Assembly (NCBI GenBank): GCA_022402465.1
Contig: JAKRSH010000017.1
Coordinates: 62,001 to 126,000 of the forward strand
DNA length: 64,000 nucleotides
Origin: Leptospiraceae bacterium
GTDB lineage: Bacteria; Spirochaetota; Leptospiria; Leptospirales; Leptospiraceae
Direction: 5' to 3'
Part shown: positions 1 to 64,000 of the stretch, in pieces
How positions within the stretch are numbered: position 1 is the stretch's first letter
How the letters are laid out: every line of letters starts with the position of its first letter
The notes under the pieces: generated by a model
What the model was told of the DNA's origin: nothing
Database searches by the model: none
The model's input: the letters and a program-made list of their open reading frames with translations, nothing else
Translations under genes and position numbers: made by a program

Positions 1-1
1 A

Positions 2-784
2 AATTGCAAATCTAAGTTGCATTTATTATCTCAATCCAAAGTTGTTCTAGTTTCTGGTAAGGGGTTTTTGGATGCGAAAGAGTATAATTCCAGCGATTTT
101 TTGAGCATTAAAGGTAGTATAAGCTCTAAAGAATATAGTTTAATAAAATACATTCGGATTGGTATCGGTTTAGAAATTGTTGATACGAATTCTAAATCTT
201 TTAAGGGCAAACTAATTTCTATTTCAAATGATGGTGTATTAACTCTTGAGGCACCTTCTGATGAAGTATTCAATATTTCTAGTAAAAGCATAAAAACATT
301 TTCCTATTATTCTCCTTCTTGGTTCAAGTTGCCTAAAACTCTTCCATTGGTTCAAATTGTACCAGGACTTCCTCAAATTAATAAAGGTGAATTTTGGAAA
401 GGATCAGCTTTGATGGGTCTTGGTGTGGCTACATTATTTGGAGCAGCTTATGAATATAATAATGCAAGAAATGCTTCAAGTCAAGAAATTAGCTATATTC
501 CAGTAGGAACTCAATTGGTTGCGACCTCTGCATTCAATAGTAATAAACGTTTTGAAATGCATAAACAAAATTTTCAAATATTAACAGCTGGATTTATAAT
601 AATTTATATTGTTCATTTTTATGATATTTATTCAGACCAAACAAACTCTGAAAATAGCTTTCAAAGCTTTCCTAATAACCAAAATTTGTATTCATATCAA
701 TTATCTTATCCTGAAAAACAAGGTCCTTATTCCATTTGGAATTTTGGAAATTCTCATTATTTTGAATATAGCTTACAATTTTAA
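2..784 (+). CDS. Membrane-associated protein, DUF5683-like C-terminal half (5' end outside window)
   Basis: The reading frame is already open at the first base, so the N-terminus lies outside the window; a TTG at 17 is only an internal candidate. About 260 residues are visible. The middle contains a PGLPQINKGEFWKGS segment followed by a hydrophobic stretch, then a second hydrophobic segment (FIIIYIVHFYDIY). This resembles the DUF5683-type proline/glycine turn plus membrane-helix pattern common in Bacteroidetes and leptospiral envelope proteins. No catalytic motif is visible. It converges with the VWA gene, leaving 2 bases between the stops. Function unknown; family assignment tentative. Confidence 0.6.
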   Translation, partial: NCKSKLHLLSQSKVVLVSGKGFLDAKEYNSSDFLSIKGSISSKEYSLIKYIRIGIGLEIVDTNSKSFKGKLISISNDGVLTLEAPSDEVFNISSKSIKTFSYYSPSWFKLPKTLPLVQIVPGLPQINKGEFWKGSALMGLGVATLFGAAYEYNNARNASSQEISYIPVGTQLVATSAFNSNKRFEMHKQNFQILTAGFIIIYIVHFYDIYSDQTNSENSFQSFPNNQNLYSYQLSYPEKQGPYSIWNFGNSHYFEYSLQF

Positions 785-786
785 AA

Positions 787-1983
787 TCAATCCATTAAGT
801 CTTTTATTGCTTTTTGTAAACCATCAATACTCAAAAAATACATAGGAACTATATCACCTATTGCTGATATAGTTGTCTCCCACCAAAGCTTTTCGGGTTC
901 AGGATTAAGCCAGACGGAATGTGGGAATCTATTCTTCATCTCTTGCAAGCTATCAATACCAATTAATCTATTCTCTTCTTTTTGTTGATTTCTTGAAGTA
1001 TGAAAAGCATAAGGATTTATTGAAGCAGAGAACAATTCGTACGGTGCCATCCAAGCATCGCCAACATAAATAATTCTTGTATCTGGGCGAAATTTTTTTA
1101 TAAACTTTGAAAGAGGATAAGATTTCCTCAAGTATGGATCTTCAAATATTTCATAACTGAATATATTATGAAAATAAAAACTATAGAATTCTTTAAAATG
1201 TTGGATTTTATTTGCTGCTGAAAACAATTGAGATACTTTGTTCGCATGAGGAGTCATGGAACCTCCGATATCCATCAATAAAACAACTTTTAGATTATTT
1301 TTTCTAGATCTTTCTTCTATTAATTCTAAATCACCACCATTGTCAGATGTTTTTTGGATAGTTTTGGGAAGATGAAGTTCTGGTCGTCCCTCTTTTTTCA
1401 TCACTCTTAGATACTTTAAGGCAATTTGTATTTTTCTTGTATCCAAAATTTCATCACTTCTATACGGCCTAAATTTTCTATCCTGCCAGACTGCAATACC
1501 AGTTCTATTGCCAGCTTCTCCCCCTATGCGTATACCATGTTCATTATATCCACTGTTTCCAAAAGCAGAAGTCCCACCAGTTCCTATCCAAGTATTGCCA
1601 CCATCATGTCTTTCTTTTTGTCTTTTTAACCTATCTTTTAGTTCTTCTAATAAGCGATCTGTATCATACTTAGGTGCATTTTTGAGTCTTTCTTCATCAA
1701 GAATGAATTTTCGTGCTTTCTCTAGCCAGGATTCTAAGTTTATTAAAGCTTTTTCGGATGAAAATGAGAGGGATCCAAAAATTTCTGAAAATACTATATC
1801 ATAAGAATCATAGTGTTTAATATCTTTAACAAGACAAAGGCGACCTATTCTGTATAATCTGTCCAAACTTAAAAAGGTATCCCTGCTACAAAGTGTTCGA
1901 ACAGAATCTAAAAAATTAAGGAATTCACCTGTTCCTGCTGGAATACCCTTGGATCTTAGCGCATAAAAAAAAGGAATAAACAT
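787..1983 (-). CDS. VWA-domain protein, CoxE-like
   Basis: 398 residues. The C-terminal half carries a von Willebrand A-like domain beginning LLMDIGGSM, followed by an HxxK/SQLFSAAN helix, as in CoxE-like proteins. The metal-site motif reads D-x-G-G-S rather than the classical D-x-S-x-S. The middle (about 110-160) is Gly/Arg-rich (GGNTWIGTGGTSAFGNSG), typical of these proteins. The start ATG overlaps the stop of the upstream MoxR gene as TAATG, so the two are translationally coupled. MoxR/VWA pairs usually act as chaperones that insert metals or remodel complexes; the client here is unknown. Confidence 0.8.
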   Translation of the reverse strand: MFIPFFYALRSKGIPAGTGEFLNFLDSVRTLCSRDTFLSLDRLYRIGRLCLVKDIKHYDSYDIVFSEIFGSLSFSSEKALINLESWLEKARKFILDEERLKNAPKYDTDRLLEELKDRLKRQKERHDGGNTWIGTGGTSAFGNSGYNEHGIRIGGEAGNRTGIAVWQDRKFRPYRSDEILDTRKIQIALKYLRVMKKEGRPELHLPKTIQKTSDNGGDLELIEERSRKNNLKVVLLMDIGGSMTPHANKVSQLFSAANKIQHFKEFYSFYFHNIFSYEIFEDPYLRKSYPLSKFIKKFRPDTRIIYVGDAWMAPYELFSASINPYAFHTSRNQQKEENRLIGIDSLQEMKNRFPHSVWLNPEPEKLWWETTISAIGDIVPMYFLSIDGLQKAIKDLMD

Positions 1984-2783
1984 TAATTGAAGATTCGATA
2001 ATCCTCTTCATTTTTCAATAATGCGCCTGGATATGGTATTCTACCATCTTCGAGACTTGCTCCCATTTGTATAAGAATCTGAATCCAATCCAATAGTTCA
2101 GATGTACTTGGCTTTTTCTTTAACTCGTCTCTCTTTCTTAGGTGGTAAAAAAGATCTAAAGCTCTTAGCATAAGATCCTTATCTAGATGGGGAAAATGTT
2201 GATTTACTATTTCCTGCATGAAGTCGCGGTTCGGAAATTCAATATAATGAAAAATGCATCTACGGAGAAAGGCATCGGGTAATTCTTTCTCATTATTGGA
2301 AGTAATTATTGTCAAAGGACGAACTTTAGCTGTAATTTTCCGATTTGTTTCAAAAATTGTAAATTCCATTCTATCTAATTCCAGCAATAGATCATTAGGA
2401 AATTCAATATCAGCCTTATCTATTTCATCAATCAAAACTACTGCGTCTCCTTTTTCAAAAGCAAGGCCTAGTGCCCCGAGTCGAATGTAGTTTTCGATAT
2501 TTTGAACTCTCTTTCCTGCTTCTTCATTGGAAAATCTTGAATCATTCAATCTCGCAACTGCATCATAAAAATATAAACCTTCTTTAGCCTGAGAAGTTGA
2601 TTTAATATGCCAACTGAAGAGAACTTGTTTACGCTTATTTGCAAGATACTCAGCTAAGAGAGTTTTTCCAGTACCTGGTTCTCCTCGTATCAACAACGGA
2701 CGTTTTGTAATGGTAGCAATTTCAACGGCTTCTTCTAATTCAGCAGAAAGTACATAGTTTTCAAAAAGAGATTTATCACTCAT
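1983..2783 (-). CDS. MoxR-family AAA+ ATPase
   Basis: About 266 residues. Walker A is GEPGTGKT, Walker B is VVLIDEIDKAD, and sensor 1 is TIITSNN, followed by an arginine-finger region (DAFLRRC). The frame extends 11 codons further upstream, but ATG at 2783 is preferred because GGTAG lies in front of it and the family alignment starts at SDKSLFENY. It is coupled to the downstream VWA gene by a TAATG overlap. Known MoxR ATPases work with VWA partners in ATP-driven maturation of protein complexes. The substrate cannot be read from this sequence. Confidence 0.85.
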   Translation of the reverse strand: MSDKSLFENYVLSAELEEAVEIATITKRPLLIRGEPGTGKTLLAEYLANKRKQVLFSWHIKSTSQAKEGLYFYDAVARLNDSRFSNEEAGKRVQNIENYIRLGALGLAFEKGDAVVLIDEIDKADIEFPNDLLLELDRMEFTIFETNRKITAKVRPLTIITSNNEKELPDAFLRRCIFHYIEFPNRDFMQEIVNQHFPHLDKDLMLRALDLFYHLRKRDELKKKPSTSELLDWIQILIQMGASLEDGRIPYPGALLKNEEDYRIFN

Positions 2784-2877
2784 ATCTACCGCCAGATTGG
2801 TGTAAAAAATCACCAAGGAAACAAAAAAAGGTTTTAATCTCTGAATTCTTTAAAATAATTTACTGTAGACACGTAAT

Positions 2878-4800
2878 ATGGCTGAATTTGACAAAACTAA
2901 AAAAGCAATCGGATTGAATAGCATTGATGATTCTTTACGAAAAGATATGCTTGAGAAATTTAAATCTGCTGGTGGTAAAATCGTAAAAGAAAAGCCAGCA
3001 TCGGAAGAGCAGCCTAAGAAAGATAGACCTCAGCCTAAGACTAGACAAAGTGTTGTCTCTAGAAATGAATTTGATCGTTCCAGTTCAGGTAGAGGTGGTT
3101 CCGCAAGTTCTGGTCGCTCAGCTAAATCAGATGGAAAATCTTCCAATCCAAAAACATCTATAGATTCATCCCAAGCCTATGAAAAAGAAATTTCTAGTTT
3201 CGCTGCCAAATTTGCAATTAAGCTTAAATGTTGGTTTGCAAGGGTAAGCCCTTTCGGTGCACCTGAAATAACGCCTGCTTGTATGGGTATTTTTGCTAGA
3301 GATCTCAGATCTGCTCTTATGGAATTCCAAATGGTAGGAAACGAGCTTCTTACGAATTCAAGCCACTCTCCTAAAATCACTAAAGCCTTAGACCAAGTGA
3401 ATCCCCTTTTTATTGAAGTGCTGGCCTTAGGGCATAAACTCTATAAGAATACAGAACTTGGTGAACTCACTGATCCATACAATGCAGCACCTGACCAAGC
3501 AGTTTATATTTCAAGAGTCAAAGATCCTATTTATGCAATCTTTAAGAAGCTCTATGTTCTTTATCCATACCAAGAGTCTTATAAAAAAGCAGTTTCACTT
3601 GCTTATGAACATTTACAAAGACTTGAAGGTAAACCAGCGATGATTTACAACTCTCGCAAAAAGAAGATACTACAAGAAGTGGATACTTTGTTCGGTACAA
3701 TTTTTGAGAAGATGTATTTAGTTATTATTAGAAATGAGAATAAAAATATTCCCATAATTTCTCGTTATATGGAAAATCTATTAGGCATCAGCTTAGATGA
3801 TAAGCCAGGTCAAAGAAAAACAGGAGAAGGAATTCATGAAGTTGAACAAGATTCTTCTTCCGGCTCCAATTCTCAAGAATCTGATTCTGATAAATCTGAA
3901 AAAGAAGAAGAGAAGAAAGAAGAAGTTGTAATTCCTAAAGAAATGGCCTACGGTCTTCGTTTGATGAATATGTACAACATTGAAGCCTTACGTAAAAAAT
4001 TTGATGCTCGAGGTGAAATGTCTGCTATCCCTGATAGTGATAAAGCTCTGCTTACATATTTATATTTTAAAGAATTTGATGATAATTATTCCTTTGTTAT
4101 GACTACGAAGAAAATCGATATCAAACAAGTTCATGTTAATGGCAATAGAGTGGATTACCGTCAGAAATTACTGGACCAATATGAAACTGTAAGAAGTACC
4201 CTAGATCAATTTAAGATCTATATGGATACATTTAGAGAGTATTCGGCGCATAAAGCTAATCCTGGTGCCAATTATATAGAAGCTTCTAAGAAAACTACAG
4301 CCTTAGAAACCAAACGCAGTCAACACTCTAGAAATGTTCGCGTTGTTGCCAAAGAATTTATGGAAAAGACCAGAGATATACTTCTCATTCTCATTAATGA
4401 TATGAAGTCCAAAAGAGAAATTATTGGAAATATGGACGATATCATGTCATTTGATAATGTAGAAGCTAAGAAACGATTAAATAAAAAACCTGTCAAACAG
4501 TGCATAATGGAATCTTATTGCTACACTCTTGCTTTGGCAGAAAGGCTAGAGAATGGGGATTTATATGGTGGAGTTGTTGAATTAAGTCCTGAAGAAATGA
4601 AAGAATCCTTTGGTATTGTTGTTAAGGATGAAGCCAAACAAAATGAAGAAAATTCTAAGCAAGTTGAATCCACAATAGAGCCTAGTTCAGAAGTAGATGA
4701 TTCCACATCAAGTAATACCTCCTCTATTTCAAATGCTGAGAATGAAACGGATAAAGATGAGTCCAATATGGATTCCGATGGATTTAATGTAGAGTATTAA
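2878..4800 (+). CDS. Conserved low-complexity hypothetical protein (640 aa)
   Basis: I do not recognise a named family. The order is: a charged N-terminus (1-45) with DSLRKDMLEKFKSAGGK; a Ser/Gly/Lys/Arg-rich linker (about 55-100); a mostly helical globular region (about 105-310); an acidic Ser/Glu/Lys linker (about 320-355); a second helical region (360-585); and an acidic Ser-rich tail (about 595-640). There is no signal peptide or membrane segment, so it is probably cytoplasmic. It shares a TAATG overlap with the nitrilase-like gene that follows, so the two are co-translated. The layout of two helical modules joined by disordered acidic linkers suggests a scaffold, but this is inference. 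Confidence 0.75.
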   Translation: MAEFDKTKKAIGLNSIDDSLRKDMLEKFKSAGGKIVKEKPASEEQPKKDRPQPKTRQSVVSRNEFDRSSSGRGGSASSGRSAKSDGKSSNPKTSIDSSQAYEKEISSFAAKFAIKLKCWFARVSPFGAPEITPACMGIFARDLRSALMEFQMVGNELLTNSSHSPKITKALDQVNPLFIEVLALGHKLYKNTELGELTDPYNAAPDQAVYISRVKDPIYAIFKKLYVLYPYQESYKKAVSLAYEHLQRLEGKPAMIYNSRKKKILQEVDTLFGTIFEKMYLVIIRNENKNIPIISRYMENLLGISLDDKPGQRKTGEGIHEVEQDSSSGSNSQESDSDKSEKEEEKKEEVVIPKEMAYGLRLMNMYNIEALRKKFDARGEMSAIPDSDKALLTYLYFKEFDDNYSFVMTTKKIDIKQVHVNGNRVDYRQKLLDQYETVRSTLDQFKIYMDTFREYSAHKANPGANYIEASKKTTALETKRSQHSRNVRVVAKEFMEKTRDILLILINDMKSKREIIGNMDDIMSFDNVEAKKRLNKKPVKQCIMESYCYTLALAERLENGDLYGGVVELSPEEMKESFGIVVKDEAKQNEENSKQVESTIEPSSEVDDSTSSNTSSISNAENETDKDESNMDSDGFNVEY

Positions 4801-5492
4801 TGAAAATAACTTTTGTACAAAAACAACTTAACTCGAAAATTACGGAAAACGAATTACTCAAAATTTCTAAAGAACGATCTGACTTTGTATTATTCCCAGC
4901 AAGAGTATTACTAGATCTGCATCACAGTCCCCAAGAATCAGTGAATAGATATGATTCAATTTTGGATCAATGGATGGACGTTTCGGAGAAACACAAAGGT
5001 GTATTGATCGCTGGTACCTTGTACCGTAAGCTAGCCAATGGATCAATTATTGAGTCAGTACCTATAATTCAGGATTTGAATTTCATAGATCATTATGATT
5101 TACAAAAACCCAATGCACCTATAAATCAAACCTCAGAAAGTGAGACTGTTTTTATAATGGCTGGTGTAAGATTTGGGCTTCTTGCCGGAAAAGATTACGA
5201 AGACCAAAGCATCTTGGAAGCCTTACAGAAGAAAGGAATTCAAACAGTTTTTATTCTTGATGGATTAGTGAATACTAGATCCTATGAGGAAGATTTAGAA
5301 TACTTCTTTCAAATGGCTCAGGATTATGATTTTAATATCTTTCGTATCTGTGGTTATGATACCAAGAAAAAGATCTTAGGAAGAAGTCTGGTCGCTACAC
5401 CGTCTGGAATTCAGTGGAAGGTTGGCAAAATGGAAGAGGATAAAGATATAATTAAAACCATCCATTTTGCACAAGCGAATCCCTTTCTTTAA
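4800..5492 (+). CDS. Nitrilase/carbon-nitrogen hydrolase-like protein, probably inactive
   Basis: 230 residues with the beta-strand pattern of the nitrilase superfamily. FVLFPA (29-34) stands where active enzymes have FPE. A VLIAGTLYRK segment follows. FGLLAGKDYED (125-135) stands where active enzymes have the nucleophile motif ICYD. By eye, the catalytic Glu is Ala34 and the Cys is Gly130, so hydrolase activity is unlikely. At 230 residues it is shorter than the usual 260-300. Its start overlaps the upstream stop (TAATG). It may be a structural partner of the 640-residue protein. Family call moderate; loss of catalysis is inferred. Confidence 0.6.
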   Translation: MKITFVQKQLNSKITENELLKISKERSDFVLFPARVLLDLHHSPQESVNRYDSILDQWMDVSEKHKGVLIAGTLYRKLANGSIIESVPIIQDLNFIDHYDLQKPNAPINQTSESETVFIMAGVRFGLLAGKDYEDQSILEALQKKGIQTVFILDGLVNTRSYEEDLEYFFQMAQDYDFNIFRICGYDTKKKILGRSLVATPSGIQWKVGKMEEDKDIIKTIHFAQANPFL

Positions 5493-5527
5493 AGTCATTC
5501 CAGAAAAGTCAATAGGATTGATTTTTA

Positions 5528-5563
5528 GAAATAATCATAAAATCATTATTTCTTTTTCTTTTC
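5528..5563 (+). terminator. AT-rich hairpin plus T-rich tract ending the 2878-5492 operon
   Basis: GAAATAAT (5528-5535) pairs with ATTATTTC (5545-5552), an 8-bp AT-only stem with a 9-base loop, followed by TTTTTCTTTTC. It spans the 3' end of the convergent lspA gene. The weak stem makes this a moderate call. Confidence 0.35.
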
Positions 5564-6109
5564 TGGTTCTTCTATATTCATTGTAAATATCAAAATCACC
5601 AAGCCTATGCTAACGCATGAATCTGCAATATTGAAGGCAGGCCATCTATGAAAAAGAAGAAAATCCGGCCAATCAAAATCAAAAAAATCTACGACTCCAA
5701 TATATTGACCTGGTCCAGCAGTAAAACCAAATTTAATCCCACCACCAGGAGGCATTTTTACAAAAAATTTATCTATGAAATTGCCAAAGGCTCCTGCCAT
5801 AACAAAGTTCCAACCCCAGGGATTCCCGAGTTCATGGTTCTTCCATCTATATCCTATGAGAAAAATAATTGCAACTCCAGTTGCTACTAAAGATGGGATT
5901 GCATTGTCTTGTAGGAATCCAAAGACAAAACCTGTATTGAAAATCAAAGTCATACGAAAGAAATTTCCCCAAACTTCTTGAGGATCTTCCACGGAGTAAT
6001 TCATGATTACCCAATATTTAGTAACCAAATCTACAATTGTTCCAACTAATATAAATAGAATATAACTTGGTTTGTAAACTTCCTTAAATTCTTTATCAAA
6101 ATATTTCAT
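5546..6109 (-). CDS. lspA: Lipoprotein signal peptidase II (LspA)
   Basis: About 187 residues with four hydrophobic segments. It is the inner-membrane aspartyl protease that cuts prolipoproteins after diacylglyceryl transfer. The two catalytic-Asp motifs are visible: [11 protein letters not shown] and [14 protein letters not shown] at 6109 is chosen because GAGGA lies 6-7 bases upstream; an in-frame GTG at 6121 overlaps that ribosome-binding site and is less likely. The enzyme would process lipoproteins such as the one at 21021-21692. There is an extra loop (about residues 120-155, [12 protein letters not shown]) before the second Asp motif, longer than in E. coli. Confidence 0.93.
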
Positions 6110-6254
6110 TTTTATCCTCACGCGCCTTATAGAACCAGAAATGATTTAATTCTATAGAGCTTGTCCTTCACTTTTTAATCTAAAATCCATTAAACTATTC
6201 GCTTATTCTTTGAAAAGTGAAATAGGAAAACCTTAAATCCAAGATTTACCTTCT

Positions 6255-7673
6255 TTATCGATGATCCTTATTGAAAAATTCGTTTAATCTCTTGTTGATT
6301 TCTAAGGCCAAGTTTTGGAGGGTCTCCCAAAGAAAATTCAATGGTAGCCTATTTTTTCCATTTAAAACTAATTCTCGAAATGGTCTTTCCGAATAATCAA
6401 AAATAGATTTGTTAGGATCTAGCAGTGCTAGATTTCCTACTAGTTGAGCAAGGACTCTTTGTAGAGAAATATAATTCGATGGAAGATTCAATTCAGCTAT
6501 CAAATCATGAATGCTAGTTTGGATTTTTTTTAGAAAAATTTTATCCTCTTCTAAATTTAATACATCAAAGGAAATATTTTGAAAACTCTCAATATTAGAA
6601 AGAATACGTCTCATTTTCTGCATAGAATATTCAATTATGGCAATAAGATTCTTACGGTTAGTCTTGGGTTTCAGAATTCCTAAATAATCAAATCCTTGAA
6701 CCATACCTTGGTAGTCACTTCTTAAAGAACTTGAGAGTATCATAACCAATGCTTCTTCTTCTTTGGGTGTTATTCTTGCAACAGCGCCAAAATCTATGAA
6801 ACAAATTTTACCATCTGGTTCAATTATGAAATTTCCTGGATGAGGATCAGCATGAAAAAATCGAAAACGAAAAACCATTTTAATATAGGCTTGGATTAAA
6901 TGATCAGCTATGGTAGATTTTTCTTTTTGATTTTTGGCTAAAAACTTAGGATCAGTAATCTTTAGTCCATAAATGAATTCAGTAACCAATATTGACTTCG
7001 TTGGTAAATCGAGAAAAGTGAGTGGTATTCGAATATGTGGATCATTCTTAAATAATTCCTTCATCTCTATCGTATTTGCTTTTTCTAAAGAAAGATCCAT
7101 TTCCTGCTGCACTAATGAATGAAGTTGATCAAATAATTCCTGGTAAGGAAAAGAAATGATTAGATTGTTAATCCATTTTAATATTTTGTAAATTACTTTA
7201 AGATCTTTTTGTATAGATTCTTCAATGCCAGGGTACAATACTTTTATTGCAACATCCCTACCCTTATATCTTCCAAAATGTACCTGAGCAGTTGAAGCAC
7301 TTGCTAATGCTTGTTTGTCTATATAGTCAAAGAATTTTTCTGGGCTCATTCCTAATTCCAACTCTAGTCTTTTGAATATTTCTAAGTAGGATTTGCTTGG
7401 AACTCTATCTTGTAATTCTTGCATGGGTTCAATGAATTCTTCTGGAAGCAAATGATTGAGATTAGATAGAAATTGACCGAGTTTGATATAAATTCCACCT
7501 AGATTTAAAATCTTATTTTTTGTTTGGATGCTTATCTTACTCCATTTCTTTTGGGTTGCTAATTCAAAGGATCTCTCATTTAGAAATTTTTTTACTACAG
7601 TAAAATGAAAATAGAATCGAAACGCTATGAAAAAGGAAAATAGATAAGCAGATAGCGTTCGAAAAATGTTCAA
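6255..7673 (-). CDS. ABC1/UbiB-family atypical protein kinase-like ATPase
   Basis: 472 residues. The diagnostic ABC1 motifs occur in order: KLGQFLS (KxGQ) near residue 65, the Ala-rich loop ALASASTAQVH, VAIKVLYPG with the ATP lysine, HADPHPGNF, and IDFGAVAR as the metal-binding motif. UbiB assists ubiquinone synthesis, but this window carries futalosine-pathway menaquinone genes, so the partner is probably another isoprenoid lipid. The C-terminus lacks the two transmembrane helices of E. coli UbiB. It overlaps the upstream oxidoreductase by ATGA and is translationally coupled to it. Confidence 0.85.
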   Translation of the reverse strand: MNIFRTLSAYLFSFFIAFRFYFHFTVVKKFLNERSFELATQKKWSKISIQTKNKILNLGGIYIKLGQFLSNLNHLLPEEFIEPMQELQDRVPSKSYLEIFKRLELELGMSPEKFFDYIDKQALASASTAQVHFGRYKGRDVAIKVLYPGIEESIQKDLKVIYKILKWINNLIISFPYQELFDQLHSLVQQEMDLSLEKANTIEMKELFKNDPHIRIPLTFLDLPTKSILVTEFIYGLKITDPKFLAKNQKEKSTIADHLIQAYIKMVFRFRFFHADPHPGNFIIEPDGKICFIDFGAVARITPKEEEALVMILSSSLRSDYQGMVQGFDYLGILKPKTNRKNLIAIIEYSMQKMRRILSNIESFQNISFDVLNLEEDKIFLKKIQTSIHDLIAELNLPSNYISLQRVLAQLVGNLALLDPNKSIFDYSERPFRELVLNGKNRLPLNFLWETLQNLALEINKRLNEFFNKDHR

Positions 7674-8707
7674 AAATATTTTCCTTGTTTCTTAATATCT
7701 GTTAGGATTTTCATAATCTCATAATTCTCTTTCAGTGAACCTGTAGTAGGTTCTAGATTTTGGATTATACATCTTGCGATTTCTCCATAAATTCTAGGAA
7801 ATGGATTGGAATCTTCGAGAATCTTCTTGGGTATTTCAGATTTCTCTAAACTACGAAAGCCCTTATAAAGTTTGGATTTTTTTGTTTGGAAGAATTGAAA
7901 TCCATGGTTGCCCAATATAAATCTTGCTTGGGTGGTTTGAATATCAATCTCAAATTGAAAGTATCTGCGGTAGCCTCCTACTTCTAAGAATACATTGGCT
8001 TCATTTGCATATTGCATCCAAACATAGGCCTGTTCTTCTATTTTATATTTAGGATTAGATTTATGAAATTTCGCTTGGATAGAATTTGGCATTCCCAAGA
8101 ACCAATGAATCAAATCAATTGCATGCGTTCCATCATGAAGCAAGGGTCCGCCCCCTTTTCCAGAAAATGCGATTCCAGGATCTTGTGCCGAGGTTAAGAC
8201 TGATGCGTAAATAGTTTTGATTTTTCCAAGTTCGCCCGATTCTAATAATCTTTTTGCCCAAGCATAAACGGGGTGAAATCTTCTTTCATGATTGACCCAA
8301 AGTCGAAAGTGAAAGTTCTTTTGCAGTTCTAATAATTGCCTAGCTTCTTTCATTTCCCGAACCAATGGCTTTTCAACAAGAAGATTGGGAATATTTGATT
8401 CAATGGCATTTTTTAAATTTTTCCAATGGGAGTCAGTAGAAGTTGCAATAATTGCTAAATCTATATCTTCCGTCTTCCAGAAATTAGGTGCTAGAATCTT
8501 CGCATTAGCTTTAGTCTTCCATTGCTTTTGGAATGCAGAAATGCGATCATGATTTTCATCCCAAATGTATTTTAGGTCAAATTTAGAGGAGATTTTTGAA
8601 TTCAGTATTGTCCCAGCATGGGTACATGGCTTCCTTCTAAATGGATCATTTTCCAAGAGACTTGCAATTCGTCCTAATCCAACCAAAAGGACTTTTACTT
8701 TTTTCAT
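7670..8707 (-). CDS. Gfo/Idh/MocA-family NAD(P)-dependent oxidoreductase
   Basis: About 345 residues. The N-terminal Rossmann motif is VLLVGLGRIAS, followed by LAIIATSTDSHW, then VEKPLV, the conserved catalytic lysine motif of this family. H-x-x-DLIHW supplies the usual acid/base histidine region. ATG at 8707 is preferred to a TTG at 8743, because the Rossmann strand then begins within a few residues of the start and GAGAG lies just upstream. It ends with a 4-base ATGA overlap into the ABC1 kinase gene. The substrate is probably a sugar or cyclitol, but nothing nearby names it. Confidence 0.82.
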   Translation of the reverse strand: MKKVKVLLVGLGRIASLLENDPFRRKPCTHAGTILNSKISSKFDLKYIWDENHDRISAFQKQWKTKANAKILAPNFWKTEDIDLAIIATSTDSHWKNLKNAIESNIPNLLVEKPLVREMKEARQLLELQKNFHFRLWVNHERRFHPVYAWAKRLLESGELGKIKTIYASVLTSAQDPGIAFSGKGGGPLLHDGTHAIDLIHWFLGMPNSIQAKFHKSNPKYKIEEQAYVWMQYANEANVFLEVGGYRRYFQFEIDIQTTQARFILGNHGFQFFQTKKSKLYKGFRSLEKSEIPKKILEDSNPFPRIYGEIARCIIQNLEPTTGSLKENYEIMKILTDIKKQGKYF

Positions 8708-8771
8708 TCTCTCATACTTTAAGGAATCGTAATTTTTTAGCAAAATATTTTATTTGAAAAGAGAGTATTTT

Positions 8772-10175
8772 GTGCTAGAGAAATTCCAATATTCCTATTC
8801 CACCATTGCAAAAGTCCTAAACCATGAACCTAAAATTCTATGGCGTAGAGAAAATTTTCAATTTAAAACGATAACTAATTCGTCCCAAGAAGTGAAACCA
8901 GGTTCCTTATTTGTTCCACTTATCAGCAATAGGGATGGTCATGAATTTATTTCTGATGCCCTAAAGCGAGGGGCGTCAGGGTTTCTTGCAAATAGAAAAT
9001 CTACCATTCTTAAATCACTCAGTTCCAAACAGCTAAAATCCGCCATCTTGGTAGATGATACCTGGAAAGCTCTGGCTGATCTAGCTCGTTATCATAGGAT
9101 GAGATTTAATCCCTTTGTTATAGGAATCACAGGATCAAGCGGAAAGACTACAACTAAGGAATTACTTGCATCTTGTTATGCTCATCTTCCTAAATCACAA
9201 GTTGTAGTAACTGAAAAGAATTTTAATAATGAAATAGGTGTTCCATTTACACTTTTTCGCATCAAGGCCCAAACAGAAATTGCAATTATTGAAATGGGAA
9301 TGAATCATAGAGGCGAGATCCAAAAACTCACAGAAATGGCTAGACCTGATTGGTCAATCATTACAAATATTGGATCTGCACATATTGAAAATTTAAAATC
9401 TCCAGAAACTATAGCCCAAGAGAAGACGGATATATTGTTCGGTATGCCGAGCGGAGGTAGACTCTATACACCAGAAAATATTCTTTTCCCTGAAATTGTA
9501 GACGCCAAAACAAAACAATTCCATATACAATCTGTTCCCTGGAAGATCAGTTCTTCCTCATTAAAAATTAAGAAGAAACACCCACATGGATTCGATTTAA
9601 CCTGGGAAGGTATACCCTTTCATTGGAATACTCCAGGTGAAAAGATTCTTTCAAACCTTAGCGGAGTTATGAAACTAGCTTCTGATTCTGGTATAGACAA
9701 AGATACCTTAGTTGCTAATATTCAAAAGTTTAAATCTTCCAAAGGTAGATTGGTCGTTCTCAAGAAGTATTTTACTTTAATTGATGATACTTATAATGCA
9801 AATCCAGAATCTATGGAATCTTCAATTTCTGTGGCAAGCCAACTTTCTGATGGAAGACCATTTGCATGCATTCTTGGAGATATGAAAGAGTTGGGTTCTC
9901 ATTCAGAAAAATATCATAAACAAATTGCAAAGTATTTGTTGAATCATAATGTAAAATGGGTAATAGGATATGGTAAGGATGCTGTCTTCTTTAATCCAAA
10001 TTTGGTGGAGCAAGACTCCAAGATCTCATTTTCTCATTGGCCAAGCTCTATCAAAAATTTAGATGAGCTTGTCTCTCATTTTACAAAAAACCTACCAGCT
10101 CATACAGTTATTTTGATTAAAGGATCAAGATCTATGAAGATGGAAAGTATAGTTGAAAAAATTCTTGTAAGCTAA
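8772..10175 (+). CDS. murF: UDP-MurNAc-tripeptide-D-Ala-D-Ala ligase (MurF)
   Basis: About 467 residues. It adds D-Ala-D-Ala to UDP-MurNAc-tripeptide in the cytoplasm. The Mur-ligase ATP loop is [13 protein letters not shown]; the metal/substrate motifs [12 protein letters not shown] and [10 protein letters not shown] follow, then [12 protein letters not shown] in the C-terminal domain, which is diagnostic for MurF. GTG at 8772 is chosen over a TTG at 8754: GAGAG lies about 7 bases before it, and the protein then begins [13 protein letters not shown] like other MurF. Unusually, it is outside the division/cell-wall operon at 11816-19320 and is followed by purE and purK. Confidence 0.93.
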
Positions 10176-10198
10176 AGGATAAGGCAAAATCTAAATAT

Positions 10199-10699
10199 AT
10201 GTCGAATGTAAAAATGAAAGTTGCAGTGATTATGGGATCCCATTCGGATTGGGAAACCATGAAAGAAGCCTGTCTTATTCTAGATTCCTTTTCTATTAGC
10301 TATGATAAAAAAATTGTTTCTGCTCATAGAAGTCCTGATCTTTTATTTTCCTTTAGTAAATCTGCACGTGATAATGGCTATTCATTAATAATTGCGGGAG
10401 CTGGTGGTGCTGCACATTTGCCTGGTATGGTTGCCTCACTATCAACCTTGCCAGTACTGGGAGTCCCGATTCAATCTAAGGCACTGAGTGGCTTGGACAG
10501 TTTGTATTCAATCGTTCAGATGCCCAAGGGAATTCCAGTTGGAACACTTGCCATAGGCTCAGCTGGTGCTGCTAACGCTGGATTATTAGCTGTAAGAATC
10601 TTGTCTCTTCTAGATCCAAAGCTAGATGCAGAACTACAAAAATACCAGGCAAAAATTAAAACTGAAGCCTTAGATAAAGAAAAGGATTTATTGATTTGA
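10199..10699 (+). CDS. purE: N5-carboxyaminoimidazole ribonucleotide mutase (PurE)
   Basis: 166 residues, normal for class I PurE. It converts N5-CAIR to CAIR in purine synthesis. The signature [12 protein letters not shown] is near the N-terminus, followed by SAHRSP and [11 protein letters not shown], which form the substrate pocket. ATG at 10199 is used; an internal ATG four codons later (MKVAV) is also possible. The stop overlaps the TTG start of purK (TTGA). PurK directly after it supplies N5-CAIR, which confirms the class I assignment. Confidence 0.95.
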
Positions 10700-11823
10700 T
10701 ACTACCTCCTCATTCCCTAGGAATTCTTGGATCTGGACAGCTGGGTAGGATGTTTACCCAAGAAGCAATAAAGCTTGGTTATACGGTTCATGTATATTCA
10801 CCTGATAAAAACTCCCCTGCTTGTAAGGCTGGTGCTATAGAATGGACAGGAAGTTATTTGGATTTCCCATCTTTAAAAAGATTCCTTGATACAGTTTCAG
10901 GACTTAGCTTTGAATTTGAAAATATACCAGAAGAGTGTTTAGATTTCATCAATGATTATTCAAAGTCAAGAGATCTAAATTTCTTAAAACCCAACGCTCT
11001 TTCTATAAAAATTGCTCAAGATAGAATTTTAGAAAAGCAGTTTTTCAATTCTATAGGACTAAATACTGTATTGTATTTGCCTATTGCAACAGGTGAAGAA
11101 GATTTTTCTGAATTTCCCATGCCAGCAATTTTGAAGACAACTCGCTTTGGTTATGATGGCAAAGGACAATGGAAATTTAATTCCTCTGATGAGTTAAAAG
11201 TATTTTTACGTGAAAATCCTCCCTCTAATAATGTGAAGTATATTTTAGAGGCATACTATCCTTATGATTATGAAATATCGGTAATTTATGCAAGAAACCA
11301 AGAAGGAAAAGAATTTATCTTTCCGCCTGCACTTAACTTTCACCGCAACTCGATACTTGATTTGACAGAGTTTCCAGCCCCTATTCCAGAAAATATCCAT
11401 AATCTAGCAATTTCTTCCGCTTCTCTTTTAGGTAAGAATTTAGATTACGCAGGAGTATTCGGATTAGAGTTTTTTGTTTCTGGGGATGAATTGGTAGTAA
11501 ATGAATTTGCTCCTAGACCACATAACTCTGGTCATTATACTCAAAATGGTTCTGATATTTCTCAATTTGAATTGCAACTCAGAATCCTAACTGGCATGGA
11601 TCTCCCTGAGCAAAATACCATTAAACCTTGCTTAATGAAAAATTTACTGGGAGACGATTACTCAAATTCCCTGCAACTTTGCTTAGAACTTATGTCCAAG
11701 GATTCAAGGTATCATCTTCATCTTTACCAAAAGGATGAAGCTAAGCCAGGCAGAAAGATGGGTCATATTAATTTTGTTGGAAAGAAGTCTGAAGTGGATA
11801 AGAGATTTTTTAATCTTACTTGA
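10696..11823 (+). CDS. purK: N5-carboxyaminoimidazole ribonucleotide synthase (PurK)
   Basis: 375 residues, an ATP-grasp enzyme that carboxylates AIR using ATP and bicarbonate. The N-terminus [13 protein letters not shown] is diagnostic. ATP-grasp motifs are [36 protein letters not shown] and the ending in the small domain. It begins with TTG at 10696, overlapping the purE stop as TTGA; there is no ATG alternative before the Rossmann-like motif. Its 3' end overlaps the convergent murC by 8 bases. Confidence 0.95.
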
Positions 11824-13210
11824 GAATTTCTAAACCCCACTTCCATACATCTCCAGCCCCTAAGGTTACAAAAATATTTTTACCCTTAAGGATATCGCGA
11901 AGATATTTCGTGTCTTCTACTATGCCACCATTCAGAATTGTTGATTCTCGACCTAATTTCAAGAGTTCATTTCGTATCAACTCTGATGTAATTCCTTCTT
12001 TAAAAGTCTCCCCTGCACTATAGATAGGAAGTAAATAGATTTCATCAGCTAAGAGTAAAGCTTCAGCAAAATCTTTAAACAATAATTCTGTTCGTGTATA
12101 TCTATGAGGTTGAAACAAAACTATTGTTTTATTCAAAGAATTTTTTGATTTTTCTTTGCTTAAGCTAGAGATAACCGCTTTTACTTCTGTTGGATGGTGT
12201 CCATAATCATCTACTATTTTTGTTTCTTGGTAAATTCCTAGTATTTCGAGTCTTCTTTTGACTCCTTTGTATTTAGAAAGAGATGAAATAATCGTATCAA
12301 TGTCTAATCCTAGCTCTAAGCATAAAGAAATTGCTAGACTAGCATTGATTAAATAGTGTTCTCCCAAATAAGGTATAGTATAATTGTATGATTGTCCTTT
12401 TAAAATAAAATTACCAAATGAATCCTCCAAATCTATTTTGAATATTTTATAATAAACATTAATATTTATATTCAATTTTTCTTGGAGAAACGTAAAATCT
12501 TTACTCTGTCCTACTAAAATCAAATTGTTATAATTTTTAAGATTAGGAAGTATCTCGCAAATACCTTTATCACCTATATAAAGTACCGTTTTGAAGTCAT
12601 TCGATTGACTTGCATATTGTTCGAAGGCATGTAAAAGATATTTCTTTTCTTTATAATGGTCTAGATGGTCATCATCAATATTCGTTATGATTCTATAATT
12701 AGCTGAATGGTTTAAAAAAGTTCCATCAGATTCGTCTGATTCATATATAGCGAATTCTCCTTCCCTCCAAATTCCGCCTTTGTAATCCATAAATGGAACA
12801 TCTCCTCCAATCATCACGGACGGATTAAGTTTGTGATCAAGAAGTATTTGTGAAACCATTGCGGTGGTAGTTGTTTTACCATGCGAGCCAGCAATTGAAA
12901 TAGATTTCTTTTCTGAAAAAAGCTTATGAAGTAATTCTGAACGGTGCATTAATAGAAAATTTTTAGAACTATTATTTAATGAAGATGTAGAAATAGCACT
13001 TGAATAAACTAAAATAGAATGATCTGGAACTTGTTCTAAACAATCACCTAAGGATTTATATATTATTATATTCCTAGATTTTAATTGTTCAGTTTGTTTA
13101 GTTTCTTTCTTATCATATCCATATACTTTTTCGTTTCTATCAATTAATATATGAGCCAGGCTGGACATACCAGATCCACCTATGCCTAATAAAACATAAT
13201 TGTTATTCAT
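11816..13210 (-). CDS. murC: UDP-N-acetylmuramate-L-alanine ligase (MurC)
   Basis: 464 residues. It is the first amino-acid ligase of peptidoglycan precursor synthesis. The N-terminal UDP-binding motif is LLGIGGSGMSSLA, the ATP loop is GSHGKTTTTAM, and VDDYGHHPTEVKA in the C-terminal domain is characteristic of MurC. It is the last gene of the minus-strand cell-wall operon, overlapping murG by 8 bases at its 5' end and the convergent purK by 8 bases at its 3' end. No room exists for a terminator on either side. Confidence 0.95.
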   Translation of the reverse strand: MNNNYVLLGIGGSGMSSLAHILIDRNEKVYGYDKKETKQTEQLKSRNIIIYKSLGDCLEQVPDHSILVYSSAISTSSLNNSSKNFLLMHRSELLHKLFSEKKSISIAGSHGKTTTTAMVSQILLDHKLNPSVMIGGDVPFMDYKGGIWREGEFAIYESDESDGTFLNHSANYRIITNIDDDHLDHYKEKKYLLHAFEQYASQSNDFKTVLYIGDKGICEILPNLKNYNNLILVGQSKDFTFLQEKLNININVYYKIFKIDLEDSFGNFILKGQSYNYTIPYLGEHYLINASLAISLCLELGLDIDTIISSLSKYKGVKRRLEILGIYQETKIVDDYGHHPTEVKAVISSLSKEKSKNSLNKTIVLFQPHRYTRTELLFKDFAEALLLADEIYLLPIYSAGETFKEGITSELIRNELLKLGRESTILNGGIVEDTKYLRDILKGKNIFVTLGAGDVWKWGLEILK

Positions 13211-14279
13211 TATTATGGAAAAAGAAATTTAAAGTATCACTGCTGGAATTTATTTTGGAAGTTTGTAAGGATGCAATTGACATGCTTAAGAGTTTGCCTT
13301 CTTCTTGATAAAGCGATTGAAGATGCTGAATTAGCACTGTAGCATCCGATGATTTACTATCTATGAGAATACATGCACCTTGTGACTCAAAGAATTTTGC
13401 ATTAGCCATTTGGTGGTTGTCTTTTGCATACGGATAAGGGATCAATATCATTGGTAAGGAATATACACTACACTCTGCTAAAACACCGGCACCCGATCTT
13501 GCTACAACTAAATCAGCCCACTCATAATGAGTTCGCATATCCTTGGAATAGGATATAGCTTCAACTTCTGTTGAATTCTTTTGAAACTCATCGTAAAGAT
13601 TAGCGCCAGTTAACACACGAAATTTAATATGCTTTTGTATAAATCCATCATTCATGGCAGCAATTACCATTTCATTGATTTGTCTGGCTCCTTGGGATCC
13701 TCCGAGAACTAAAACGTTCATTAAATTTTTATTAGAGAATTTTTGATTTTTTATTCCTGGAGTTTTGGGAATCACTGATGAGCGAACTGGATTACCGAGT
13801 ATTGCAGTTTTTACTTTAGAGTTTGTATTGTATTCAACAGGGAAACTCAAGGCAATTTTATCAGCATACTTCCAGAAAATTCTTGTAATCTTTCCAGGTA
13901 TGCAGTTCTGCTCACACAAAAATAATTCCTTGCGGAAGACGACTGCATACAATAAGGCAAGTACAGAAGTATATCCCCCCATACCTATCACAGTTGTAAT
14001 CTTGCTTTTTCTAAAATGAATGGATGCTTTCAGGAATTGAAATATAAATAAGATAGGATAGAAAATAGAATTATAAATTTTAAATTGTGGGAGGTTATGC
14101 CAAATAATTTTAAATTCAGAATCTTTAAGATCAGGATATTTTTTATTTCTTAAAGGACAGTGAAGGTAAACAGACTCAAGATTATAACTTTCTTTAGAAC
14201 GTGACAATTGTTCCAACAAAGCTATGCCGGGAGAAATATGACCACCAGTTCCGCCTGCAGCAATTAAAATTGTTCTCAT
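13203..14279 (-). CDS. murG: Undecaprenyl-PP-MurNAc-pentapeptide GlcNAc transferase (MurG)
   Basis: 358 residues, a GT28 glycosyltransferase that makes lipid II at the inner face of the membrane. The first glycine loop is AAGGTGGHISPG, the second GxGG-type motif is GMGGYTS, and the UDP-GlcNAc site is VLGGSQGARQIN; later RSGAGVLAE and the IPYPYAKDNHQ motif are present. The start overlaps the ftsW stop as ATGA. It sits in order ftsW-murG-murC as in many bacteria. Confidence 0.95.
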   Translation of the reverse strand: MRTILIAAGGTGGHISPGIALLEQLSRSKESYNLESVYLHCPLRNKKYPDLKDSEFKIIWHNLPQFKIYNSIFYPILFIFQFLKASIHFRKSKITTVIGMGGYTSVLALLYAVVFRKELFLCEQNCIPGKITRIFWKYADKIALSFPVEYNTNSKVKTAILGNPVRSSVIPKTPGIKNQKFSNKNLMNVLVLGGSQGARQINEMVIAAMNDGFIQKHIKFRVLTGANLYDEFQKNSTEVEAISYSKDMRTHYEWADLVVARSGAGVLAECSVYSLPMILIPYPYAKDNHQMANAKFFESQGACILIDSKSSDATVLIQHLQSLYQEEGKLLSMSIASLQTSKINSSSDTLNFFFHNNE

Positions 14280-15403
14280 GATTCCAGATTCTCTTTTCGA
14301 GTAATATTTACAAGTATTCCACTAAAAATAAAAGTACTAATTAAGGAAGAGCCACCATAGCTAAAAAAAGGAAAAGAAACTCCAGTAATGGGAAGAATCC
14401 CTGTCACTACAAAAAGATTCATAAGGAATTGAATAGAAAGTAAGGCAAGAATTCCTGATCCTAAGTAGAATCCAAAGGGATCATTTACTCTCTCGATTAG
14501 CAAATAGGATCTAAAGATAAAAACTAAAAGCACACTCCATAAAATACAAAATCCTAAAAATCCAAAATCCTCCACAAAAGGAGAAATTATAAAATCTGTA
14601 TATCCGTAAGGAAGATACTTATGTGAGTAACCAGCTGAAATATCATTTCCAAAAAACGATCCTGACTTAAAAGCTAAGTAGGATGAGACAAGTTGGTGAC
14701 CTTCCTCATATCGATAAGAATATGGATCTAACCAAATGTCTATTCGCTTACGTCTATAACCCACTCTATCTACCAATAAAAATAATAAAGGTAAAATAGA
14801 AAGTGTTGAGATGGAGAGTTTTCGAAAGGAAAATCCTGCTATGTAAATCATAGTAATTAAGACAAAAAATATTTCCATGGTTGTTCCGAAAGAAGGTTCT
14901 AATACTATCAAAAGTAGAATCGTACTTATAATTGCAAAAGGAAGAATAAATTTTTTCCAATTGATGGATTCTGTTTTCTTGAAAGATTTAAAGAAACCTG
15001 CTAGATAAATAATAACCGTTATCTTAGCAAATTCAGAAGGTTGGAACTGAAAGGGACCTATACCTATCCAACGATTGAAATTTCTACCATAGTAAGTCCC
15101 AACTGATTTTCCTAGTCCTGGAATGAATACTAGTATTAAGAGAAAGATTGTAACTAAGCATAAATAAATTCCCAAAGAATCAAGAATCTGAAAATCCATT
15201 TGGGAAAAAACTACAAACATTGTAAATCCAGCAAGTAACCAAATCATTTGCCTATTTAAGAAAAAATAAGGATTCTCGAATTCTCTTTCGCCATAGCTAA
15301 AAGAGGCGGAGAACATAACGGAGATTCCAGTAATCGCAAGAAAAAAAATAATGAATACTAAAACCTTATCCTGTACGTTCTCTCCAATCTTAAAAAAATT
15401 CAT
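14276..15403 (-). CDS. ftsW: FtsW/RodA-family lipid II polymerase (FtsW)
   Basis: About 375 residues with about ten hydrophobic helices. SEDS-family landmarks are visible: the FSASFSYG region in helix 1, the long loop [21 protein letters not shown] containing the catalytic-loop Asp, then [18 protein letters not shown] and [15 protein letters not shown] at 15403 is chosen because it overlaps the mraY stop exactly as ATGA; the frame extends 18 codons upstream, inside mraY. FtsW normally pairs with the transpeptidase FtsI, which is not in this cluster. Confidence 0.93.
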
Positions 15404-16512
15404 TGGATTCGAAGAGTAGATAAAGAAATCAAAGCTAATATAATTCCAACAATCCAAAATCGAATTACGATTTTCTCTTCGGGGATTCCAGACAATTCAA
15501 AATGATGGTGTATAGGACTCATTTTAAAGATTCTCTTACCTCTTAGTTTGAAGGATGCCACTTGCAAAATTACACTCATAGCCTCCATTACAAAAACTCC
15601 ACCAAGAATTATTAGGAGTAACTCTTTCTTCAACATGATAGCGATCATTCCTAAGGTAGATCCTAAGAAAAGAGATCCAGTATCTCCCATAAAAACTTGA
15701 GCTGGATGAGAATTGAACCAAAGAAATCCTATCAAAGATCCAGCTAAGGCAGAAAGAAATACAGAATATTCATGAGCACCAGGTAGGTACGGAATGTTCA
15801 AGTAATTTGCAGTAATGGGAGTCCCAGAAACATAAGCTATGATACCAAATGTTATTGTAGGAAATAACATAGTTCCTGTTGCAAGACCATCCAATCCATC
15901 GGTGAGATTCACGGCATGAGAGGTACCTATCACCACTAAAATAGCAAAAGGAATGATTAATAGTCCCATAGAGAGAACGGGTCCTTTTACAAATGGTACA
16001 AATAAATCAGTAATTTCAAATACTATCCCCTTCAATGCGTTGGGGTTGGGTTTACCAGTTATATAAAAATATACAAAGATAAACACTAAGGAAAGTAAGA
16101 TAGAAATAAGAAATTTGGTTCTAGCTCGCATTCCACCTTTTACTTTTAATATTGCTTTGCTATAATCATCACGAAATCCCAAGGCAGCAAATCCCAAACT
16201 AGTAAAAAATAAAAGAACTAAATTCAAATTGTTCCAATTACCCCAGAAAAGAATAGATAAACTCATAGTGAAAACTATCATAAGTCCACCCATAGTTGGA
16301 GTTCCAGATTTGGATTCATGAGATTTGGGACCATCATTGCGAATGCTTTCTTTGAATTTTAATGAGTATAAGAATCGTATGATTTTCTCACCAAGAAGAA
16401 AACTTAAAAACATAGAAGTTATTCCAGCTGAAAGCGCACGGAATGTAACATAACTAAAAATTCTAAAAAATCCTAGTTCATCTCCCCATATTTCAAATAT
16501 TTCAAAAAACAT
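15400..16512 (-). CDS. mraY: Phospho-MurNAc-pentapeptide transferase (MraY)
   Basis: 370 residues, about ten transmembrane helices. It attaches the MurNAc-pentapeptide to undecaprenyl phosphate, forming lipid I. Motifs include [12 protein letters not shown] near the N-terminus, GFRDDYSKA with the paired Asp, [22 protein letters not shown] and PIHHHFE near the end. AAAGGAGA lies about 5 bases before the ATG, one of the clearest ribosome-binding sites in the window. A MurD gene would normally follow; here ftsW follows directly. Confidence 0.96.
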
Positions 16513-16549
16513 AATTTCTCCTTTCTCTAAAATCTTCCAGGTAAGTGAT

Positions 16550-18049
16550 TTACCAAGCCTTTTCTATTTCTTCCCCATCATCAAAATGAAATTTTTCTTT
16601 TCCAATAATTTGATAATTCTCATGTCCTTTACCACAGACTACGAGAATATCCCCAGCTTGAAGCTTGCTCACAGCTATTTGAATTGCTTTTTTTCGATCA
16701 ATTTCTCGGATGATTTTAGATTTATCAATAAATCCTTTTTCTATATCATTGAGAATTGAATCTGGTTCTTCAGTTCTTGGATTATCAGATGTAAGTACTA
16801 CCAAGTCCGCAATTCTTTCTGAAATTTCAGCCATTTCTGGTCGTTTTGTTTTATCTCTGTCTCCACCACAGCCAAATAAACATATTAATTTTCTTGGATT
16901 TAATTCTTTTGCACTCATTAGTATATTCAAAAGTGCGTCAGGAGTGTGAGCATAATCTACAATTGCGATTCTATCTTTATCAGGGTTGTAGTAGATATCA
17001 AATCTACCTGGGATGCGCGGAATAGATTCTGTAAATGTACTTAGTTTTTCAGTTTCAATATTCAGTTCTAGCCAACAGCTTAGAGCTAGGGCAACATTAG
17101 CAATGTTAAATCCGCCCAATAAGATAGATCGAATTCTTAAGTTTCGATAAAAAGTAGATTTTGATTTTTTAATTTTGAAAATGAACTCAGAACCATTGAT
17201 ACTAATTTCAGGTTTTGCAACATCATAGGTGCAATTTTTTCCTAGATATTTAATATTTGATTGAATTGAATTTTCTTCAATCAGTGCCTTAGCTTTCTCG
17301 CCACCTTCAGCATCCAAATTAACTATTCCAAATTTATTTTCTTTACGTGATTCATCTAACAAGGTAAAAATACGGAATTTACTCAGCAGATAATCTTCCA
17401 TGGTCTTATGAAAATCTAAATGATCTTTTGTTAAATTTGTGAAAAGTGCTGCTCGTAAATGGATTCCATCTGTTCTTCCTAATTTTAATCCGTGAGAACT
17501 TGCTTCCATGAATACGAATTTAATTCCATCTTCCAACATTTTCTTTAATAGCCATTGTAATGAAGAGGCGTCAGGTGTAGTATAACCAGTTTCAAGTATT
17601 GTATCATTGAATTTAGTATGGATAGTTCCAATTAAACCAGATGGTATACCTAAGCTTCTGGCGAAATGATAGAGTATATGAGTTAATGAAGTTTTTCCGT
17701 TAGTTCCCGTTACAGCAATAACTTCTAATTTCAAAGACGGGTGATCCAATAGAAAAGATGCAATCTTTCCTTGCATTTGATTTACAGAAGAATTGCAGGT
17801 TATAACATTTTCAAATTTTTCTAATACTATCTTTAGCAATTCAGAAGATTTTGAAATTAAACAAGTATTCGAACCATTTTGAATTGCGGATGAAATAAAC
17901 TGAACATCTGTAAATTCATCACTTAATACAAAGAGATCGTTCTTTTGTATCTTTCTGGAATCAGACCATATGTACTCAATTGAAGTCGAGGTGTTCCCTT
18001 TAACTAAATTTAAATTCGAAAATTCTTTTAAAATAGTACCAAGGATCAT
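16550..18049 (-). CDS. murE: UDP-MurNAc-tripeptide synthetase (MurE), meso-DAP type
   Basis: 499 residues. The N-terminal domain has [16 protein letters not shown]; the ATP loop is [20 protein letters not shown] and [11 protein letters not shown] bind UDP-MurNAc-dipeptide. DNPRTEEP carries the DNPR box that in characterised MurE enzymes marks meso-diaminopimelate specificity rather than lysine. The gene starts one base after the ftsL-like stop, so there is no space for an ftsI between them. The last gene of its type in this operon; murF lies at 8772-10175. Confidence 0.95.
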
Positions 18050-18050
18050 T

Positions 18051-18362
18051 TTAAAACTTTTCCTTCATCTTAGGTAAACTGAGATTGTGTATGGATCTTT
18101 GCTCATAGGGAGATTTATTTTCTATAGAATTTTGGAAGAGTTGGTCTATTCTAGACGCAGAAGATTTGGTTAGTATGGTGATTTTAATTTCTTCATTCTC
18201 CTTGATCAATGTTTCTTTCTTGAGAATATTTTTGGATATTTCTCTTTCAATTTTATGAAATTCTGTAGATTGCCAAACATTTAGAAAGAAGATAGAACCC
18301 CAAATAAGGGAAAAAATAAATATCACAAAAGTATCCTTTAAATCATTCATATTCCAAATCAT
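18051..18362 (-). CDS. ftsL: FtsL-like small division protein
   Basis: 103 residues: one N-terminal membrane helix (FVIFIFSLIWGSIFFLNVW), then a predicted coiled coil (EREISKNILKKETLIKENEEIK). Sequence is not diagnostic, but size, topology and position directly after rsmH are those of FtsL, which forms a complex with FtsB and FtsQ at the septum. ATG at 18362 is used; a second ATG lies four codons in. A bitopic cell-wall regulator of another type cannot be excluded. Confidence 0.65.
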   Translation of the reverse strand: MIWNMNDLKDTFVIFIFSLIWGSIFFLNVWQSTEFHKIEREISKNILKKETLIKENEEIKITILTKSSASRIDQLFQNSIENKSPYEQRSIHNLSLPKMKEKF

Positions 18363-18366
18363 AAAG

Positions 18367-19320
18367 TCAATATCTCTTATTTTTAGTATCGGCGGATCTC
18401 TGGATAGCCCGTAGTTTAGCTGAACGTGATGCGGGATTCAGTTTCATTTCGTCTTCACTTGGTAATAATGGCTTCTTGTGAATAAAGGAAAACTCCTTAT
18501 TACTCATCACTAAGTCTTTAAGGCTGTGTTTCACAATACGATCTTCCAAGGAATGAAAGCTTATAATTTGAAAGATACCATCAGGTTTCAAAAATTTTGG
18601 TAATTCAGCCAAGGCTTTCTTTAGGTGTTGGAATTCTTGGTTCACTTCGATTCGAAGAGCTTGAAAAACGCGAGTTGCAGGGTGGGTTTTGGGTGGCCAG
18701 AATTTACGTGGAATCGTGCTTTCTACTAATTTCGAAAAATCATTATTGCTTTCTATAGGATTCGTCCGTCTTCGCTCTACCAATCGTTCTACAATTTTTT
18801 TTGTCCAACGCTCCTCCCCATACTCATAAAAGATCCGTTCCAATTCCTTACTAGGATAGGTATTCACAATTTCAGCTGCTGTAACTTGCTTTCTATTTAA
18901 ATTTGTGTCCAATCGCATATCAAAATTTTCAGTTCCTTTGAAGCTAAATCCTCTACCAGACTCTAAGATGTGATAGGTGGAAATTCCTAAATCAAGGAGA
19001 ATTCCATCAAAGCCATCTCCCCAACTTAAATCTTCTAAATCAGTTTGAGCTAATTCTGAATAGTTACAATTTAAACTTTTGATATTTTTTCTATCTCCAA
19101 GTCTTGACCAAGCTCTTTCGATCATTGTAGGATCTCTATCTAAAAAAAGAATTTCAGAATCGGGATAAGCTTCAGCAAATTTTAAAACATGACCTGCCTC
19201 TCCTCCCGTTCCGTCTAAAAATCGTAAAACTTTGCTATCAGGAATATTCTCTTGGGCTGTTCGAATAACATCCTGCCACATGACAGGAAAATGAACGGCT
19301 TGAAATTCTTCTTCATACAT
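18367..19320 (-). CDS. rsmH: 16S rRNA m4C1402 methyltransferase (RsmH/MraW)
   Basis: 317 residues. The N-terminus HFPVMWQDVI matches the HxPVLxxEV start of RsmH. FLDGTGGEAGH is the SAM-binding loop, LLDLGISTYH the conserved DLGxSS-like motif, and FDMRLD plus ISFHSLEDRIVK are diagnostic. It N4-methylates C1402 of 16S rRNA. It opens the division/cell-wall cluster, 9 bases after the cheR stop. MraZ, which often precedes it, is not present; cheR is in its place. Confidence 0.95.
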   Translation of the reverse strand: MYEEEFQAVHFPVMWQDVIRTAQENIPDSKVLRFLDGTGGEAGHVLKFAEAYPDSEILFLDRDPTMIERAWSRLGDRKNIKSLNCNYSELAQTDLEDLSWGDGFDGILLDLGISTYHILESGRGFSFKGTENFDMRLDTNLNRKQVTAAEIVNTYPSKELERIFYEYGEERWTKKIVERLVERRRTNPIESNNDFSKLVESTIPRKFWPPKTHPATRVFQALRIEVNQEFQHLKKALAELPKFLKPDGIFQIISFHSLEDRIVKHSLKDLVMSNKEFSFIHKKPLLPSEDEMKLNPASRSAKLRAIQRSADTKNKRY

Positions 19321-19329
19321 TAAATTGAA

Positions 19330-20190
19330 TTAAGACTTTTTCTGATAAACAGTGTGGCCTAAAAATTTAAATTTATCAGAGATACCAAACATTGTTTCGG
19401 AGTGTCCTATAATTAAAAATCCACTTGGCTTCAAAATCTCTTCAAAATTATTAAAAATAAATTTTTGTGTTGGTTTATCAAAATAAATAACAACATTTCT
19501 GCAAAAAATCAAATCAAGTTTTTCATTAATAGGATAAGGAAATTCTAATAAATTAATTTTTTTGAATTCAATGATTGATTTTAGATTTGGTTTGGCTTCA
19601 TAAAAGATATTTCCATCTTTTTCAGATTTCGTGAAATATTTATTCTTCATTTGATCCGATACAGTTTCTAATCTATCAGCTTTGTAAATTCCATTCTTAG
19701 CAGTTTGCAATACATTTGTATCTATATCAGAAGCAATAATTTTCAAATTCCAACCTGGACGAGTGAAGAAGTAATCTAGAAGTGTAATTGCAATAGAATA
19801 AGGTTCTTCTCCTGTGGAACTTGCTGAACACCAAACTAACAGTTTTTTATTGCCTGTTGCCTTAGACGCTTCTTCAAATTGAGGAAGGTATGTTTCTTTA
19901 AGAAAATCAAAATGATGGGATTCACGAAAGAAATCAGTTTTATTAGTTGTGATTCTATTGATGAGCTCTGATAATTCAGCTTCACGAAATTTCGGATCGG
20001 ACTTTAGCTTATTTACGTATTCTTCAAATGTAGTCATGCCATGAGATCGCAGTCTTATATTCAACCTGGATTGAACCATAATTTTCTTATGGTCAGCAAG
20101 GACGATTCCTGTCATTTTATAGATCATATCTCGCAAATATGCGAACTCGGCATCATGTATGGTAGCTATAGAAGATTTAAAATTAGTCAT
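19330..20190 (-). CDS. cheR: Chemotaxis protein methyltransferase CheR
   Basis: 286 residues, full length. The N-terminal CheR helical domain (1-80) contains [14 protein letters not shown]; the SAM domain begins at [18 protein letters not shown], and FCRNVVIYF and IGHSETMFG are typical. It methylates glutamates on chemoreceptors. The closest neighbour is rsmH, 9 bases downstream; no other che gene is in the window, so it may share a promoter with the cell-wall operon. Confidence 0.95.
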
Positions 20191-20268
20191 AAGGGTTCAA
20201 TGAAAAGAATCCCTGGGTAGTGTAAAAATACAACTCGATTTTTAAATCACCCAAGCAAGCCTGGAAAA

Positions 20269-21018
20269 ATGAAGGTAGGACTTGTTGAAAGCCTAAATGC
20301 ACGACCATTGACCTGGGGTTTTGAAAATAATCCTCTTATCGAGACTGTCTATGAAAGCCCTAAGGTTTTGAGTGAAATGCTAATAAGAGGTGAACTTGAT
20401 ACTGCCTTGATTTCCTCTGTAGAATGCCTTCGTAACCAAGATAAGCTATCCTACTCTCTGTCCTGTGGCGTTTGCACAAAAACATCTGTTCGATCTATTC
20501 TATTTTTTCATCATAAAATAGAGAAAGTAGACATATCTAAAATTTTAGTGGAGTCGGGCTCGCGAACCTCCGTTGCACTACTAGACCTTCTATTAATGAA
20601 GCAATATAAACGAAGGATAGATCTTATCCCCGAAGATCCTTCCATTATTAAAGGTCAATTATTGCAAGGCCAAGGTTCTCATCTCCTATTTGGAGACAAT
20701 GCTCTACTTGCTGAATATGATTCTTCAATTTACGAAGTATATGATTTAGCTGAATGGTGGAATCGGCTAACGGGCTTGTATTTTATTTTTGCTCTTTGGG
20801 CTTATCCCAAGGATAAATGGATTCAAGATTCTATTTTTTTAGAGAGCCTTGAATTTGGATTGGAGAATATCCAAGACATTATTGACCAAGAAAAACGTTT
20901 TCCCTCTAAATTTACATATAATTATTTAATGAAGGAATTATTCTATAAGCCTGAAGCAAAGAGCTTTCAAGGATTTTTGCAATTTGAAATTGAACTAAAG
21001 AAAATGGGAATATTATAA
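20269..21018 (+). CDS. mqnA: Chorismate dehydratase MqnA (futalosine menaquinone pathway)
   Basis: 249 residues. It removes water from chorismate to give 3-enolpyruvylbenzoate. The N-terminal VGLVESLNARPLTWG and ALISSVECLRN, and the later LFGDNALLAEY and DLAEWWNRLTGLYFIFALWA are typical of MqnA/MqnD-type periplasmic-binding-like folds; the NARPL pattern favours MqnA. TGGA lies just before the ATG. It is divergent from cheR. mqnC at 55832-56938 supports the same pathway. Confidence 0.88.
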   Translation: MKVGLVESLNARPLTWGFENNPLIETVYESPKVLSEMLIRGELDTALISSVECLRNQDKLSYSLSCGVCTKTSVRSILFFHHKIEKVDISKILVESGSRTSVALLDLLLMKQYKRRIDLIPEDPSIIKGQLLQGQGSHLLFGDNALLAEYDSSIYEVYDLAEWWNRLTGLYFIFALWAYPKDKWIQDSIFLESLEFGLENIQDIIDQEKRFPSKFTYNYLMKELFYKPEAKSFQGFLQFEIELKKMGIL

Positions 21019-21048
21019 AATTAAAATATTCTTAATTTTATTTCCCAT
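21004..21048. terminator. Long AT-rich inverted repeat between convergent genes
   Basis: TAAAATTAA (21016-21024) pairs perfectly with TTAATTTTA (21032-21040) across a 7-base loop; outside it ATGGGAA (21004-21010) pairs with TTCCCAT (21042-21048). It covers the ends of mqnA and of the convergent lipoprotein gene. A bidirectional terminator is likely, although no strong T-run follows. Confidence 0.4.
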
Positions 21049-21692
21049 AATTTTGAATTTCCCTGTGCTTCTAAGGAATCAGATAAAGGGTAAACATAAT
21101 TTAAACTTCCCAAATTAATTGTTCCCTTATTCGAATAGCATTCTGTATTCGAAGGAAAGAGTATCCGAAAATTCATTTTTCCTTCTTTAAGTAGCTTGCC
21201 TGTTTCATTGATTATTTTCTTCTCACCAACACTTGTGCTTTCTAGAAATTCACTTGAAAAAGATGGAAACTCTCTTTTAATAACTAAGGATTTACCTTTG
21301 AATTTTGTAATCATGTTACCAGGTAGCATTCTTTCTAATTCTGAAATTTCTTGAAAGTCTATCTTGTAGCTGACTTTTCCTTTGTTATCAAAAAAAGGTT
21401 CATCAAATTCTCCTTTTTCTAAAATTCTAAATTGATAGTCTCGAAGTTTGATTTTAGTTTTTCCCATGCCTTGGTTAATCTTCTCTTGGATGGCTGCTTC
21501 TTGCGTAGGCAGGAATCTAATCATAGAAGATTTCTTATCTTCTTTTAATGGAACTGAATATGTAATTTCTACAGTTCCAGAATAGCCTTTCTTGAAGATA
21601 ATCGTTTCTTCATAATCGAAACAATTGTAAATAGGAAGTATTGCGAATAGAATAAATGTTTTTAGTAGAAAAATAAATGATCTCGATTTCAC
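21021..21692 (-). CDS. Putative lipoprotein, function unknown
   Basis: 223 residues with a leptospiral-style type II signal peptide: a basic start, hydrophobic core FIFLLKTFILFAILP and a lipobox ending YNC at about residue 24. The Cys would be acylated and the protein anchored in a membrane after LspA cleavage. The rest is a beta-rich, Lys-rich domain with no motif I recognise. Translation starts at GTG 21692; no in-frame ATG precedes the signal peptide. Two bases separate it from the convergent mqnA. Confidence 0.7.
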   Translation of the reverse strand: MKSRSFIFLLKTFILFAILPIYNCFDYEETIIFKKGYSGTVEITYSVPLKEDKKSSMIRFLPTQEAAIQEKINQGMGKTKIKLRDYQFRILEKGEFDEPFFDNKGKVSYKIDFQEISELERMLPGNMITKFKGKSLVIKREFPSFSSEFLESTSVGEKKIINETGKLLKEGKMNFRILFPSNTECYSNKGTINLGSLNYVYPLSDSLEAQGNSKLWEIKLRIF

Positions 21693-21727
21693 TTTTAGAG
21701 TATCATTTCATGAGAAATTGTTGTCAA

Positions 21728-21755
21728 CAAAAAGAAAGGCTCTATTTCTAGAGCC
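21728..21755 (-). terminator. Rho-independent terminator of amt
   Basis: GGCTCTA (21738-21744) pairs with TAGAGCC (21749-21755) over a TTTC loop. Read on the minus strand, the hairpin is followed by TTTCTTTTTG. It lies about 35 bases past the amt stop. Confidence 0.75.
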
Positions 21756-21790
21756 CCTCTCCCATTCTAAGTTAGAATCTAAAGCGAATC

Positions 21791-23155
21791 TTATTTTGAA
21801 ATAGGATAAGCTTCGTTTCCGTGTTCTAGTAAATCTAGACCTTGGATTTCTTCTTCTTCAGATACTCTGAGTCCCATGATTAATTTGAGAACATAGAATA
21901 CTAAGTATGAAGTTCCGAAAGCCCAAACAAAGGCTACAAGAATTCCTATAATTTGGGTGATCAACTGACCAAAGCCATGACCGTAGAAAAGACCTGATTC
22001 AAGATTGAAGAGTCCAGCTGCTAAAGTTCCCCAAGCACCACAGACACCATGAACAGAAATTGCACCAACAGGATCGTCAACTTTTATCATGTCAAACATC
22101 AATACGCTGAAAACAACCAAAACACCTGCAATCAGTCCAATTAGAACAGAAGCTCCGATTGAAACCCCATCACAAGGAGCTGTAATTGCAACCAATCCTG
22201 CAAGGGCACCATTCAAGGTTAAACCAATATCCGGTTTTTTGTATTTAATCCAAGTTACTATCATTGCAGCAACAGCACCTGCAGCAGCAGCCATTTGAGT
22301 GTTGATTGCGATGAGTGCAAAATCCCCACCACCAACTGAGGTAGTAGATCCAGGGTTGAATCCAAACCAACCCAACCAAAGTATAAACACACCAAGAGCA
22401 GCCATAGCCATATTGTGACCAAGAATAGGAGTTACTTTTCCGTTTGCTTGGAATTTTCCAATTCTAGGACCAACTACGATAGCACCTGCAAGACCTGCCC
22501 AAGCACCAATCGAGTGAACTACAGTTGAACCAGCGAAATCTAAGAATCCCATATCCTCTAAGAATCCACCATAATTGTCTCCACCCCAAAGGCTTCCCCA
22601 TGCGAAGGATCCATATACTGGATAAATTACAGAAGTAATGATTATGGAAAATATTACGTAAGTAGCAAACTTCGTTCTTTCAGCCATTGCTCCCGAAACG
22701 ATAGTCGCAGCAGTCGCAGCGAAAACCATTTGAAAAATTAAGAACGAGTTACCCCAGTTTCCTTCACTTTCAATCAATGAATCTGCAAGTGAGGGCATAC
22801 CAAAACCTATACCTTCAAAGATAGGTGGACCAAACATAATGGAAAAACCAATTAGCCAGAAAGCTATCGAACCTAAGGAAAGGTCTGCAAGGTTTTTCAT
22901 TAAAATATTTACTACGTTTTTAGAACGAGTAAAACCTGCTTCTACATAAGCAAATCCAGCCTGCATGAAAAAGACTAAAAATGCAGCAATACAAGTCCAA
23001 AGCCAATCTGTTTCACTTCTAAGTGTTTCAACATCTGCTTTTAAACTCTCCAAAGTGACGGGTGCTTCTGCCTCAGCAGCACCAGCGGGTGCGTCTTGAG
23101 CATTCAACCCAGCCACAGCTAATAGAACAGCGAACGGGATTACGAATCTTAACAT
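21791..23155 (-). CDS. amt: Ammonium transporter (Amt)
   Basis: 454 residues. A cleavable signal peptide (to about residue 19, AGLNA) is followed by an Ala/Glu-rich exported segment and eleven hydrophobic helices. FMQAGFAYVEAGFTRSKN, the GSTVVHSIGAWAGL pore-His motif and ISVHGVCGAWGT with the second pore His are diagnostic of Amt/MEP channels. AAGGAG lies 8 bases before the ATG. No glnK/PII gene is adjacent, unlike the usual arrangement; the upstream neighbour is a PP2C-type regulator, 58 bases away on the same strand. Confidence 0.95.
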   Translation of the reverse strand: MLRFVIPFAVLLAVAGLNAQDAPAGAAEAEAPVTLESLKADVETLRSETDWLWTCIAAFLVFFMQAGFAYVEAGFTRSKNVVNILMKNLADLSLGSIAFWLIGFSIMFGPPIFEGIGFGMPSLADSLIESEGNWGNSFLIFQMVFAATAATIVSGAMAERTKFATYVIFSIIITSVIYPVYGSFAWGSLWGGDNYGGFLEDMGFLDFAGSTVVHSIGAWAGLAGAIVVGPRIGKFQANGKVTPILGHNMAMAALGVFILWLGWFGFNPGSTTSVGGGDFALIAINTQMAAAAGAVAAMIVTWIKYKKPDIGLTLNGALAGLVAITAPCDGVSIGASVLIGLIAGVLVVFSVLMFDMIKVDDPVGAISVHGVCGAWGTLAAGLFNLESGLFYGHGFGQLITQIIGILVAFVWAFGTSYLVFYVLKLIMGLRVSEEEEIQGLDLLEHGNEAYPISK

Positions 23156-23213
23156 TCTACTATTATCTCCTTTATTTTCCTTTTTATACTTCTTGTTTTA
23201 AATTGAATCCTTT

Positions 23214-25034
23214 TCATACAGCAGCCTTTTTGTTATTCTCTTCTAATTTTAAGAGAGAAATTTTTAAAGACTCATTATTCGGTGTGCTTTTGACGCCTTG
23301 TTGAAGTATCTTAATAGCTTTAGGTTTAGCATTCTCTTTAAGATAGCATCTTGCTAACAATAAGCTAGCTTTGGCAAATGAATGATCGCAAGATAAGGAT
23401 TTCTTTAGAGAGCGTTTTGCTTCATTTATTTTATTTGCCATATAATATGCTCTTCCTAGAAGAAAGTGAGCAATGGCAGTGTTCTCACCCGTTGTCTCTA
23501 TATATTCTTTAAAGAATTTAATGGACTCATCGAATTTCTCATCTCTGTAATGAATTTTACCTAAAAAGAGTAAATTATCTTTAAGAGAAGGATCTATACT
23601 ATAAGCCTTTAGTGCAAGTGCATACGCATCTTCTTCTTTCTTTTGAGTATTTGCTAATTTTGCTTGTTTGATATAAGGCAGGGCATCAATGATTGATTTA
23701 CTGCACTGAATCATAAGCATAGAAAGATCATCACCATTAGGAACTTCTCCTTTATGATCTTTAAATTTTTGTACAAAACGTTCTGAAAGATCTTTAATAA
23801 AAACTTTTTTATCACCTTTTTCTAGGACAGATTTTTCTGTTTTAAGCCATTCAATAACTTGATCAGTTCCTATTTCTTCTCTAGCGCTATTTTTTTGTTC
23901 TGCGAATCCATCGGTTAAAAGAACAAGAATATCACCAGGACTTAATTTACCTTGTTTTTCTTCGTAATCGTTTTTACGAACTTGAAGGATACCTAATGGA
24001 ACTCCTTTCGTATCCAGTTCGTCTACAATTCCAGTTGCTTCATTGATATGAAGCATTTTCTGGTGGCCAGCATTGATATAAGCATAAGTATAATCTGAGT
24101 AAATTCTAACAATAAAAGCTGTGAAGTAAGTTGATTCTGGCAGTTGGTCTCGTAAAGATTCACCTAATTCTTCCATTATCTCAGAGAGTCCTAGACCTGA
24201 TTGAACACACCTACGAAAATGGTGGTGGATAGCCATAGTCACAAGAGCTGCTGGTATTCCATGTCCAGAAACATCTATGTTAATAGCTGTTAAAGAATTA
24301 CCTTGTCGAACTACATCATAAAGATCTCCACTAACCTGTACCATAGGCTCATAGTAAGAACCAAAATATAAACCATTCCATGGTGATAGATCTTGTGGCA
24401 GAATTTGGGATTGAACATTTCTACCCATTCTCATATCCCATTCTAATTGATTTAAAACTGCAGCTTCTCTTGCACGTGCAGTCATAAGTCCTTCAATTAG
24501 TCTAACTCCCGATAAGGCTAAAGTCAATTGAGCACCTAATGCTTCTAAAATTTCTAAATCATCTACTATAAAGAAATTTTCAGTATCACTTTCTACTGCT
24601 AGAGTTCCTAAAACTTCATCTTTTTGGATCAAAGGAATACACATGACACATCTAGTAAGCTCCCCCTCGTCTGTATACTCAGGTGAAGCTTGCAAATCAT
24701 GAATAATCATAGGTTTTTTCTTATTAAACGTTAAACCTGAGTAGCCTTCATTTGATTTGAGATTTCTCCTTGGTGGCTTAGTATCTTTAATGAATTTAAC
24801 TGGTACTAAAAATTCACCATCATACAATCTAAGTGTGGAATTATCTGCTTCAAAAATTTCTCTACAAAGTGAAACGACCTTATCAAACAGATCTTCCTCT
24901 TTGTCAACATTCGCAAATTCTTTTGAAATATAGAGTAGAACAGCAATTTTATCTTTGTCTGTTAATCCACCGATTACCTTATTTTGGCCTCGGAAAGAAA
25001 CTACCTTTCGTTTTGAAATTTCAAAGTCTATCAT
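23214..25034 (-). CDS. GAF - PP2C (RsbU/SpoIIE) phosphatase - TPR regulator
   Basis: About 606 residues. A GAF domain (about 25-185: STLRLYDGEFLVPV, GTLAVESDT) is followed by a linker helix, then a SpoIIE/RsbU-type PP2C phosphatase (about 220-440) with SGDLYDVV, INIDVSGHGIPAAL, LLTDGFAEQKN and NGDDLSMLM, which retain the metal-binding Asp residues. Three or more TPR-like repeats (about 450-600) end the protein. ATG at 25034 is chosen for the AGGA 6 bases upstream. Such phosphatases dephosphorylate anti-sigma-factor antagonists. The target and the ligand of the GAF domain are unknown; the neighbouring amt gene hints at nitrogen but does not prove it. Confidence 0.88.
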   Translation of the reverse strand: MIDFEISKRKVVSFRGQNKVIGGLTDKDKIAVLLYISKEFANVDKEEDLFDKVVSLCREIFEADNSTLRLYDGEFLVPVKFIKDTKPPRRNLKSNEGYSGLTFNKKKPMIIHDLQASPEYTDEGELTRCVMCIPLIQKDEVLGTLAVESDTENFFIVDDLEILEALGAQLTLALSGVRLIEGLMTARAREAAVLNQLEWDMRMGRNVQSQILPQDLSPWNGLYFGSYYEPMVQVSGDLYDVVRQGNSLTAINIDVSGHGIPAALVTMAIHHHFRRCVQSGLGLSEIMEELGESLRDQLPESTYFTAFIVRIYSDYTYAYINAGHQKMLHINEATGIVDELDTKGVPLGILQVRKNDYEEKQGKLSPGDILVLLTDGFAEQKNSAREEIGTDQVIEWLKTEKSVLEKGDKKVFIKDLSERFVQKFKDHKGEVPNGDDLSMLMIQCSKSIIDALPYIKQAKLANTQKKEEDAYALALKAYSIDPSLKDNLLFLGKIHYRDEKFDESIKFFKEYIETTGENTAIAHFLLGRAYYMANKINEAKRSLKKSLSCDHSFAKASLLLARCYLKENAKPKAIKILQQGVKSTPNNESLKISLLKLEENNKKAAV

Positions 25035-25189
25035 ATAGATTCCTACTACAATCTTTGCAATTATCGTACCAAGCTTTGAATTGCTCTCAATTTGCACAAT
25101 TTTGCTTGTTGTCTAGGATTAACATGTTTATAATTTGAACAAAATTCAAATCCTGAGTATAAAATTTACGCTGAATGATCGCAAAGAGT

Positions 25190-25245
25190 ACAAAAAGTTT
25201 AGGCTTATGTCTTATTTCTTAGAATAAATCTAAATTTGTGCCTAA
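25190..25245 (-). terminator. Possible hairpin terminator of the outer-membrane protein gene
   Basis: TTAGGC (25199-25204) pairs with GCCTAA (25240-25245), with a nested TTAGA/TCTAA pair inside. On the minus strand the hairpin is followed by ACTTTTTG. The loop is long, so the call is weak. Confidence 0.25.
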
Positions 25246-26288
25246 TTTTTCCATTGGTAGGAGAGCGAAAATGATGCTAAAGTTTCTTTCTCTCTGGAAT
25301 CTCCTCTAGCTGTGAGAGCATAATCTAAGAGACCAAAATGGAAGGACAGTTTTTCGTAACCTAAATTGAGTTCTTCGGTCTCATTGGATAGCATCCAATG
25401 GTAGCTTGTACCTAGACTTAGACCAAGGGATCTTTTTAATCGACCATCTTGGTTGTAGATTCCCCCCCATTCATTGCCAAGTCTTAGGTCGAAATTTTCC
25501 CAAACAAAGTTTTTCTTTTGAATTGCATAAGATCCGGACCACTCTGCACCTAGCCCTCTTTCATAATCAGGAGTTACATCCTCATTGCTTGTGATCACCT
25601 GTGCATTTTCCCAGAACACTTTTCTAATCTCAGAATAAATGGACCAATCCGATTCAAAATGATACCCAATCCCCGCACTTGCAATCTCTGGCAGAGTTTC
25701 TTCTAATTTTTCTACCTCTTGGTAGTCTTCTCGCCTATATTTACCTAAGTATTGTACGGAGGAGCCTATAGACCAATTTCCTTTTGAAAATGCAATACTA
25801 GCAAAACCACTGATAGACCAAGGACTGAAGCTCTGAGCTCTTTGCAGACCACCAGCCCCTACACCTGCTGATATGGAAAAATATTCGAAGAACTGGTAAG
25901 ACAGTCCAAGATTTCCTTGGTTGAGATAGGACTTTTGGTTCCCAGGAAAATGATTTGAGGTCCTTTGGTTATAGATTCCCCAAATTGCTAATTCATTCGA
26001 ATAAGTATAGTTTCCTCCTAGTCCGCCTAGCTGTAGTGATGATTCTTGGTCTCCCATTTTTCCACCTTGGACACCTAAATCAGCTATTGAGAGGGAATCC
26101 AAATTAAGAAATCCAGGATTATTGTATAAGGAACTGACAGGATCCTTCCATCCAACTCCGAAAGATCCCAGTCCCATACTAATCGGATTATTGTAATTTG
26201 GTCGGGTAGGTACTTGTGCGTTGAGAGTTTCCAAAGAAATTGAAAGAAAACAAACTGAGATGAGGCTAAAAAAGAAATATTTAATCAT
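25242..26288 (-). CDS. Outer-membrane beta-barrel protein
   Basis: 348 residues. The signal peptide (1-24, ending LNAQ) is followed by PISMGLGSFGVGWKDPVSSLYNNPG, a pattern seen in PorV/UPF0164-like barrels where the gene product opens with a glycine- and asparagine-rich segment. The rest is a series of alternating hydrophobic strands with aromatic ends, finishing in FSLSYQWKN, an aromatic-rich last strand recognised by the BAM machine. The exact family and any transported substrate are not clear. It is divergent from the small gene at 26357. Confidence 0.72.
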   Translation of the reverse strand: MIKYFFFSLISVCFLSISLETLNAQVPTRPNYNNPISMGLGSFGVGWKDPVSSLYNNPGFLNLDSLSIADLGVQGGKMGDQESSLQLGGLGGNYTYSNELAIWGIYNQRTSNHFPGNQKSYLNQGNLGLSYQFFEYFSISAGVGAGGLQRAQSFSPWSISGFASIAFSKGNWSIGSSVQYLGKYRREDYQEVEKLEETLPEIASAGIGYHFESDWSIYSEIRKVFWENAQVITSNEDVTPDYERGLGAEWSGSYAIQKKNFVWENFDLRLGNEWGGIYNQDGRLKRSLGLSLGTSYHWMLSNETEELNLGYEKLSFHFGLLDYALTARGDSREKETLASFSLSYQWKN

Positions 26289-26356
26289 TTTACAGATAAA
26301 GAAGGAATAAGACCTTATCCTAAGGAAACTAAATGTTTCTTGGATGACAAGTATAA

Positions 26357-26776
26357 ATGAAAGGCAAAAGATTTACTTCCCCAGAGAAAAGATTCCATTT
26401 TATTTACCCCGAGGATTGGGAGACTTTGGTTGTAGAAGATATTCCTGCATTTTTTCATCCAGAAATGGGTGGAGTTTTACAGATTTATTCATTTGCTCAT
26501 AAAGTTGGAAATGTGGATTCTATGACTGAGCTTAAGAATTACATCTCAGTTCACGAAATTGAATTCAATGAAGAATTAGTAGCTACCTTCACAAATTCCG
26601 AAGGGACGAATATTCTATCCTGTGAATTTAAAAAAGATGATAGACATTGGTGCGTTTATGCCATCTCCAACCAAAACAAACTCCTAATTGCAACCTTTAA
26701 TTCTGATATCGATATTGATGATAAAACTTATAAAATTTTAGCTTCCATTATCTCCTCTGTTCAATTTTTAAAATAA
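26357..26776 (+). CDS. Small cytoplasmic protein, possibly PsbP/DUF3805-like
   Basis: 139 residues, no signal peptide or membrane segment. It starts FTSPEKRFHFIYPEDWE, the pattern of small PsbP-like/DUF3805 domains in which a conserved Tyr-Pro-x-x-Trp lies near the N-terminus. It ends with a strand-helix ILASIISSVQFL also typical of that fold. No catalytic residues are evident. It lies upstream of the AsmA-like gene, but a promoter-like sequence separates the two. Family assignment is from pattern only. Confidence 0.6.
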   Translation: MKGKRFTSPEKRFHFIYPEDWETLVVEDIPAFFHPEMGGVLQIYSFAHKVGNVDSMTELKNYISVHEIEFNEELVATFTNSEGTNILSCEFKKDDRHWCVYAISNQNKLLIATFNSDIDIDDKTYKILASIISSVQFLK

Positions 26777-26792
26777 GCAAATAGAAAATCTA

Positions 26793-26823
26793 TTGACTCT
26801 TTCTTAAATTCTGATGCTATATT
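26793..26823 (+). promoter_or_regulatory. Sigma70-type promoter with extended -10
   Basis: TTGACT (26793-26798) and TATATT (26818-26823) are 19 bases apart; the -10 is preceded by TGC, giving an extended -10 element. It lies about 30 bases before the AsmA-like start. Spacing is long but the extended -10 compensates. Confidence 0.45.
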
Positions 26824-26853
26824 AGGATATTTTTGAATTGGAGTAAAAAAGAA

Positions 26854-28290
26854 ATGAAGAAAATCGGAATCTATATAGGAGCTGCGGTATTAGGTCTATT
26901 ATTGATCATTATCATAGGTTTATCCTCGCTTAGCTCATTTATTACACCGCAATTTGTGGTTCAAAGTTTAGAATCAAGTCTAAATGCGCGTGTTAATGTA
27001 AAAGAAGTTAACATCAACTTATTTTCAGCTTTATCGGCAATTGAAGTAAAAGGAATCGAGCTTGGCTACAGAGACAGTGTTGCAGACAAAGGAACACCAT
27101 TAGAAGAAAGGCAGGCTATGAAGAGTCCAGTGATTCAGTTGGATTCAATAGATCTAGGATTAACATTAAGTGCTCTTCTAAAAAAAGAATTTCGTCTAGA
27201 TAAATTAATTATAAATTCACCAGATTTAACCTTGGTATTAAATGAGGATGGTTCTAATAATCTTTCTTCCCTTTTTAAACCTCCTGTGACTGTGAATGGA
27301 GGGCCTAACCCAAGTTTGACTCCAGAAGCACTTGAAGAAAGAAGAAAAGAAGAAGAACAAGCAAAGAGAGATGCAGATTCAGAGTCAAAAGAACCCTTTT
27401 CCATTAAGTCGATTCCTATTTCGATAAGTATGGGTGAGCTCGGAATAAAAGATGGCAATGTGAAAGTTGTAATGAAAAAAACAAAGCAAATCATCCAACT
27501 TAATGCTTTGAATCTAATTTTAAAAAATTTAGATATAGTGCCTGATGATTTAGAAAACCACAATTCTTTAAAATTGATTTTGAATACAGATTTAGGAGTA
27601 ATAGGAGCAAATGGAAAGGAGTCTTCGAAATTTTTATTAGATACTTCTGGTACAATTATACCTTTTGATGCTAAGACTGGACTAGTAAATACAGCAATTG
27701 TACATTCTGTTACAGTGAAAGAAGATAGTTACATAAGTGGTTTTGCTGTTTTCGATTCTTTAGCGGGTGAACTGCCTGCTCTTAAGAACTTAAATCTTAA
27801 AATGGATAAATTATCTCAGAAATCTACTCTGAAAAAGGATGTAACAACTAAGATAGGATATTCTAATGGACGAGTAAGCTTCAAAGATTCACCCATTTTT
27901 CCAACATCCAATTATGATCTTACTATAGTAGAAGGAACTTGGATTCAGATCACAAATTCTACTCATCTAATGAATGGTAAAATCATTTCTACTAAAGAAG
28001 AATCCGATAGAGCTATTTCACAAATTGATAAAGCACTGCAGGCTGGTTCCAAGGGTGGAGATACATCAGAAATGAAAAAGAAAATCTTTGGTGATTTACT
28101 AGAAGGGGATCGTGTTGCTCTGCCTTTTCAATCCAGTGGGAATATTAAATCACCTAATGTTGGATTAAAGATAAGTCTTCCTTCCCTAACTGATTTAATT
28201 TCGGGAGGAGCAAAGAAAGCAATCTCTGATGCAATCGATAAAAAGATTCCTGGAGCAGCAAAGGATGCCTTAAAAAGCTTTGGTTTTTAA
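26854..28290 (+). CDS. AsmA-family envelope protein
   Basis: About 478 residues. One N-terminal membrane helix (IGIYIGAAVLGLLLIIII) anchors a long, beta-rich, periplasmic domain that opens FVVQSLESSLNARVNVKEVNINLFSAL, the AsmA/TamB-type N-terminal pattern. A Glu/Lys-rich loop occurs around 150-180. The C-terminus has an amphipathic, Gly/Lys-rich segment (SGGAKKAISDAIDKKIPG). ATG at 26854 is chosen, with GGAG about 10 bases upstream; a TTG at 26833 would place that site inside the gene. AsmA-like proteins help move or organise lipids between membranes; the role here is inferred. Confidence 0.8.
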   Translation: MKKIGIYIGAAVLGLLLIIIIGLSSLSSFITPQFVVQSLESSLNARVNVKEVNINLFSALSAIEVKGIELGYRDSVADKGTPLEERQAMKSPVIQLDSIDLGLTLSALLKKEFRLDKLIINSPDLTLVLNEDGSNNLSSLFKPPVTVNGGPNPSLTPEALEERRKEEEQAKRDADSESKEPFSIKSIPISISMGELGIKDGNVKVVMKKTKQIIQLNALNLILKNLDIVPDDLENHNSLKLILNTDLGVIGANGKESSKFLLDTSGTIIPFDAKTGLVNTAIVHSVTVKEDSYISGFAVFDSLAGELPALKNLNLKMDKLSQKSTLKKDVTTKIGYSNGRVSFKDSPIFPTSNYDLTIVEGTWIQITNSTHLMNGKIISTKEESDRAISQIDKALQAGSKGGDTSEMKKKIFGDLLEGDRVALPFQSSGNIKSPNVGLKISLPSLTDLISGGAKKAISDAIDKKIPGAAKDALKSFGF

Positions 28291-28306
28291 AAAGTAAGAT
28301 GAAAAT

Positions 28307-28336
28307 ATTCTCCATAACAAGAAAGTTATGGAGAAT
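28307..28336. terminator. Perfect 12-bp inverted repeat between convergent genes
   Basis: ATTCTCCATAAC (28307-28318) pairs perfectly with GTTATGGAGAAT (28325-28336) over a 6-base loop. It lies between the convergent AsmA-like and typA stops. A bidirectional terminator is likely; the minus-strand side is followed by ATTTTCATCTT. Confidence 0.5.
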
Positions 28337-28346
28337 AGAGTGAGGA

Positions 28347-30149
28347 TTATTTACCGCTTCTCTTTCTTTGAGATGGATCTAAGATTTTCTTTCTAAGTCT
28401 TAGACTTGCAGGAGTCACTTCTAGTAATTCATCATCATCCAAGAATTCAATTGATTGTTCCAAGGTTAATTTCTTATGAGGAACCAAACGAATCGCTTCA
28501 TCAGAACCGGACGCCCTTACGTTAGTCAATTTCTTCTCTCTAACTGGGTTAACTTCTAGATCGTTCTCTCTACTATGAATTCCAACAATCATTCCTGGAT
28601 AAACAGGAGTCTGAGGTGGAACAAAAAGTTCTCCTCTTTCTTGTGCTTTCCAAAGTGCATAAGCAGTTGTGTCGCCACCATCCATAGATATCAAGGCACC
28701 ATTTTTTCTTCCAGGAATGTCGCCTTTGTAGAGATCATACTGTGAGAAACGGCTAGACATAACTCCTTCGCCTCGAGTCTCCGAGATAAAAAATCCTCTA
28801 AAGCCTATGATTCCTCTGGTTGGTATATTGTATTCAACTCGAGTCATACCAGAAGCATGTGCATCCATAGCTGTCATTTCTCCCTTACGTCTGTTAAGTT
28901 CAGAAATCACAGCACCAGTATATGCATCTGGAAGATCCATTACTAAAGTTTCAAATGGTTCTAGCTTTTCACCATTTTCATTTCTTTTAATGATTACTTC
29001 AGGTTTGGAGACATTTAATTCAAAGCCTTCTCTTCTCATTGTTTCGATCAATACAGAAAGGTGAAGTTCTCCTCTACCTAAGACTTTGAATCTGTCTTTA
29101 TCTTCCGTTTCTTCTAATCGAAGGGCAACATTTGTCTCTAGTTCACGATCAAGTCTTTCTCTAAGATTACGAGTTGTAATGAACTTTCCTTCTTTACCAA
29201 CAAAGGGTGAATTATTCACCAAGAAATACATAGATACTGTGGGTTCTTCAACTTGTATAGCGGGAAGTGGTAGAGGCTTACCTAGATCACAAACAGTATC
29301 ACCGATGAATACATCTGGGATACCTGCAATCGCTACGATATCACCTGAGCCGAGTTCATCTTGTTCTACTCTCTGCAAACCTTGAAAACCAAATAGTTTT
29401 GTAATTTTATAATTTGCAGTTGTTCCATTGATTTTAGCAAGAGTTACATCTTGTCCCTTCTTTAATTTACCAGCGTAAATCTTTCCAATTGCAATTCTAC
29501 CAACATAATCATTGTAATCAAGTGAGGTGACTTGGAACTGGAGGGAATCTGAACTTTTATCAACAACTTTGGGAACATGTTTGAGAACCATATCCAAAAG
29601 TGGTTCTACATTTTGCCCTGGTACATCTTTCATGTCTAGTGTAGCCCAGCCTTGTTTTGCTGAAGCGTAGATGATTGGAAAATCCAATTGTTCATCACTT
29701 GCACCCAGGTCAGAAAATAAATCGAAGGATTTATCAACAGCAAAGCCCGGTCTTGCTCCTTCTCGGTCAACCTTGTTCACAACTACTATTGGCTTATGCC
29801 CGAGTTGAAGAGATTTCCCAAGTACAAATCGAGTCTGTGGCATTGGTCCATCAAAGGCATCTATCAAAAGAAGAGTACAATCTGTCATTGAAAGGACTCG
29901 TTCTACTTCTCCACCAAAGTCAGCGTGACCTGGAGTATCTACTACGTTGATTCTTGTTCCTTTGTAAAGAACGGAAGTATTTTTCGCAAGGATAGTAATT
30001 CCTTTTTCCTGTTCCAAATCATTGGAGTCCATAATTCTTTCTCGATCTTCTTTGGTTGTGACTGAACCAGTTTGCCTTAGAATGGCATCAAGAAGAGTTG
30101 TCTTGCCGTGGTCGACGTGTGCTATGATTGCTATATTTCGAATTTCCAT
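28347..30149 (-). CDS. typA: Ribosome-associated GTPase TypA/BipA
   Basis: About 600 residues. G1 is [11 protein letters not shown]2 region EKGITI, G3 [15 protein letters not shown]4 [10 protein letters not shown], and the EF-G-like C-terminal domains include [12 protein letters not shown], a TypA hallmark. ATG at 30149 is used: TAGG lies 7 bases before it, and the protein then starts [15 protein letters not shown] as in the family; the upstream in-frame GTG/ATG adds five unconserved residues. It assists 50S assembly and translation under stress. It is divergent from the rplU operon. Confidence 0.96.
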
Positions 30150-30263
30150 ACTGTAACCTACCATGAATTTCTACGCTATTTTCCTGTCTATGGGTATTTA
30201 CTATTGACTCAGAGAAGCTAGTTGAAACTCTGGATAAAAGTTTAGGAAATAAGGAATTCGGAT

Positions 30264-30575
30264 ATGTTTGCGATCATTTCTATCGGGAATAAACAATTCA
30301 AAGTTGAAAAAGACCAGGTGTTTCTTTCCGAGAAGTCTGGCAAGAATCCTGGCGAGCAATTTGATGCTAAGATTCTTCTAGTTGCCAATGATAACAAGGT
30401 GAACCTGGGTGCAAGTTCGTTATCTGCCGCGAAAGTAACAGTAAAAGTTCTTGAGAACCTCAGAGGAGATAAAATCCGTGGGTTCAAATACAAGAGGAGA
30501 AAGAACTACAAAAGAAGCTGGGGTCATAGACAATCTCTCCAAAAGCTTCAAGTAGTAAATATTGTTCCAGCTTGA
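30264..30575 (+). CDS. rplU: 50S ribosomal protein L21
   Basis: 103 residues, normal length. [14 protein letters not shown] at the start, then [17 protein letters not shown], the conserved basic rRNA-binding stretch. AAGGA lies about 8 bases before the ATG. It opens the run rplU-prp-rpmA-obg, and its stop overlaps the TTG start of prp as TTGA. Confidence 0.97.
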
Positions 30576-30931
30576 TTCGATTAGTTATTTATAAGAATAA
30601 GGGATTGTATTCAGGTTTAGATTGTGAGGGTCACTCCTCCAAGCTAAGCGGAGTCAAGGGGAATAATGTTGTTTGTGCTGCAGTTTCAGCTGTTTTACAA
30701 ACTTTATTTCTCTATTTGAAAAGTGAAAAATGTATAGATGCGGTCAAGATTGCTGATGGAGTCCTTTTATTTCGTTTGATCGAGATAAGGAATCCTAAAT
30801 TAGCGATTTTAGTTGACCAAGCATTCAAAATGACTTTGGTAGGAATGGAAGCTATTTCCAAAGAAAACCAAAATGAGATCGAAATCATCCAAATGGATGA
30901 TTTTGCTTTAGAAAAAAGAGCAGTTTCGTAA
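30572..30931 (+). CDS. prp: Prp-family (YsxB) cysteine protease
   Basis: 119 residues. The family's catalytic residues are visible: CEGHSS supplies the His and [14 protein letters not shown] the Cys. In Firmicutes, Prp removes an N-terminal extension from ribosomal protein L27, and the gene lies between rplU and rpmA exactly as here. It starts with TTG at 30572, overlapping the L21 stop as TTGA; there is no ATG in frame before the catalytic His. The L27 encoded next has no extension, so another substrate or role must be considered. Confidence 0.85.
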
Positions 30932-30952
30932 TTATTTTTTCAGGAGAACATC

Positions 30953-31219
30953 ATGGCACATAAGAAAGGTGGAGGATCATCCAAAAACGGTAGAGATTCG
31001 CAGTCGAAACGATTGGGAGTTAAAGTTTATGGAGGCCAAGCAGCTATAGCAGGGAATATTATTGTTCGTCAAAGAGGAACAGCAGTTAAACCCGGTAAAA
31101 ATGTTGGTGTAGGTAGAGACCACACTCTATTTGCTTTGGTAGATGGTATAGTTGCTTTTGAAAATGTTGATAAGAAAAGACAGCAAGTATCCGTTTACCC
31201 TGCAGTAGCAGCGTCCTAA
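30953..31219 (+). CDS. rpmA: 50S ribosomal protein L27
   Basis: 88 residues, full length. It starts [16 protein letters not shown], placing the peptidyl-transferase-centre tail directly after Met, with no Firmicutes-type cleavable leader (FFASKKG). [17 protein letters not shown] is diagnostic. AGGAGA lies just before the ATG. It lies between prp and obg. Confidence 0.97.
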
Positions 31220-31238
31220 ATTCAAGTTCTAAGCCGCC

Positions 31239-32249
31239 CTGTCTAAATTTATTGATGAAGTTTCCATCATTGTAAAAGCGGGGCACGGTGGAGCTGGCTC
31301 TGTTCACTTCCGTCATGAAAAGTCTGCTGAGTTCGGTGGCCCAGATGGTGGGGACGGTGGACGTGGTGGAGATATAATTTTAAAAGCCAGCACTTCAATT
31401 CAAACCCTGGATCGTTTCCTTCCAGATAAAATATATAAAGCAAGTGTCGGTGAGCATGGCACTGGTCAAAAGCGCTTTGGTTCGGATGGGGAACATTTAA
31501 CCCTTCTTGTGCCTGTGGGAACCCAAGTTATTGATAAACAGACTATGGAGTTACTTTTTGACTTTGAAAATGAAGGCGAATTTATTATTGCCAAAGGAGG
31601 TAGAGGTGGGAAAGGAAATACCTTTTTTAAATCTGCAACCTTGCAGGCTCCTAAGTTTTCTCAGTCTGGCGAAGAAGGTGAAGAAAAAAATATCATTCTA
31701 AGCTTAAAATTATTAGCTGATATTGGGATAGTTGGATTACCCAATGCAGGTAAGTCCACTCTACTCTCTAAAATTACAGAAGCCCATCCTAAAATAGCGA
31801 ATTATGCATTCACCACACTTATCCCTAACTTAGGTGTTGTGATGAGAAATGAAGAATCTTTTCGATATACAATAGCAGATATTCCAGGTATTGTTGAAGG
31901 AGCCAGTCGTGGGCATGGTTTAGGATTATCTTTTCTGAAGCATATTGAGCGAGTTCGAGGGATTCTATTTCTCCTTGATGGTTCTAACTTAGAATTAGAA
32001 CAGAATCTATCTTTACTTAGAGTGGAAATGGAAGAATACAATACCAATCTAAAAGAACGTCCCTTTTTAATTGCTTTAAACAAAATTGATTTATGGGACA
32101 ATGAAGAGTCTTTCACCAAGGAAATTGTAGATAAATTTAAAGACCTAGGTGAGATTATTCCTATTTCGGCAGATCAAAATATTAATATTGATTTGTTATT
32201 AAATCGTATGGACGAAGTATTTTTTAAAGATAAAATTATTGGAAATTAA
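31239..32249 (+). CDS. obg: GTPase Obg with inferred CTG start
   Basis: About 336 residues. The glycine-rich Obg domain is intact: [34 protein letters not shown] and LVPVGTQ; the GTPase domain has [20 protein letters not shown] and NKIDLWD. The frame is closed by TAA at 31230-31232 and contains no ATG, GTG or TTG before the conserved N-terminus; the first GTG (31509) would delete most of the Obg domain. CTG at 31239 gives a product starting SKFIDEVSI, matching the family. No Shine-Dalgarno sequence is visible; coupling to the L27 stop, 19 bases upstream, may help. Obg takes part in 50S assembly. Confidence 0.88.
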
Positions 32250-32288
32250 AGAAGAAGTTTGAAATCCTTGTAAATAAAGTTAATTACT

Positions 32289-33131
32289 ATGAATGCTGAA
32301 TGGTTTGATAAAATAAAAAGTGCCAATTTGATTGTGATCAAAGTTGGTTCAGCTAGAGTTTCTGGTTCTAGAGAATCTGTTAATGATTTTCTTTTTCATT
32401 TGGCTGGTGATATTCGTGAATTAAGAAATCAAGGCAAGAAAGTTATTTTGGTTTCCAGTGGAGCAATTGCACAAGGAAAAACTATTTATTCTCAGTCTTT
32501 TGGCGAGGAAATCGATCAGAAAAATAGCCTTTCCGATAAACAAGCATTAGCGGCAATGGGCCAGAATCAACTTATGAATTTGTACGAAAGTTTTTTTTCT
32601 AAAGTAAACATCCCTATAGCGCAAATTCTTTTTGGTAAGGGCGATATTCAGAAAGAAGGCTCTCATAAGAACTTAGAATCCACATTTCGGAAATTATTAG
32701 ATTGGAATGTATTACCTATTGTTAATGAAAATGATTCAATTTCTACAGAAGAATTGAATCTAGGAGATAATGATCTTCTTTCCGCACTTGTAGCGACTTT
32801 ATTGGATGCAGATTTACTGATGATACTCACGGGAGTTAATGGTTTTTTGAAGAATGGTGAACTTATAGAGTATCTTCCGACTGTAGCTGCTGAAGAATTT
32901 TTGCATGCAAGAGGACCTAGTGGACCTGGTACGGGTGGAATGAATACAAAATTAAAAGCAGGAAGCCTTTTGCTTCAATTTGGAATTCATACAGCAATTC
33001 TGAATGGAAATGAAAAACATTGTATTTCTAAATTTTTAAATGGAGAACTCAGAGGAACTTTGATAGGAAATCCTGAAATCATATCAAAGCAGAAAAAGGA
33101 AGAGAATTGGCTAGAGAGGTTCTACGCATGA
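32289..33131 (+). CDS. proB: Glutamate 5-kinase (ProB)
   Basis: 280 residues, the amino-acid-kinase domain only, without the C-terminal PUA domain of E. coli Pro[13 protein letters not shown] starts the kinase, [10 protein letters not shown] and [10 protein letters not shown] follow; NENDSIST and [11 protein letters not shown] bind glutamate and [16 protein letters not shown] is the ATP-lysine region. First step of proline synthesis from glutamate. Its TGA overlaps the start of proA as ATGA, so the pathway enzymes are co-translated. Confidence 0.95.
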
Positions 33132-34378
33132 ATTGGAAAGATTACTGCATGGATATAGCTAAGAGAGCTTACATATCGAAACGATTGATCAAGAATTTAT
33201 CATCAAACACCAAGAATAAAATACTTTTAGAACTTGCAGATGAAATTATTAAACAAAAAGATTCCATCATTTCTGAAAATGCAAAGGATTTGGAAGAAGG
33301 TAAAAAGACAAATCTTAGCTCTAGTTTTATGGATCGATTACTTCTCAACGACAAACGAATTGAGGGTATGGCAAAATCCATTCGAGACATTGTAAGCTTA
33401 CCAGATCCTATAGGTGAAGTTACAAGAGGAGTAACCTTAAGCAATGGATTAGAATTAATTACCAAAAAAGTTCCGATAGGAGTTCTTATGGTAATTTATG
33501 AGTCTAGACCGAATGTTACCTTAGATGTTTCCACCTTGTGTTTTAAGTCTGGTAACGCTTGTATCTTGCGTGGAGGTAAGGAAGCCATTCATTCCAATAA
33601 GATTCTTGCATCTATTTTTAAAGAAATTTTACTTAAAAATCATTTGCCGCAAGATGCCGTAGTTTTCGTAGATGAAACAGATCGCGAAGTAATGTCGGAG
33701 TTATTACAATTAGATCAATATATTGATATAGTAGTACCAAGAGGAGGTGAAGGTTTAATTAAAACAGTATCCTCACAAGCTAGAATGCCCGTTGTTAAGC
33801 ATGATAAAGGTGTCGTAAATTTATTCGTTGATGAGTCAGCTGATTTAGAAAATACTTTAAACATAGTGTTGAACTCCAAGGTTCAGAGGCCCTCTGTCTG
33901 CAATGCTTTAGAAAATTTACTGATTCATGCTAAATATCCTTATAAAGAAAATTTATTAATGGAATTAGAGAAGAATCTAGTAGAACTTTTCTTAGATCCT
34001 GTTTTGTTGAAATTACATCCTAAGGCAAAGGAAGCTACAGAAGAATTGTATGCCATGGAATTTACTGACCTTAGACTTTGCTGCGCTCAGGTAGAAAATA
34101 TCGATGAGGCTATTGAATTTATCAATCGATATACCTCCGGACATACGGAGTGTATTTTAACAAACAATTTAGATAACATAGATAAATTTAAATCAGAAAT
34201 AGATTCTGCTGGAATATTTGTAAATTGCTCTACCCGATTTCATGATGGCGGAGAATTTGGATTAGGTGCTGAAGTTGGTATTTCTACAGGAAAACTTCAT
34301 GTGAGAGGACCTATGGGTCTTGAGCACTTAACAACAACTACATCTTATCTTATGGGAAAAGGTCATGTCCGAACCTAA
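33128..34378 (+). CDS. proA: Gamma-glutamyl phosphate reductase (ProA)
   Basis: About 416 residues, full length. [18 protein letters not shown], the NADP/aldehyde-dehydrogenase-like core, [10 protein letters not shown] and the catalytic-Cys region [14 protein letters not shown] are visible, and [17 protein letters not shown] is diagnostic. ATG at 33128 is chosen because it overlaps the proB stop exactly (ATGA) and GAGAGG lies about 8 bases before it; the frame also extends 7 codons upstream to a TTG. It overlaps the next gene by 14 bases. Confidence 0.95.
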
Positions 34379-35537
34379 GAGGATAGCATTATATGGTGGT
34401 AGTTTTGATCCCCCACATATGGGCCATCGTAAATTAGTACAGAATTTACTTAGGAATTTTCCAGATTTACAAAAGATTTGTATTCTACCGAATAGAATCT
34501 CTCCATTTAAAAGACAAAAGTATTTTTTACCTATTGAAAGTTTCAATTTATGTAAATTGAATTTTGAAGATCTTGATCCTTTAAAAATAGAAGTATTGGA
34601 TAACGAAATTCTCAAAGAATCTATTAGCTACACCTATGAATCTATCTTAGAAGTTAAATCAAAGTATGTTGGATACGAACTTGATTTAATAATAGGTGAT
34701 GATCAAGTTGCTGATCTTATCAAATGGAAAAATATTGAAATCATCCTTAAAGAAGTTTCTCGCTTCATTGTATACCGACGAAAATACGCACCTTTTCGCC
34801 CTATTCCACTGCCGAATCAATTGCTTTCGCAAAAATTTCTAATTCAAGAAAATGAATTATGGAAGGAATCTTCTTCAGATTGGAGAGCTTACCCTAGTAA
34901 TAAAGATTTATATCCTAAAGTCTTAGATGAAATACTCAGTATCATACAAAATAAATACCCTCTCGAAATTTTTGAACAATGGCGGAAGGTGATTCAAAAA
35001 GAACTAACCGAAACTAGATTCAATCATAGTATTAGAGTTTCAAATCTTGCAGAAGAATTATCAATTTCCTATGGATATTTATTTCCTCAAAAAGCAAAGA
35101 TTGCAGGCTTGGTTCATGATATAACTAAACAGAAGACTGTAGATTTTCATTTAGAAAAATTCAATCGCTACGGATTTGATGGATTCAAATCTATACCTAA
35201 AGAAGCCTACCATGCCTTTTCAGGTAAATTTTACCTTTCTGAATTGGGTATGGAAGATTCTGAAATATTAAATTCCATAGCAAATCATACATTAGGTAAC
35301 CCACAATTAACTGCATTAGATGGAATTGTGTACATATCAGATTTTTTAGGTTCTGATTATTTTTATGATCATCCTAGTTTTGATGACAGTTTTTCCTTGG
35401 CTAAAAAAAGTCTAGCATACGGAATGAATTTGAAAGCGAAAAATACTATACAAGATTTAATTGCAAAGAACAAGTCAATACATGAGAATACATTGCAAAT
35501 TTATAATAAAACAAATAAATTATTAGAAGAAGTATAA
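34365..35537 (+). CDS. nadD: NadD-YqeK fusion: nicotinate nucleotide adenylyltransferase + HD phosphohydrolase
   Basis: 390 residues, twice a normal NadD. Residues 1-185 are Nad[18 protein letters not shown] with the nucleotidyltransferase HxGH motif, LPNRISPFK, and [13 protein letters not shown]. Residues about 205-390 are an HD domain of the YqeK type (Ap4A hydrolase in Firmicutes): [18 protein letters not shown] with the metal-binding HD, YHAFSG and NHTLGN. In Bacillus these are two adjacent genes followed by rsfS; here they are one frame, with no internal stop. NadD makes NaAD for NAD; YqeK clears Ap4A. It overlaps proA and is followed without a gap by an LCP-like gene. Confidence 0.9.
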
Positions 35538-36677
35538 ATGAAAAAAAATAAAACCCAGAAATTACTCTTAATTATAGCCTTGGTTACAGTTTTGCTTTCA
35601 GGCATTTTATATTTATCACGTAATTTTGGATCTTTGAAATTAGATAAAGATATTGGAAATTTCAAAAAGGTAACCTTTCTTCTGCATGCGACAAGTGATA
35701 AGGATAATTATTTTTTTAGTGTCTTAATTTCTCTTTATCCCAAGGAAAAAAAGTGTGCCTTATTTTTTATCAATCCACTTTCTAGTTTTGAGGGAGATGA
35801 TGAAACACTTGAACAACTAGGAAGTTCTGCACCAAGTAGATTGGAAGCTGAACTAAACCGTATACTTGGATTTAATCCAAATTTTATAATCACAATTAAT
35901 GAAACAAATTTTAAGAAAATAATTAATTTTGTAGGTGGTTTACCATTTTATTTTGAGCCCAAAACCTTTACTCCATCCAATTCCTTTAATCGTCCAGAAA
36001 GTGGCTATTATAATTTGGATGGCAAGGATGCTTATGATCTTTTTACCTCACTGAATTCGAATAAGGCTCTTGATTATGTTGCTAGATTAGAAAAACAAGA
36101 AAGTGCAATTTTATCATTTTATAATAAGGTGTTTTTATATAAGGATGAAATTAAAAAACCTTGGTTTGCATTTTTATATTCTATCATTCAAACAAACATG
36201 GAAGAAAGCGAATGGTTGAGTTTAATAGACTTTCTTCTCGCCGAAGAGATTTATTTTGGAGTTTCCGAACTTCCAGGCGAACTAATCGGAATTGAGAAAA
36301 CTGATAAGTCTATGCTCAAAATCAAGAAAGATACTGTTAAAATTGCTTATAATAAATTTGAAGCCGATATACTATCAGAATTTTTCTCTGATACAGAAAG
36401 ATCCAGAATTGAAGTATTAAATGGTACAAGTATAAACGGTTTAGCAAAAAAAGCTAAGTCTTTGTTAGCTGAAAATCGCATCAAGGTTTTGTCAGTAGAA
36501 AATGCATGGTCCAGTAGTATAAAGGAATCAATTGTACTTGATCGTTCGGGCAATTCTAAAGTATCATTTAAAATTTCTAATACCTTAAATAATATGCCTA
36601 GATTTTTTATAATAAGAAAGGAACTTGGTTTGGACTCAACTGTCGTCCTAGGAGAGGATTTTGATAAAGCAAAATAA
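35538..36677 (+). CDS. LytR-CpsA-Psr-like protein with LytR C-terminal domain
   Basis: 379 residues. An N-terminal membrane helix (LLLIIALVTVLLSGILYL) precedes an extracytoplasmic domain (about 45-250) with LCP-like landmarks EAELNRILGFNPNFIITINE and FKKIINFVGGLPFYF. The C-terminal part (about 275-375) is a LytR_C-type domain starting RIEVLNGTSINGLAKKAKSLL. The LCP active-site arginines are not obvious: active enzymes have RSDT and IPRDT where this protein has DKDNYF and INPLS, so phosphotransferase activity is doubtful. It abuts the NadD-YqeK stop and overlaps rsfS by 17 bases. Confidence 0.78.
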   Translation: MKKNKTQKLLLIIALVTVLLSGILYLSRNFGSLKLDKDIGNFKKVTFLLHATSDKDNYFFSVLISLYPKEKKCALFFINPLSSFEGDDETLEQLGSSAPSRLEAELNRILGFNPNFIITINETNFKKIINFVGGLPFYFEPKTFTPSNSFNRPESGYYNLDGKDAYDLFTSLNSNKALDYVARLEKQESAILSFYNKVFLYKDEIKKPWFAFLYSIIQTNMEESEWLSLIDFLLAEEIYFGVSELPGELIGIEKTDKSMLKIKKDTVKIAYNKFEADILSEFFSDTERSRIEVLNGTSINGLAKKAKSLLAENRIKVLSVENAWSSSIKESIVLDRSGNSKVSFKISNTLNNMPRFFIIRKELGLDSTVVLGEDFDKAK

Positions 36678-37053
36678 CAATGAAGTGGTTTCAATATTAA
36701 AAGAAATTCGATCCATTCTTTTAGATAAAAAGTGCGAAGATATTAGTTTCTTAGATCTACAAGATGTTAACTCTTATTTGACATATTTTGTAATTGCAAC
36801 TGCAAAAACAAACACCCAAGCAAGATCAACTGCTCGCGAAATTGATAAGTATATGAAACCACTTAGAAAAAGTAAGGGTATTCAGACTAGGTCTGTTACA
36901 GGTAATTCTGTAGCAAAAGATGATTCTGGATGGCTACTTTTAGATTATGGTGATATACTTGTACATGTAATGGAAGCTGATGTTCGATCATATTACAATC
37001 TTGAAAGACTCTGGGGTGATGCAAAAACAATGGAATTAGATTCTATTTCTTAA
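36661..37053 (+). CDS. rsfS: Ribosome silencing factor RsfS
   Basis: 130 residues. The DUF143/RsfS pattern is clear: [44 protein letters not shown] and [11 protein letters not shown]. RsfS binds L14 and blocks subunit joining in starvation. Start is TTG 36661 with AGGAG 6 bases upstream, inside the end of the LCP-like gene; no ATG is available. Its 3' end overlaps the convergent YyaL-type gene by 18 bases. Confidence 0.93.
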
Positions 37054-39093
37054 GTCTTCAATAGTATTTACGGGAAGTTGACAGATTCGATTTTTACAGA
37101 AATAAATTTCTAACTTTTCTCTAGGCTTCCTTCCTTCCAGAATAGGAATCAATTCTTTAGAACCTACATAAAGCTTGTTAGTATTGAATACAAAATGGAT
37201 TCCAGGAAGAAAATTCTGGTAGATTAAATTCTTAATACTTTGTCTTTCTTCTTGGGATGATGATTCAATATTCACAACCCATTCTTCGCTAGTTTCTTTA
37301 TATTCTAATAAAGATTTTAACATATGAGGGAAGCTTATACCTTGGTTGCTAAGCTCTTTATGGAAGTGAGAGAAAATTCCTTCGACCGCAGCTGATAGTT
37401 TGTCAGTCATTTGACCAATACCAATCAAACTTAGGAAGAATCTTGCAGTAGCACTATTCCCAGAGGGTTCAACTCCATCATATCCATCGATAGATCGTCT
37501 GATTAAATCTTTTTGTCCAAATTCTGTTTCGTAAAAAGGTCCAAATTCAGAAGAAAATTTTTCTATTATAGTTTTGGCAAGATCGATAGCAATTGAAATA
37601 TAGTTCGGATTTTGACTAACTTGAAAAAGTTTCATAGCGGACAAGCCGTATTCTGCATAATCAGTGAGTGTTCCCTTGTATTTTTTTTCTTTTTCTCTGT
37701 AACGTCGAAATATATTCTTTCCTTCAGTTAGATTTTCTCTTAAAAACAAAAACGTTTTCTCTGCCAATTCTATAAGTCTTTGATCAGAAAATGCAGAACC
37801 AGCGCTTGCTAGAGCCTGGATATACAAACAATTCCAAGACATGAGAATTTTATCATCTCTTAAGGGTCTAATCCTTTGATTTCGAACTTGTAATAATTTT
37901 TCTTTAGCAGAATGTAATTTATTGAGAAATGATTTTCCACCTAAAGCTTCAATAATTTTATCACGATCCTCTTGTATAGTTTCATGAAAAATCGTGTTAT
38001 GTTCAAAGTTACCTCTTTCAGTTATATTCCAAAATTTCGCAAGATCCTCTAAATCCCCTCCAAGGATAGCTTGTAATTCTTTGTAATTCCAAACGTAGAA
38101 TTTACCTTCTACCCCCTCGCTGTCAGCATCTTCTGCGCATGAAATACCACCCTCTTCTGTTCTTAAATCTCTTTCAATGTAATCTGTTATATCAAGAGCT
38201 ACTTCTTTATAAAATGGTTTATGAGTTAGTTGCCATGCTTCCACATTTGCTTGTAAGAATAAAGCATTGTCGTATAGCATCTTTTCGAAATGAGGAACCA
38301 ACCATTCGTGGTCAGTAGAATATCGACACAATCCACCACCTAACTGATCATAGATCCCGCCTCTTTTCATGGCTACTAGTGTTTGTTCTGCCATTTCAAG
38401 GGCTTTTGAATTTTGCGTCCATTTGTAGTAAGCTAGTAAAAAAGAAATACCCATACTGGGTGGAAATTTATTTTGGTTATTCGTTTTAAATCCGAAATAT
38501 TCAGTATCAAAATAATTCTCAAATAACTTAAAGCAGGAATGAAATGCATCATTAGTAGGAAGAGTTGAATCTCTTTGTGAACTTAAATCCATTTCTACAA
38601 GATATTTGCTTAATTCGTCGGCAGCTTTTAGCATTTCATCTTTTCTTTGTGTCCAAAAACCAATAACAGTTTGAAGAACTTCTTTAAAGCTTTTCATACC
38701 GTATCTTCTTTCGGGCGGAAAATAAGTTCCTCCAGTCAGAGGTTTTAATTCAGGAGTGAGAAATAAGTTCAATGGCCAGCCACCTTGTTGGTTCATAGCG
38801 TGGATAGCATCCATATAGATTTTGTCCACATCTGGCCTTTCTTCTCGATCCACTTTGATACAAACAAAATTTTCATTTAAAACCTTTGCTGTGGATACAT
38901 CTTCAAAGGATTCCTTTTCCATAACATGACACCAATGGCAGGTTGCATAACCAATAGAAAGAAAGATCAATTTATCTTCCTTGATCGCTTTTGCAAAGGC
39001 TTCTTCAGACCAAGAATACCAATCAACGGGATTATGTGCATGTTGTAATAAATAAGGACTCTTCTCTTGGATCAATCTGTTGGAAAAAGACAT
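37036..39093 (-). CDS. YyaL/SSP411-type thioredoxin-domain protein (DUF255)
   Basis: 685 residues, full length. The N-terminus [24 protein letters not shown] is diagnostic; the thioredoxin-like active site is ATCHWCHVM (CxxC); [14 protein letters not shown] and [11 protein letters not shown] follow. The C-terminal two-thirds resembles a six-hairpin glycosidase fold, with [26 protein letters not shown]. Its physiological role is not established in bacteria; links to spore or sperm biology in other groups do not transfer. It is monocistronic, minus strand, divergent from the TolC-like gene. Confidence 0.93.
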
Positions 39094-39196
39094 ACCTATT
39101 AGACCTTAGTCGCATAGTTTCAATGAACAAAAATTCATTTTATCTTGAATTCCCATCTCAGTCTTTGAATCTGACAAATAGAGATTATAGAAATCA

Positions 39197-40885
39197 ATGC
39201 CTCTCCCGACAAATCATTCATTGAAATTTTCCTGCAAGATTCTAGCTCTAACCATCACTTTTCTCATTTTATTTCCTAGTTTTATGTTTGCTGATGAGTT
39301 CGAAGAACAAATGCGTAGAGCTTCTCTGAATGAATTAGAAAACCCTATTCCTTCCAACCAAAAGATAAGCTCAGATAAGAAAGTAAGTTTAACTGTAGAG
39401 GAAGCTGTTCAATATGTAATTCAAAACAATGTATCTGTACAAAATGCTAAATACGAAATTATTAAAGCTGATTCTCCTGAATTAAAGAATCGATCCAAAT
39501 TCGTATGGAAAATGATTGGTGGAGTTACTGTTTTTAAAAACTTACAACCACTGAACAATGCTAACCTTTTCGCAGGTGCAAAATTAAACCAAGATAAGAT
39601 CACAGCAGGATTTGAAAAACAATTTAAAACCGGCTCTTACTTCAAATTGGAAGGATACTCTCAAAGATTTGATTCTTCTGCATTTGAGAATCCAAATACA
39701 ACTCCTTCTCGATTTGCTATTTTAGGGGCTCCTCCACTCTACACAGGAGGTCTGAATATAACTCTCAGCCAGGAATTATGGAAGTATTCCTTTGGTAAGT
39801 ATGAAGACAATTTAGAGGTAATATTAAAGAACCAAACAAAAATGAAACGAGATGAGATGGTTAATTTACTTACTCAACTTGTCGTGAGTGTTTTAATTGA
39901 TTACTGGTCTCTTTCCATTTATGATTCACAAGTTGAAACATATGAAAAACTTTTATCCAACACTAAAGAAATTCGCAATCTCACAATTAGAAAAAGAAAT
40001 CTTGGCTTATCCGAAAGTTTTGAAGTCAATCAATGGAATTCAATACTATCAAAGAATGAATCTCTCTTAGAAAATGCTCGCATAGAAAGATTGAAGAAAG
40101 AGAGAGATTTAATTCGTATCCTAAATGTAGATCCCAATTCAAGTATATCAGGTGTGACTGATCTTTATGATAAGGCACCCAAAAAATTTAATTTAGAAAA
40201 AGATATAGAATATGCCTACAAAAATCGTTTAGATTTAATTATGATTAAGCGGTCTAGAGAAATGACAAGACTAGGACTTGAGAATGCCTATGAAATGGAT
40301 GAGCCTTCCCTGAAAGCGAGTCTCCGTTATGGATCCATAGATCAAAATTATATTTCTCCTCTTGACAACTGGAATAATCCAAGAGGTGTTTATTCTTTTA
40401 TGTTTCCGCAAATTTATGCAGAGCTTAAGATGGATTATCCTCTTTGGAATGCCGAGACCAAGGCTGAAATCAAAGCAGCAAGCATAGATTCAAAAGAATT
40501 AGCGATTCGAGAAAAACAACTGAGAGATTCCATCAAGGACGAACTTAGCAATCGAAGCGAATTGATTCTTTCCTCTTTTAAAATTCTCGAAGAAACTAAA
40601 GAAACTCAAAAGCAAACGGAAAGCTATTACAATGGTCTTGTCTCTAGATTTCGACAAGGTCGTTTCAATGCAATTTCTGTGAAATCAGCCTTGGATTCTT
40701 TAGTTCAGTCCGATTTAGCTGTTACACAAGCCAAAATAAACTATAACATCAATCTACTTCGGTATGAACTTGCAAAGAATGCTGTTTTTGAAAACTACGG
40801 AGTTGATATCTATAGAATTATAGGCGAAGCTATGAAAGAAGCGGAAAAGCAAGGTTTACCTAGCTCCGGAAGTCTTTCAGAATAA
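39197..40885 (+). CDS. TolC-like outer-membrane efflux protein
   Basis: 562 residues. Signal peptide to about residue 31 (FPSFMFA), then the TolC pattern of two repeated helical/barrel halves: SLTVEEAVQYVIQNNVSVQNAKYEI opens repeat 1; LEKDIEYAYKNRLDLIMIKRS opens repeat 2, and the GRFNAISVKSALDSL helix closes it. These trimeric channels carry substrates from inner-membrane pumps across the outer membrane. No RND, ABC or MFP partner is adjacent, so the pump lies elsewhere. It is followed 15 bases later by an M20 amidohydrolase, perhaps cotranscribed. Confidence 0.88.
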   Translation: MPLPTNHSLKFSCKILALTITFLILFPSFMFADEFEEQMRRASLNELENPIPSNQKISSDKKVSLTVEEAVQYVIQNNVSVQNAKYEIIKADSPELKNRSKFVWKMIGGVTVFKNLQPLNNANLFAGAKLNQDKITAGFEKQFKTGSYFKLEGYSQRFDSSAFENPNTTPSRFAILGAPPLYTGGLNITLSQELWKYSFGKYEDNLEVILKNQTKMKRDEMVNLLTQLVVSVLIDYWSLSIYDSQVETYEKLLSNTKEIRNLTIRKRNLGLSESFEVNQWNSILSKNESLLENARIERLKKERDLIRILNVDPNSSISGVTDLYDKAPKKFNLEKDIEYAYKNRLDLIMIKRSREMTRLGLENAYEMDEPSLKASLRYGSIDQNYISPLDNWNNPRGVYSFMFPQIYAELKMDYPLWNAETKAEIKAASIDSKELAIREKQLRDSIKDELSNRSELILSSFKILEETKETQKQTESYYNGLVSRFRQGRFNAISVKSALDSLVQSDLAVTQAKINYNINLLRYELAKNAVFENYGVDIYRIIGEAMKEAEKQGLPSSGSLSE

Positions 40886-40900
40886 GTCTAAGCATTAACT

Positions 40901-42088
40901 ATGAGTTATAATCCAAGCCATTTAGTATCTGACCAAACTTATCAATCTATGGTTGAGTTTCGTAGAACCATTCATAAGCACCCTGAGTTAAAATATGAAG
41001 AAAAACAAACCGCGGCCTTTGTTAAAAATCATCTACAAAATCTAGGTTGGAAATTTGAATCCGAAATTGCGGAAACAGGTATCGTTGCTTTGATTGATAG
41101 TGGATTACCAGGAAAGACCTTGCTTGTCCGCGCTGACATGGATGCTCTTCCTATTTTTGAAGAGAATGAAGTAGAATATAAATCTACAATTCCAGGAACC
41201 ATGCATGCCTGTGGTCACGATGCCCATACTTCTATACTTATGGCTCTTGCCGCTGATTTAAAGACTAGTATACAATCACACATTCCCCAAGGAAGAGTTC
41301 TCTTAGTTTTCCAACCAGCTGAAGAAGGCGGCTCTGGAGCAGATCGAATGATAGAAGCTGGAATCTTGGAAAAATACAAGGTAGATGCTTGCCTAGGACT
41401 TCATGTTTGGAACCATATTGATATAGGTAAGATTGGTGTTGTAAACGGTACAATGATGGCATCTGTAGATGAATTTAAAATTACAGTGCAAGGTCAATCT
41501 GGTCATGGAGCCATGCCTCAGTATACTGTAGATCCCATTGTTGTAGGCTCCCATATTGTTACCGCTTTGCAGACTATTGTATCAAGAAATACTGATCCTT
41601 TAGATTCAACTGTAGTCACTGTAGGTTCTTTTCATTCGGGTAATGCTTTTAATGTAATTCCTGAGACAGCCGAATTAGTAGGTACTGTTCGTACTTTTTC
41701 TAAGCATATGTATGAAGTGATTCCGGACAAGGTGCAATCCCTCGTTAAGGGAGTAGCGGAAGCTTTTGGTGCAAAAGTCAAAATCGACTATAAACGAGTG
41801 GATAAGCCAACTATAAATGATGCGAAAATGGCAGATTTGGTTCGATATTCCGCAAAGCAAGTATTAGGCGATAAATGTCTTACAGAAGAAAATACAAGAA
41901 CCATGGGAGGGGAAGACTTTTCTGCCTTCCTTATGAAAGTTCCAGGATGTTATTTTTTCGTGGGATCTAGGAATGAAGAAAAAGGATTTATCCATTCTCA
42001 CCACAGTAGCTTTTTTGATTTCGATGAAGAGGCTATGAAAAATGGACTCTCTGTAATGAAGCGTGCTATTTGGAATTATTTAGTTTAA
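40901..42088 (+). CDS. M20-family amidohydrolase (N-acyl-amino-acid/hippurate hydrolase-like)
   Basis: 395 residues, full length. [17 protein letters not shown] starts the family; metal and catalytic residues appear in [30 protein letters not shown] and LGLHVWN; GHGAMPQ lies in the dimerisation domain and [11 protein letters not shown] near the end. Such enzymes remove acyl groups from amino acids or act on related amides; the substrate cannot be read from sequence. Cytoplasmic, no signal peptide. Confidence 0.92.
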
Positions 42089-42368
42089 ATTTGTAATTCA
42101 AATATTTGACTTCTAGTTATATATTCAAATATTCAAAACTTTAAGTTTTCCTATTGATCTTACTGAAGCTTAAATTAAAAAAAGCATTAAATATACAAGT
42201 AGATTGTTTAATTGTATTCTATTTTTAAATTTGAAGCATTTCCTTACTTCTTTTGATAATCAAGCACTTAAAGAAGTATATAAAAAATTAGTAAAAAATT
42301 TACGGATATACCTATTCAGACATTCGTGTTTCACTAAGTAAACACATAAAGGAAATACAAATTTCCAA
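42089..42368. other. AT-rich intergenic region
   Basis: The longest gene-free stretch, 280 bases. ATTCAAATATT occurs twice (42096-42106 and 42123-42133), and GTGTTT/AAACAC form a small hairpin (42326-42345) past the hemerythrin stop without a T-run. I see no coding frame, RNA gene or convincing promoter. Confidence 0.6.
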
Positions 42369-43154
42369 TTAGTTATCTTGCATTTTCCCTCTTAGTATCT
42401 GAGTCACATGTGCAGATAAGCTAATTTTTCTCTTTCGAGCTTCATCTCCATAATAGATAGCAACGTCCTCTCCCAACTCACAAGATCTGTCTGGAGCAAA
42501 GTCTGGTGAGAATGAGCCACCAAGGCCATCTTTAATTTTTCCGGAGGATTCATCCCGAAACATTAGAATATCACGCTCTACCATATCATATAAGACTTTT
42601 TGTGATTTTCGAATGTGCAGTAAGTCACTAGTTCGAAGATTAGAAACCCATTCGCTTATAATTTCGCTTTTATTAGGTAGTCCACGAAGATGAATGGCTA
42701 TTGGATCTCGATCTGTTATTGCAATGTGGCTAAGAAGCCAGTCCCTTAGATAGTCGTGAAGCTCATTGGCTTTATGGCTTACGGCTCTTGCATCTTGTGG
42801 ATCAATATTTTTGAAATCGAAGGTGGAATCGTGAACAGCCTTGAGAAACCTCTTGTGTTCCTTCTTATGCAAGTCTACTTTGTAGCCTATAGATTCTATT
42901 AAAATTATTTCCGCCGCAAAGTGTTTTGTTGAATAGAGGTGGCATTCCTCAAGTATTTTAACAATATCTTCATGTCGATTGGTAAGGTCACCTGAACGGC
43001 TAGTTTCCTCTAATGCAACTAGGATAAACACCAACCATAAATGCTGAATATCGATAATTGGTAATCCGAGGGCCAAATGATAGTCTCTCCAAATATGTCG
43101 GATTTTTCCTTCATATCCTTTCAAAGTGTCATAATTTATTTGGTTAAAGTCCAC
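42369..43154 (-). CDS. Bacteriohemerythrin with C-terminal extension
   Basis: 261 residues. All seven diiron ligands of hemerythrin can be placed: His38 (DIQH), His78 and Glu82 (HFAAE), His96 and His100 (LHKKEH), His143 and Asp148 (HIAITD), with the family's spacing. The domain would bind O2 or NO reversibly. Residues about 155-261 form an extra domain, rich in charged residues, that I do not recognise. The start is GTG 43154, without a good ribosome-binding site. It stands alone on the minus strand. Confidence 0.88.
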   Translation of the reverse strand: MDFNQINYDTLKGYEGKIRHIWRDYHLALGLPIIDIQHLWLVFILVALEETSRSGDLTNRHEDIVKILEECHLYSTKHFAAEIILIESIGYKVDLHKKEHKRFLKAVHDSTFDFKNIDPQDARAVSHKANELHDYLRDWLLSHIAITDRDPIAIHLRGLPNKSEIISEWVSNLRTSDLLHIRKSQKVLYDMVERDILMFRDESSGKIKDGLGGSFSPDFAPDRSCELGEDVAIYYGDEARKRKISLSAHVTQILRGKMQDN

Positions 43155-43309
43155 GAACTAAGAATTATTTAATATATAGCTTTTACAAGAAAATTATTTA
43201 AGCGAATTAACAAAAGTTCAACTTTGATTCTATAGTAAGAGGTTCAAAAATTACTTGATTTGTTTTATATCATTAGTCTGAAATAGTTAAGATCACTCAA
43301 AATATCAAT

Positions 43310-44614
43310 CTAGGACTTAAGACTTTCAATATCTATGATTTCTTTAGGTATAGCTTGTGTTAAATTGATAGGTTTTTTTCCAGATACGAGAATATTGTCT
43401 TCAATTCGAATTCCTATTCCTCTAAAATCATCAGGCAGACTTTCATCCTCAGGATCAAAATACAATCCAGGTTCTATTGTTACTACCATTCCGTTTTCTA
43501 GGTTACGTCTTTTACCTTCAATAAAATACTTCCCAACATCGTGGACATCCATTCCTAGGTAGTGACCAATTTTATGCATATAGAATCTTTTATAAGATCC
43601 ATTTTCAATATTTTCTTCAACAGAACCTTCAAGGATATTCATTTCTAATAAACATGTAACCAAAAATCGAACGGTTGCGTCTTGGATGTCATAGAATTTT
43701 TTGCCTTGCTGAACCATAGAGATGGCATTTTTTTGCGAAGCTAATACAATTTCATAAATATAAGCTTGGACTTCCGTAAATTTTTTTCCTACTGGAAAAG
43801 TACGAGTCACATCTGCAGTTAGATAATTTTTTTCTGCTCCACTATCAACTAAAACTAAATCTCCATTTTGTAGAACCTCATTGTTTGCAACATAATGAAG
43901 AACGCAGGCATTTTTTCCACCTGCTACAATATGTCCGTAACCGCCACCCCAGGCTCCATTTCGAAGATAAGTTTCTTCAAGAAGAGCTTCTAATTCATAT
44001 TCCATCATTCCAGGTTTAGTTTCTCTCATAAGTCGCATGTGACCCTGTTTGGTGATCTCAGCAGATTCTTTTAATAATTCTATTTCAATTTCGGATTTGA
44101 TCAATCGCATTTCATGAAGAAAGCTTGGTTGGATAATTTTTTCTGGACCAAATTTACCATCTCTGGCTCGATTGCAAACAGTTTGGCAAACATGGAGTAG
44201 TTCTTGGTCACGTTTGGAATTTACTCCGAAAAAGTAATACAAACTATGGTGGTTCAATAATAATTCTGGAAGTTTTTTATCCCATTCTTCCAAGTCAAAA
44301 GCCTCAGAGAGACTTAATGATTTCTTTATAAAATCTTTGCCTAATCTTATGCCTGTCCAGATTTCTTGTTCTTTTACTTTTGGAAGGCAGAACATACATG
44401 AGTATTTCTTGCTTAAAACCAATATAGAATTAGATTCATTAATTCCGGTTAGATAAAAGAAATCTGAATCCTGTCTGAATTTATACTCTACATCGCGATT
44501 ACGAATTTGGTGTTCAGCTGCAAAAAGAACAAATATCTCTCCGTCTTTTAATTGAGCTTGAACTTGAGCGATTCTCTTCTTATAGACATCATAGTTTGTA
44601 TAGCTATTTTTCAT
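43310..44614 (-). CDS. pepP: Xaa-Pro aminopeptidase (PepP-type, M24B)
   Basis: 434 residues. The N-terminal AMP_N domain has FRQDSDFFYLTGI, and the metal-binding residues of the pita-bread fold are visible: LVDSGAEKNYLTADVTRTFPVG (two Asp), HKIGHYLGMDVHDVG (His), TIEPGLY (Glu), and IRIEDNILV (Glu). It removes N-terminal residues ahead of proline. It overlaps the glycosyltransferase by ATGA and is the last gene of the thiolase-GT9-pepP operon. Confidence 0.93.
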   Translation of the reverse strand: MKNSYTNYDVYKKRIAQVQAQLKDGEIFVLFAAEHQIRNRDVEYKFRQDSDFFYLTGINESNSILVLSKKYSCMFCLPKVKEQEIWTGIRLGKDFIKKSLSLSEAFDLEEWDKKLPELLLNHHSLYYFFGVNSKRDQELLHVCQTVCNRARDGKFGPEKIIQPSFLHEMRLIKSEIEIELLKESAEITKQGHMRLMRETKPGMMEYELEALLEETYLRNGAWGGGYGHIVAGGKNACVLHYVANNEVLQNGDLVLVDSGAEKNYLTADVTRTFPVGKKFTEVQAYIYEIVLASQKNAISMVQQGKKFYDIQDATVRFLVTCLLEMNILEGSVEENIENGSYKRFYMHKIGHYLGMDVHDVGKYFIEGKRRNLENGMVVTIEPGLYFDPEDESLPDDFRGIGIRIEDNILVSGKKPINLTQAIPKEIIDIESLKS

Positions 44615-45687
44615 TTCTTGGATGTTTTTAAAGTTCCTTGTTGTAGTATTTTAAACTTTTCAAATAACATATCTGGTTTCTGGTCATTCATACAACGAAA
44701 ATGCTTTACCGGACAAAATGTTCCACCATGAATTCCACAAGGTCTACAGTTTAGTCCAGTAATTTCTGAAATTATATATTGATCGGATAAGGAAGAATAT
44801 CCGAACTCAGGAACAGTTGCACCATAAATTAATAAGGTTGGAATATTGAAGGCAGATGCGAAATGCACAGGCGAAGAATCATTTGAGATTACGATTTTTG
44901 ATTTAGAAATAATATAAGCTAATTCTTGAAGATTGGTTTCACCTGCTAGATCTAGGATTCTCTCTGTCCACTCAGGTCTGTCTAAAAGAAGACCTTGGTA
45001 GATATTCTTTGTAAGAGATTTATCTGCACTAGATCCAATTAAAATAATATTATAATGAGTCTTTTGTAAAATACTTCTTGCAAGACCAATAAAACCTTCT
45101 TCTGGATATCTTTTAGTTTCCCACAATGAAGATGCAGCTAATACTACTGTCTCCGCAGGGTTCCTATTTAATTTTAACGAAATATTAGCGAAATCAGAAT
45201 CATTTAAATAAATTATTGGTCTTCTATCCCTTCCTTGAGGATAAAGAGATGAATCGTCCCATAATAAAGAAAATAATTTATCAACTTCATGAGGACCTCT
45301 CTTGGGTCTTGAAATTGTTTGTGTATGAAGGAAAGAAAATCCCGATTCCTTATAGCCAATTCGAATAGGAGCAGAGGTTGACCAAGAAATTAAGGATGAA
45401 CGAAATGAAAAATGAGGACAAAGGACTAAATCATAACTCTCTTTTCGAAGCTTATTTATAAATAGAAAGAATTTAAAAATATTTCTTTTAATCTGCTTTT
45501 TGTTCAGCGGAATTACATTATCTACATCAAGAGATCCTGCTAGTATAGATTCAGTTCCCTTATTAACGATGACATCTATTTGAGCACCTGGATAGTGCTT
45601 ACGGACTTGGTGGAAAAATGCAGTCGTGAGAATTAAATCTCCTAGGAAAGCAGTCTGGATAATTAAAATTTTATTTGGCTGCATCAT
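44611..45687 (-). CDS. Glycosyltransferase family 9 (heptosyltransferase-like)
   Basis: 358 residues. It opens ILIIQTAFLGDLILTTAFFHQVRKHYPGA, the GT9 signature, and later has AASSLWETKRYPEEGF, the ADP-heptose-binding region, and VISNDSSPVHFASAFNIPTLLIYGAT with the conserved DSSPxH. It probably adds heptose or a related sugar in lipopolysaccharide core synthesis at the inner membrane. It overlaps both neighbours as ATGA. Two in-frame ATGs follow each other; the first makes the exact overlap. Confidence 0.9.
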   Translation of the reverse strand: MMQPNKILIIQTAFLGDLILTTAFFHQVRKHYPGAQIDVIVNKGTESILAGSLDVDNVIPLNKKQIKRNIFKFFLFINKLRKESYDLVLCPHFSFRSSLISWSTSAPIRIGYKESGFSFLHTQTISRPKRGPHEVDKLFSLLWDDSSLYPQGRDRRPIIYLNDSDFANISLKLNRNPAETVVLAASSLWETKRYPEEGFIGLARSILQKTHYNIILIGSSADKSLTKNIYQGLLLDRPEWTERILDLAGETNLQELAYIISKSKIVISNDSSPVHFASAFNIPTLLIYGATVPEFGYSSLSDQYIISEITGLNCRPCGIHGGTFCPVKHFRCMNDQKPDMLFEKFKILQQGTLKTSKK

Positions 45688-46790
45688 GATTCAATCAATT
45701 CGAGAATAGTCACGAAATTATTAGTAGCAAGCCCCCCTATAGAATGCGCAAGTCCTATATTTTTATCGGGATTCTTTTCCATAAACCAAAGTAATTCTAT
45801 AATCTGGGCAAGTCCTGTTGCTCCAATAGGATGTCCCCGCGATTTAAGTCCTCCGGAAGCATTGATAGGTATCTGTCCATTTGGATGAGTCAATCCTTCC
45901 ACTACCATACTAAGTCCTTTGCCGACCTTAGCAATTCCACTCGCTTCCAATCCAATAATTTCAAAAATTGTAAATGCATCATGGAGTTCGGCAACACGAA
46001 TATCAAGGGCACTGAGGTTTGCATTTCGGTATGCATTCGCAAAGGCAATTTCCGAAGAAGGGAAACTCAAATTCTGAATAGAATGATTCATAGGACTTAT
46101 GCCCGCTCCTAAACCCCGAACTAAGCAATTGCTTTTATGAGTTGACACTACCAGAGATGCTGATCCGTCTGAAAGTGGAGATATATCATAAATACACAAA
46201 GGCTCAGCAAGAAAATCTGAATTCTCATATTCTTCCCATGTTAGATTTTTCTTAATGTGAGCAATTGGATTTTGTAAACCATTGTCATGTAATTTCTTGC
46301 TTAAAGAAAATAAATTATTTCTATTATAACCATATTCATATAAATATCTTGCTGCAACAAGAGCTCCACCCTGGGCCATAGACATGGAAAGATTTCTTTG
46401 TTCATCCGACAAAACAGAACCCAAAAGAAGATTGCTCTTCTCACGAGAGAGTCTGGACATTATTTCTGTTCCAATAACTAGCCCAGAATTATATCTTCCA
46501 GATTCTACCAATAGTGTTGCTAGTTGAAAGGCACTTGCCCCACTGCTAGAAGCAGTTTCTGTTCTGATACAAAAAATATCCTTCAGTCCTAAACTTTCTG
46601 CAATTCGATTCGGAATGTGGAATTCTTCAGTGTATATTTCAGGACAAAAAGAAGTAAAAATTAGAAATTCAATAGGATAAGGGAAACTTTCGAGAGTTTT
46701 TTTAACAGTATTGAGACTCAATTCAAGAACCGAAACATTTTGTTTCCCAAATTGGCTTAAATTTGGGGAATGAATGTAGACTGGTCGCAT
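45684..46790 (-). CDS. Thiolase-fold protein (SCPx/acetyl-CoA acyltransferase-like), nucleophile Cys replaced
   Basis: 368 residues with thiolase landmarks: VAELHDAFTIFE, INASGGLKSRGHPIGATG and SIGGLATNNFV. The nucleophile motif, normally ACASG, is ASSSGASA, with Ser81 where the catalytic Cys should be. The His residues of the other active-site motifs are retained. It may therefore act as a non-decarboxylating acyl binding or acyl-transfer protein, or as a ketosynthase-like partner. It is the first gene of an operon with a GT9 transferase and pepP, which hints at an envelope role. Family call is good, activity uncertain. Confidence 0.8.
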   Translation of the reverse strand: MRPVYIHSPNLSQFGKQNVSVLELSLNTVKKTLESFPYPIEFLIFTSFCPEIYTEEFHIPNRIAESLGLKDIFCIRTETASSSGASAFQLATLLVESGRYNSGLVIGTEIMSRLSREKSNLLLGSVLSDEQRNLSMSMAQGGALVAARYLYEYGYNRNNLFSLSKKLHDNGLQNPIAHIKKNLTWEEYENSDFLAEPLCIYDISPLSDGSASLVVSTHKSNCLVRGLGAGISPMNHSIQNLSFPSSEIAFANAYRNANLSALDIRVAELHDAFTIFEIIGLEASGIAKVGKGLSMVVEGLTHPNGQIPINASGGLKSRGHPIGATGLAQIIELLWFMEKNPDKNIGLAHSIGGLATNNFVTILELIES

Positions 46791-46854
46791 ATTCCAAGTA
46801 AAATAGATTGCTTTAGAATCGAAACAAATTTACGATGAAGAGGAGGAAAGAATT

Positions 46855-47325
46855 ATGAAAGGTAGCAATGAAGTAATAGCCGTTTTAGCTGAAGTTCTAT
46901 CAGCAGAATTAACAGCAATCAATCAGTATTTTATTCATGCAAAATTATGTAAAAATTGGGGATACAACAAACTTGCTGATTATCTCAAGCATGAATCCAT
47001 AGATGAAATGAAACATGCAGACGAACTCATAGAGCGAATATTGTATCTAGATGGAATTCCTGATCTCCAGAAATATATGAAGATCAATGTGGGAACCAAT
47101 ATGAACGAGCTGCTTGCGAATGATCTTGTTTTGGAATACAGTGCTGTAGACCGACTCAATAAGGGAATAGACATTTGCGTGGCACAGAAAGACAATGGAA
47201 GTCGTGAATTACTCGAAAAAATCCTCATCGCAGAGGAAGAACATATTGATTGGATCGAAACACAACAATCCATCATCAAAGAAATCGGCCTCGATAAATA
47301 CCTCGCACAAAAGCTCGAAGCCTAA
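46855..47325 (+). CDS. bfr: Bacterioferritin
   Basis: 156 residues. Alignment by eye with E. coli Bfr places ferroxidase ligands Glu18, Glu51, His54, Glu94, Glu127 and His130, all present; Met52 in ESIDEMKHAD is the haem ligand. Twenty-four subunits form an iron-storage shell. AGGAGG lies 8 bases before the ATG, a very strong ribosome-binding site. It is divergent from the thiolase gene. No Fur or PerR box is evident in the 64-base gap. Confidence 0.96.
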   Translation: MKGSNEVIAVLAEVLSAELTAINQYFIHAKLCKNWGYNKLADYLKHESIDEMKHADELIERILYLDGIPDLQKYMKINVGTNMNELLANDLVLEYSAVDRLNKGIDICVAQKDNGSRELLEKILIAEEEHIDWIETQQSIIKEIGLDKYLAQKLEA

Positions 47326-47347
47326 TTTTTTTAACCCCGAACAAAAA

Positions 47348-48502
47348 TTGCATGAATTCCATGCAATTTGCTCAGAAGGACTTCTTTCCTTTCTAAGGGA
47401 GGAAGTTCTTTCTCACAATCTCAAGATACAATCTGAAAATCGAGGTGGAATCTTTTTTACGGGAGAACTCTCTGATGTATTTCAATTTTTAGCATCCACC
47501 GAAGTTAGCTCAAAAGTTGGAATCAGTCTCACTGGATTTAGCATCTTAGATCTGGATGAATTCTATGATAAGGCAGTAAATCTTCCTTGGGAAAATGTTT
47601 TGGGTCCAAGAACCAAATTCAAGATAGAAGGAAAGACGAAAGATTGTCTTTCTGATTCAAGATTTGCTATCTATAAGCTAAAGGATGCAATACTGGATCA
47701 TTTTAGAGAAATTGAAGCACCGTTTCCCGATGTTGATGTTGAATCACCTGATGTAGTATTGAACATAAGATCCTTTCAGAACCAAGTTCGCATTGAACTG
47801 CTTTTACATAAATCAAGTTTAACCAAACGTGGCTACCGCGAAAAAGCGGGAGATGCGACTTTAAGGGAAAATATTGCAGCTGGTCTTTTGAAATTTTCTG
47901 GTTGGAAACAAAATACTCTACTTATAGATCCTTACTGTGGCCAAGGAACTATCCTCATTGAAGCAGCCCTCAAACTAAAAATGGGATTATATAAGAATAA
48001 AAATAATTTGATCGCCAAAAGAATTTTAATCAATTTATTTCCAGAGTTTGACTTTGAAAACTTTTTGCCAGAAGCTAAGGTTACAGCAAAATCTAAACCA
48101 CTTTTAATTGGATTGGACATTTCTTCCAATGCAATTGAACACGCTCAATTAGATGCAAAGAAAGCAGGTGTAGAAGAATGGATTCATTTCACTGAAGGAA
48201 ATCTAAATGAATTGAGTTTTCTCTTATCTCAGTATCCTAAAGAAATAGAAAGATTTATTGTAACTGATCCTCCTTTTGGGAAAAGATTGGGAACTAGAGA
48301 TGATGCCGTCGCAATTTACACGGAATTAGGTGCCTACATCAAGGAACATATTAAACCATCAAACCTATGTATCATAACTTCCGATCCATCTTTGCTTGGT
48401 CATTTGAAATTAAAAAAAGATGCAGAGCTAAGTTTAAAAAATTCAAATCTAAAATCAAAAATGGTTAAATATAAAATAGAATGGAAACCAGAGAAATCCT
48501 AA
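47348..48502 (+). CDS. RlmL-type 23S rRNA (THUMP + UPF0020) methyltransferase
   Basis: About 384 residues from TTG at 47348. The product begins HEFHAICSEGLLSFLREEV, like RlmL proteins; THUMP region about 45-155; PYCGQGTILIEAA is the SAM motif I-like segment; FIVTDPPFGKRLG has the catalytic DPPF. It would N2-methylate a guanine in 23S rRNA. The frame is open far upstream into bfr, so the start is set by homology; no ATG precedes the conserved region downstream of bfr, and no Shine-Dalgarno is seen. It overlaps the next gene by 22 bases. Confidence 0.83.
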   Translation: MHEFHAICSEGLLSFLREEVLSHNLKIQSENRGGIFFTGELSDVFQFLASTEVSSKVGISLTGFSILDLDEFYDKAVNLPWENVLGPRTKFKIEGKTKDCLSDSRFAIYKLKDAILDHFREIEAPFPDVDVESPDVVLNIRSFQNQVRIELLLHKSSLTKRGYREKAGDATLRENIAAGLLKFSGWKQNTLLIDPYCGQGTILIEAALKLKMGLYKNKNNLIAKRILINLFPEFDFENFLPEAKVTAKSKPLLIGLDISSNAIEHAQLDAKKAGVEEWIHFTEGNLNELSFLLSQYPKEIERFIVTDPPFGKRLGTRDDAVAIYTELGAYIKEHIKPSNLCIITSDPSLLGHLKLKKDAELSLKNSNLKSKMVKYKIEWKPEKS

Positions 48503-49629
48503 CAAAGCTTCTTGAAGTTACTGAAGACCAAAAAGATGGATTACAATATCTTGAATTCTTTAAGTCTTTAGAACCTTGGAGATTCGCACTTGTCTATCCA
48601 ACTCCTGATTCCATCATTGAATCTTGGGACGCCCTATTCTATCAATTGAGAATTTTGTTTAAGCTAGGCTTGTTTCCTGTTGTTCTTCTGCATTCCTCTA
48701 TGCCTTATTATGCAAAAACTTTTTTTCAAAATTTCCAATCAGAAAACTCAGATAATTTAGAAGTTCCGTTTCAATGGATACGAAAACAAGATGCTATATT
48801 ACAAAAAATTCAGGATTCAATATCTAAGAAAAGAATTCCTGTTATACTCACTAAAGATAAAGATGATTCTATTTTTTCTATTATTCAAGAGTTGATATCT
48901 ACTTTAGATTCTAACAAACTCATAGTTTTAAATCCAAGATCAGGTATTCGTAAGAAACAAGATGCTACCAGATTTTCTATTATAAATTTGCAAACCGACT
49001 ATCCTAAACTTATCTCAGAGGCTTTAGTAGATGAAGAAGATTTGCCCCTTTTGAAAAATATTTCTAAAGTTGTACAATTTGTTCAAAAATCTAGATTTAC
49101 AGCTTCTGTTACTTCTCCAGTTTATTTGCTCAAAGAACTTTTTACTGTCAAAGGTAGTGGAACTTTAATTCGAAGAGGATCAGTTTTAACTAAGCATATT
49201 AATTTCAAATCTTTAGATAAAGTCAGATTAGCAAGTTTAATTGAAGCATCTTTTCGAAAATCACTGAAAACAAGCTTCTTAGATAAAAATCAATTCGATT
49301 CTATATTATTGGAAGGTGATTACAAAGCCTGTGCCTTATTTATTCAATGGAAGGATGGAGTATTACTCTCAAAGTTTGCTGTGGATGAAATTGCAAGAGG
49401 AGAAGGAATTGGTAGAGATATTTGGGATATGATGAAAGAACTTTATCCAAAGATAATTTGGCGTGCCAAAAGGTCTAATTCTATCAACTCCTGGTATGCT
49501 AAAGAAGCTGATGGACATTGGAAGGATAAAAATTGGTATTACTATTGGATTGGAATCAAAGCTACAGAGGTTGTTGAAGTGATAGAATTTCTTAGTAGTT
49601 TAGAAGAAGATCTTGAGATTATTACATGA
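48481..49629 (+). CDS. N-acetylglutamate synthase-like protein (degenerate kinase domain + NAT domain)
   Basis: 382 residues. The C-terminal half (about 225-375) resembles the NAT domain of NAGS/NAGK-type enzymes: VKGSGTLIRRG, SLIEASFRKSL, SKFAVDEIARGEGIGRDIWDMM with the acetyl-CoA loop, and IIWRAKRSNSINSWY. The N-terminal half (about 20-215) looks like an amino-acid-kinase fold without clear ATP motifs. It would acetylate glutamate with acetyl-CoA, the first step of arginine synthesis. No other arg gene is nearby. It overlaps the RlmL-type gene and the next gene (ATGA). Confidence 0.8.
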   Translation: METREILTKLLEVTEDQKDGLQYLEFFKSLEPWRFALVYPTPDSIIESWDALFYQLRILFKLGLFPVVLLHSSMPYYAKTFFQNFQSENSDNLEVPFQWIRKQDAILQKIQDSISKKRIPVILTKDKDDSIFSIIQELISTLDSNKLIVLNPRSGIRKKQDATRFSIINLQTDYPKLISEALVDEEDLPLLKNISKVVQFVQKSRFTASVTSPVYLLKELFTVKGSGTLIRRGSVLTKHINFKSLDKVRLASLIEASFRKSLKTSFLDKNQFDSILLEGDYKACALFIQWKDGVLLSKFAVDEIARGEGIGRDIWDMMKELYPKIIWRAKRSNSINSWYAKEADGHWKDKNWYYYWIGIKATEVVEVIEFLSSLEEDLEIIT

Positions 49630-49967
49630 CTAAGATTTTTTTATTTGATGGTGACTGTAAATTTTGTACCAATCTTGCTTCCTATTTGAAGGATAAATGT
49701 CTCAATAAAGAAATAAAGTTTCATTCTTTTAGAAATCTCACTCAAGTAGATTTAGAAAAAATTCACCCCCAGCTTACATTAGAATTATGTTTAGGGAACG
49801 TTCAATACATTTATAATCAATCAAGATACCCTGGATTTTTTGCAGTTAGGAAGGTTTCCCACTCCCTTAAATTTTATAGATATTTCTCCTTTATTCTCTA
49901 CCTTCCCTTAGTTCCTATTTTAGGTATTATCATTATGAATCTTCTAAAGAAATGGAAAAAATACTAA
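49626..49967 (+). CDS. DCC (DUF393) thiol-disulfide oxidoreductase-like protein
   Basis: 113 residues. KIFLFDGDCKFCTNLASYL carries the DGDCxFC motif that gives the DCC family its name and forms a CxxC-type redox pair in a thioredoxin-like fold. A C-terminal hydrophobic segment (FILYLPLVPILGIIIMNLL) suggests membrane attachment. The start overlaps the upstream stop as ATGA. The role is unproven for this family. Confidence 0.85.
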   Translation: MTKIFLFDGDCKFCTNLASYLKDKCLNKEIKFHSFRNLTQVDLEKIHPQLTLELCLGNVQYIYNQSRYPGFFAVRKVSHSLKFYRYFSFILYLPLVPILGIIIMNLLKKWKKY

Positions 49968-50010
49968 TCCAATAAAAAGTAATGGTAATTTGTGAAATAT
50001 TATAAAATTT

Positions 50011-50712
50011 CTAAAAAATAGCAGAAGATACATTTAAGATACCTTCATAAAAAATAAGTCTAGCATCAAGAGCCAATTTATTTCCTTCTCTTACAGAATC
50101 CTTATCTGTCTCGTTTAAAGCTACAGTATCAATGAGATCAAAAAGACGTTTTGAATGACCTTCGTCAGCATCCAAATTTACTGTAAAAAATTTAGGTTCA
50201 GGAAGAATATCTTTCGCATCAATATGGATTCTATTTTTGAAAATCTGGTATAAATTATACATTTCTGAATATTCTAATTTTAAAAGATATTCATTTGCAG
50301 GACCAAGAGCGCCCAGACCATGTAGAAAGGACATTTTGATAATGCCCTCCATAGTATCTAAGTAGTTTTTCGTCTCAGGTAAAATTTCTCTAATTCTAAC
50401 TGAAACTTGCAATTCTTCTAAGAATTTACGCAAAATACTAACGTGCGTATTTTCTATTTTACCTTCTCCTAATTCCTCCCATACATTTTGTACAAGAATT
50501 ATTTTTGAAGTTTGGTCAGATGTTTGAGCAGCTGTCCATAGGAACCAATTTACAAAAGAAACCGATACATGAAATTCTTGTGCAAGCCAATAGATAAAAT
50601 CATCCTTATTCAGATTGGATTTTACTTTTTTAGCAAGTAACCAAGGATTTTGTAAAACTGGATGGTCTTGCACAGTTTGAATTAGTTCTTGTCTAAAGGA
50701 AAGATTTCCCAT
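50011..50712 (-). CDS. Haem-oxygenase-like diiron oxidase (HDO, PF14518-like)
   Basis: 233 residues, all helical, no signal peptide. NVWEELGEGKIENTH (76-90) supplies the Glu/His ligands of the first metal helix, EYLLKLEYSE (141-150) a second Glu, and FTVNLDADEGH (176-186) the D-x-x-H ligands. Where related proteins such as CADD and BesC have a further His (H-x3-D-x2-H), this one has Asn179. HDOs use two irons and O2 for C-C cleavage, N-oxygenation or self-sacrificing amine chemistry. It overlaps the ATP-grasp gene by 20 bases and is the last gene of the three-gene operon. Confidence 0.75.
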   Translation of the reverse strand: MGNLSFRQELIQTVQDHPVLQNPWLLAKKVKSNLNKDDFIYWLAQEFHVSVSFVNWFLWTAAQTSDQTSKIILVQNVWEELGEGKIENTHVSILRKFLEELQVSVRIREILPETKNYLDTMEGIIKMSFLHGLGALGPANEYLLKLEYSEMYNLYQIFKNRIHIDAKDILPEPKFFTVNLDADEGHSKRLFDLIDTVALNETDKDSVREGNKLALDARLIFYEGILNVSSAIF

Positions 50713-51748
50713 ATTGATACCTGTTTGAAATATGAAATTGGCTTATGGCATTCTCTATTATTTTTTGAATCATGTTAGTATATTCTAAGTTAGAAGTTAG
50801 CTCTAAGATTTTAGGAAATAAGCTATAAACTTTTGAAAGTCCAGGAGTTGTATTTATTTCTAAGAATTTTGTTTGGTTTAAAGAGTCCATCTTCCAATCT
50901 ACTCTGGCATAGCCTTCACAACGAAGTTCATTTACAAATTCCAAACTTTTCTTTTCCATAAATATTTTTAAATGTTGGTTGGAGATTTTATTTACAGATT
51001 CTGGCATAGAAGATTTGGATTTCGTTTTGCTATCGTACACTTTTCCTGGTGCAATAATTTGAGCTGAACCAATCAACCAACCTTCATCTCTAGTTTGTAG
51101 CAAGGCTACAGAGTATTCGTCACCAGATAGATATTCTTGGATCAATATTTCATCATAAGAATCAAGTAATTGCGTCGCAAGTTCTTTGACTTCTTTGATA
51201 GAGTGGCATATTGAATTTTCAAAAATACCTATACTAGAGCCTTCTAAATTGGGTTTTACAAAAAATATATCTGCCTTTGAGTCAAAAAAAGTTTCCACAT
51301 TTTGCAATTCATCTGAACTACGAATACGCATTTCAATAGGAACAGGAATCGATATGCTCTTTGCAATTTGTGTGCAAAGATATTTATTTATATTTATAAT
51401 ATTTACATGTGCATCACTTCCTATACAAGAAACTCCCAGGTATTCTGCAATCGCTGGAATATAAGCTTCTCTGTTTCTAGAAGCATAGCCTTCCACTAAA
51501 TTCCAAATTATGGTACTTTGTTTTTTAGAAGTTTCCAATGAAGTAAACTTTTGTAAAAACTCCCAAGGATTCAAAATCATTTCTGCATGATACCCCAGGC
51601 TCTGGATTGTTTGAATTAAGATATCTATAGATTCTTGGGATTCCCATTCCTGAATTCCAGGATGTGGTTTTGTTTGATTCGATATGTTCTTTGGATAAAT
51701 ATCTGCTACCAGCCAAATATTTTCTTTATGATAATGTGGAACTTTCAT
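50693..51748 (-). CDS. ATP-grasp ligase, D-Ala-D-Ala-ligase-like
   Basis: 351 residues. Ddl-type motifs occur in order: [18 protein letters not shown] (substrate and ATP lid region), [29 protein letters not shown], and [25 protein letters not shown] with the Mg-binding Glu/Asn. It would join a carboxylate to an amine via an acyl phosphate. It is distant from the Mur genes and has an extra N-terminal strand ([10 protein letters not shown]), so a housekeeping Ddl role is less likely. It overlaps the radical SAM gene by ATGA and the HDO gene by 20 bases. Confidence 0.85.
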
Positions 51749-52974
51749 ACCAAAAATGATTCTTTGGATGGATTCGATGAGATACTTAAATATGAATTGA
51801 AGTCATCATTAGAAATTATCGTATAATTCTGATTAGAACTAGAACCCAGAGGTTCATATGAAAAATGGAAATCACCAGTCAGTGCAGATCGAAATACATG
51901 AGCTCTGGATGCTTCGTTATAACCAAGATACCAATTTGGAGAAAGGGTAATTTTACCTCCACCGCCAGGAAGATCATTTACAAATTGAGGAATCCCCATT
52001 CCAGCAATTTTACCTCTCATGAATTCAATGATTTCAAGACCCTTAGACAAGGCAGTTCGAAAACCTCTTGAACCTGGAATCAACTCAGGATCATAAAGAT
52101 AATATGCTCTTACTCTCATTTCCAGAAGCTTTCGATGTAGTTCTAGCATCACGGCTGGATCATCATTGATTCCTTTCAAAAGAACGGCTTGGTTCCCTAC
52201 ACTCACCCCTACTCTCAAAAGTTTAAAGATAGCCTGCTTAGCTTGAGTTGTACATTCCTTAGGATGATTGAATTGGGTATTGCAGAAAATGGACAATTTG
52301 TCTGTGTTGTATTTCAATATAATTGAACATAGATCGTCTGTTATGCGCATAGGATTGGTAACAGGATTTCTAGTTCCCAATCTACAAATTTTAACATGCT
52401 CTATTTCTTCTAGTTTTTTAAGTATCCATTCGATTTTAGAATCAGATAAATTTAAAGGATCACCACCCGAAATAACAACATCCGATATTTCAGGATGACT
52501 GTTAATATAGTCGAAGCACTTTTGCAAGGAATCGCTGTCCATACGCTCCTTTGAAAAGGAAACCTTTCTGCCTCTCATACAGTGTCTACAATATACACTG
52601 CACTCATGATTTGAGAAAAGTAAAACTCGGTCCGGATACATATGAGTTAGTCCTGGGACCGGAGAGAGCCTTTCTTCATTTAAGGGGTCTAGGGATTCTT
52701 CGGGAGAAAGAAAAGTTTCCATCTCATCCGGTACTATCATTCTTCGAATGGGGCAAAATTCATTCAATGGATCAGATAAGAGCAAATAATAAGGTGTTGT
52801 TCCCACATTAAGACGAATTGTTTTTTCAATTCCAATATTTTCTGATTTGCTAAGCTGGAAGTATTTTCCAAAGTCCTTGGCTGTAATTCGATTTTGCAAT
52901 TGAAATAAGGCAGTTGAGAATAGAGGATTCGATCCTAATTCTTTCCTATTTTGTTCTATTTCAGTTTCGCTCAT
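51745..52974 (-). CDS. Lysine 2,3-aminomutase-like radical SAM/PLP enzyme (KamA family)
   Basis: 409 residues. The 4Fe-4S/SAM motif is CSVYCRHC (Cys125, 129, 132); ISGGDPL follows; the PLP lysine lies in LPGGGGK (Lys341). Asp295 (YLYDPE) and Asp334 (VNDLPGG) match the two aspartates that bind the substrate's distal amino group in clostridial lysine aminomutase, so a lysine-like substrate is plausible; glutamate aminomutases change both. EpmB is excluded by these features. No AblB-type acetyltransferase is beside it. It starts the operon with an ATP-grasp ligase and a diiron oxidase, suggesting a beta-amino-acid product is passed on. Confidence 0.88.
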
Positions 52975-53042
52975 TCTTCTTAGGACCTAGGATGAGAATT
53001 TTTCACTAGGAGATTTAGACAAATGCAAAAAATTGGACAGCA

Positions 53043-53708
53043 ATGAGATTTACACACCTCGCCTTTGACATAGATGGAACAGTATTTTCTTCTGAAAGTA
53101 TTATCTTGGATACTTACCGAGAATCAGTTGAAGAATTTAAGGCAAAAACAGGAAATAGCATGGCGGTTCCTACCCAAAATGAAATCATGCGTGAAATTGG
53201 AAAACCCGTCAAAACCATCTTTAAAAATCTACTTCCTAATTTGGACCAAGGGTCTAGGGATTCTATTTCTGATCGAGTTCTCTCTCTTTTGGTTGAAAAA
53301 ATTGAAGCAGGAAAAGGTCATTTTTATCCTGGAAGTAAGGAAACAATCATTGATCTCTCAAAAGCTGGGATTCAAATGCTTGCCTGTTCGAACGGTAGGC
53401 TTCCCTATATTGAAGTTATCTTGAAAGTATTGGGTGTTCTCGAACTTTTTCACCCTATTTGTACATTAGATAATGAGATTCGTAAGGAAAAAGGAGATAT
53501 CCTTTTACACTATACTCAGTCACTCTCTCTTGACTCTAAGGCTATTCTCATGATAGGAGATCGTCTTTCCGATTGGGAGGCAGCACAAAAAGCAGATACT
53601 CCCTTTGCATTTTGTAAATACGGGCATGCTGAAAAAGATGAAATTCCGAGTTCCGATTTTGAGTTGGATCAAGTCTCAGATTTGAAAAAAATCGTACTTT
53701 CTGACTGA
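53043..53708 (+). CDS. HAD-superfamily phosphatase (Gph-like)
   Basis: 221 residues. HAD motif I is FDIDGTV, motif II is ACSNGR, a lysine lies in RKEKGDILLHY, and motif IV is MIGDRLSDWEAAQ. A helical cap domain sits between motifs I and II (about 20-85). It would dephosphorylate a small metabolite; phosphoglycolate is the default for this subgroup but is not proven. It is divergent from the KamA-like gene and 24 bases ahead of the GerMN gene. Confidence 0.88.
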   Translation: MRFTHLAFDIDGTVFSSESIILDTYRESVEEFKAKTGNSMAVPTQNEIMREIGKPVKTIFKNLLPNLDQGSRDSISDRVLSLLVEKIEAGKGHFYPGSKETIIDLSKAGIQMLACSNGRLPYIEVILKVLGVLELFHPICTLDNEIRKEKGDILLHYTQSLSLDSKAILMIGDRLSDWEAAQKADTPFAFCKYGHAEKDEIPSSDFELDQVSDLKKIVLSD

Positions 53709-53731
53709 AGAAAACATCCGATACTTTTATT

Positions 53732-54550
53732 GTGGCTCCACCAATCCAAAATGATAAACCAAAATCACTCGTTTACCTGCTTTCCGGTATTCTCCTGGTT
53801 CTTGTTTTGTTTGAAAAATCTCTCACATCCAATGGAACTACCAAACTACCTTTTGCGTCCAAGTTGTCTCAGGATAATTTTTCTTTAGGCAAGGATTGGA
53901 AGCAAGAGATTCCTGAATTCAAAAATATCAATCCCAATGTTACATCGACTCATGGTGAAATTCCTCTTTTAGAAGAACCTAAAATTGAAAATGAATCTTT
54001 GACAGTTGGAGATTCCCAAAATTGGAAAGATCTTGCAAATAAGGAAATAGAAGAAATCATTCCAGAAGACATTCCTCTCCTTGAAGATAGCTCTCTGCAA
54101 TCAAATTCAGCTTATGTAAATGTTTATTTTATAAAATTTTTTGGAAATGGGACTAAAGCTGAATCTCGTCTTGTAAAAGTTCCAAGAAATGTACCTCAAA
54201 ACGTAGATTCTGTAGCCTATATATTAAATGAGCTGAAAAAAGGTCCAAGAGAGGAAGAAAAATCTAAGGGAGTATTGAATGCGATTCCGAAACAGTTTTC
54301 TTTCTCGTCAAATTATAAGATAATGGATGGAATTTTGCATTTAAATTTAAGCGATTCTATAGAATATGGAGCTGGCCCCCAAATCATCAAAGATCGCTTA
54401 GATCAAATTGCCTATTCTTTAATTGGAATCAAGGGAATTAGAGGAATCAAAATTACGATTAATGATCAATCCGTAAGTTCTCTGGGTGGAGATGGTATTT
54501 CATTACCCGTAGTTTTAGGTAAGAGAGATAGAAAAGTTATCTCCTTATGA
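53732..54550 (+). CDS. GerMN-domain protein
   Basis: 272 residues. One N-terminal membrane helix (LVYLLSGILLVLVLF), an acidic linker (about 45-125, IEEIIPEDIPLLEDS), then a GerMN domain (about 130-260): VNVYFIKFFGNG, YILNELKKGP, LHLNLSDSIEYG and RLDQIAYSLIGIKGIRGIKITIND. GerMN domains occur in envelope proteins of non-sporulating bacteria too. The only start candidate is GTG 53732, without a clear Shine-Dalgarno. It overlaps the following diguanylate cyclase gene as ATGA. Confidence 0.82.
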   Translation: MAPPIQNDKPKSLVYLLSGILLVLVLFEKSLTSNGTTKLPFASKLSQDNFSLGKDWKQEIPEFKNINPNVTSTHGEIPLLEEPKIENESLTVGDSQNWKDLANKEIEEIIPEDIPLLEDSSLQSNSAYVNVYFIKFFGNGTKAESRLVKVPRNVPQNVDSVAYILNELKKGPREEEKSKGVLNAIPKQFSFSSNYKIMDGILHLNLSDSIEYGAGPQIIKDRLDQIAYSLIGIKGIRGIKITINDQSVSSLGGDGISLPVVLGKRDRKVISL

Positions 54551-55740
54551 AAAAGAATACAATCAAAAGATATTGGAACAGATTTAAGTATTTATTTTTC
54601 CAATTTTTCAAAAAAGAATTTATACTAGCAAATCACAGTGATATTCGTGATTCTATTTTGATTGCTTGCATACTTTTAATCTTTAGTACACTCATAAATA
54701 TCATTGTTATTGATAGTAAAATTTTAGATTCAGAAATCCAATCCAAAGTTCTAACCATTCGTATTTTGTTAATTGCTCTTCCTTTACTGAGTTATTTGTG
54801 GATGAGATGGAAATTTAAAACTTTAAAAGAAACTTTTGGAACCTTTGTTTCTATTTTAATAGGATTTATTTTAGCTCTACATCTTCCTTTAATGATTTTT
54901 GATCCTGGAAATTTTTTTTATTACCTGCAAGTCTCTGTAATTATTCTGCTTTCTACCTGTGTTATTCTTTGGATTGAACCTCTTAGGATTTCTATTATTA
55001 TTATCATTTATTTTATTGTTTTGATTCCTTTTTCCATTCATATTAGTAGAACACTAGGCATTAACAATCATCTATTAAATCAGAATCTTTTGAATATGTG
55101 TATCTTGGTTTTCATAGGATTTGTGGCAAATACTATGATTAACTATTGGCGATTTGAAGATTATAGATCTAACCAGAGACTAGCAAAAACATTGGCTAAC
55201 TTAAAGTTGATTAATTCTAAAATCCAAAAACTTAGTAACTTGGATACACTTACAAATTTATATAATAGAAGATATTTATTAGATTCATTTAATGAAAGGA
55301 TATTGAATTCTCAAAAAGAAGATTATACATTCGGTTTAATTATCTTGGATTTAGATTATTTAAAAAAAATCAATGATCGTTATGGTCATATTCAAGGTGA
55401 TAGATCCATTCTTAAATTCTCAGAAATTTTACTGAATAAACTTCGCTTGGGCGATATAGCTGCAAGAATCGGAGGTGATGAATTTTGTATACTAACAAAT
55501 AAAATTCAAGTTGAAGAATTATTTGAATTTGCAGAACAGATTCGTAAAGATTTAGAAAAAGCCATTATTCCGATCTACAATGATTCTAAAAAATACAACC
55601 AAGTAACGGCGAGTGTAGGAATCATTCTAACTCATGGAAGAAAAAATCAATCTTTTGATGAACTCTACCATTCAATAGACGAAGCCCTGTACCAAGCAAA
55701 AATGGAAGGTCGTAACAAAGTCATCTTAGTAAAAAGTTAG
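54547..55740 (+). CDS. Membrane diguanylate cyclase (GGDEF)
   Basis: 397 residues. Six or so membrane helices (about 40-200) of no known sensor family are followed by a coiled-coil linker (NLKLINSKIQKLSNLDTLT) and a GGDEF domain. The active loop RIGGDEF is intact, with LTNLYNRRYL and DLDYLKKINDRYGH in front, so it should make c-di-GMP. I see no RxxD product-inhibition motif just upstream of GGDEF, where LRLGDIAA stands. Overlaps the GerMN gene by ATGA. Confidence 0.92.
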   Translation: MKKNTIKRYWNRFKYLFFQFFKKEFILANHSDIRDSILIACILLIFSTLINIIVIDSKILDSEIQSKVLTIRILLIALPLLSYLWMRWKFKTLKETFGTFVSILIGFILALHLPLMIFDPGNFFYYLQVSVIILLSTCVILWIEPLRISIIIIIYFIVLIPFSIHISRTLGINNHLLNQNLLNMCILVFIGFVANTMINYWRFEDYRSNQRLAKTLANLKLINSKIQKLSNLDTLTNLYNRRYLLDSFNERILNSQKEDYTFGLIILDLDYLKKINDRYGHIQGDRSILKFSEILLNKLRLGDIAARIGGDEFCILTNKIQVEELFEFAEQIRKDLEKAIIPIYNDSKKYNQVTASVGIILTHGRKNQSFDELYHSIDEALYQAKMEGRNKVILVKS

Positions 55741-55831
55741 AAATTTTTCTTTAGAAGTCCTTTCCCCAAGTTTGCGAAGAAAAAAAGAATCATCTTATTA
55801 TCTTATAGATAAACTAAGATTAAGAATTATA

Positions 55832-56938
55832 TTAAGCCAAAATCCGTTCAACAGGTTCGGTATAATTATAAAAAAGATCTCTCTTTCTTGCTTGAAAACC
55901 AGCTCCTGTAAGAAATTTGATGGCTTCTTTTTCAGTTTTTAATCCAAAAGATCTAAGAACATTTTCTTCAATGACTATGGAGGAAATATCGTCAGCGCCA
56001 GAATACAAGGCAAGTTCTCCAACTCCTTTACCCAATACCATAACAGAAGTTTCTATATGTGGTATATTGTCTAAAAAGATTCTGCAAATACCCAAAACCT
56101 TCAAGTATTCATGAGTTGGAACATGTCGTATAAAAAATTTCTTTGTTTGAGGTTGAAAAGTCCATGGAATAAAAGATAGAAATCCACCAGTTCGGTCTTG
56201 TAAATTCCTAACTACATTTAAATGCTCGATAATTTCCTCTTTCGTTTCTTCCGAACCAATTACAATATTAGCTGAGCCTGGAAGACCCACTTCATGGCAG
56301 GTTTCCATAGCTCTAACCCACTCATCCACTGAAGCTTTTTTGGGAGAAATGATATTTCGCATTCTTTCTGTTAATACTTCAGCGCCTGCACCTGGAACGG
56401 AATCTAAGCCAGCCTCCTTGAGTTCTATGAGAACTTCTTTAAGAGGTTTAGCAGTAATCTTTTCAAGGTTGATGATTTCAACTGGGGAAAAGGCACGTAT
56501 ATGCATTTTTGGAAATTTGTTGCGAATGGATCTCAGTATCTCTAGATAATAGCTGTATGGCAATTCAGGATTCACACCACCTTGGAGAAAAATCTGATCA
56601 GCGCCCATTTGTACTGAGTAATCCATTTTTTCTAAAATTTCTTTCTCTGTAAGGTTATAGCCTTTCCCACTTCCAATCTCATCCATAAAGGAACAGAAAC
56701 TACATTCAACATTGCAGTAATTTGTATAATTAACTACCCTAAAGCCTGTATAACTAGCATATTCATGGCTAAGAACTTTATCTCTTAAGTAGCGGGCTAC
56801 AGACATAACCTTTAAATAGTCAGCTTCTTGGTAAAGATGCAAGGCTTCAGAGGGGGTGATTCTTTTACCTTCAGAGGCTGACATGAGTATACTATCAGTT
56901 GGAGACTTGGGATTGTAGGAAAATAGTTCTTGGGACAT
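55832..56938 (-). CDS. mqnC: Cyclic dehypoxanthinyl futalosine synthase (MqnC)
   Basis: 368 residues. [15 protein letters not shown] carries the CxxxCxxC radical SAM motif; [35 protein letters not shown] and [11 protein letters not shown] are the MqnC signature, and [10 protein letters not shown] lies near the C-terminus. It cyclises dehypoxanthinyl futalosine in menaquinone synthesis. MqnE and the F420 enzyme CofH share the fold but differ in the QGGVNPELP motif context. Together with mqnA it argues for the futalosine route. It is 91 bases from the convergent diguanylate cyclase. Confidence 0.88.
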
Positions 56939-57053
56939 AGATGAATCTTCTTTTTTCTTTCCTTAATTAGACTAGAAATATTTTAATCGACAACGCTTAT
57001 TCCTGAATTAGCCTGGTATACATAAAATACCAAATTAGAAGGCAATCATTCTG

Positions 57054-59135
57054 ATGGAAGTTTCCAGAATTCTTTTTCACACTATCTTTATCATACTGTT
57101 CGCAGTAGCCAATGTAGTTTTCGTACGAGCTGTAATCTACCGCTTGAATCTAGTATTCAGGGCAAGACCAGCAAAGTTTAACGAAGATGCACGTAAAAGT
57201 CTCAACATCGGTTTCCGATTAAAAAGTTTCTTTGAGAATGTCATTCTCCAAAAGAAGAACTTTAAAGAACCAGTTCGAGGAATCATGCACTCTTTTATTT
57301 TTTACGGATTCATTACTTATCTTATCCATACAAGTAGCCAAATGGTTGCTGGTATTGTGGGTTGGACTATGGATGATCCATATAAATTTACATTAATTGG
57401 TTCTTTGGTTTCACCTACTTTAGAACATATTTACACTAATATTTTAAATATAGTTTCTATATTTGTTTTGGTGGGACTTGGATTTTTTGCCTATAGACGT
57501 TGGATTCAGAAAGCGAAAGGCTTGGATGTGCATTCACCTGCATCTGCCATAGTAATCGCTATGATTTCAACTTTGATGATCACTACCCTTCTTGGTGAAG
57601 GTGCAAAATCTGTAGCTAGCAATTACTACAATGCAGAAGCGGATTTCATAGCTACTGGAATTGGTAAATTTTGGAGTTTACTAAGCGTTGATTTTGATAG
57701 AGCGGATACCGCATTTATCGTAATGTGGTGGGGTCATATTCTTACTGTATTTGCATTCATGCTTTATGTTCCAACTTCCAAACATGGTCATTTGATATTT
57801 GCTCCAGTGAATTATTTTTTTGCAAGCGACACACCTAAAGGTGCACTTTCTAAATTAAATCTAGAAGATGAAAATGATGTATGGGGATCGAACCGTGTGG
57901 AAGATTTTCCATGGCCAAATTTACTCGATGGACTCTCTTGTATAGAATGTGGAAGGTGCCAAGTTCAGTGTCCAGCCAATCGTACAGATAAGGTTTTGAA
58001 TCCTAAAGCCATCATAGTGGATTTGAAGCATGCACTTATGGACAAAATGGCCGAGGTTGACAGGGTTTCTGCTGGCAAAACCAAAGAAGAAGCAGCTGAA
58101 GCAGTTGCAGCCTTAGATACAAGCGTTATCAATAATTATGAAGGTCTTTCTGAAGAAGCTCTCTGGGGTTGTACGACTTGTTACGCCTGTGTGGAAGCCT
58201 GTCCTGTTGGTAACAACCAAGTAAATGCTATTATTGAAATGAGAAGACATTTGGTTCAAGTTGAATCAAAAATGAGCCCTGAATTGCAAGGTGCATTTAC
58301 AAAAATGGAAAACAATTCTAACCCATGGGGGGTTGGTGCACATACCAGAGCAGATTGGGCTGAAGGTCTCGGTGTAAAAACCATGGCTGAAGATTCAAAT
58401 GTTGATCTTCTGTATTGGGTAGGTTGTGCTGGTGCCTTTGATGAGAGAAACAAATCTATTACTAAATCTTTTGTAAACATCTTACAAAAAGCAGAAGTGA
58501 ATTTTGGAATTCTGGGGACTGAGGAAGGTTGTTCTGGGGATTCTGCCAGACGTGGTGGAAATGAATACCTCTACCAGACTTTGGCACAACAAAATGTTGA
58601 TACAATGAATGGTTACAATGTGAAAAAAATTGTAACAGCTTGTCCGCATTGTTACAATACAATTAAAAATGAGTATCCTCAATTTGGTGGAAATTTCGAA
58701 GTTTACCACCACTCAGAGTATATCAACATGCTCGCCAAAGAGAAGAAGATTGATGTAAAAGTAGCTGATGATGCAAATTCAGGTAAATTTACATACCATG
58801 ACTCTTGCTACATTGGACGATACAATGACAACTACGAAAATCCTAGAGACTTAGTTAAGAAAGTTTCAGGTGGTAAGTTAGTTGAAGCAGTTGATAATAA
58901 GACTAAGGGATTATGCTGTGGTGCTGGCGGAGCTCAGATGTGGATGGAAGAGCAAAACAACAATCGCGTGAATATCAAACGAACTAAGCAATTGGTTGAT
59001 ACTGGTGCGACTACTATAGCTACAGCCTGCCCATTCTGTATCACAATGATCACTGATGGTGTGAAGGCAGAAGAAAAGACAGATATGGTAAAAGTTAAAG
59101 ACATTGCTGAATTAGTTGCTGAGAACCTAGCCTAA
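57054..59135 (+). CDS. etfD: EtfD-like ETF:menaquinone oxidoreductase (membrane Fe-S protein)
   Basis: 693 residues. The N-terminal 250 residues hold about five membrane helices of the NarI/cytochrome-b type, including candidate haem His residues (SFIFYGFITYLIHT, MWWGHIL). Then come two ferredoxin clusters, CIECGRCQVQCP and CTTCYACVEACP, and two CCG domains with GCAGAFDERN, CPHCYNTIK, HDSCYIGRYN, CCGAGGAQM and CPFCITM. EtfD-type proteins move electrons from electron-transfer flavoprotein to menaquinone during beta-oxidation. A terminator follows. No etfA or etfB gene is in the window. Confidence 0.85.
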   Translation: MEVSRILFHTIFIILFAVANVVFVRAVIYRLNLVFRARPAKFNEDARKSLNIGFRLKSFFENVILQKKNFKEPVRGIMHSFIFYGFITYLIHTSSQMVAGIVGWTMDDPYKFTLIGSLVSPTLEHIYTNILNIVSIFVLVGLGFFAYRRWIQKAKGLDVHSPASAIVIAMISTLMITTLLGEGAKSVASNYYNAEADFIATGIGKFWSLLSVDFDRADTAFIVMWWGHILTVFAFMLYVPTSKHGHLIFAPVNYFFASDTPKGALSKLNLEDENDVWGSNRVEDFPWPNLLDGLSCIECGRCQVQCPANRTDKVLNPKAIIVDLKHALMDKMAEVDRVSAGKTKEEAAEAVAALDTSVINNYEGLSEEALWGCTTCYACVEACPVGNNQVNAIIEMRRHLVQVESKMSPELQGAFTKMENNSNPWGVGAHTRADWAEGLGVKTMAEDSNVDLLYWVGCAGAFDERNKSITKSFVNILQKAEVNFGILGTEEGCSGDSARRGGNEYLYQTLAQQNVDTMNGYNVKKIVTACPHCYNTIKNEYPQFGGNFEVYHHSEYINMLAKEKKIDVKVADDANSGKFTYHDSCYIGRYNDNYENPRDLVKKVSGGKLVEAVDNKTKGLCCGAGGAQMWMEEQNNNRVNIKRTKQLVDTGATTIATACPFCITMITDGVKAEEKTDMVKVKDIAELVAENLA

Positions 59136-59175
59136 GACTTAACAATTTCTTAACTAATTAGAATTTATTGAGAAA

Positions 59176-59209
59176 GGATAGAGATGATTTGAGTCTCTAT
59201 CCTTTTTTT
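59176..59209 (+). terminator. Rho-independent terminator of the etfD-like gene
   Basis: GGATAGAGA (59176-59184) pairs perfectly with TCTCTATCC (59194-59202) over a 9-base loop, followed by seven T. Its end coincides with the stop of the convergent HemN-like gene. Confidence 0.85.
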
Positions 59210-60704
59210 ATTTGGAAGCCACAGCTAAAGATAGCTTTTGATTCTTTCGAAAATCTGTGCTGTCTTCTTTTATTTTATCTATAAGGTATTTTTGAATGGA
59301 ACTAGCATAGAAGAGTGCAATACTTCCATTGAAATTCTCTGCCCCAAGTCCAGTCAAAGAAAGACATTGATAGTTTTCTATGGGATGGTTGCTTGTAGAA
59401 ATATTGCTAAGCTCCTTTCCGTTCGTTGTAAGTCTGTATTCCATTAAACCTTTTTCAAGAGCATAGGCAATGGATTGAGAATAAGCTTCCTGTATTGTGG
59501 AACCAAATTTATCAAAGAAGCATTGCATATTTACTTCCCCAAAGTAAAAACTCACAGCAATCATTTTAGCCATCATTTGACATTGTGGTAAATCATAAAG
59601 GTCTTGTATGGGCAAAATGTTTTTAGAAATTTTATCTAAATAAGGAGCCAGGTTTTTACCTATAGATCCACTATTATAAGCGATAGTAGTATCAGTAAAA
59701 GTCTGTGCTCCCAATCCTAAGCCCAGGTAGGGTTTTCCTTGAATAACTCTTCTGGTTAGATACTGACTTGTTCCTGTATCATTCTCAATTCTAGAATACG
59801 TATTTTTACCTGGATTCGCAATATATCCATAACAGTGTAAGAATTCTTTGGCTATCTGAGCCATGCGCTTTACTAGGTTTAATTCTACTCTGCTTGCTTG
59901 ATCAGATATTCTTGTTAGTTTATATCTCATTCTATAAAGAGTAATATAATCTGGATTTAAACTTACTGCGAATTGTAAAGTTGCTTCCCAGCTTTGTAAA
60001 GATTGATTTGCAAACCCATACATTAAATCAACATTGAATTTTTTAAAACCAGAGCTACGAATGGTCTCAGTTGCTTTCTTTATATTCGAAATGCCATTGG
60101 ATTCTCTTCCAAGCTCACGCAGTAGATCTGGTTGGGTAACTTGAATTCCCATGCTGATTCTACGAATTCCCATTTGGTAGTAATCATTTATTTTATCAGA
60201 TTCTAAACTTGCAATTTTAGGAGTTGTCTCTATGCTTATTTCAACAGATGAATCCATATGAAAATTATTTCGAACCACTTTCAAATGCTCTTCTATGAGT
60301 TTGGATGGAATAAAGGATGGAGTTCCTCCACCAATATCAAAACCCAGTATTTTCTTTTTTCCTATAAGTTTGGAATATAGGACCACTTCTTTATTCAAAG
60401 CATCCATATAATCATTTACTTGTTCTGATTCTTTTTTGTTGACAACTGTATATTCACAAAAGTAACATCTTGTTTCACAAAATGGTATATGTGTATACAA
60501 ATTGATACTTTCTAAACTTTGAAAACTTTTCTCTACCTGGACAGCATGATTGCTATTCAAGACTCTATAATCTTTCCAGGTTAATTCATGAGCCATAGGA
60601 TAGGCTGTGTTGGAAATGTGATGATTTCTTTCGCCTGCTTGGAATATCTCTTCTGGATCATAGATTTCTCTATCACTCGCATTGGCTTTGGCCCATTCTG
60701 TCAT
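59208..60704 (-). CDS. HemN-like radical SAM protein
   Basis: 498 residues. IPFCETRCYFCEY has the CxxxCxxC cluster motif plus the extra aromatic seen in HemN/HemW proteins; DIGGGTPSFI, ISIETTP, RISMGIQ and FNVDLMYGFANQ are also typical. A HemW C-terminal domain is not obvious, and the N-terminal 65 residues are an extra segment containing NTAYPMAHELTWKDY. It could be a coproporphyrinogen oxidase, haem chaperone or anaerobic haem-ring-opening (ChuW-like) enzyme; I cannot choose. It overlaps the upstream flavoprotein gene as ATGA. Confidence 0.82.
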   Translation of the reverse strand: MTEWAKANASDREIYDPEEIFQAGERNHHISNTAYPMAHELTWKDYRVLNSNHAVQVEKSFQSLESINLYTHIPFCETRCYFCEYTVVNKKESEQVNDYMDALNKEVVLYSKLIGKKKILGFDIGGGTPSFIPSKLIEEHLKVVRNNFHMDSSVEISIETTPKIASLESDKINDYYQMGIRRISMGIQVTQPDLLRELGRESNGISNIKKATETIRSSGFKKFNVDLMYGFANQSLQSWEATLQFAVSLNPDYITLYRMRYKLTRISDQASRVELNLVKRMAQIAKEFLHCYGYIANPGKNTYSRIENDTGTSQYLTRRVIQGKPYLGLGLGAQTFTDTTIAYNSGSIGKNLAPYLDKISKNILPIQDLYDLPQCQMMAKMIAVSFYFGEVNMQCFFDKFGSTIQEAYSQSIAYALEKGLMEYRLTTNGKELSNISTSNHPIENYQCLSLTGLGAENFNGSIALFYASSIQKYLIDKIKEDSTDFRKNQKLSLAVASK

Positions 60705-62347
60705 CCTTCTGAACCGAAAAGTGTAAAGAGTTCGAATCCACCTAGGATATTCTTGGAATGAATTCCAAAAGATTTAAGAATTCTTAAAGCCAAATGACCT
60801 CTTCTACCTGAGTTACTCAATAAGACACAGTATGGTTTATGAGACTTCCTCCATTCATTAAGAAGCGAGTTCCATTCTGAACGAAGCTTTTCTAAGGGTA
60901 GATTATATATTTCAAGGGAGGATGCAAATTTTTCTAAACCAACATTCACAATAAAATAAGAATCAGGCTCTGCATAAATCTTACGAGGGTGGATCCAAGA
61001 AGTATATCTATCTTGTTTGAAATTAGCTATAGTTGCGATGGAATTCATAGGATCGCGAGCAGTGCCAAAGGCTGGTGAATAAGCAAAATCCATTTGGGAT
61101 AGTTCTTTAAGCTCGACTCCTTTCAAGATAGCGATTGAAATAGAATCTAATCTTGATTTTATTTCTTTTCCAAATGCTTCCATTCCCAATATCTTATTGT
61201 TTCTTTTATTATAATACAATACAGAATAAAAGGGTTCTGAATTAGGCATATAAGGTTCTATGTTAGATGACTTCAAGAAAGCCATTCCGAGATTTTTTTT
61301 GCCATGTTTTTTAATTATTTCATCTTGAGAATGACCTACTCTGCCAACTTCTCCATTTGGAAGTCGTACAATCATTGAAGAAGTAAATTCGCCTATTTGA
61401 AATTTATTTCCAACTGCATTTGCTCCAGCTACTTGGGCTGTTTTATCGGCAACTGCTGCTTGTGGTATCCATTCCTCTCCCCAAGAACTTGGAACTGAGA
61501 CACAAATGGAACAGGCAAAAATATGTTTATCAGAGGTTCTACAATATTTATCAATAGGTACAGTACCATCTTTATTGATTTTTATTCCACTTTCTTTTAA
61601 TAGCTCTGTCCTTGGTTTCACACCAATAGCAGAAACTAAGAAATCTGTCTCGATTTTTGTTCCATCAACTATAACAGATATTAATTGATCATTTTCTGTG
61701 TTGAATTCTAAATTTTTAAATCCAACTTTAATTTTAATTTTTTCTTTTAATTTTGATTCGGCTATCTTAGAAATTTCTTCTCCGAACTTAGGTAGAATTT
61801 GGGAACTTTTTTCTAATAAGGTAACTTCTGCACCTCCTCGAACTAAGCCATCTACAGCCTCGAGACCCATGGAGCCTGCTCCTAAGACTAGGAATCTTTT
61901 TTTATTTTGGTCAAGAGTAGATTTAATTGCAGCCAGATCATCTAATGTTCTAAAATACCTAAAATTCTGTACATTTGGAAGGCCAGGAGGATGTATAGAT
62001 GCTGCACCAGTAGCAAAAATTAAATTATCATATTCTAAAATAGATTTATTAGATTCTTTTATTATTACTAATTGCTTCTTTTTTCTATCAATGGAAAGAA
62101 CTTCAGTCTTAGTTAGAACTTTAATATTATATACTTTTTCAAAGAAATCTTCTCTTTCTTTATTTAAATCTTCTAAAGAAGCTACTTCATTGCTTAGATG
62201 AAAAGAGAGCCCAGCAAGTGAGTAACTAACTCTGGTGTTTCTTTCTAATAAAATAATTTCAGCATTTTCATCCATTTCCCGTGCTCTGGAAGCCGCCGTA
62301 GGACCAGCTAGCGCAGCACCAATAACAATTATCTTTTTCTGTTTCAT
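60701..62347 (-). CDS. CoA-disulfide-reductase-like flavoprotein with rhodanese-like tail, cysteines missing
   Basis: 548 residues. The fold is that of CoA-disulfide reductases with a C-terminal rhodanese domain: an N-terminal FAD motif (VIGAALAGPTAASRARE), the NAD motif FLVLGAGSMGLEAV, and a rhodanese loop near 505-525. The catalytic Cys of YANCGLP is replaced (SYSLAGL, Ala45), the conserved GD of the second FAD motif is SI (IFACSIC, with a Cys279/Cys282 pair), and the rhodanese Cys is Ser511 (LLSNSGRRG). Disulfide reductase and sulfur-transfer activity are unlikely; an electron-donor or binding role with the co-translated HemN-like protein is inferred. AGGGA lies about 7 bases before the ATG. 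Confidence 0.82.
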   Translation of the reverse strand: MKQKKIIVIGAALAGPTAASRAREMDENAEIILLERNTRVSYSLAGLSFHLSNEVASLEDLNKEREDFFEKVYNIKVLTKTEVLSIDRKKKQLVIIKESNKSILEYDNLIFATGAASIHPPGLPNVQNFRYFRTLDDLAAIKSTLDQNKKRFLVLGAGSMGLEAVDGLVRGGAEVTLLEKSSQILPKFGEEISKIAESKLKEKIKIKVGFKNLEFNTENDQLISVIVDGTKIETDFLVSAIGVKPRTELLKESGIKINKDGTVPIDKYCRTSDKHIFACSICVSVPSSWGEEWIPQAAVADKTAQVAGANAVGNKFQIGEFTSSMIVRLPNGEVGRVGHSQDEIIKKHGKKNLGMAFLKSSNIEPYMPNSEPFYSVLYYNKRNNKILGMEAFGKEIKSRLDSISIAILKGVELKELSQMDFAYSPAFGTARDPMNSIATIANFKQDRYTSWIHPRKIYAEPDSYFIVNVGLEKFASSLEIYNLPLEKLRSEWNSLLNEWRKSHKPYCVLLSNSGRRGHLALRILKSFGIHSKNILGGFELFTLFGSEG

Positions 62348-62392
62348 AATTCATTCCCTGATACTTAGGTAAACTTAGGAAACTATAGAAAG

Positions 62393-62406
62393 TTCCAAAC
62401 TTGGAA
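62393..62406. promoter_or_regulatory. Operator-like inverted repeat upstream of the flavoprotein gene
   Basis: TTCCAA and TTGGAA are separated by two bases, 46 bases before the start at 62347 and next to the AT-rich TATATATA region at 62418-62425. A regulator site is possible; no known box fits it well. Confidence 0.25.
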
Positions 62407-62480
62407 AGAAATATTTTATATATACTTAGAGAAATGAAGGAAAACTTTGCAAAATTTGTTACAAATTGGGATTTTTAAAG

Positions 62481-62509
62481 AAAAAAGTAGGACAGAACTC
62501 AAATCTGTC
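62481..62509 (-). terminator. Probable terminator of tRNA-Asn
   Basis: GACAGA (62491-62496) pairs with TCTGTC (62504-62509) over a 7-base loop. On the minus strand it is followed by CTACTTTTTTC. It lies about 32 bases past the tRNA end. Confidence 0.5.
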
Positions 62510-62539
62510 TAAATACTGAAAGGAAGAAAAAAGCAACCT

Positions 62540-62613
<74 letters not shown>

Positions 62614-62687
62614 TTATCAGGTTAGGGACATGTTCTTAGAGGTCGTTGCAGTGGCAAGTAAAAAACTCAAAGTTACAATTGATTTTT

Positions 62688-62720
62688 TAGGACAGAATTT
62701 TTAAAAATTTTAACGTCCTA
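62688..62720 (+). promoter_or_regulatory. Inverted repeats upstream of nrdJ
   Basis: TAGGAC (62688-62693) pairs with GTCCTA (62715-62720), and directly after it GGGCA (62721-62725) pairs with TGCCC (62736-62740). Both lie just upstream of the promoter-like sequence. They could be a leader structure, an operator or a terminator remnant. Confidence 0.3.
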
Positions 62721-62740
62721 GGGCAAATTTTTGAATGCCC

Positions 62741-62771
62741 TTGAATCGGATTCTATCTAGTGTGACATAAT
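62741..62771 (+). promoter_or_regulatory. Promoter of nrdJ with extended -10
   Basis: TTGAAT (62741-62746) and CATAAT (62766-62771) are 19 bases apart, with TGA directly before the -10. Transcription would begin about 20-25 bases before the nrdJ ATG. The spacer contains CTATCTAGTGT, similar to half of an NrdR box. Confidence 0.4.
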
Positions 62772-62802
62772 CATCTTTTGCAGATTGGAGAGGGCAAATC
62801 CT

Positions 62803-64000
62803 ATGAAATTAAATCGTCATTTTACACTAAATAAAAAAGAGCTTTATCCTGATATCAAGTGGTCTAAAAGAAATTCAAAAATTGCAAATCCTGATGGTTC
62901 TGTCGTTTTTGAAGCAAAAGACGTTGCTGTTCCAGATTTTTGGTCTCAGGTTGCGACAGATATTCTTGCTCAAAAATACTTCCGTCGCAAAGGAATTCCA
63001 AAATATCTCAGAAAAGTTGATGAAAAAGGGATTCCAGAATGGCTACAAAAATCCGAGCCAGATACAGAAAGATTAGAATCTCTAGCACCAGAAGATAGAT
63101 TCACCGGGGAATCAGATTCTCGCCAAGTTTTTCATCGCTTAGCAGGCTGTTGGACCTATTGGGGTTATAAATATGGATACTTCTCTGATGAAGAATCGGC
63201 TAAAGTCTTCTATGAAGAAGTTATCTTCATGCTTGCTTCCCAAATGGCAGCTCCAAACTCTCCACAATGGTTTAATACAGGTCTCAATTGGGCTTATGGC
63301 ATTGATGGGAAATCCCAAGGTCATTTTTATATGGATCCTAAATCTGGGAAAATGACTAAGTCAGCTTCTTCTTACGAGCATCCTCAACCACATGCCTGCT
63401 TTATTCAAGGCGTAGATGATGACCTTGTAAATGAAGGTGGAATCATGGATCTTTGGGTTAGAGAGGCTCGCTTATTCAAATATGGTTCTGGAACGGGAAC
63501 AAACTTTTCCAATCTAAGAGGATCGAATGAACCCTTATCTGGTGGTGGTAAAAGCTCTGGTTTGATGAGTTTTCTAAAAATTGGAGATAGAGCCGCTGGA
63601 GCTATTAAGTCAGGTGGAACGACACGTCGTGCTGCTAAGATGGTTTGTTTAGATTTAGATCATCCAGACATCGAAGAGTTTATAGATTGGAAAGTAGAAG
63701 AAGAAAAAAAAGTAGCCTCTTTGGTAACTGGATCAATTATCAATAATAGATTATTAAACGCGGTGATGCTTGCCTGCCACCAAGATGAACAAGGAAACGC
63801 ACTTAGCTCTGAAGATCGTTTCAATCCTCATACAAATATATATCTTAAGAAAGTTATCAAAGAAGCAAAAAAATCTTTTGTACCTGACAATTATATCAAG
63901 AGGGTCATAGACTTAGCAAAACAAGGTTTTAAAGAAATCGTTTTTGATGAATTAACAACAGATTGGCAGTCCGAAGCTTATAATACTGTTTCAGGACAGA
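62803..64000 (+). CDS. nrdJ: B12-dependent class II ribonucleotide reductase (NrdJ), 3' end outside window
   Basis: About 399 residues are visible before the window ends; the frame is open to the last base. It reduces ribonucleotides to deoxyribonucleotides using adenosylcobalamin. APNSPQWFNTGLNW, HPQPHACFIQGVDDDL (an active-site Cys), KYGSGTGTNFSNLRG and GTTRRAAKMVCLDLDHPDI are typical of NrdJ. GGAGAGGG lies 8 bases before the ATG. No cobalamin riboswitch is visible in the 190-base leader on this strand. Confidence 0.94.
   Translation, partial: MKLNRHFTLNKKELYPDIKWSKRNSKIANPDGSVVFEAKDVAVPDFWSQVATDILAQKYFRRKGIPKYLRKVDEKGIPEWLQKSEPDTERLESLAPEDRFTGESDSRQVFHRLAGCWTYWGYKYGYFSDEESAKVFYEEVIFMLASQMAAPNSPQWFNTGLNWAYGIDGKSQGHFYMDPKSGKMTKSASSYEHPQPHACFIQGVDDDLVNEGGIMDLWVREARLFKYGSGTGTNFSNLRGSNEPLSGGGKSSGLMSFLKIGDRAAGAIKSGGTTRRAAKMVCLDLDHPDIEEFIDWKVEEEKKVASLVTGSIINNRLLNAVMLACHQDEQGNALSSEDRFNPHTNIYLKKVIKEAKKSFVPDNYIKRVIDLAKQGFKEIVFDELTTDWQSEAYNTVSGQ

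Follow-up and report, generated by a model that had tools for sequence, protein, structure and literature searches.

A KamA-type aminomutase and a Ddl-like ATP-grasp ligase as a candidate beta-amino-acid ligation pair in Leptospiraceae, with a haem-oxygenase-like gene placed beside it

The window, the whole stretch of 64,000 nucleotides of Leptospiraceae DNA analysed here, belongs to a host genome of 3.99 Mb in 45 contigs (G000), and contigs deposited as Leptospiraceae MAGs are among its relatives. Three consecutive genes lie on its minus strand. The first (52974-51745) encodes a KamA-family radical SAM/PLP aminomutase of 409 aa with matches to PF04055 (Radical_SAM) and PF12544 (LAM_C), the second (51748-50693) a Ddl-like ATP-grasp carboxylate-amine ligase of 351 aa (PF07478, Dala_Dala_lig_C), and the third (50712-50011) a haem-oxygenase-like (HDO-fold) protein of 233 aa (PF14518, Haem_oxygenas_2). 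According to the ORF coordinates of the window, the KamA and ATP-grasp genes overlap by 4 bases, and the ATP-grasp and HDO genes by 20 bases. The sequence AAGAAG is found upstream of the KamA start. A DCC1-like thiol-disulfide oxidoreductase gene on the plus strand (49626-49967, PF04134), a positional marker common to relatives, converges on the HDO gene, and a HAD-type hydrolase gene, also on the plus strand (53043-53708, PF13419), diverges from KamA and is a positional marker shared with another family genome, G004 (cluster c25). Therefore, the three genes form a unit without further members. An earlier note on this DNA had named the same three families, the two overlaps and a unit closed on both sides, and the domain matches, coordinates and flanking genes agree with it. 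In a promoter scan, promoter-like sites were fewer than in shuffled sequences and terminator-like sites numbered four versus 1.9 expected; neither was counted as evidence. Elsewhere in the window, a ferritin-like gene (46855-47325) and an RlmL-like gene (47195-48502) have a called overlap of 131 bases, and the start of the RlmL-like gene was probably called too early.

The aminomutase of the window is a member of the KamA family by score (TIGR00238, 267.6 bits, cut-off 199.2), with 345.9 bits against the AblA equivalog model TIGR03820, below its cut-off of 525.4; it falls under every cut-off of the equivalog models for AblA, EpmB, and the glutamate and arginine enzymes. It aligns over the full core with lysine 2,3-aminomutase (LAM; PDB code: 2a5h) at 302 bits, and keeps the CxxxCxxC motif of the SAM cluster (Cys125, Cys129, Cys132), the LAM residue Arg134, and the PLP lysine (Lys341). 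In LAM, Asp293 and Asp330 bind the lysine side chain. In the ungapped alignment of the active-site region, Asp330 is kept as Asp334, whereas Asp293 is replaced by Glu297, and the window enzyme also differs from LAM in having CMRGR for CTRRR. Of the two aspartates that the earlier note had regarded as kept, Asp334 stands; its Asp295 lies two residues away from the true position, Glu297. Glutamate occupies this position in all eight family members of this KamA, while aspartate is found in LAM, in a second KamA of the family, and in the KamAs of the extended operons described below, with the divergent L071 as the exception. The acidic pair of Glu297 and Asp334 suggests a basic substrate. The longer side chain of Glu297 could favour a substrate shorter than lysine, and the replacement of Asp293 may indicate a substrate other than lysine itself.

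The ATP-grasp ligase shares its fold and catalytic core with D-Ala-D-Ala ligase (Ddl): Lys165, Arg282, Asp284, Glu297, and Asn299 are common to Ddl and invariant in the alignment, and the structure model (pLDDT 83) matches D-Ala-D-Ala ligases. However, its scores are far below the Ddl cut-offs (TIGR01205, 103.7 versus 245.65 bits; a further curated Ddl score, 109.4 versus 243), and in the tree the window-type ligase stands on a branch apart from the Ddl-type proteins of the family, each clade being fully supported. A tyrosine just before the conserved Lys243, present in the Ddl-type proteins of the family and in other clades, is absent from the window-type ligase; by its place in the alignment, it is probably the omega-loop tyrosine of Ddl. 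A role of the window ligase as the housekeeping Ddl was rejected on account of its scores and its separate branch.

To place the three genes in the family, eight Leptospiraceae genomes from five genera were compared, the genus of the window being represented by one genome; since four of the eight belong to a single genus (g3), counts within the family are not independent. Close homologues of KamA and of the ligase occur in all eight genomes, and the two genes are adjacent in seven, with KamA first and, in the cases inspected, with short overlaps or a gap of at most 22 bases. The exception is G181, in which KamA and the ligase are on different contigs and another gene comes after KamA on its contig. 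In several relatives (L047, L048, L049, L050, and L051), two genes precede KamA, one with a Haem_bd domain and one unnamed, and in several of the same set (L047-L051) the ligase is followed by a gene for a conserved protein of 227 aa that matches nothing in Pfam or NCBIfam.

The partnership extends well beyond the family. When named genomes were searched with the ligase alignment, 14 loci outside Leptospiraceae were recovered. Among 393 Spirochaetota genomes, a ligase search likewise recovered a strong set of matches from outside the family, and 20 of these loci were opened with larger flanks. The ligase alone served as the query, and KamA was then located by six-frame profile searches. KamA lies on the same strand as the ligase, adjoining or nearby, in 22 of these 34 loci, a count that includes related, non-independent genomes and in which several loci scored without KamA end at contig ends. 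Fifteen of the 20 Spirochaetota loci (L148-L152, L155-L157, L159, L161, L163-L167) and seven of the 14 loci from other phyla (L068, L069, L071, L072, L073, L075, L076) contribute to it. If a genome of 3600 genes is taken to have two KamA genes, and the three nearest genes to the left and to the right are counted, the chance of finding KamA near the ligase is roughly 0.003 per locus. Only a second ligase, a GNAT, a deacetylase fusion, or a similar gene intervenes between the two. A search of plasmids with the ligase returned only distant Ddl-like proteins, with no annotated aminomutase in the three neighbourhoods inspected. The KamA/ligase pair is an old and widespread partnership.

Most of these loci have two ligases and a GNAT: the usual long form consists of KamA, two ATP-grasp ligases (sometimes fused into a single long protein), and a GNAT of the RimI-like type. 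Short forms, with a single ligase, are also found elsewhere, as in L068, L148, L155, and L161. A protein of about 580 aa, composed of a GNAT-like part and a histone-deacetylase domain, is encoded in or near five operons (L159:3549-5309, L165:5099-6838, L076, L162, and L166). The window unit resembles these loci in having KamA near a Ddl-like ligase on the same strand, but it differs in that the second ligase and the GNAT are absent, in having glutamate for Asp293, which the other loci keep except L071, and in having an HDO gene, which occurs at none of the 34 loci. The Leptospiraceae KamA and the Leptospiraceae ligase each form a clade of their own in the trees, which resolve their connection with the extended operons only weakly; where the Leptospiraceae ligase joins the first ligase of those operons, support is weak (0.555 for the relevant split). 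Therefore, the short and extended forms may act on different substrates. The window probably says less about the pathway than do these loci from elsewhere in Spirochaetota and from other phyla.

The third protein belongs to the HDO fold by sequence (PF14518, 81.9 bits versus a cut-off of 28.9) and by structure: its AlphaFold model (pLDDT 90) has CADD as the best Foldseek match and also resembles HrmI, BesC, and PqqC. HDOs mostly use three histidines and three carboxylates as metal ligands (PMC13108848). By alignment to the 4-aminobenzoate synthase entry 9pj4, BesC, and HrmI, and by the HxxxDxxH spacing, the ligand positions of the window HDO are Glu80, His90, Glu141, Asn179, Asp183, and His186, all invariant in the seven family HDOs. 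Asn179 stands where a ligand histidine is usual, so that the set, as read from the alignment and not from coordinates, is two histidines, three carboxylates, and one asparagine; the family proteins are, on sequence grounds, an HDO subfamily altered at one metal ligand. The earlier description of the protein as a diiron oxidase is consequently not secured. Nitrospinota relatives keep the ligand histidine, as judged by motif spacing. CADD (p-aminobenzoate synthase), HrmI, and BesC share the seven-helix HDO fold and are the best sequence and structure matches of the window protein. However, besides the asparagine, it differs from CADD in having an invariant leucine (Leu25; family and CADD alignments) at the position of CADD Tyr27 and a CADD model score of 40.7 bits, below the cut-off of 200. 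It is therefore not a self-sacrificing enzyme of the CADD type, and p-aminobenzoate synthesis of that kind was rejected.

The distribution of the HDO gene is different from that of the pair. It is present in seven of the eight Leptospiraceae genomes and missing from G004. No HDO of this kind was found in other families within a sample of 198 Spirochaetota genomes, only two distant, longer relatives were found in other phyla, and a plasmid search found nothing. The gene touches the KamA/ligase pair only in the window genome; in the other six genomes it is on contigs other than those of the pair, downstream of HisC and a Bpt-like gene, with LeuA also upstream if the contig extends far enough. 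This HisC scores above its cut-off and is by score an ordinary histidinol-phosphate transaminase, and in the window genome and G004 LeuA-HisC stands alone. The Bpt-like product that adjoins the HDO in the six relatives (L040:10167-10832 and homologues) is a short ATE_C protein whose N-terminal domain is weak.

The flanking genes indicate how the contact may have arisen. NAT-DCC1 flanks the HDO gene in the window and in G095, G176, and G198, and in three g3 genomes the HDO operon converges on NAT-DCC1. In G004, NAT-DCC1 is followed by what appears from its sequence to be a metallopeptidase-like gene, and then by the ligase, KamA, and the HAD gene, the last three arranged as in the window. The shared flanks (NAT-DCC1 and HAD) suggest that the contact between HDO and pair arose by rearrangement, and the simplest reading of the gene orders is that two neighbouring blocks beside NAT-DCC1 would have been rearranged, bringing the HDO gene against the ligase. 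It is probable that the HDO is not part of the KamA/ligase pathway, since six family genomes have it away from the pair and the 34 other ligase loci lack it.

The explanation that fits best, and that we hold to be somewhat probable, is that KamA and the ATP-grasp ligase together form the functional unit, which makes and ligates a beta-amino acid, and that the HDO gene is there by local rearrangement and not as a pathway step. The aminomutase would probably act on a basic L-amino acid, lysine being the likeliest, and with SAM, a 4Fe-4S cluster, and PLP would shift its amino group from the alpha position to C3, which would yield beta-lysine or a closely related compound. In the next step, the Ddl-like ligase would activate a carboxylate as an acyl phosphate and couple it to an amine, so that the product would be a small beta-aminoacyl amide or dipeptide. 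The wider relatives extend this with one more ligase and a GNAT, in some cases also with the GNAT-deacetylase fusion, Leptospiraceae having the short version. The HDO would be an independent gene of the family, moved downstream of the pair by the rearrangement beside NAT-DCC1; it is probably co-transcribed with the pair and yet probably not a step of its pathway.

The earlier note had instead proposed one route of three genes, in which the beta-amino acid made by KamA is coupled by the ligase and then undergoes O2-dependent oxidation by the HDO. The overlaps of 4 and 20 bases would suit such a route, as would the presence of all seven family HDOs in genomes with KamA and the ligase, and HrmI, which is among the nearest solved HDOs, oxidises lysine (PMC13108848). 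The half of the proposal that concerns the pair is upheld by seven of eight family genomes and 22 of 34 distant loci, and a check of adjacency in related genomes, which the note had advised, finds the pair as neighbours but not the trio. The half that concerns the HDO fares poorly, as contact is limited to one genome, G004 retains the pair without any HDO, the other ligase loci lack the gene, and asparagine replaces a ligand histidine in seven of seven HDOs; the three-gene route is therefore unlikely. A related reading seems quite doubtful: a widespread beta-amino-acid ligation pathway, including acetyl protection and removal in its long form, would have the pair as its short form, and an HDO with a new ligand set of two histidines, three carboxylates, and one asparagine would have been recruited in this lineage to oxidise the product. 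Compatible with the preferred explanation, and possible though tentative, is that the HDO, as a relative that is non-catalytic or has a mononuclear metal site, plays its own part, perhaps together with the Bpt-like gene. The asparagine shared by all seven proteins at one ligand position, the other positions being invariant, and the order LeuA-HisC-Bpt-like-HDO in the relatives are consistent with this, and FlcD provides a precedent, in which the loss of two ligands leaves a mononuclear site with one iron (PMC13108848). On the other hand, the invariance of five of the six usual ligands argues for retained metal binding, and a role with the Bpt-like gene is at odds with G004, which has a Bpt-like gene without HDO, and with the window genome, which has only a distant, full-length arginyltransferase.

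The known uses of beta-lysine offer a further alternative, in which KamA would serve the osmolyte N-epsilon-acetyl-beta-lysine or EF-P beta-lysylation and the ligase would be unrelated. The AblA/AblB pathway begins, like the window pair, with a KamA-type enzyme, and the window genome does contain efp and an EpmA-like gene. However, a search with TIGR03827 found no AblB in the window genome and none above the cut-off in the eight family genomes, and a ligase stands in the place of AblB; the AblB route was rejected, and the earlier note's own counter-proposal, that KamA serves only acetyl-beta-lysine synthesis with AblB encoded elsewhere, finds no AblB above the cut-off to rely on. As to EF-P, the second KamA of the window genome (G000:C21, L053:5641-7405) lies beside efp in divergent orientation and keeps the LAM-type aspartate. 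The same contig carries the EpmA-like gene, a 370-aa open frame whose score falls slightly short of the EpmA cut-off. Therefore, EF-P beta-lysylation probably has its own enzyme, and an EpmB role for the window KamA is disfavoured. With the conserved contact between KamA and ligase also against it, this alternative is very improbable.

No description of the KamA/ligase/HDO combination and no characterised counterpart of the KamA/ligase unit were found in the open-access literature, in line with the earlier note, which knew of no characterised pathway of this kind. A 2009 paper on ATP-grasp amidoligases (Iyer, Aravind and colleagues, Molecular BioSystems) may list a KamA-ligase-GNAT operon. The HDO subfamily with asparagine at a ligand position poses a separate question, namely how small a number of ligands suffices for an O2-activating HDO. 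In the extended operons, the presence of an acetyltransferase together with the GNAT-deacetylase-like fusion suggests a protecting-group strategy, in which an acetyl group would be added and then removed. If the proposal for the pair is true, Spirochaetota and several other phyla would make beta-amino-acid amides or dipeptides without ribosomes or NRPSs, and such compounds would have been overlooked because annotation labels the two genes lysine aminomutase and D-Ala-D-Ala ligase.
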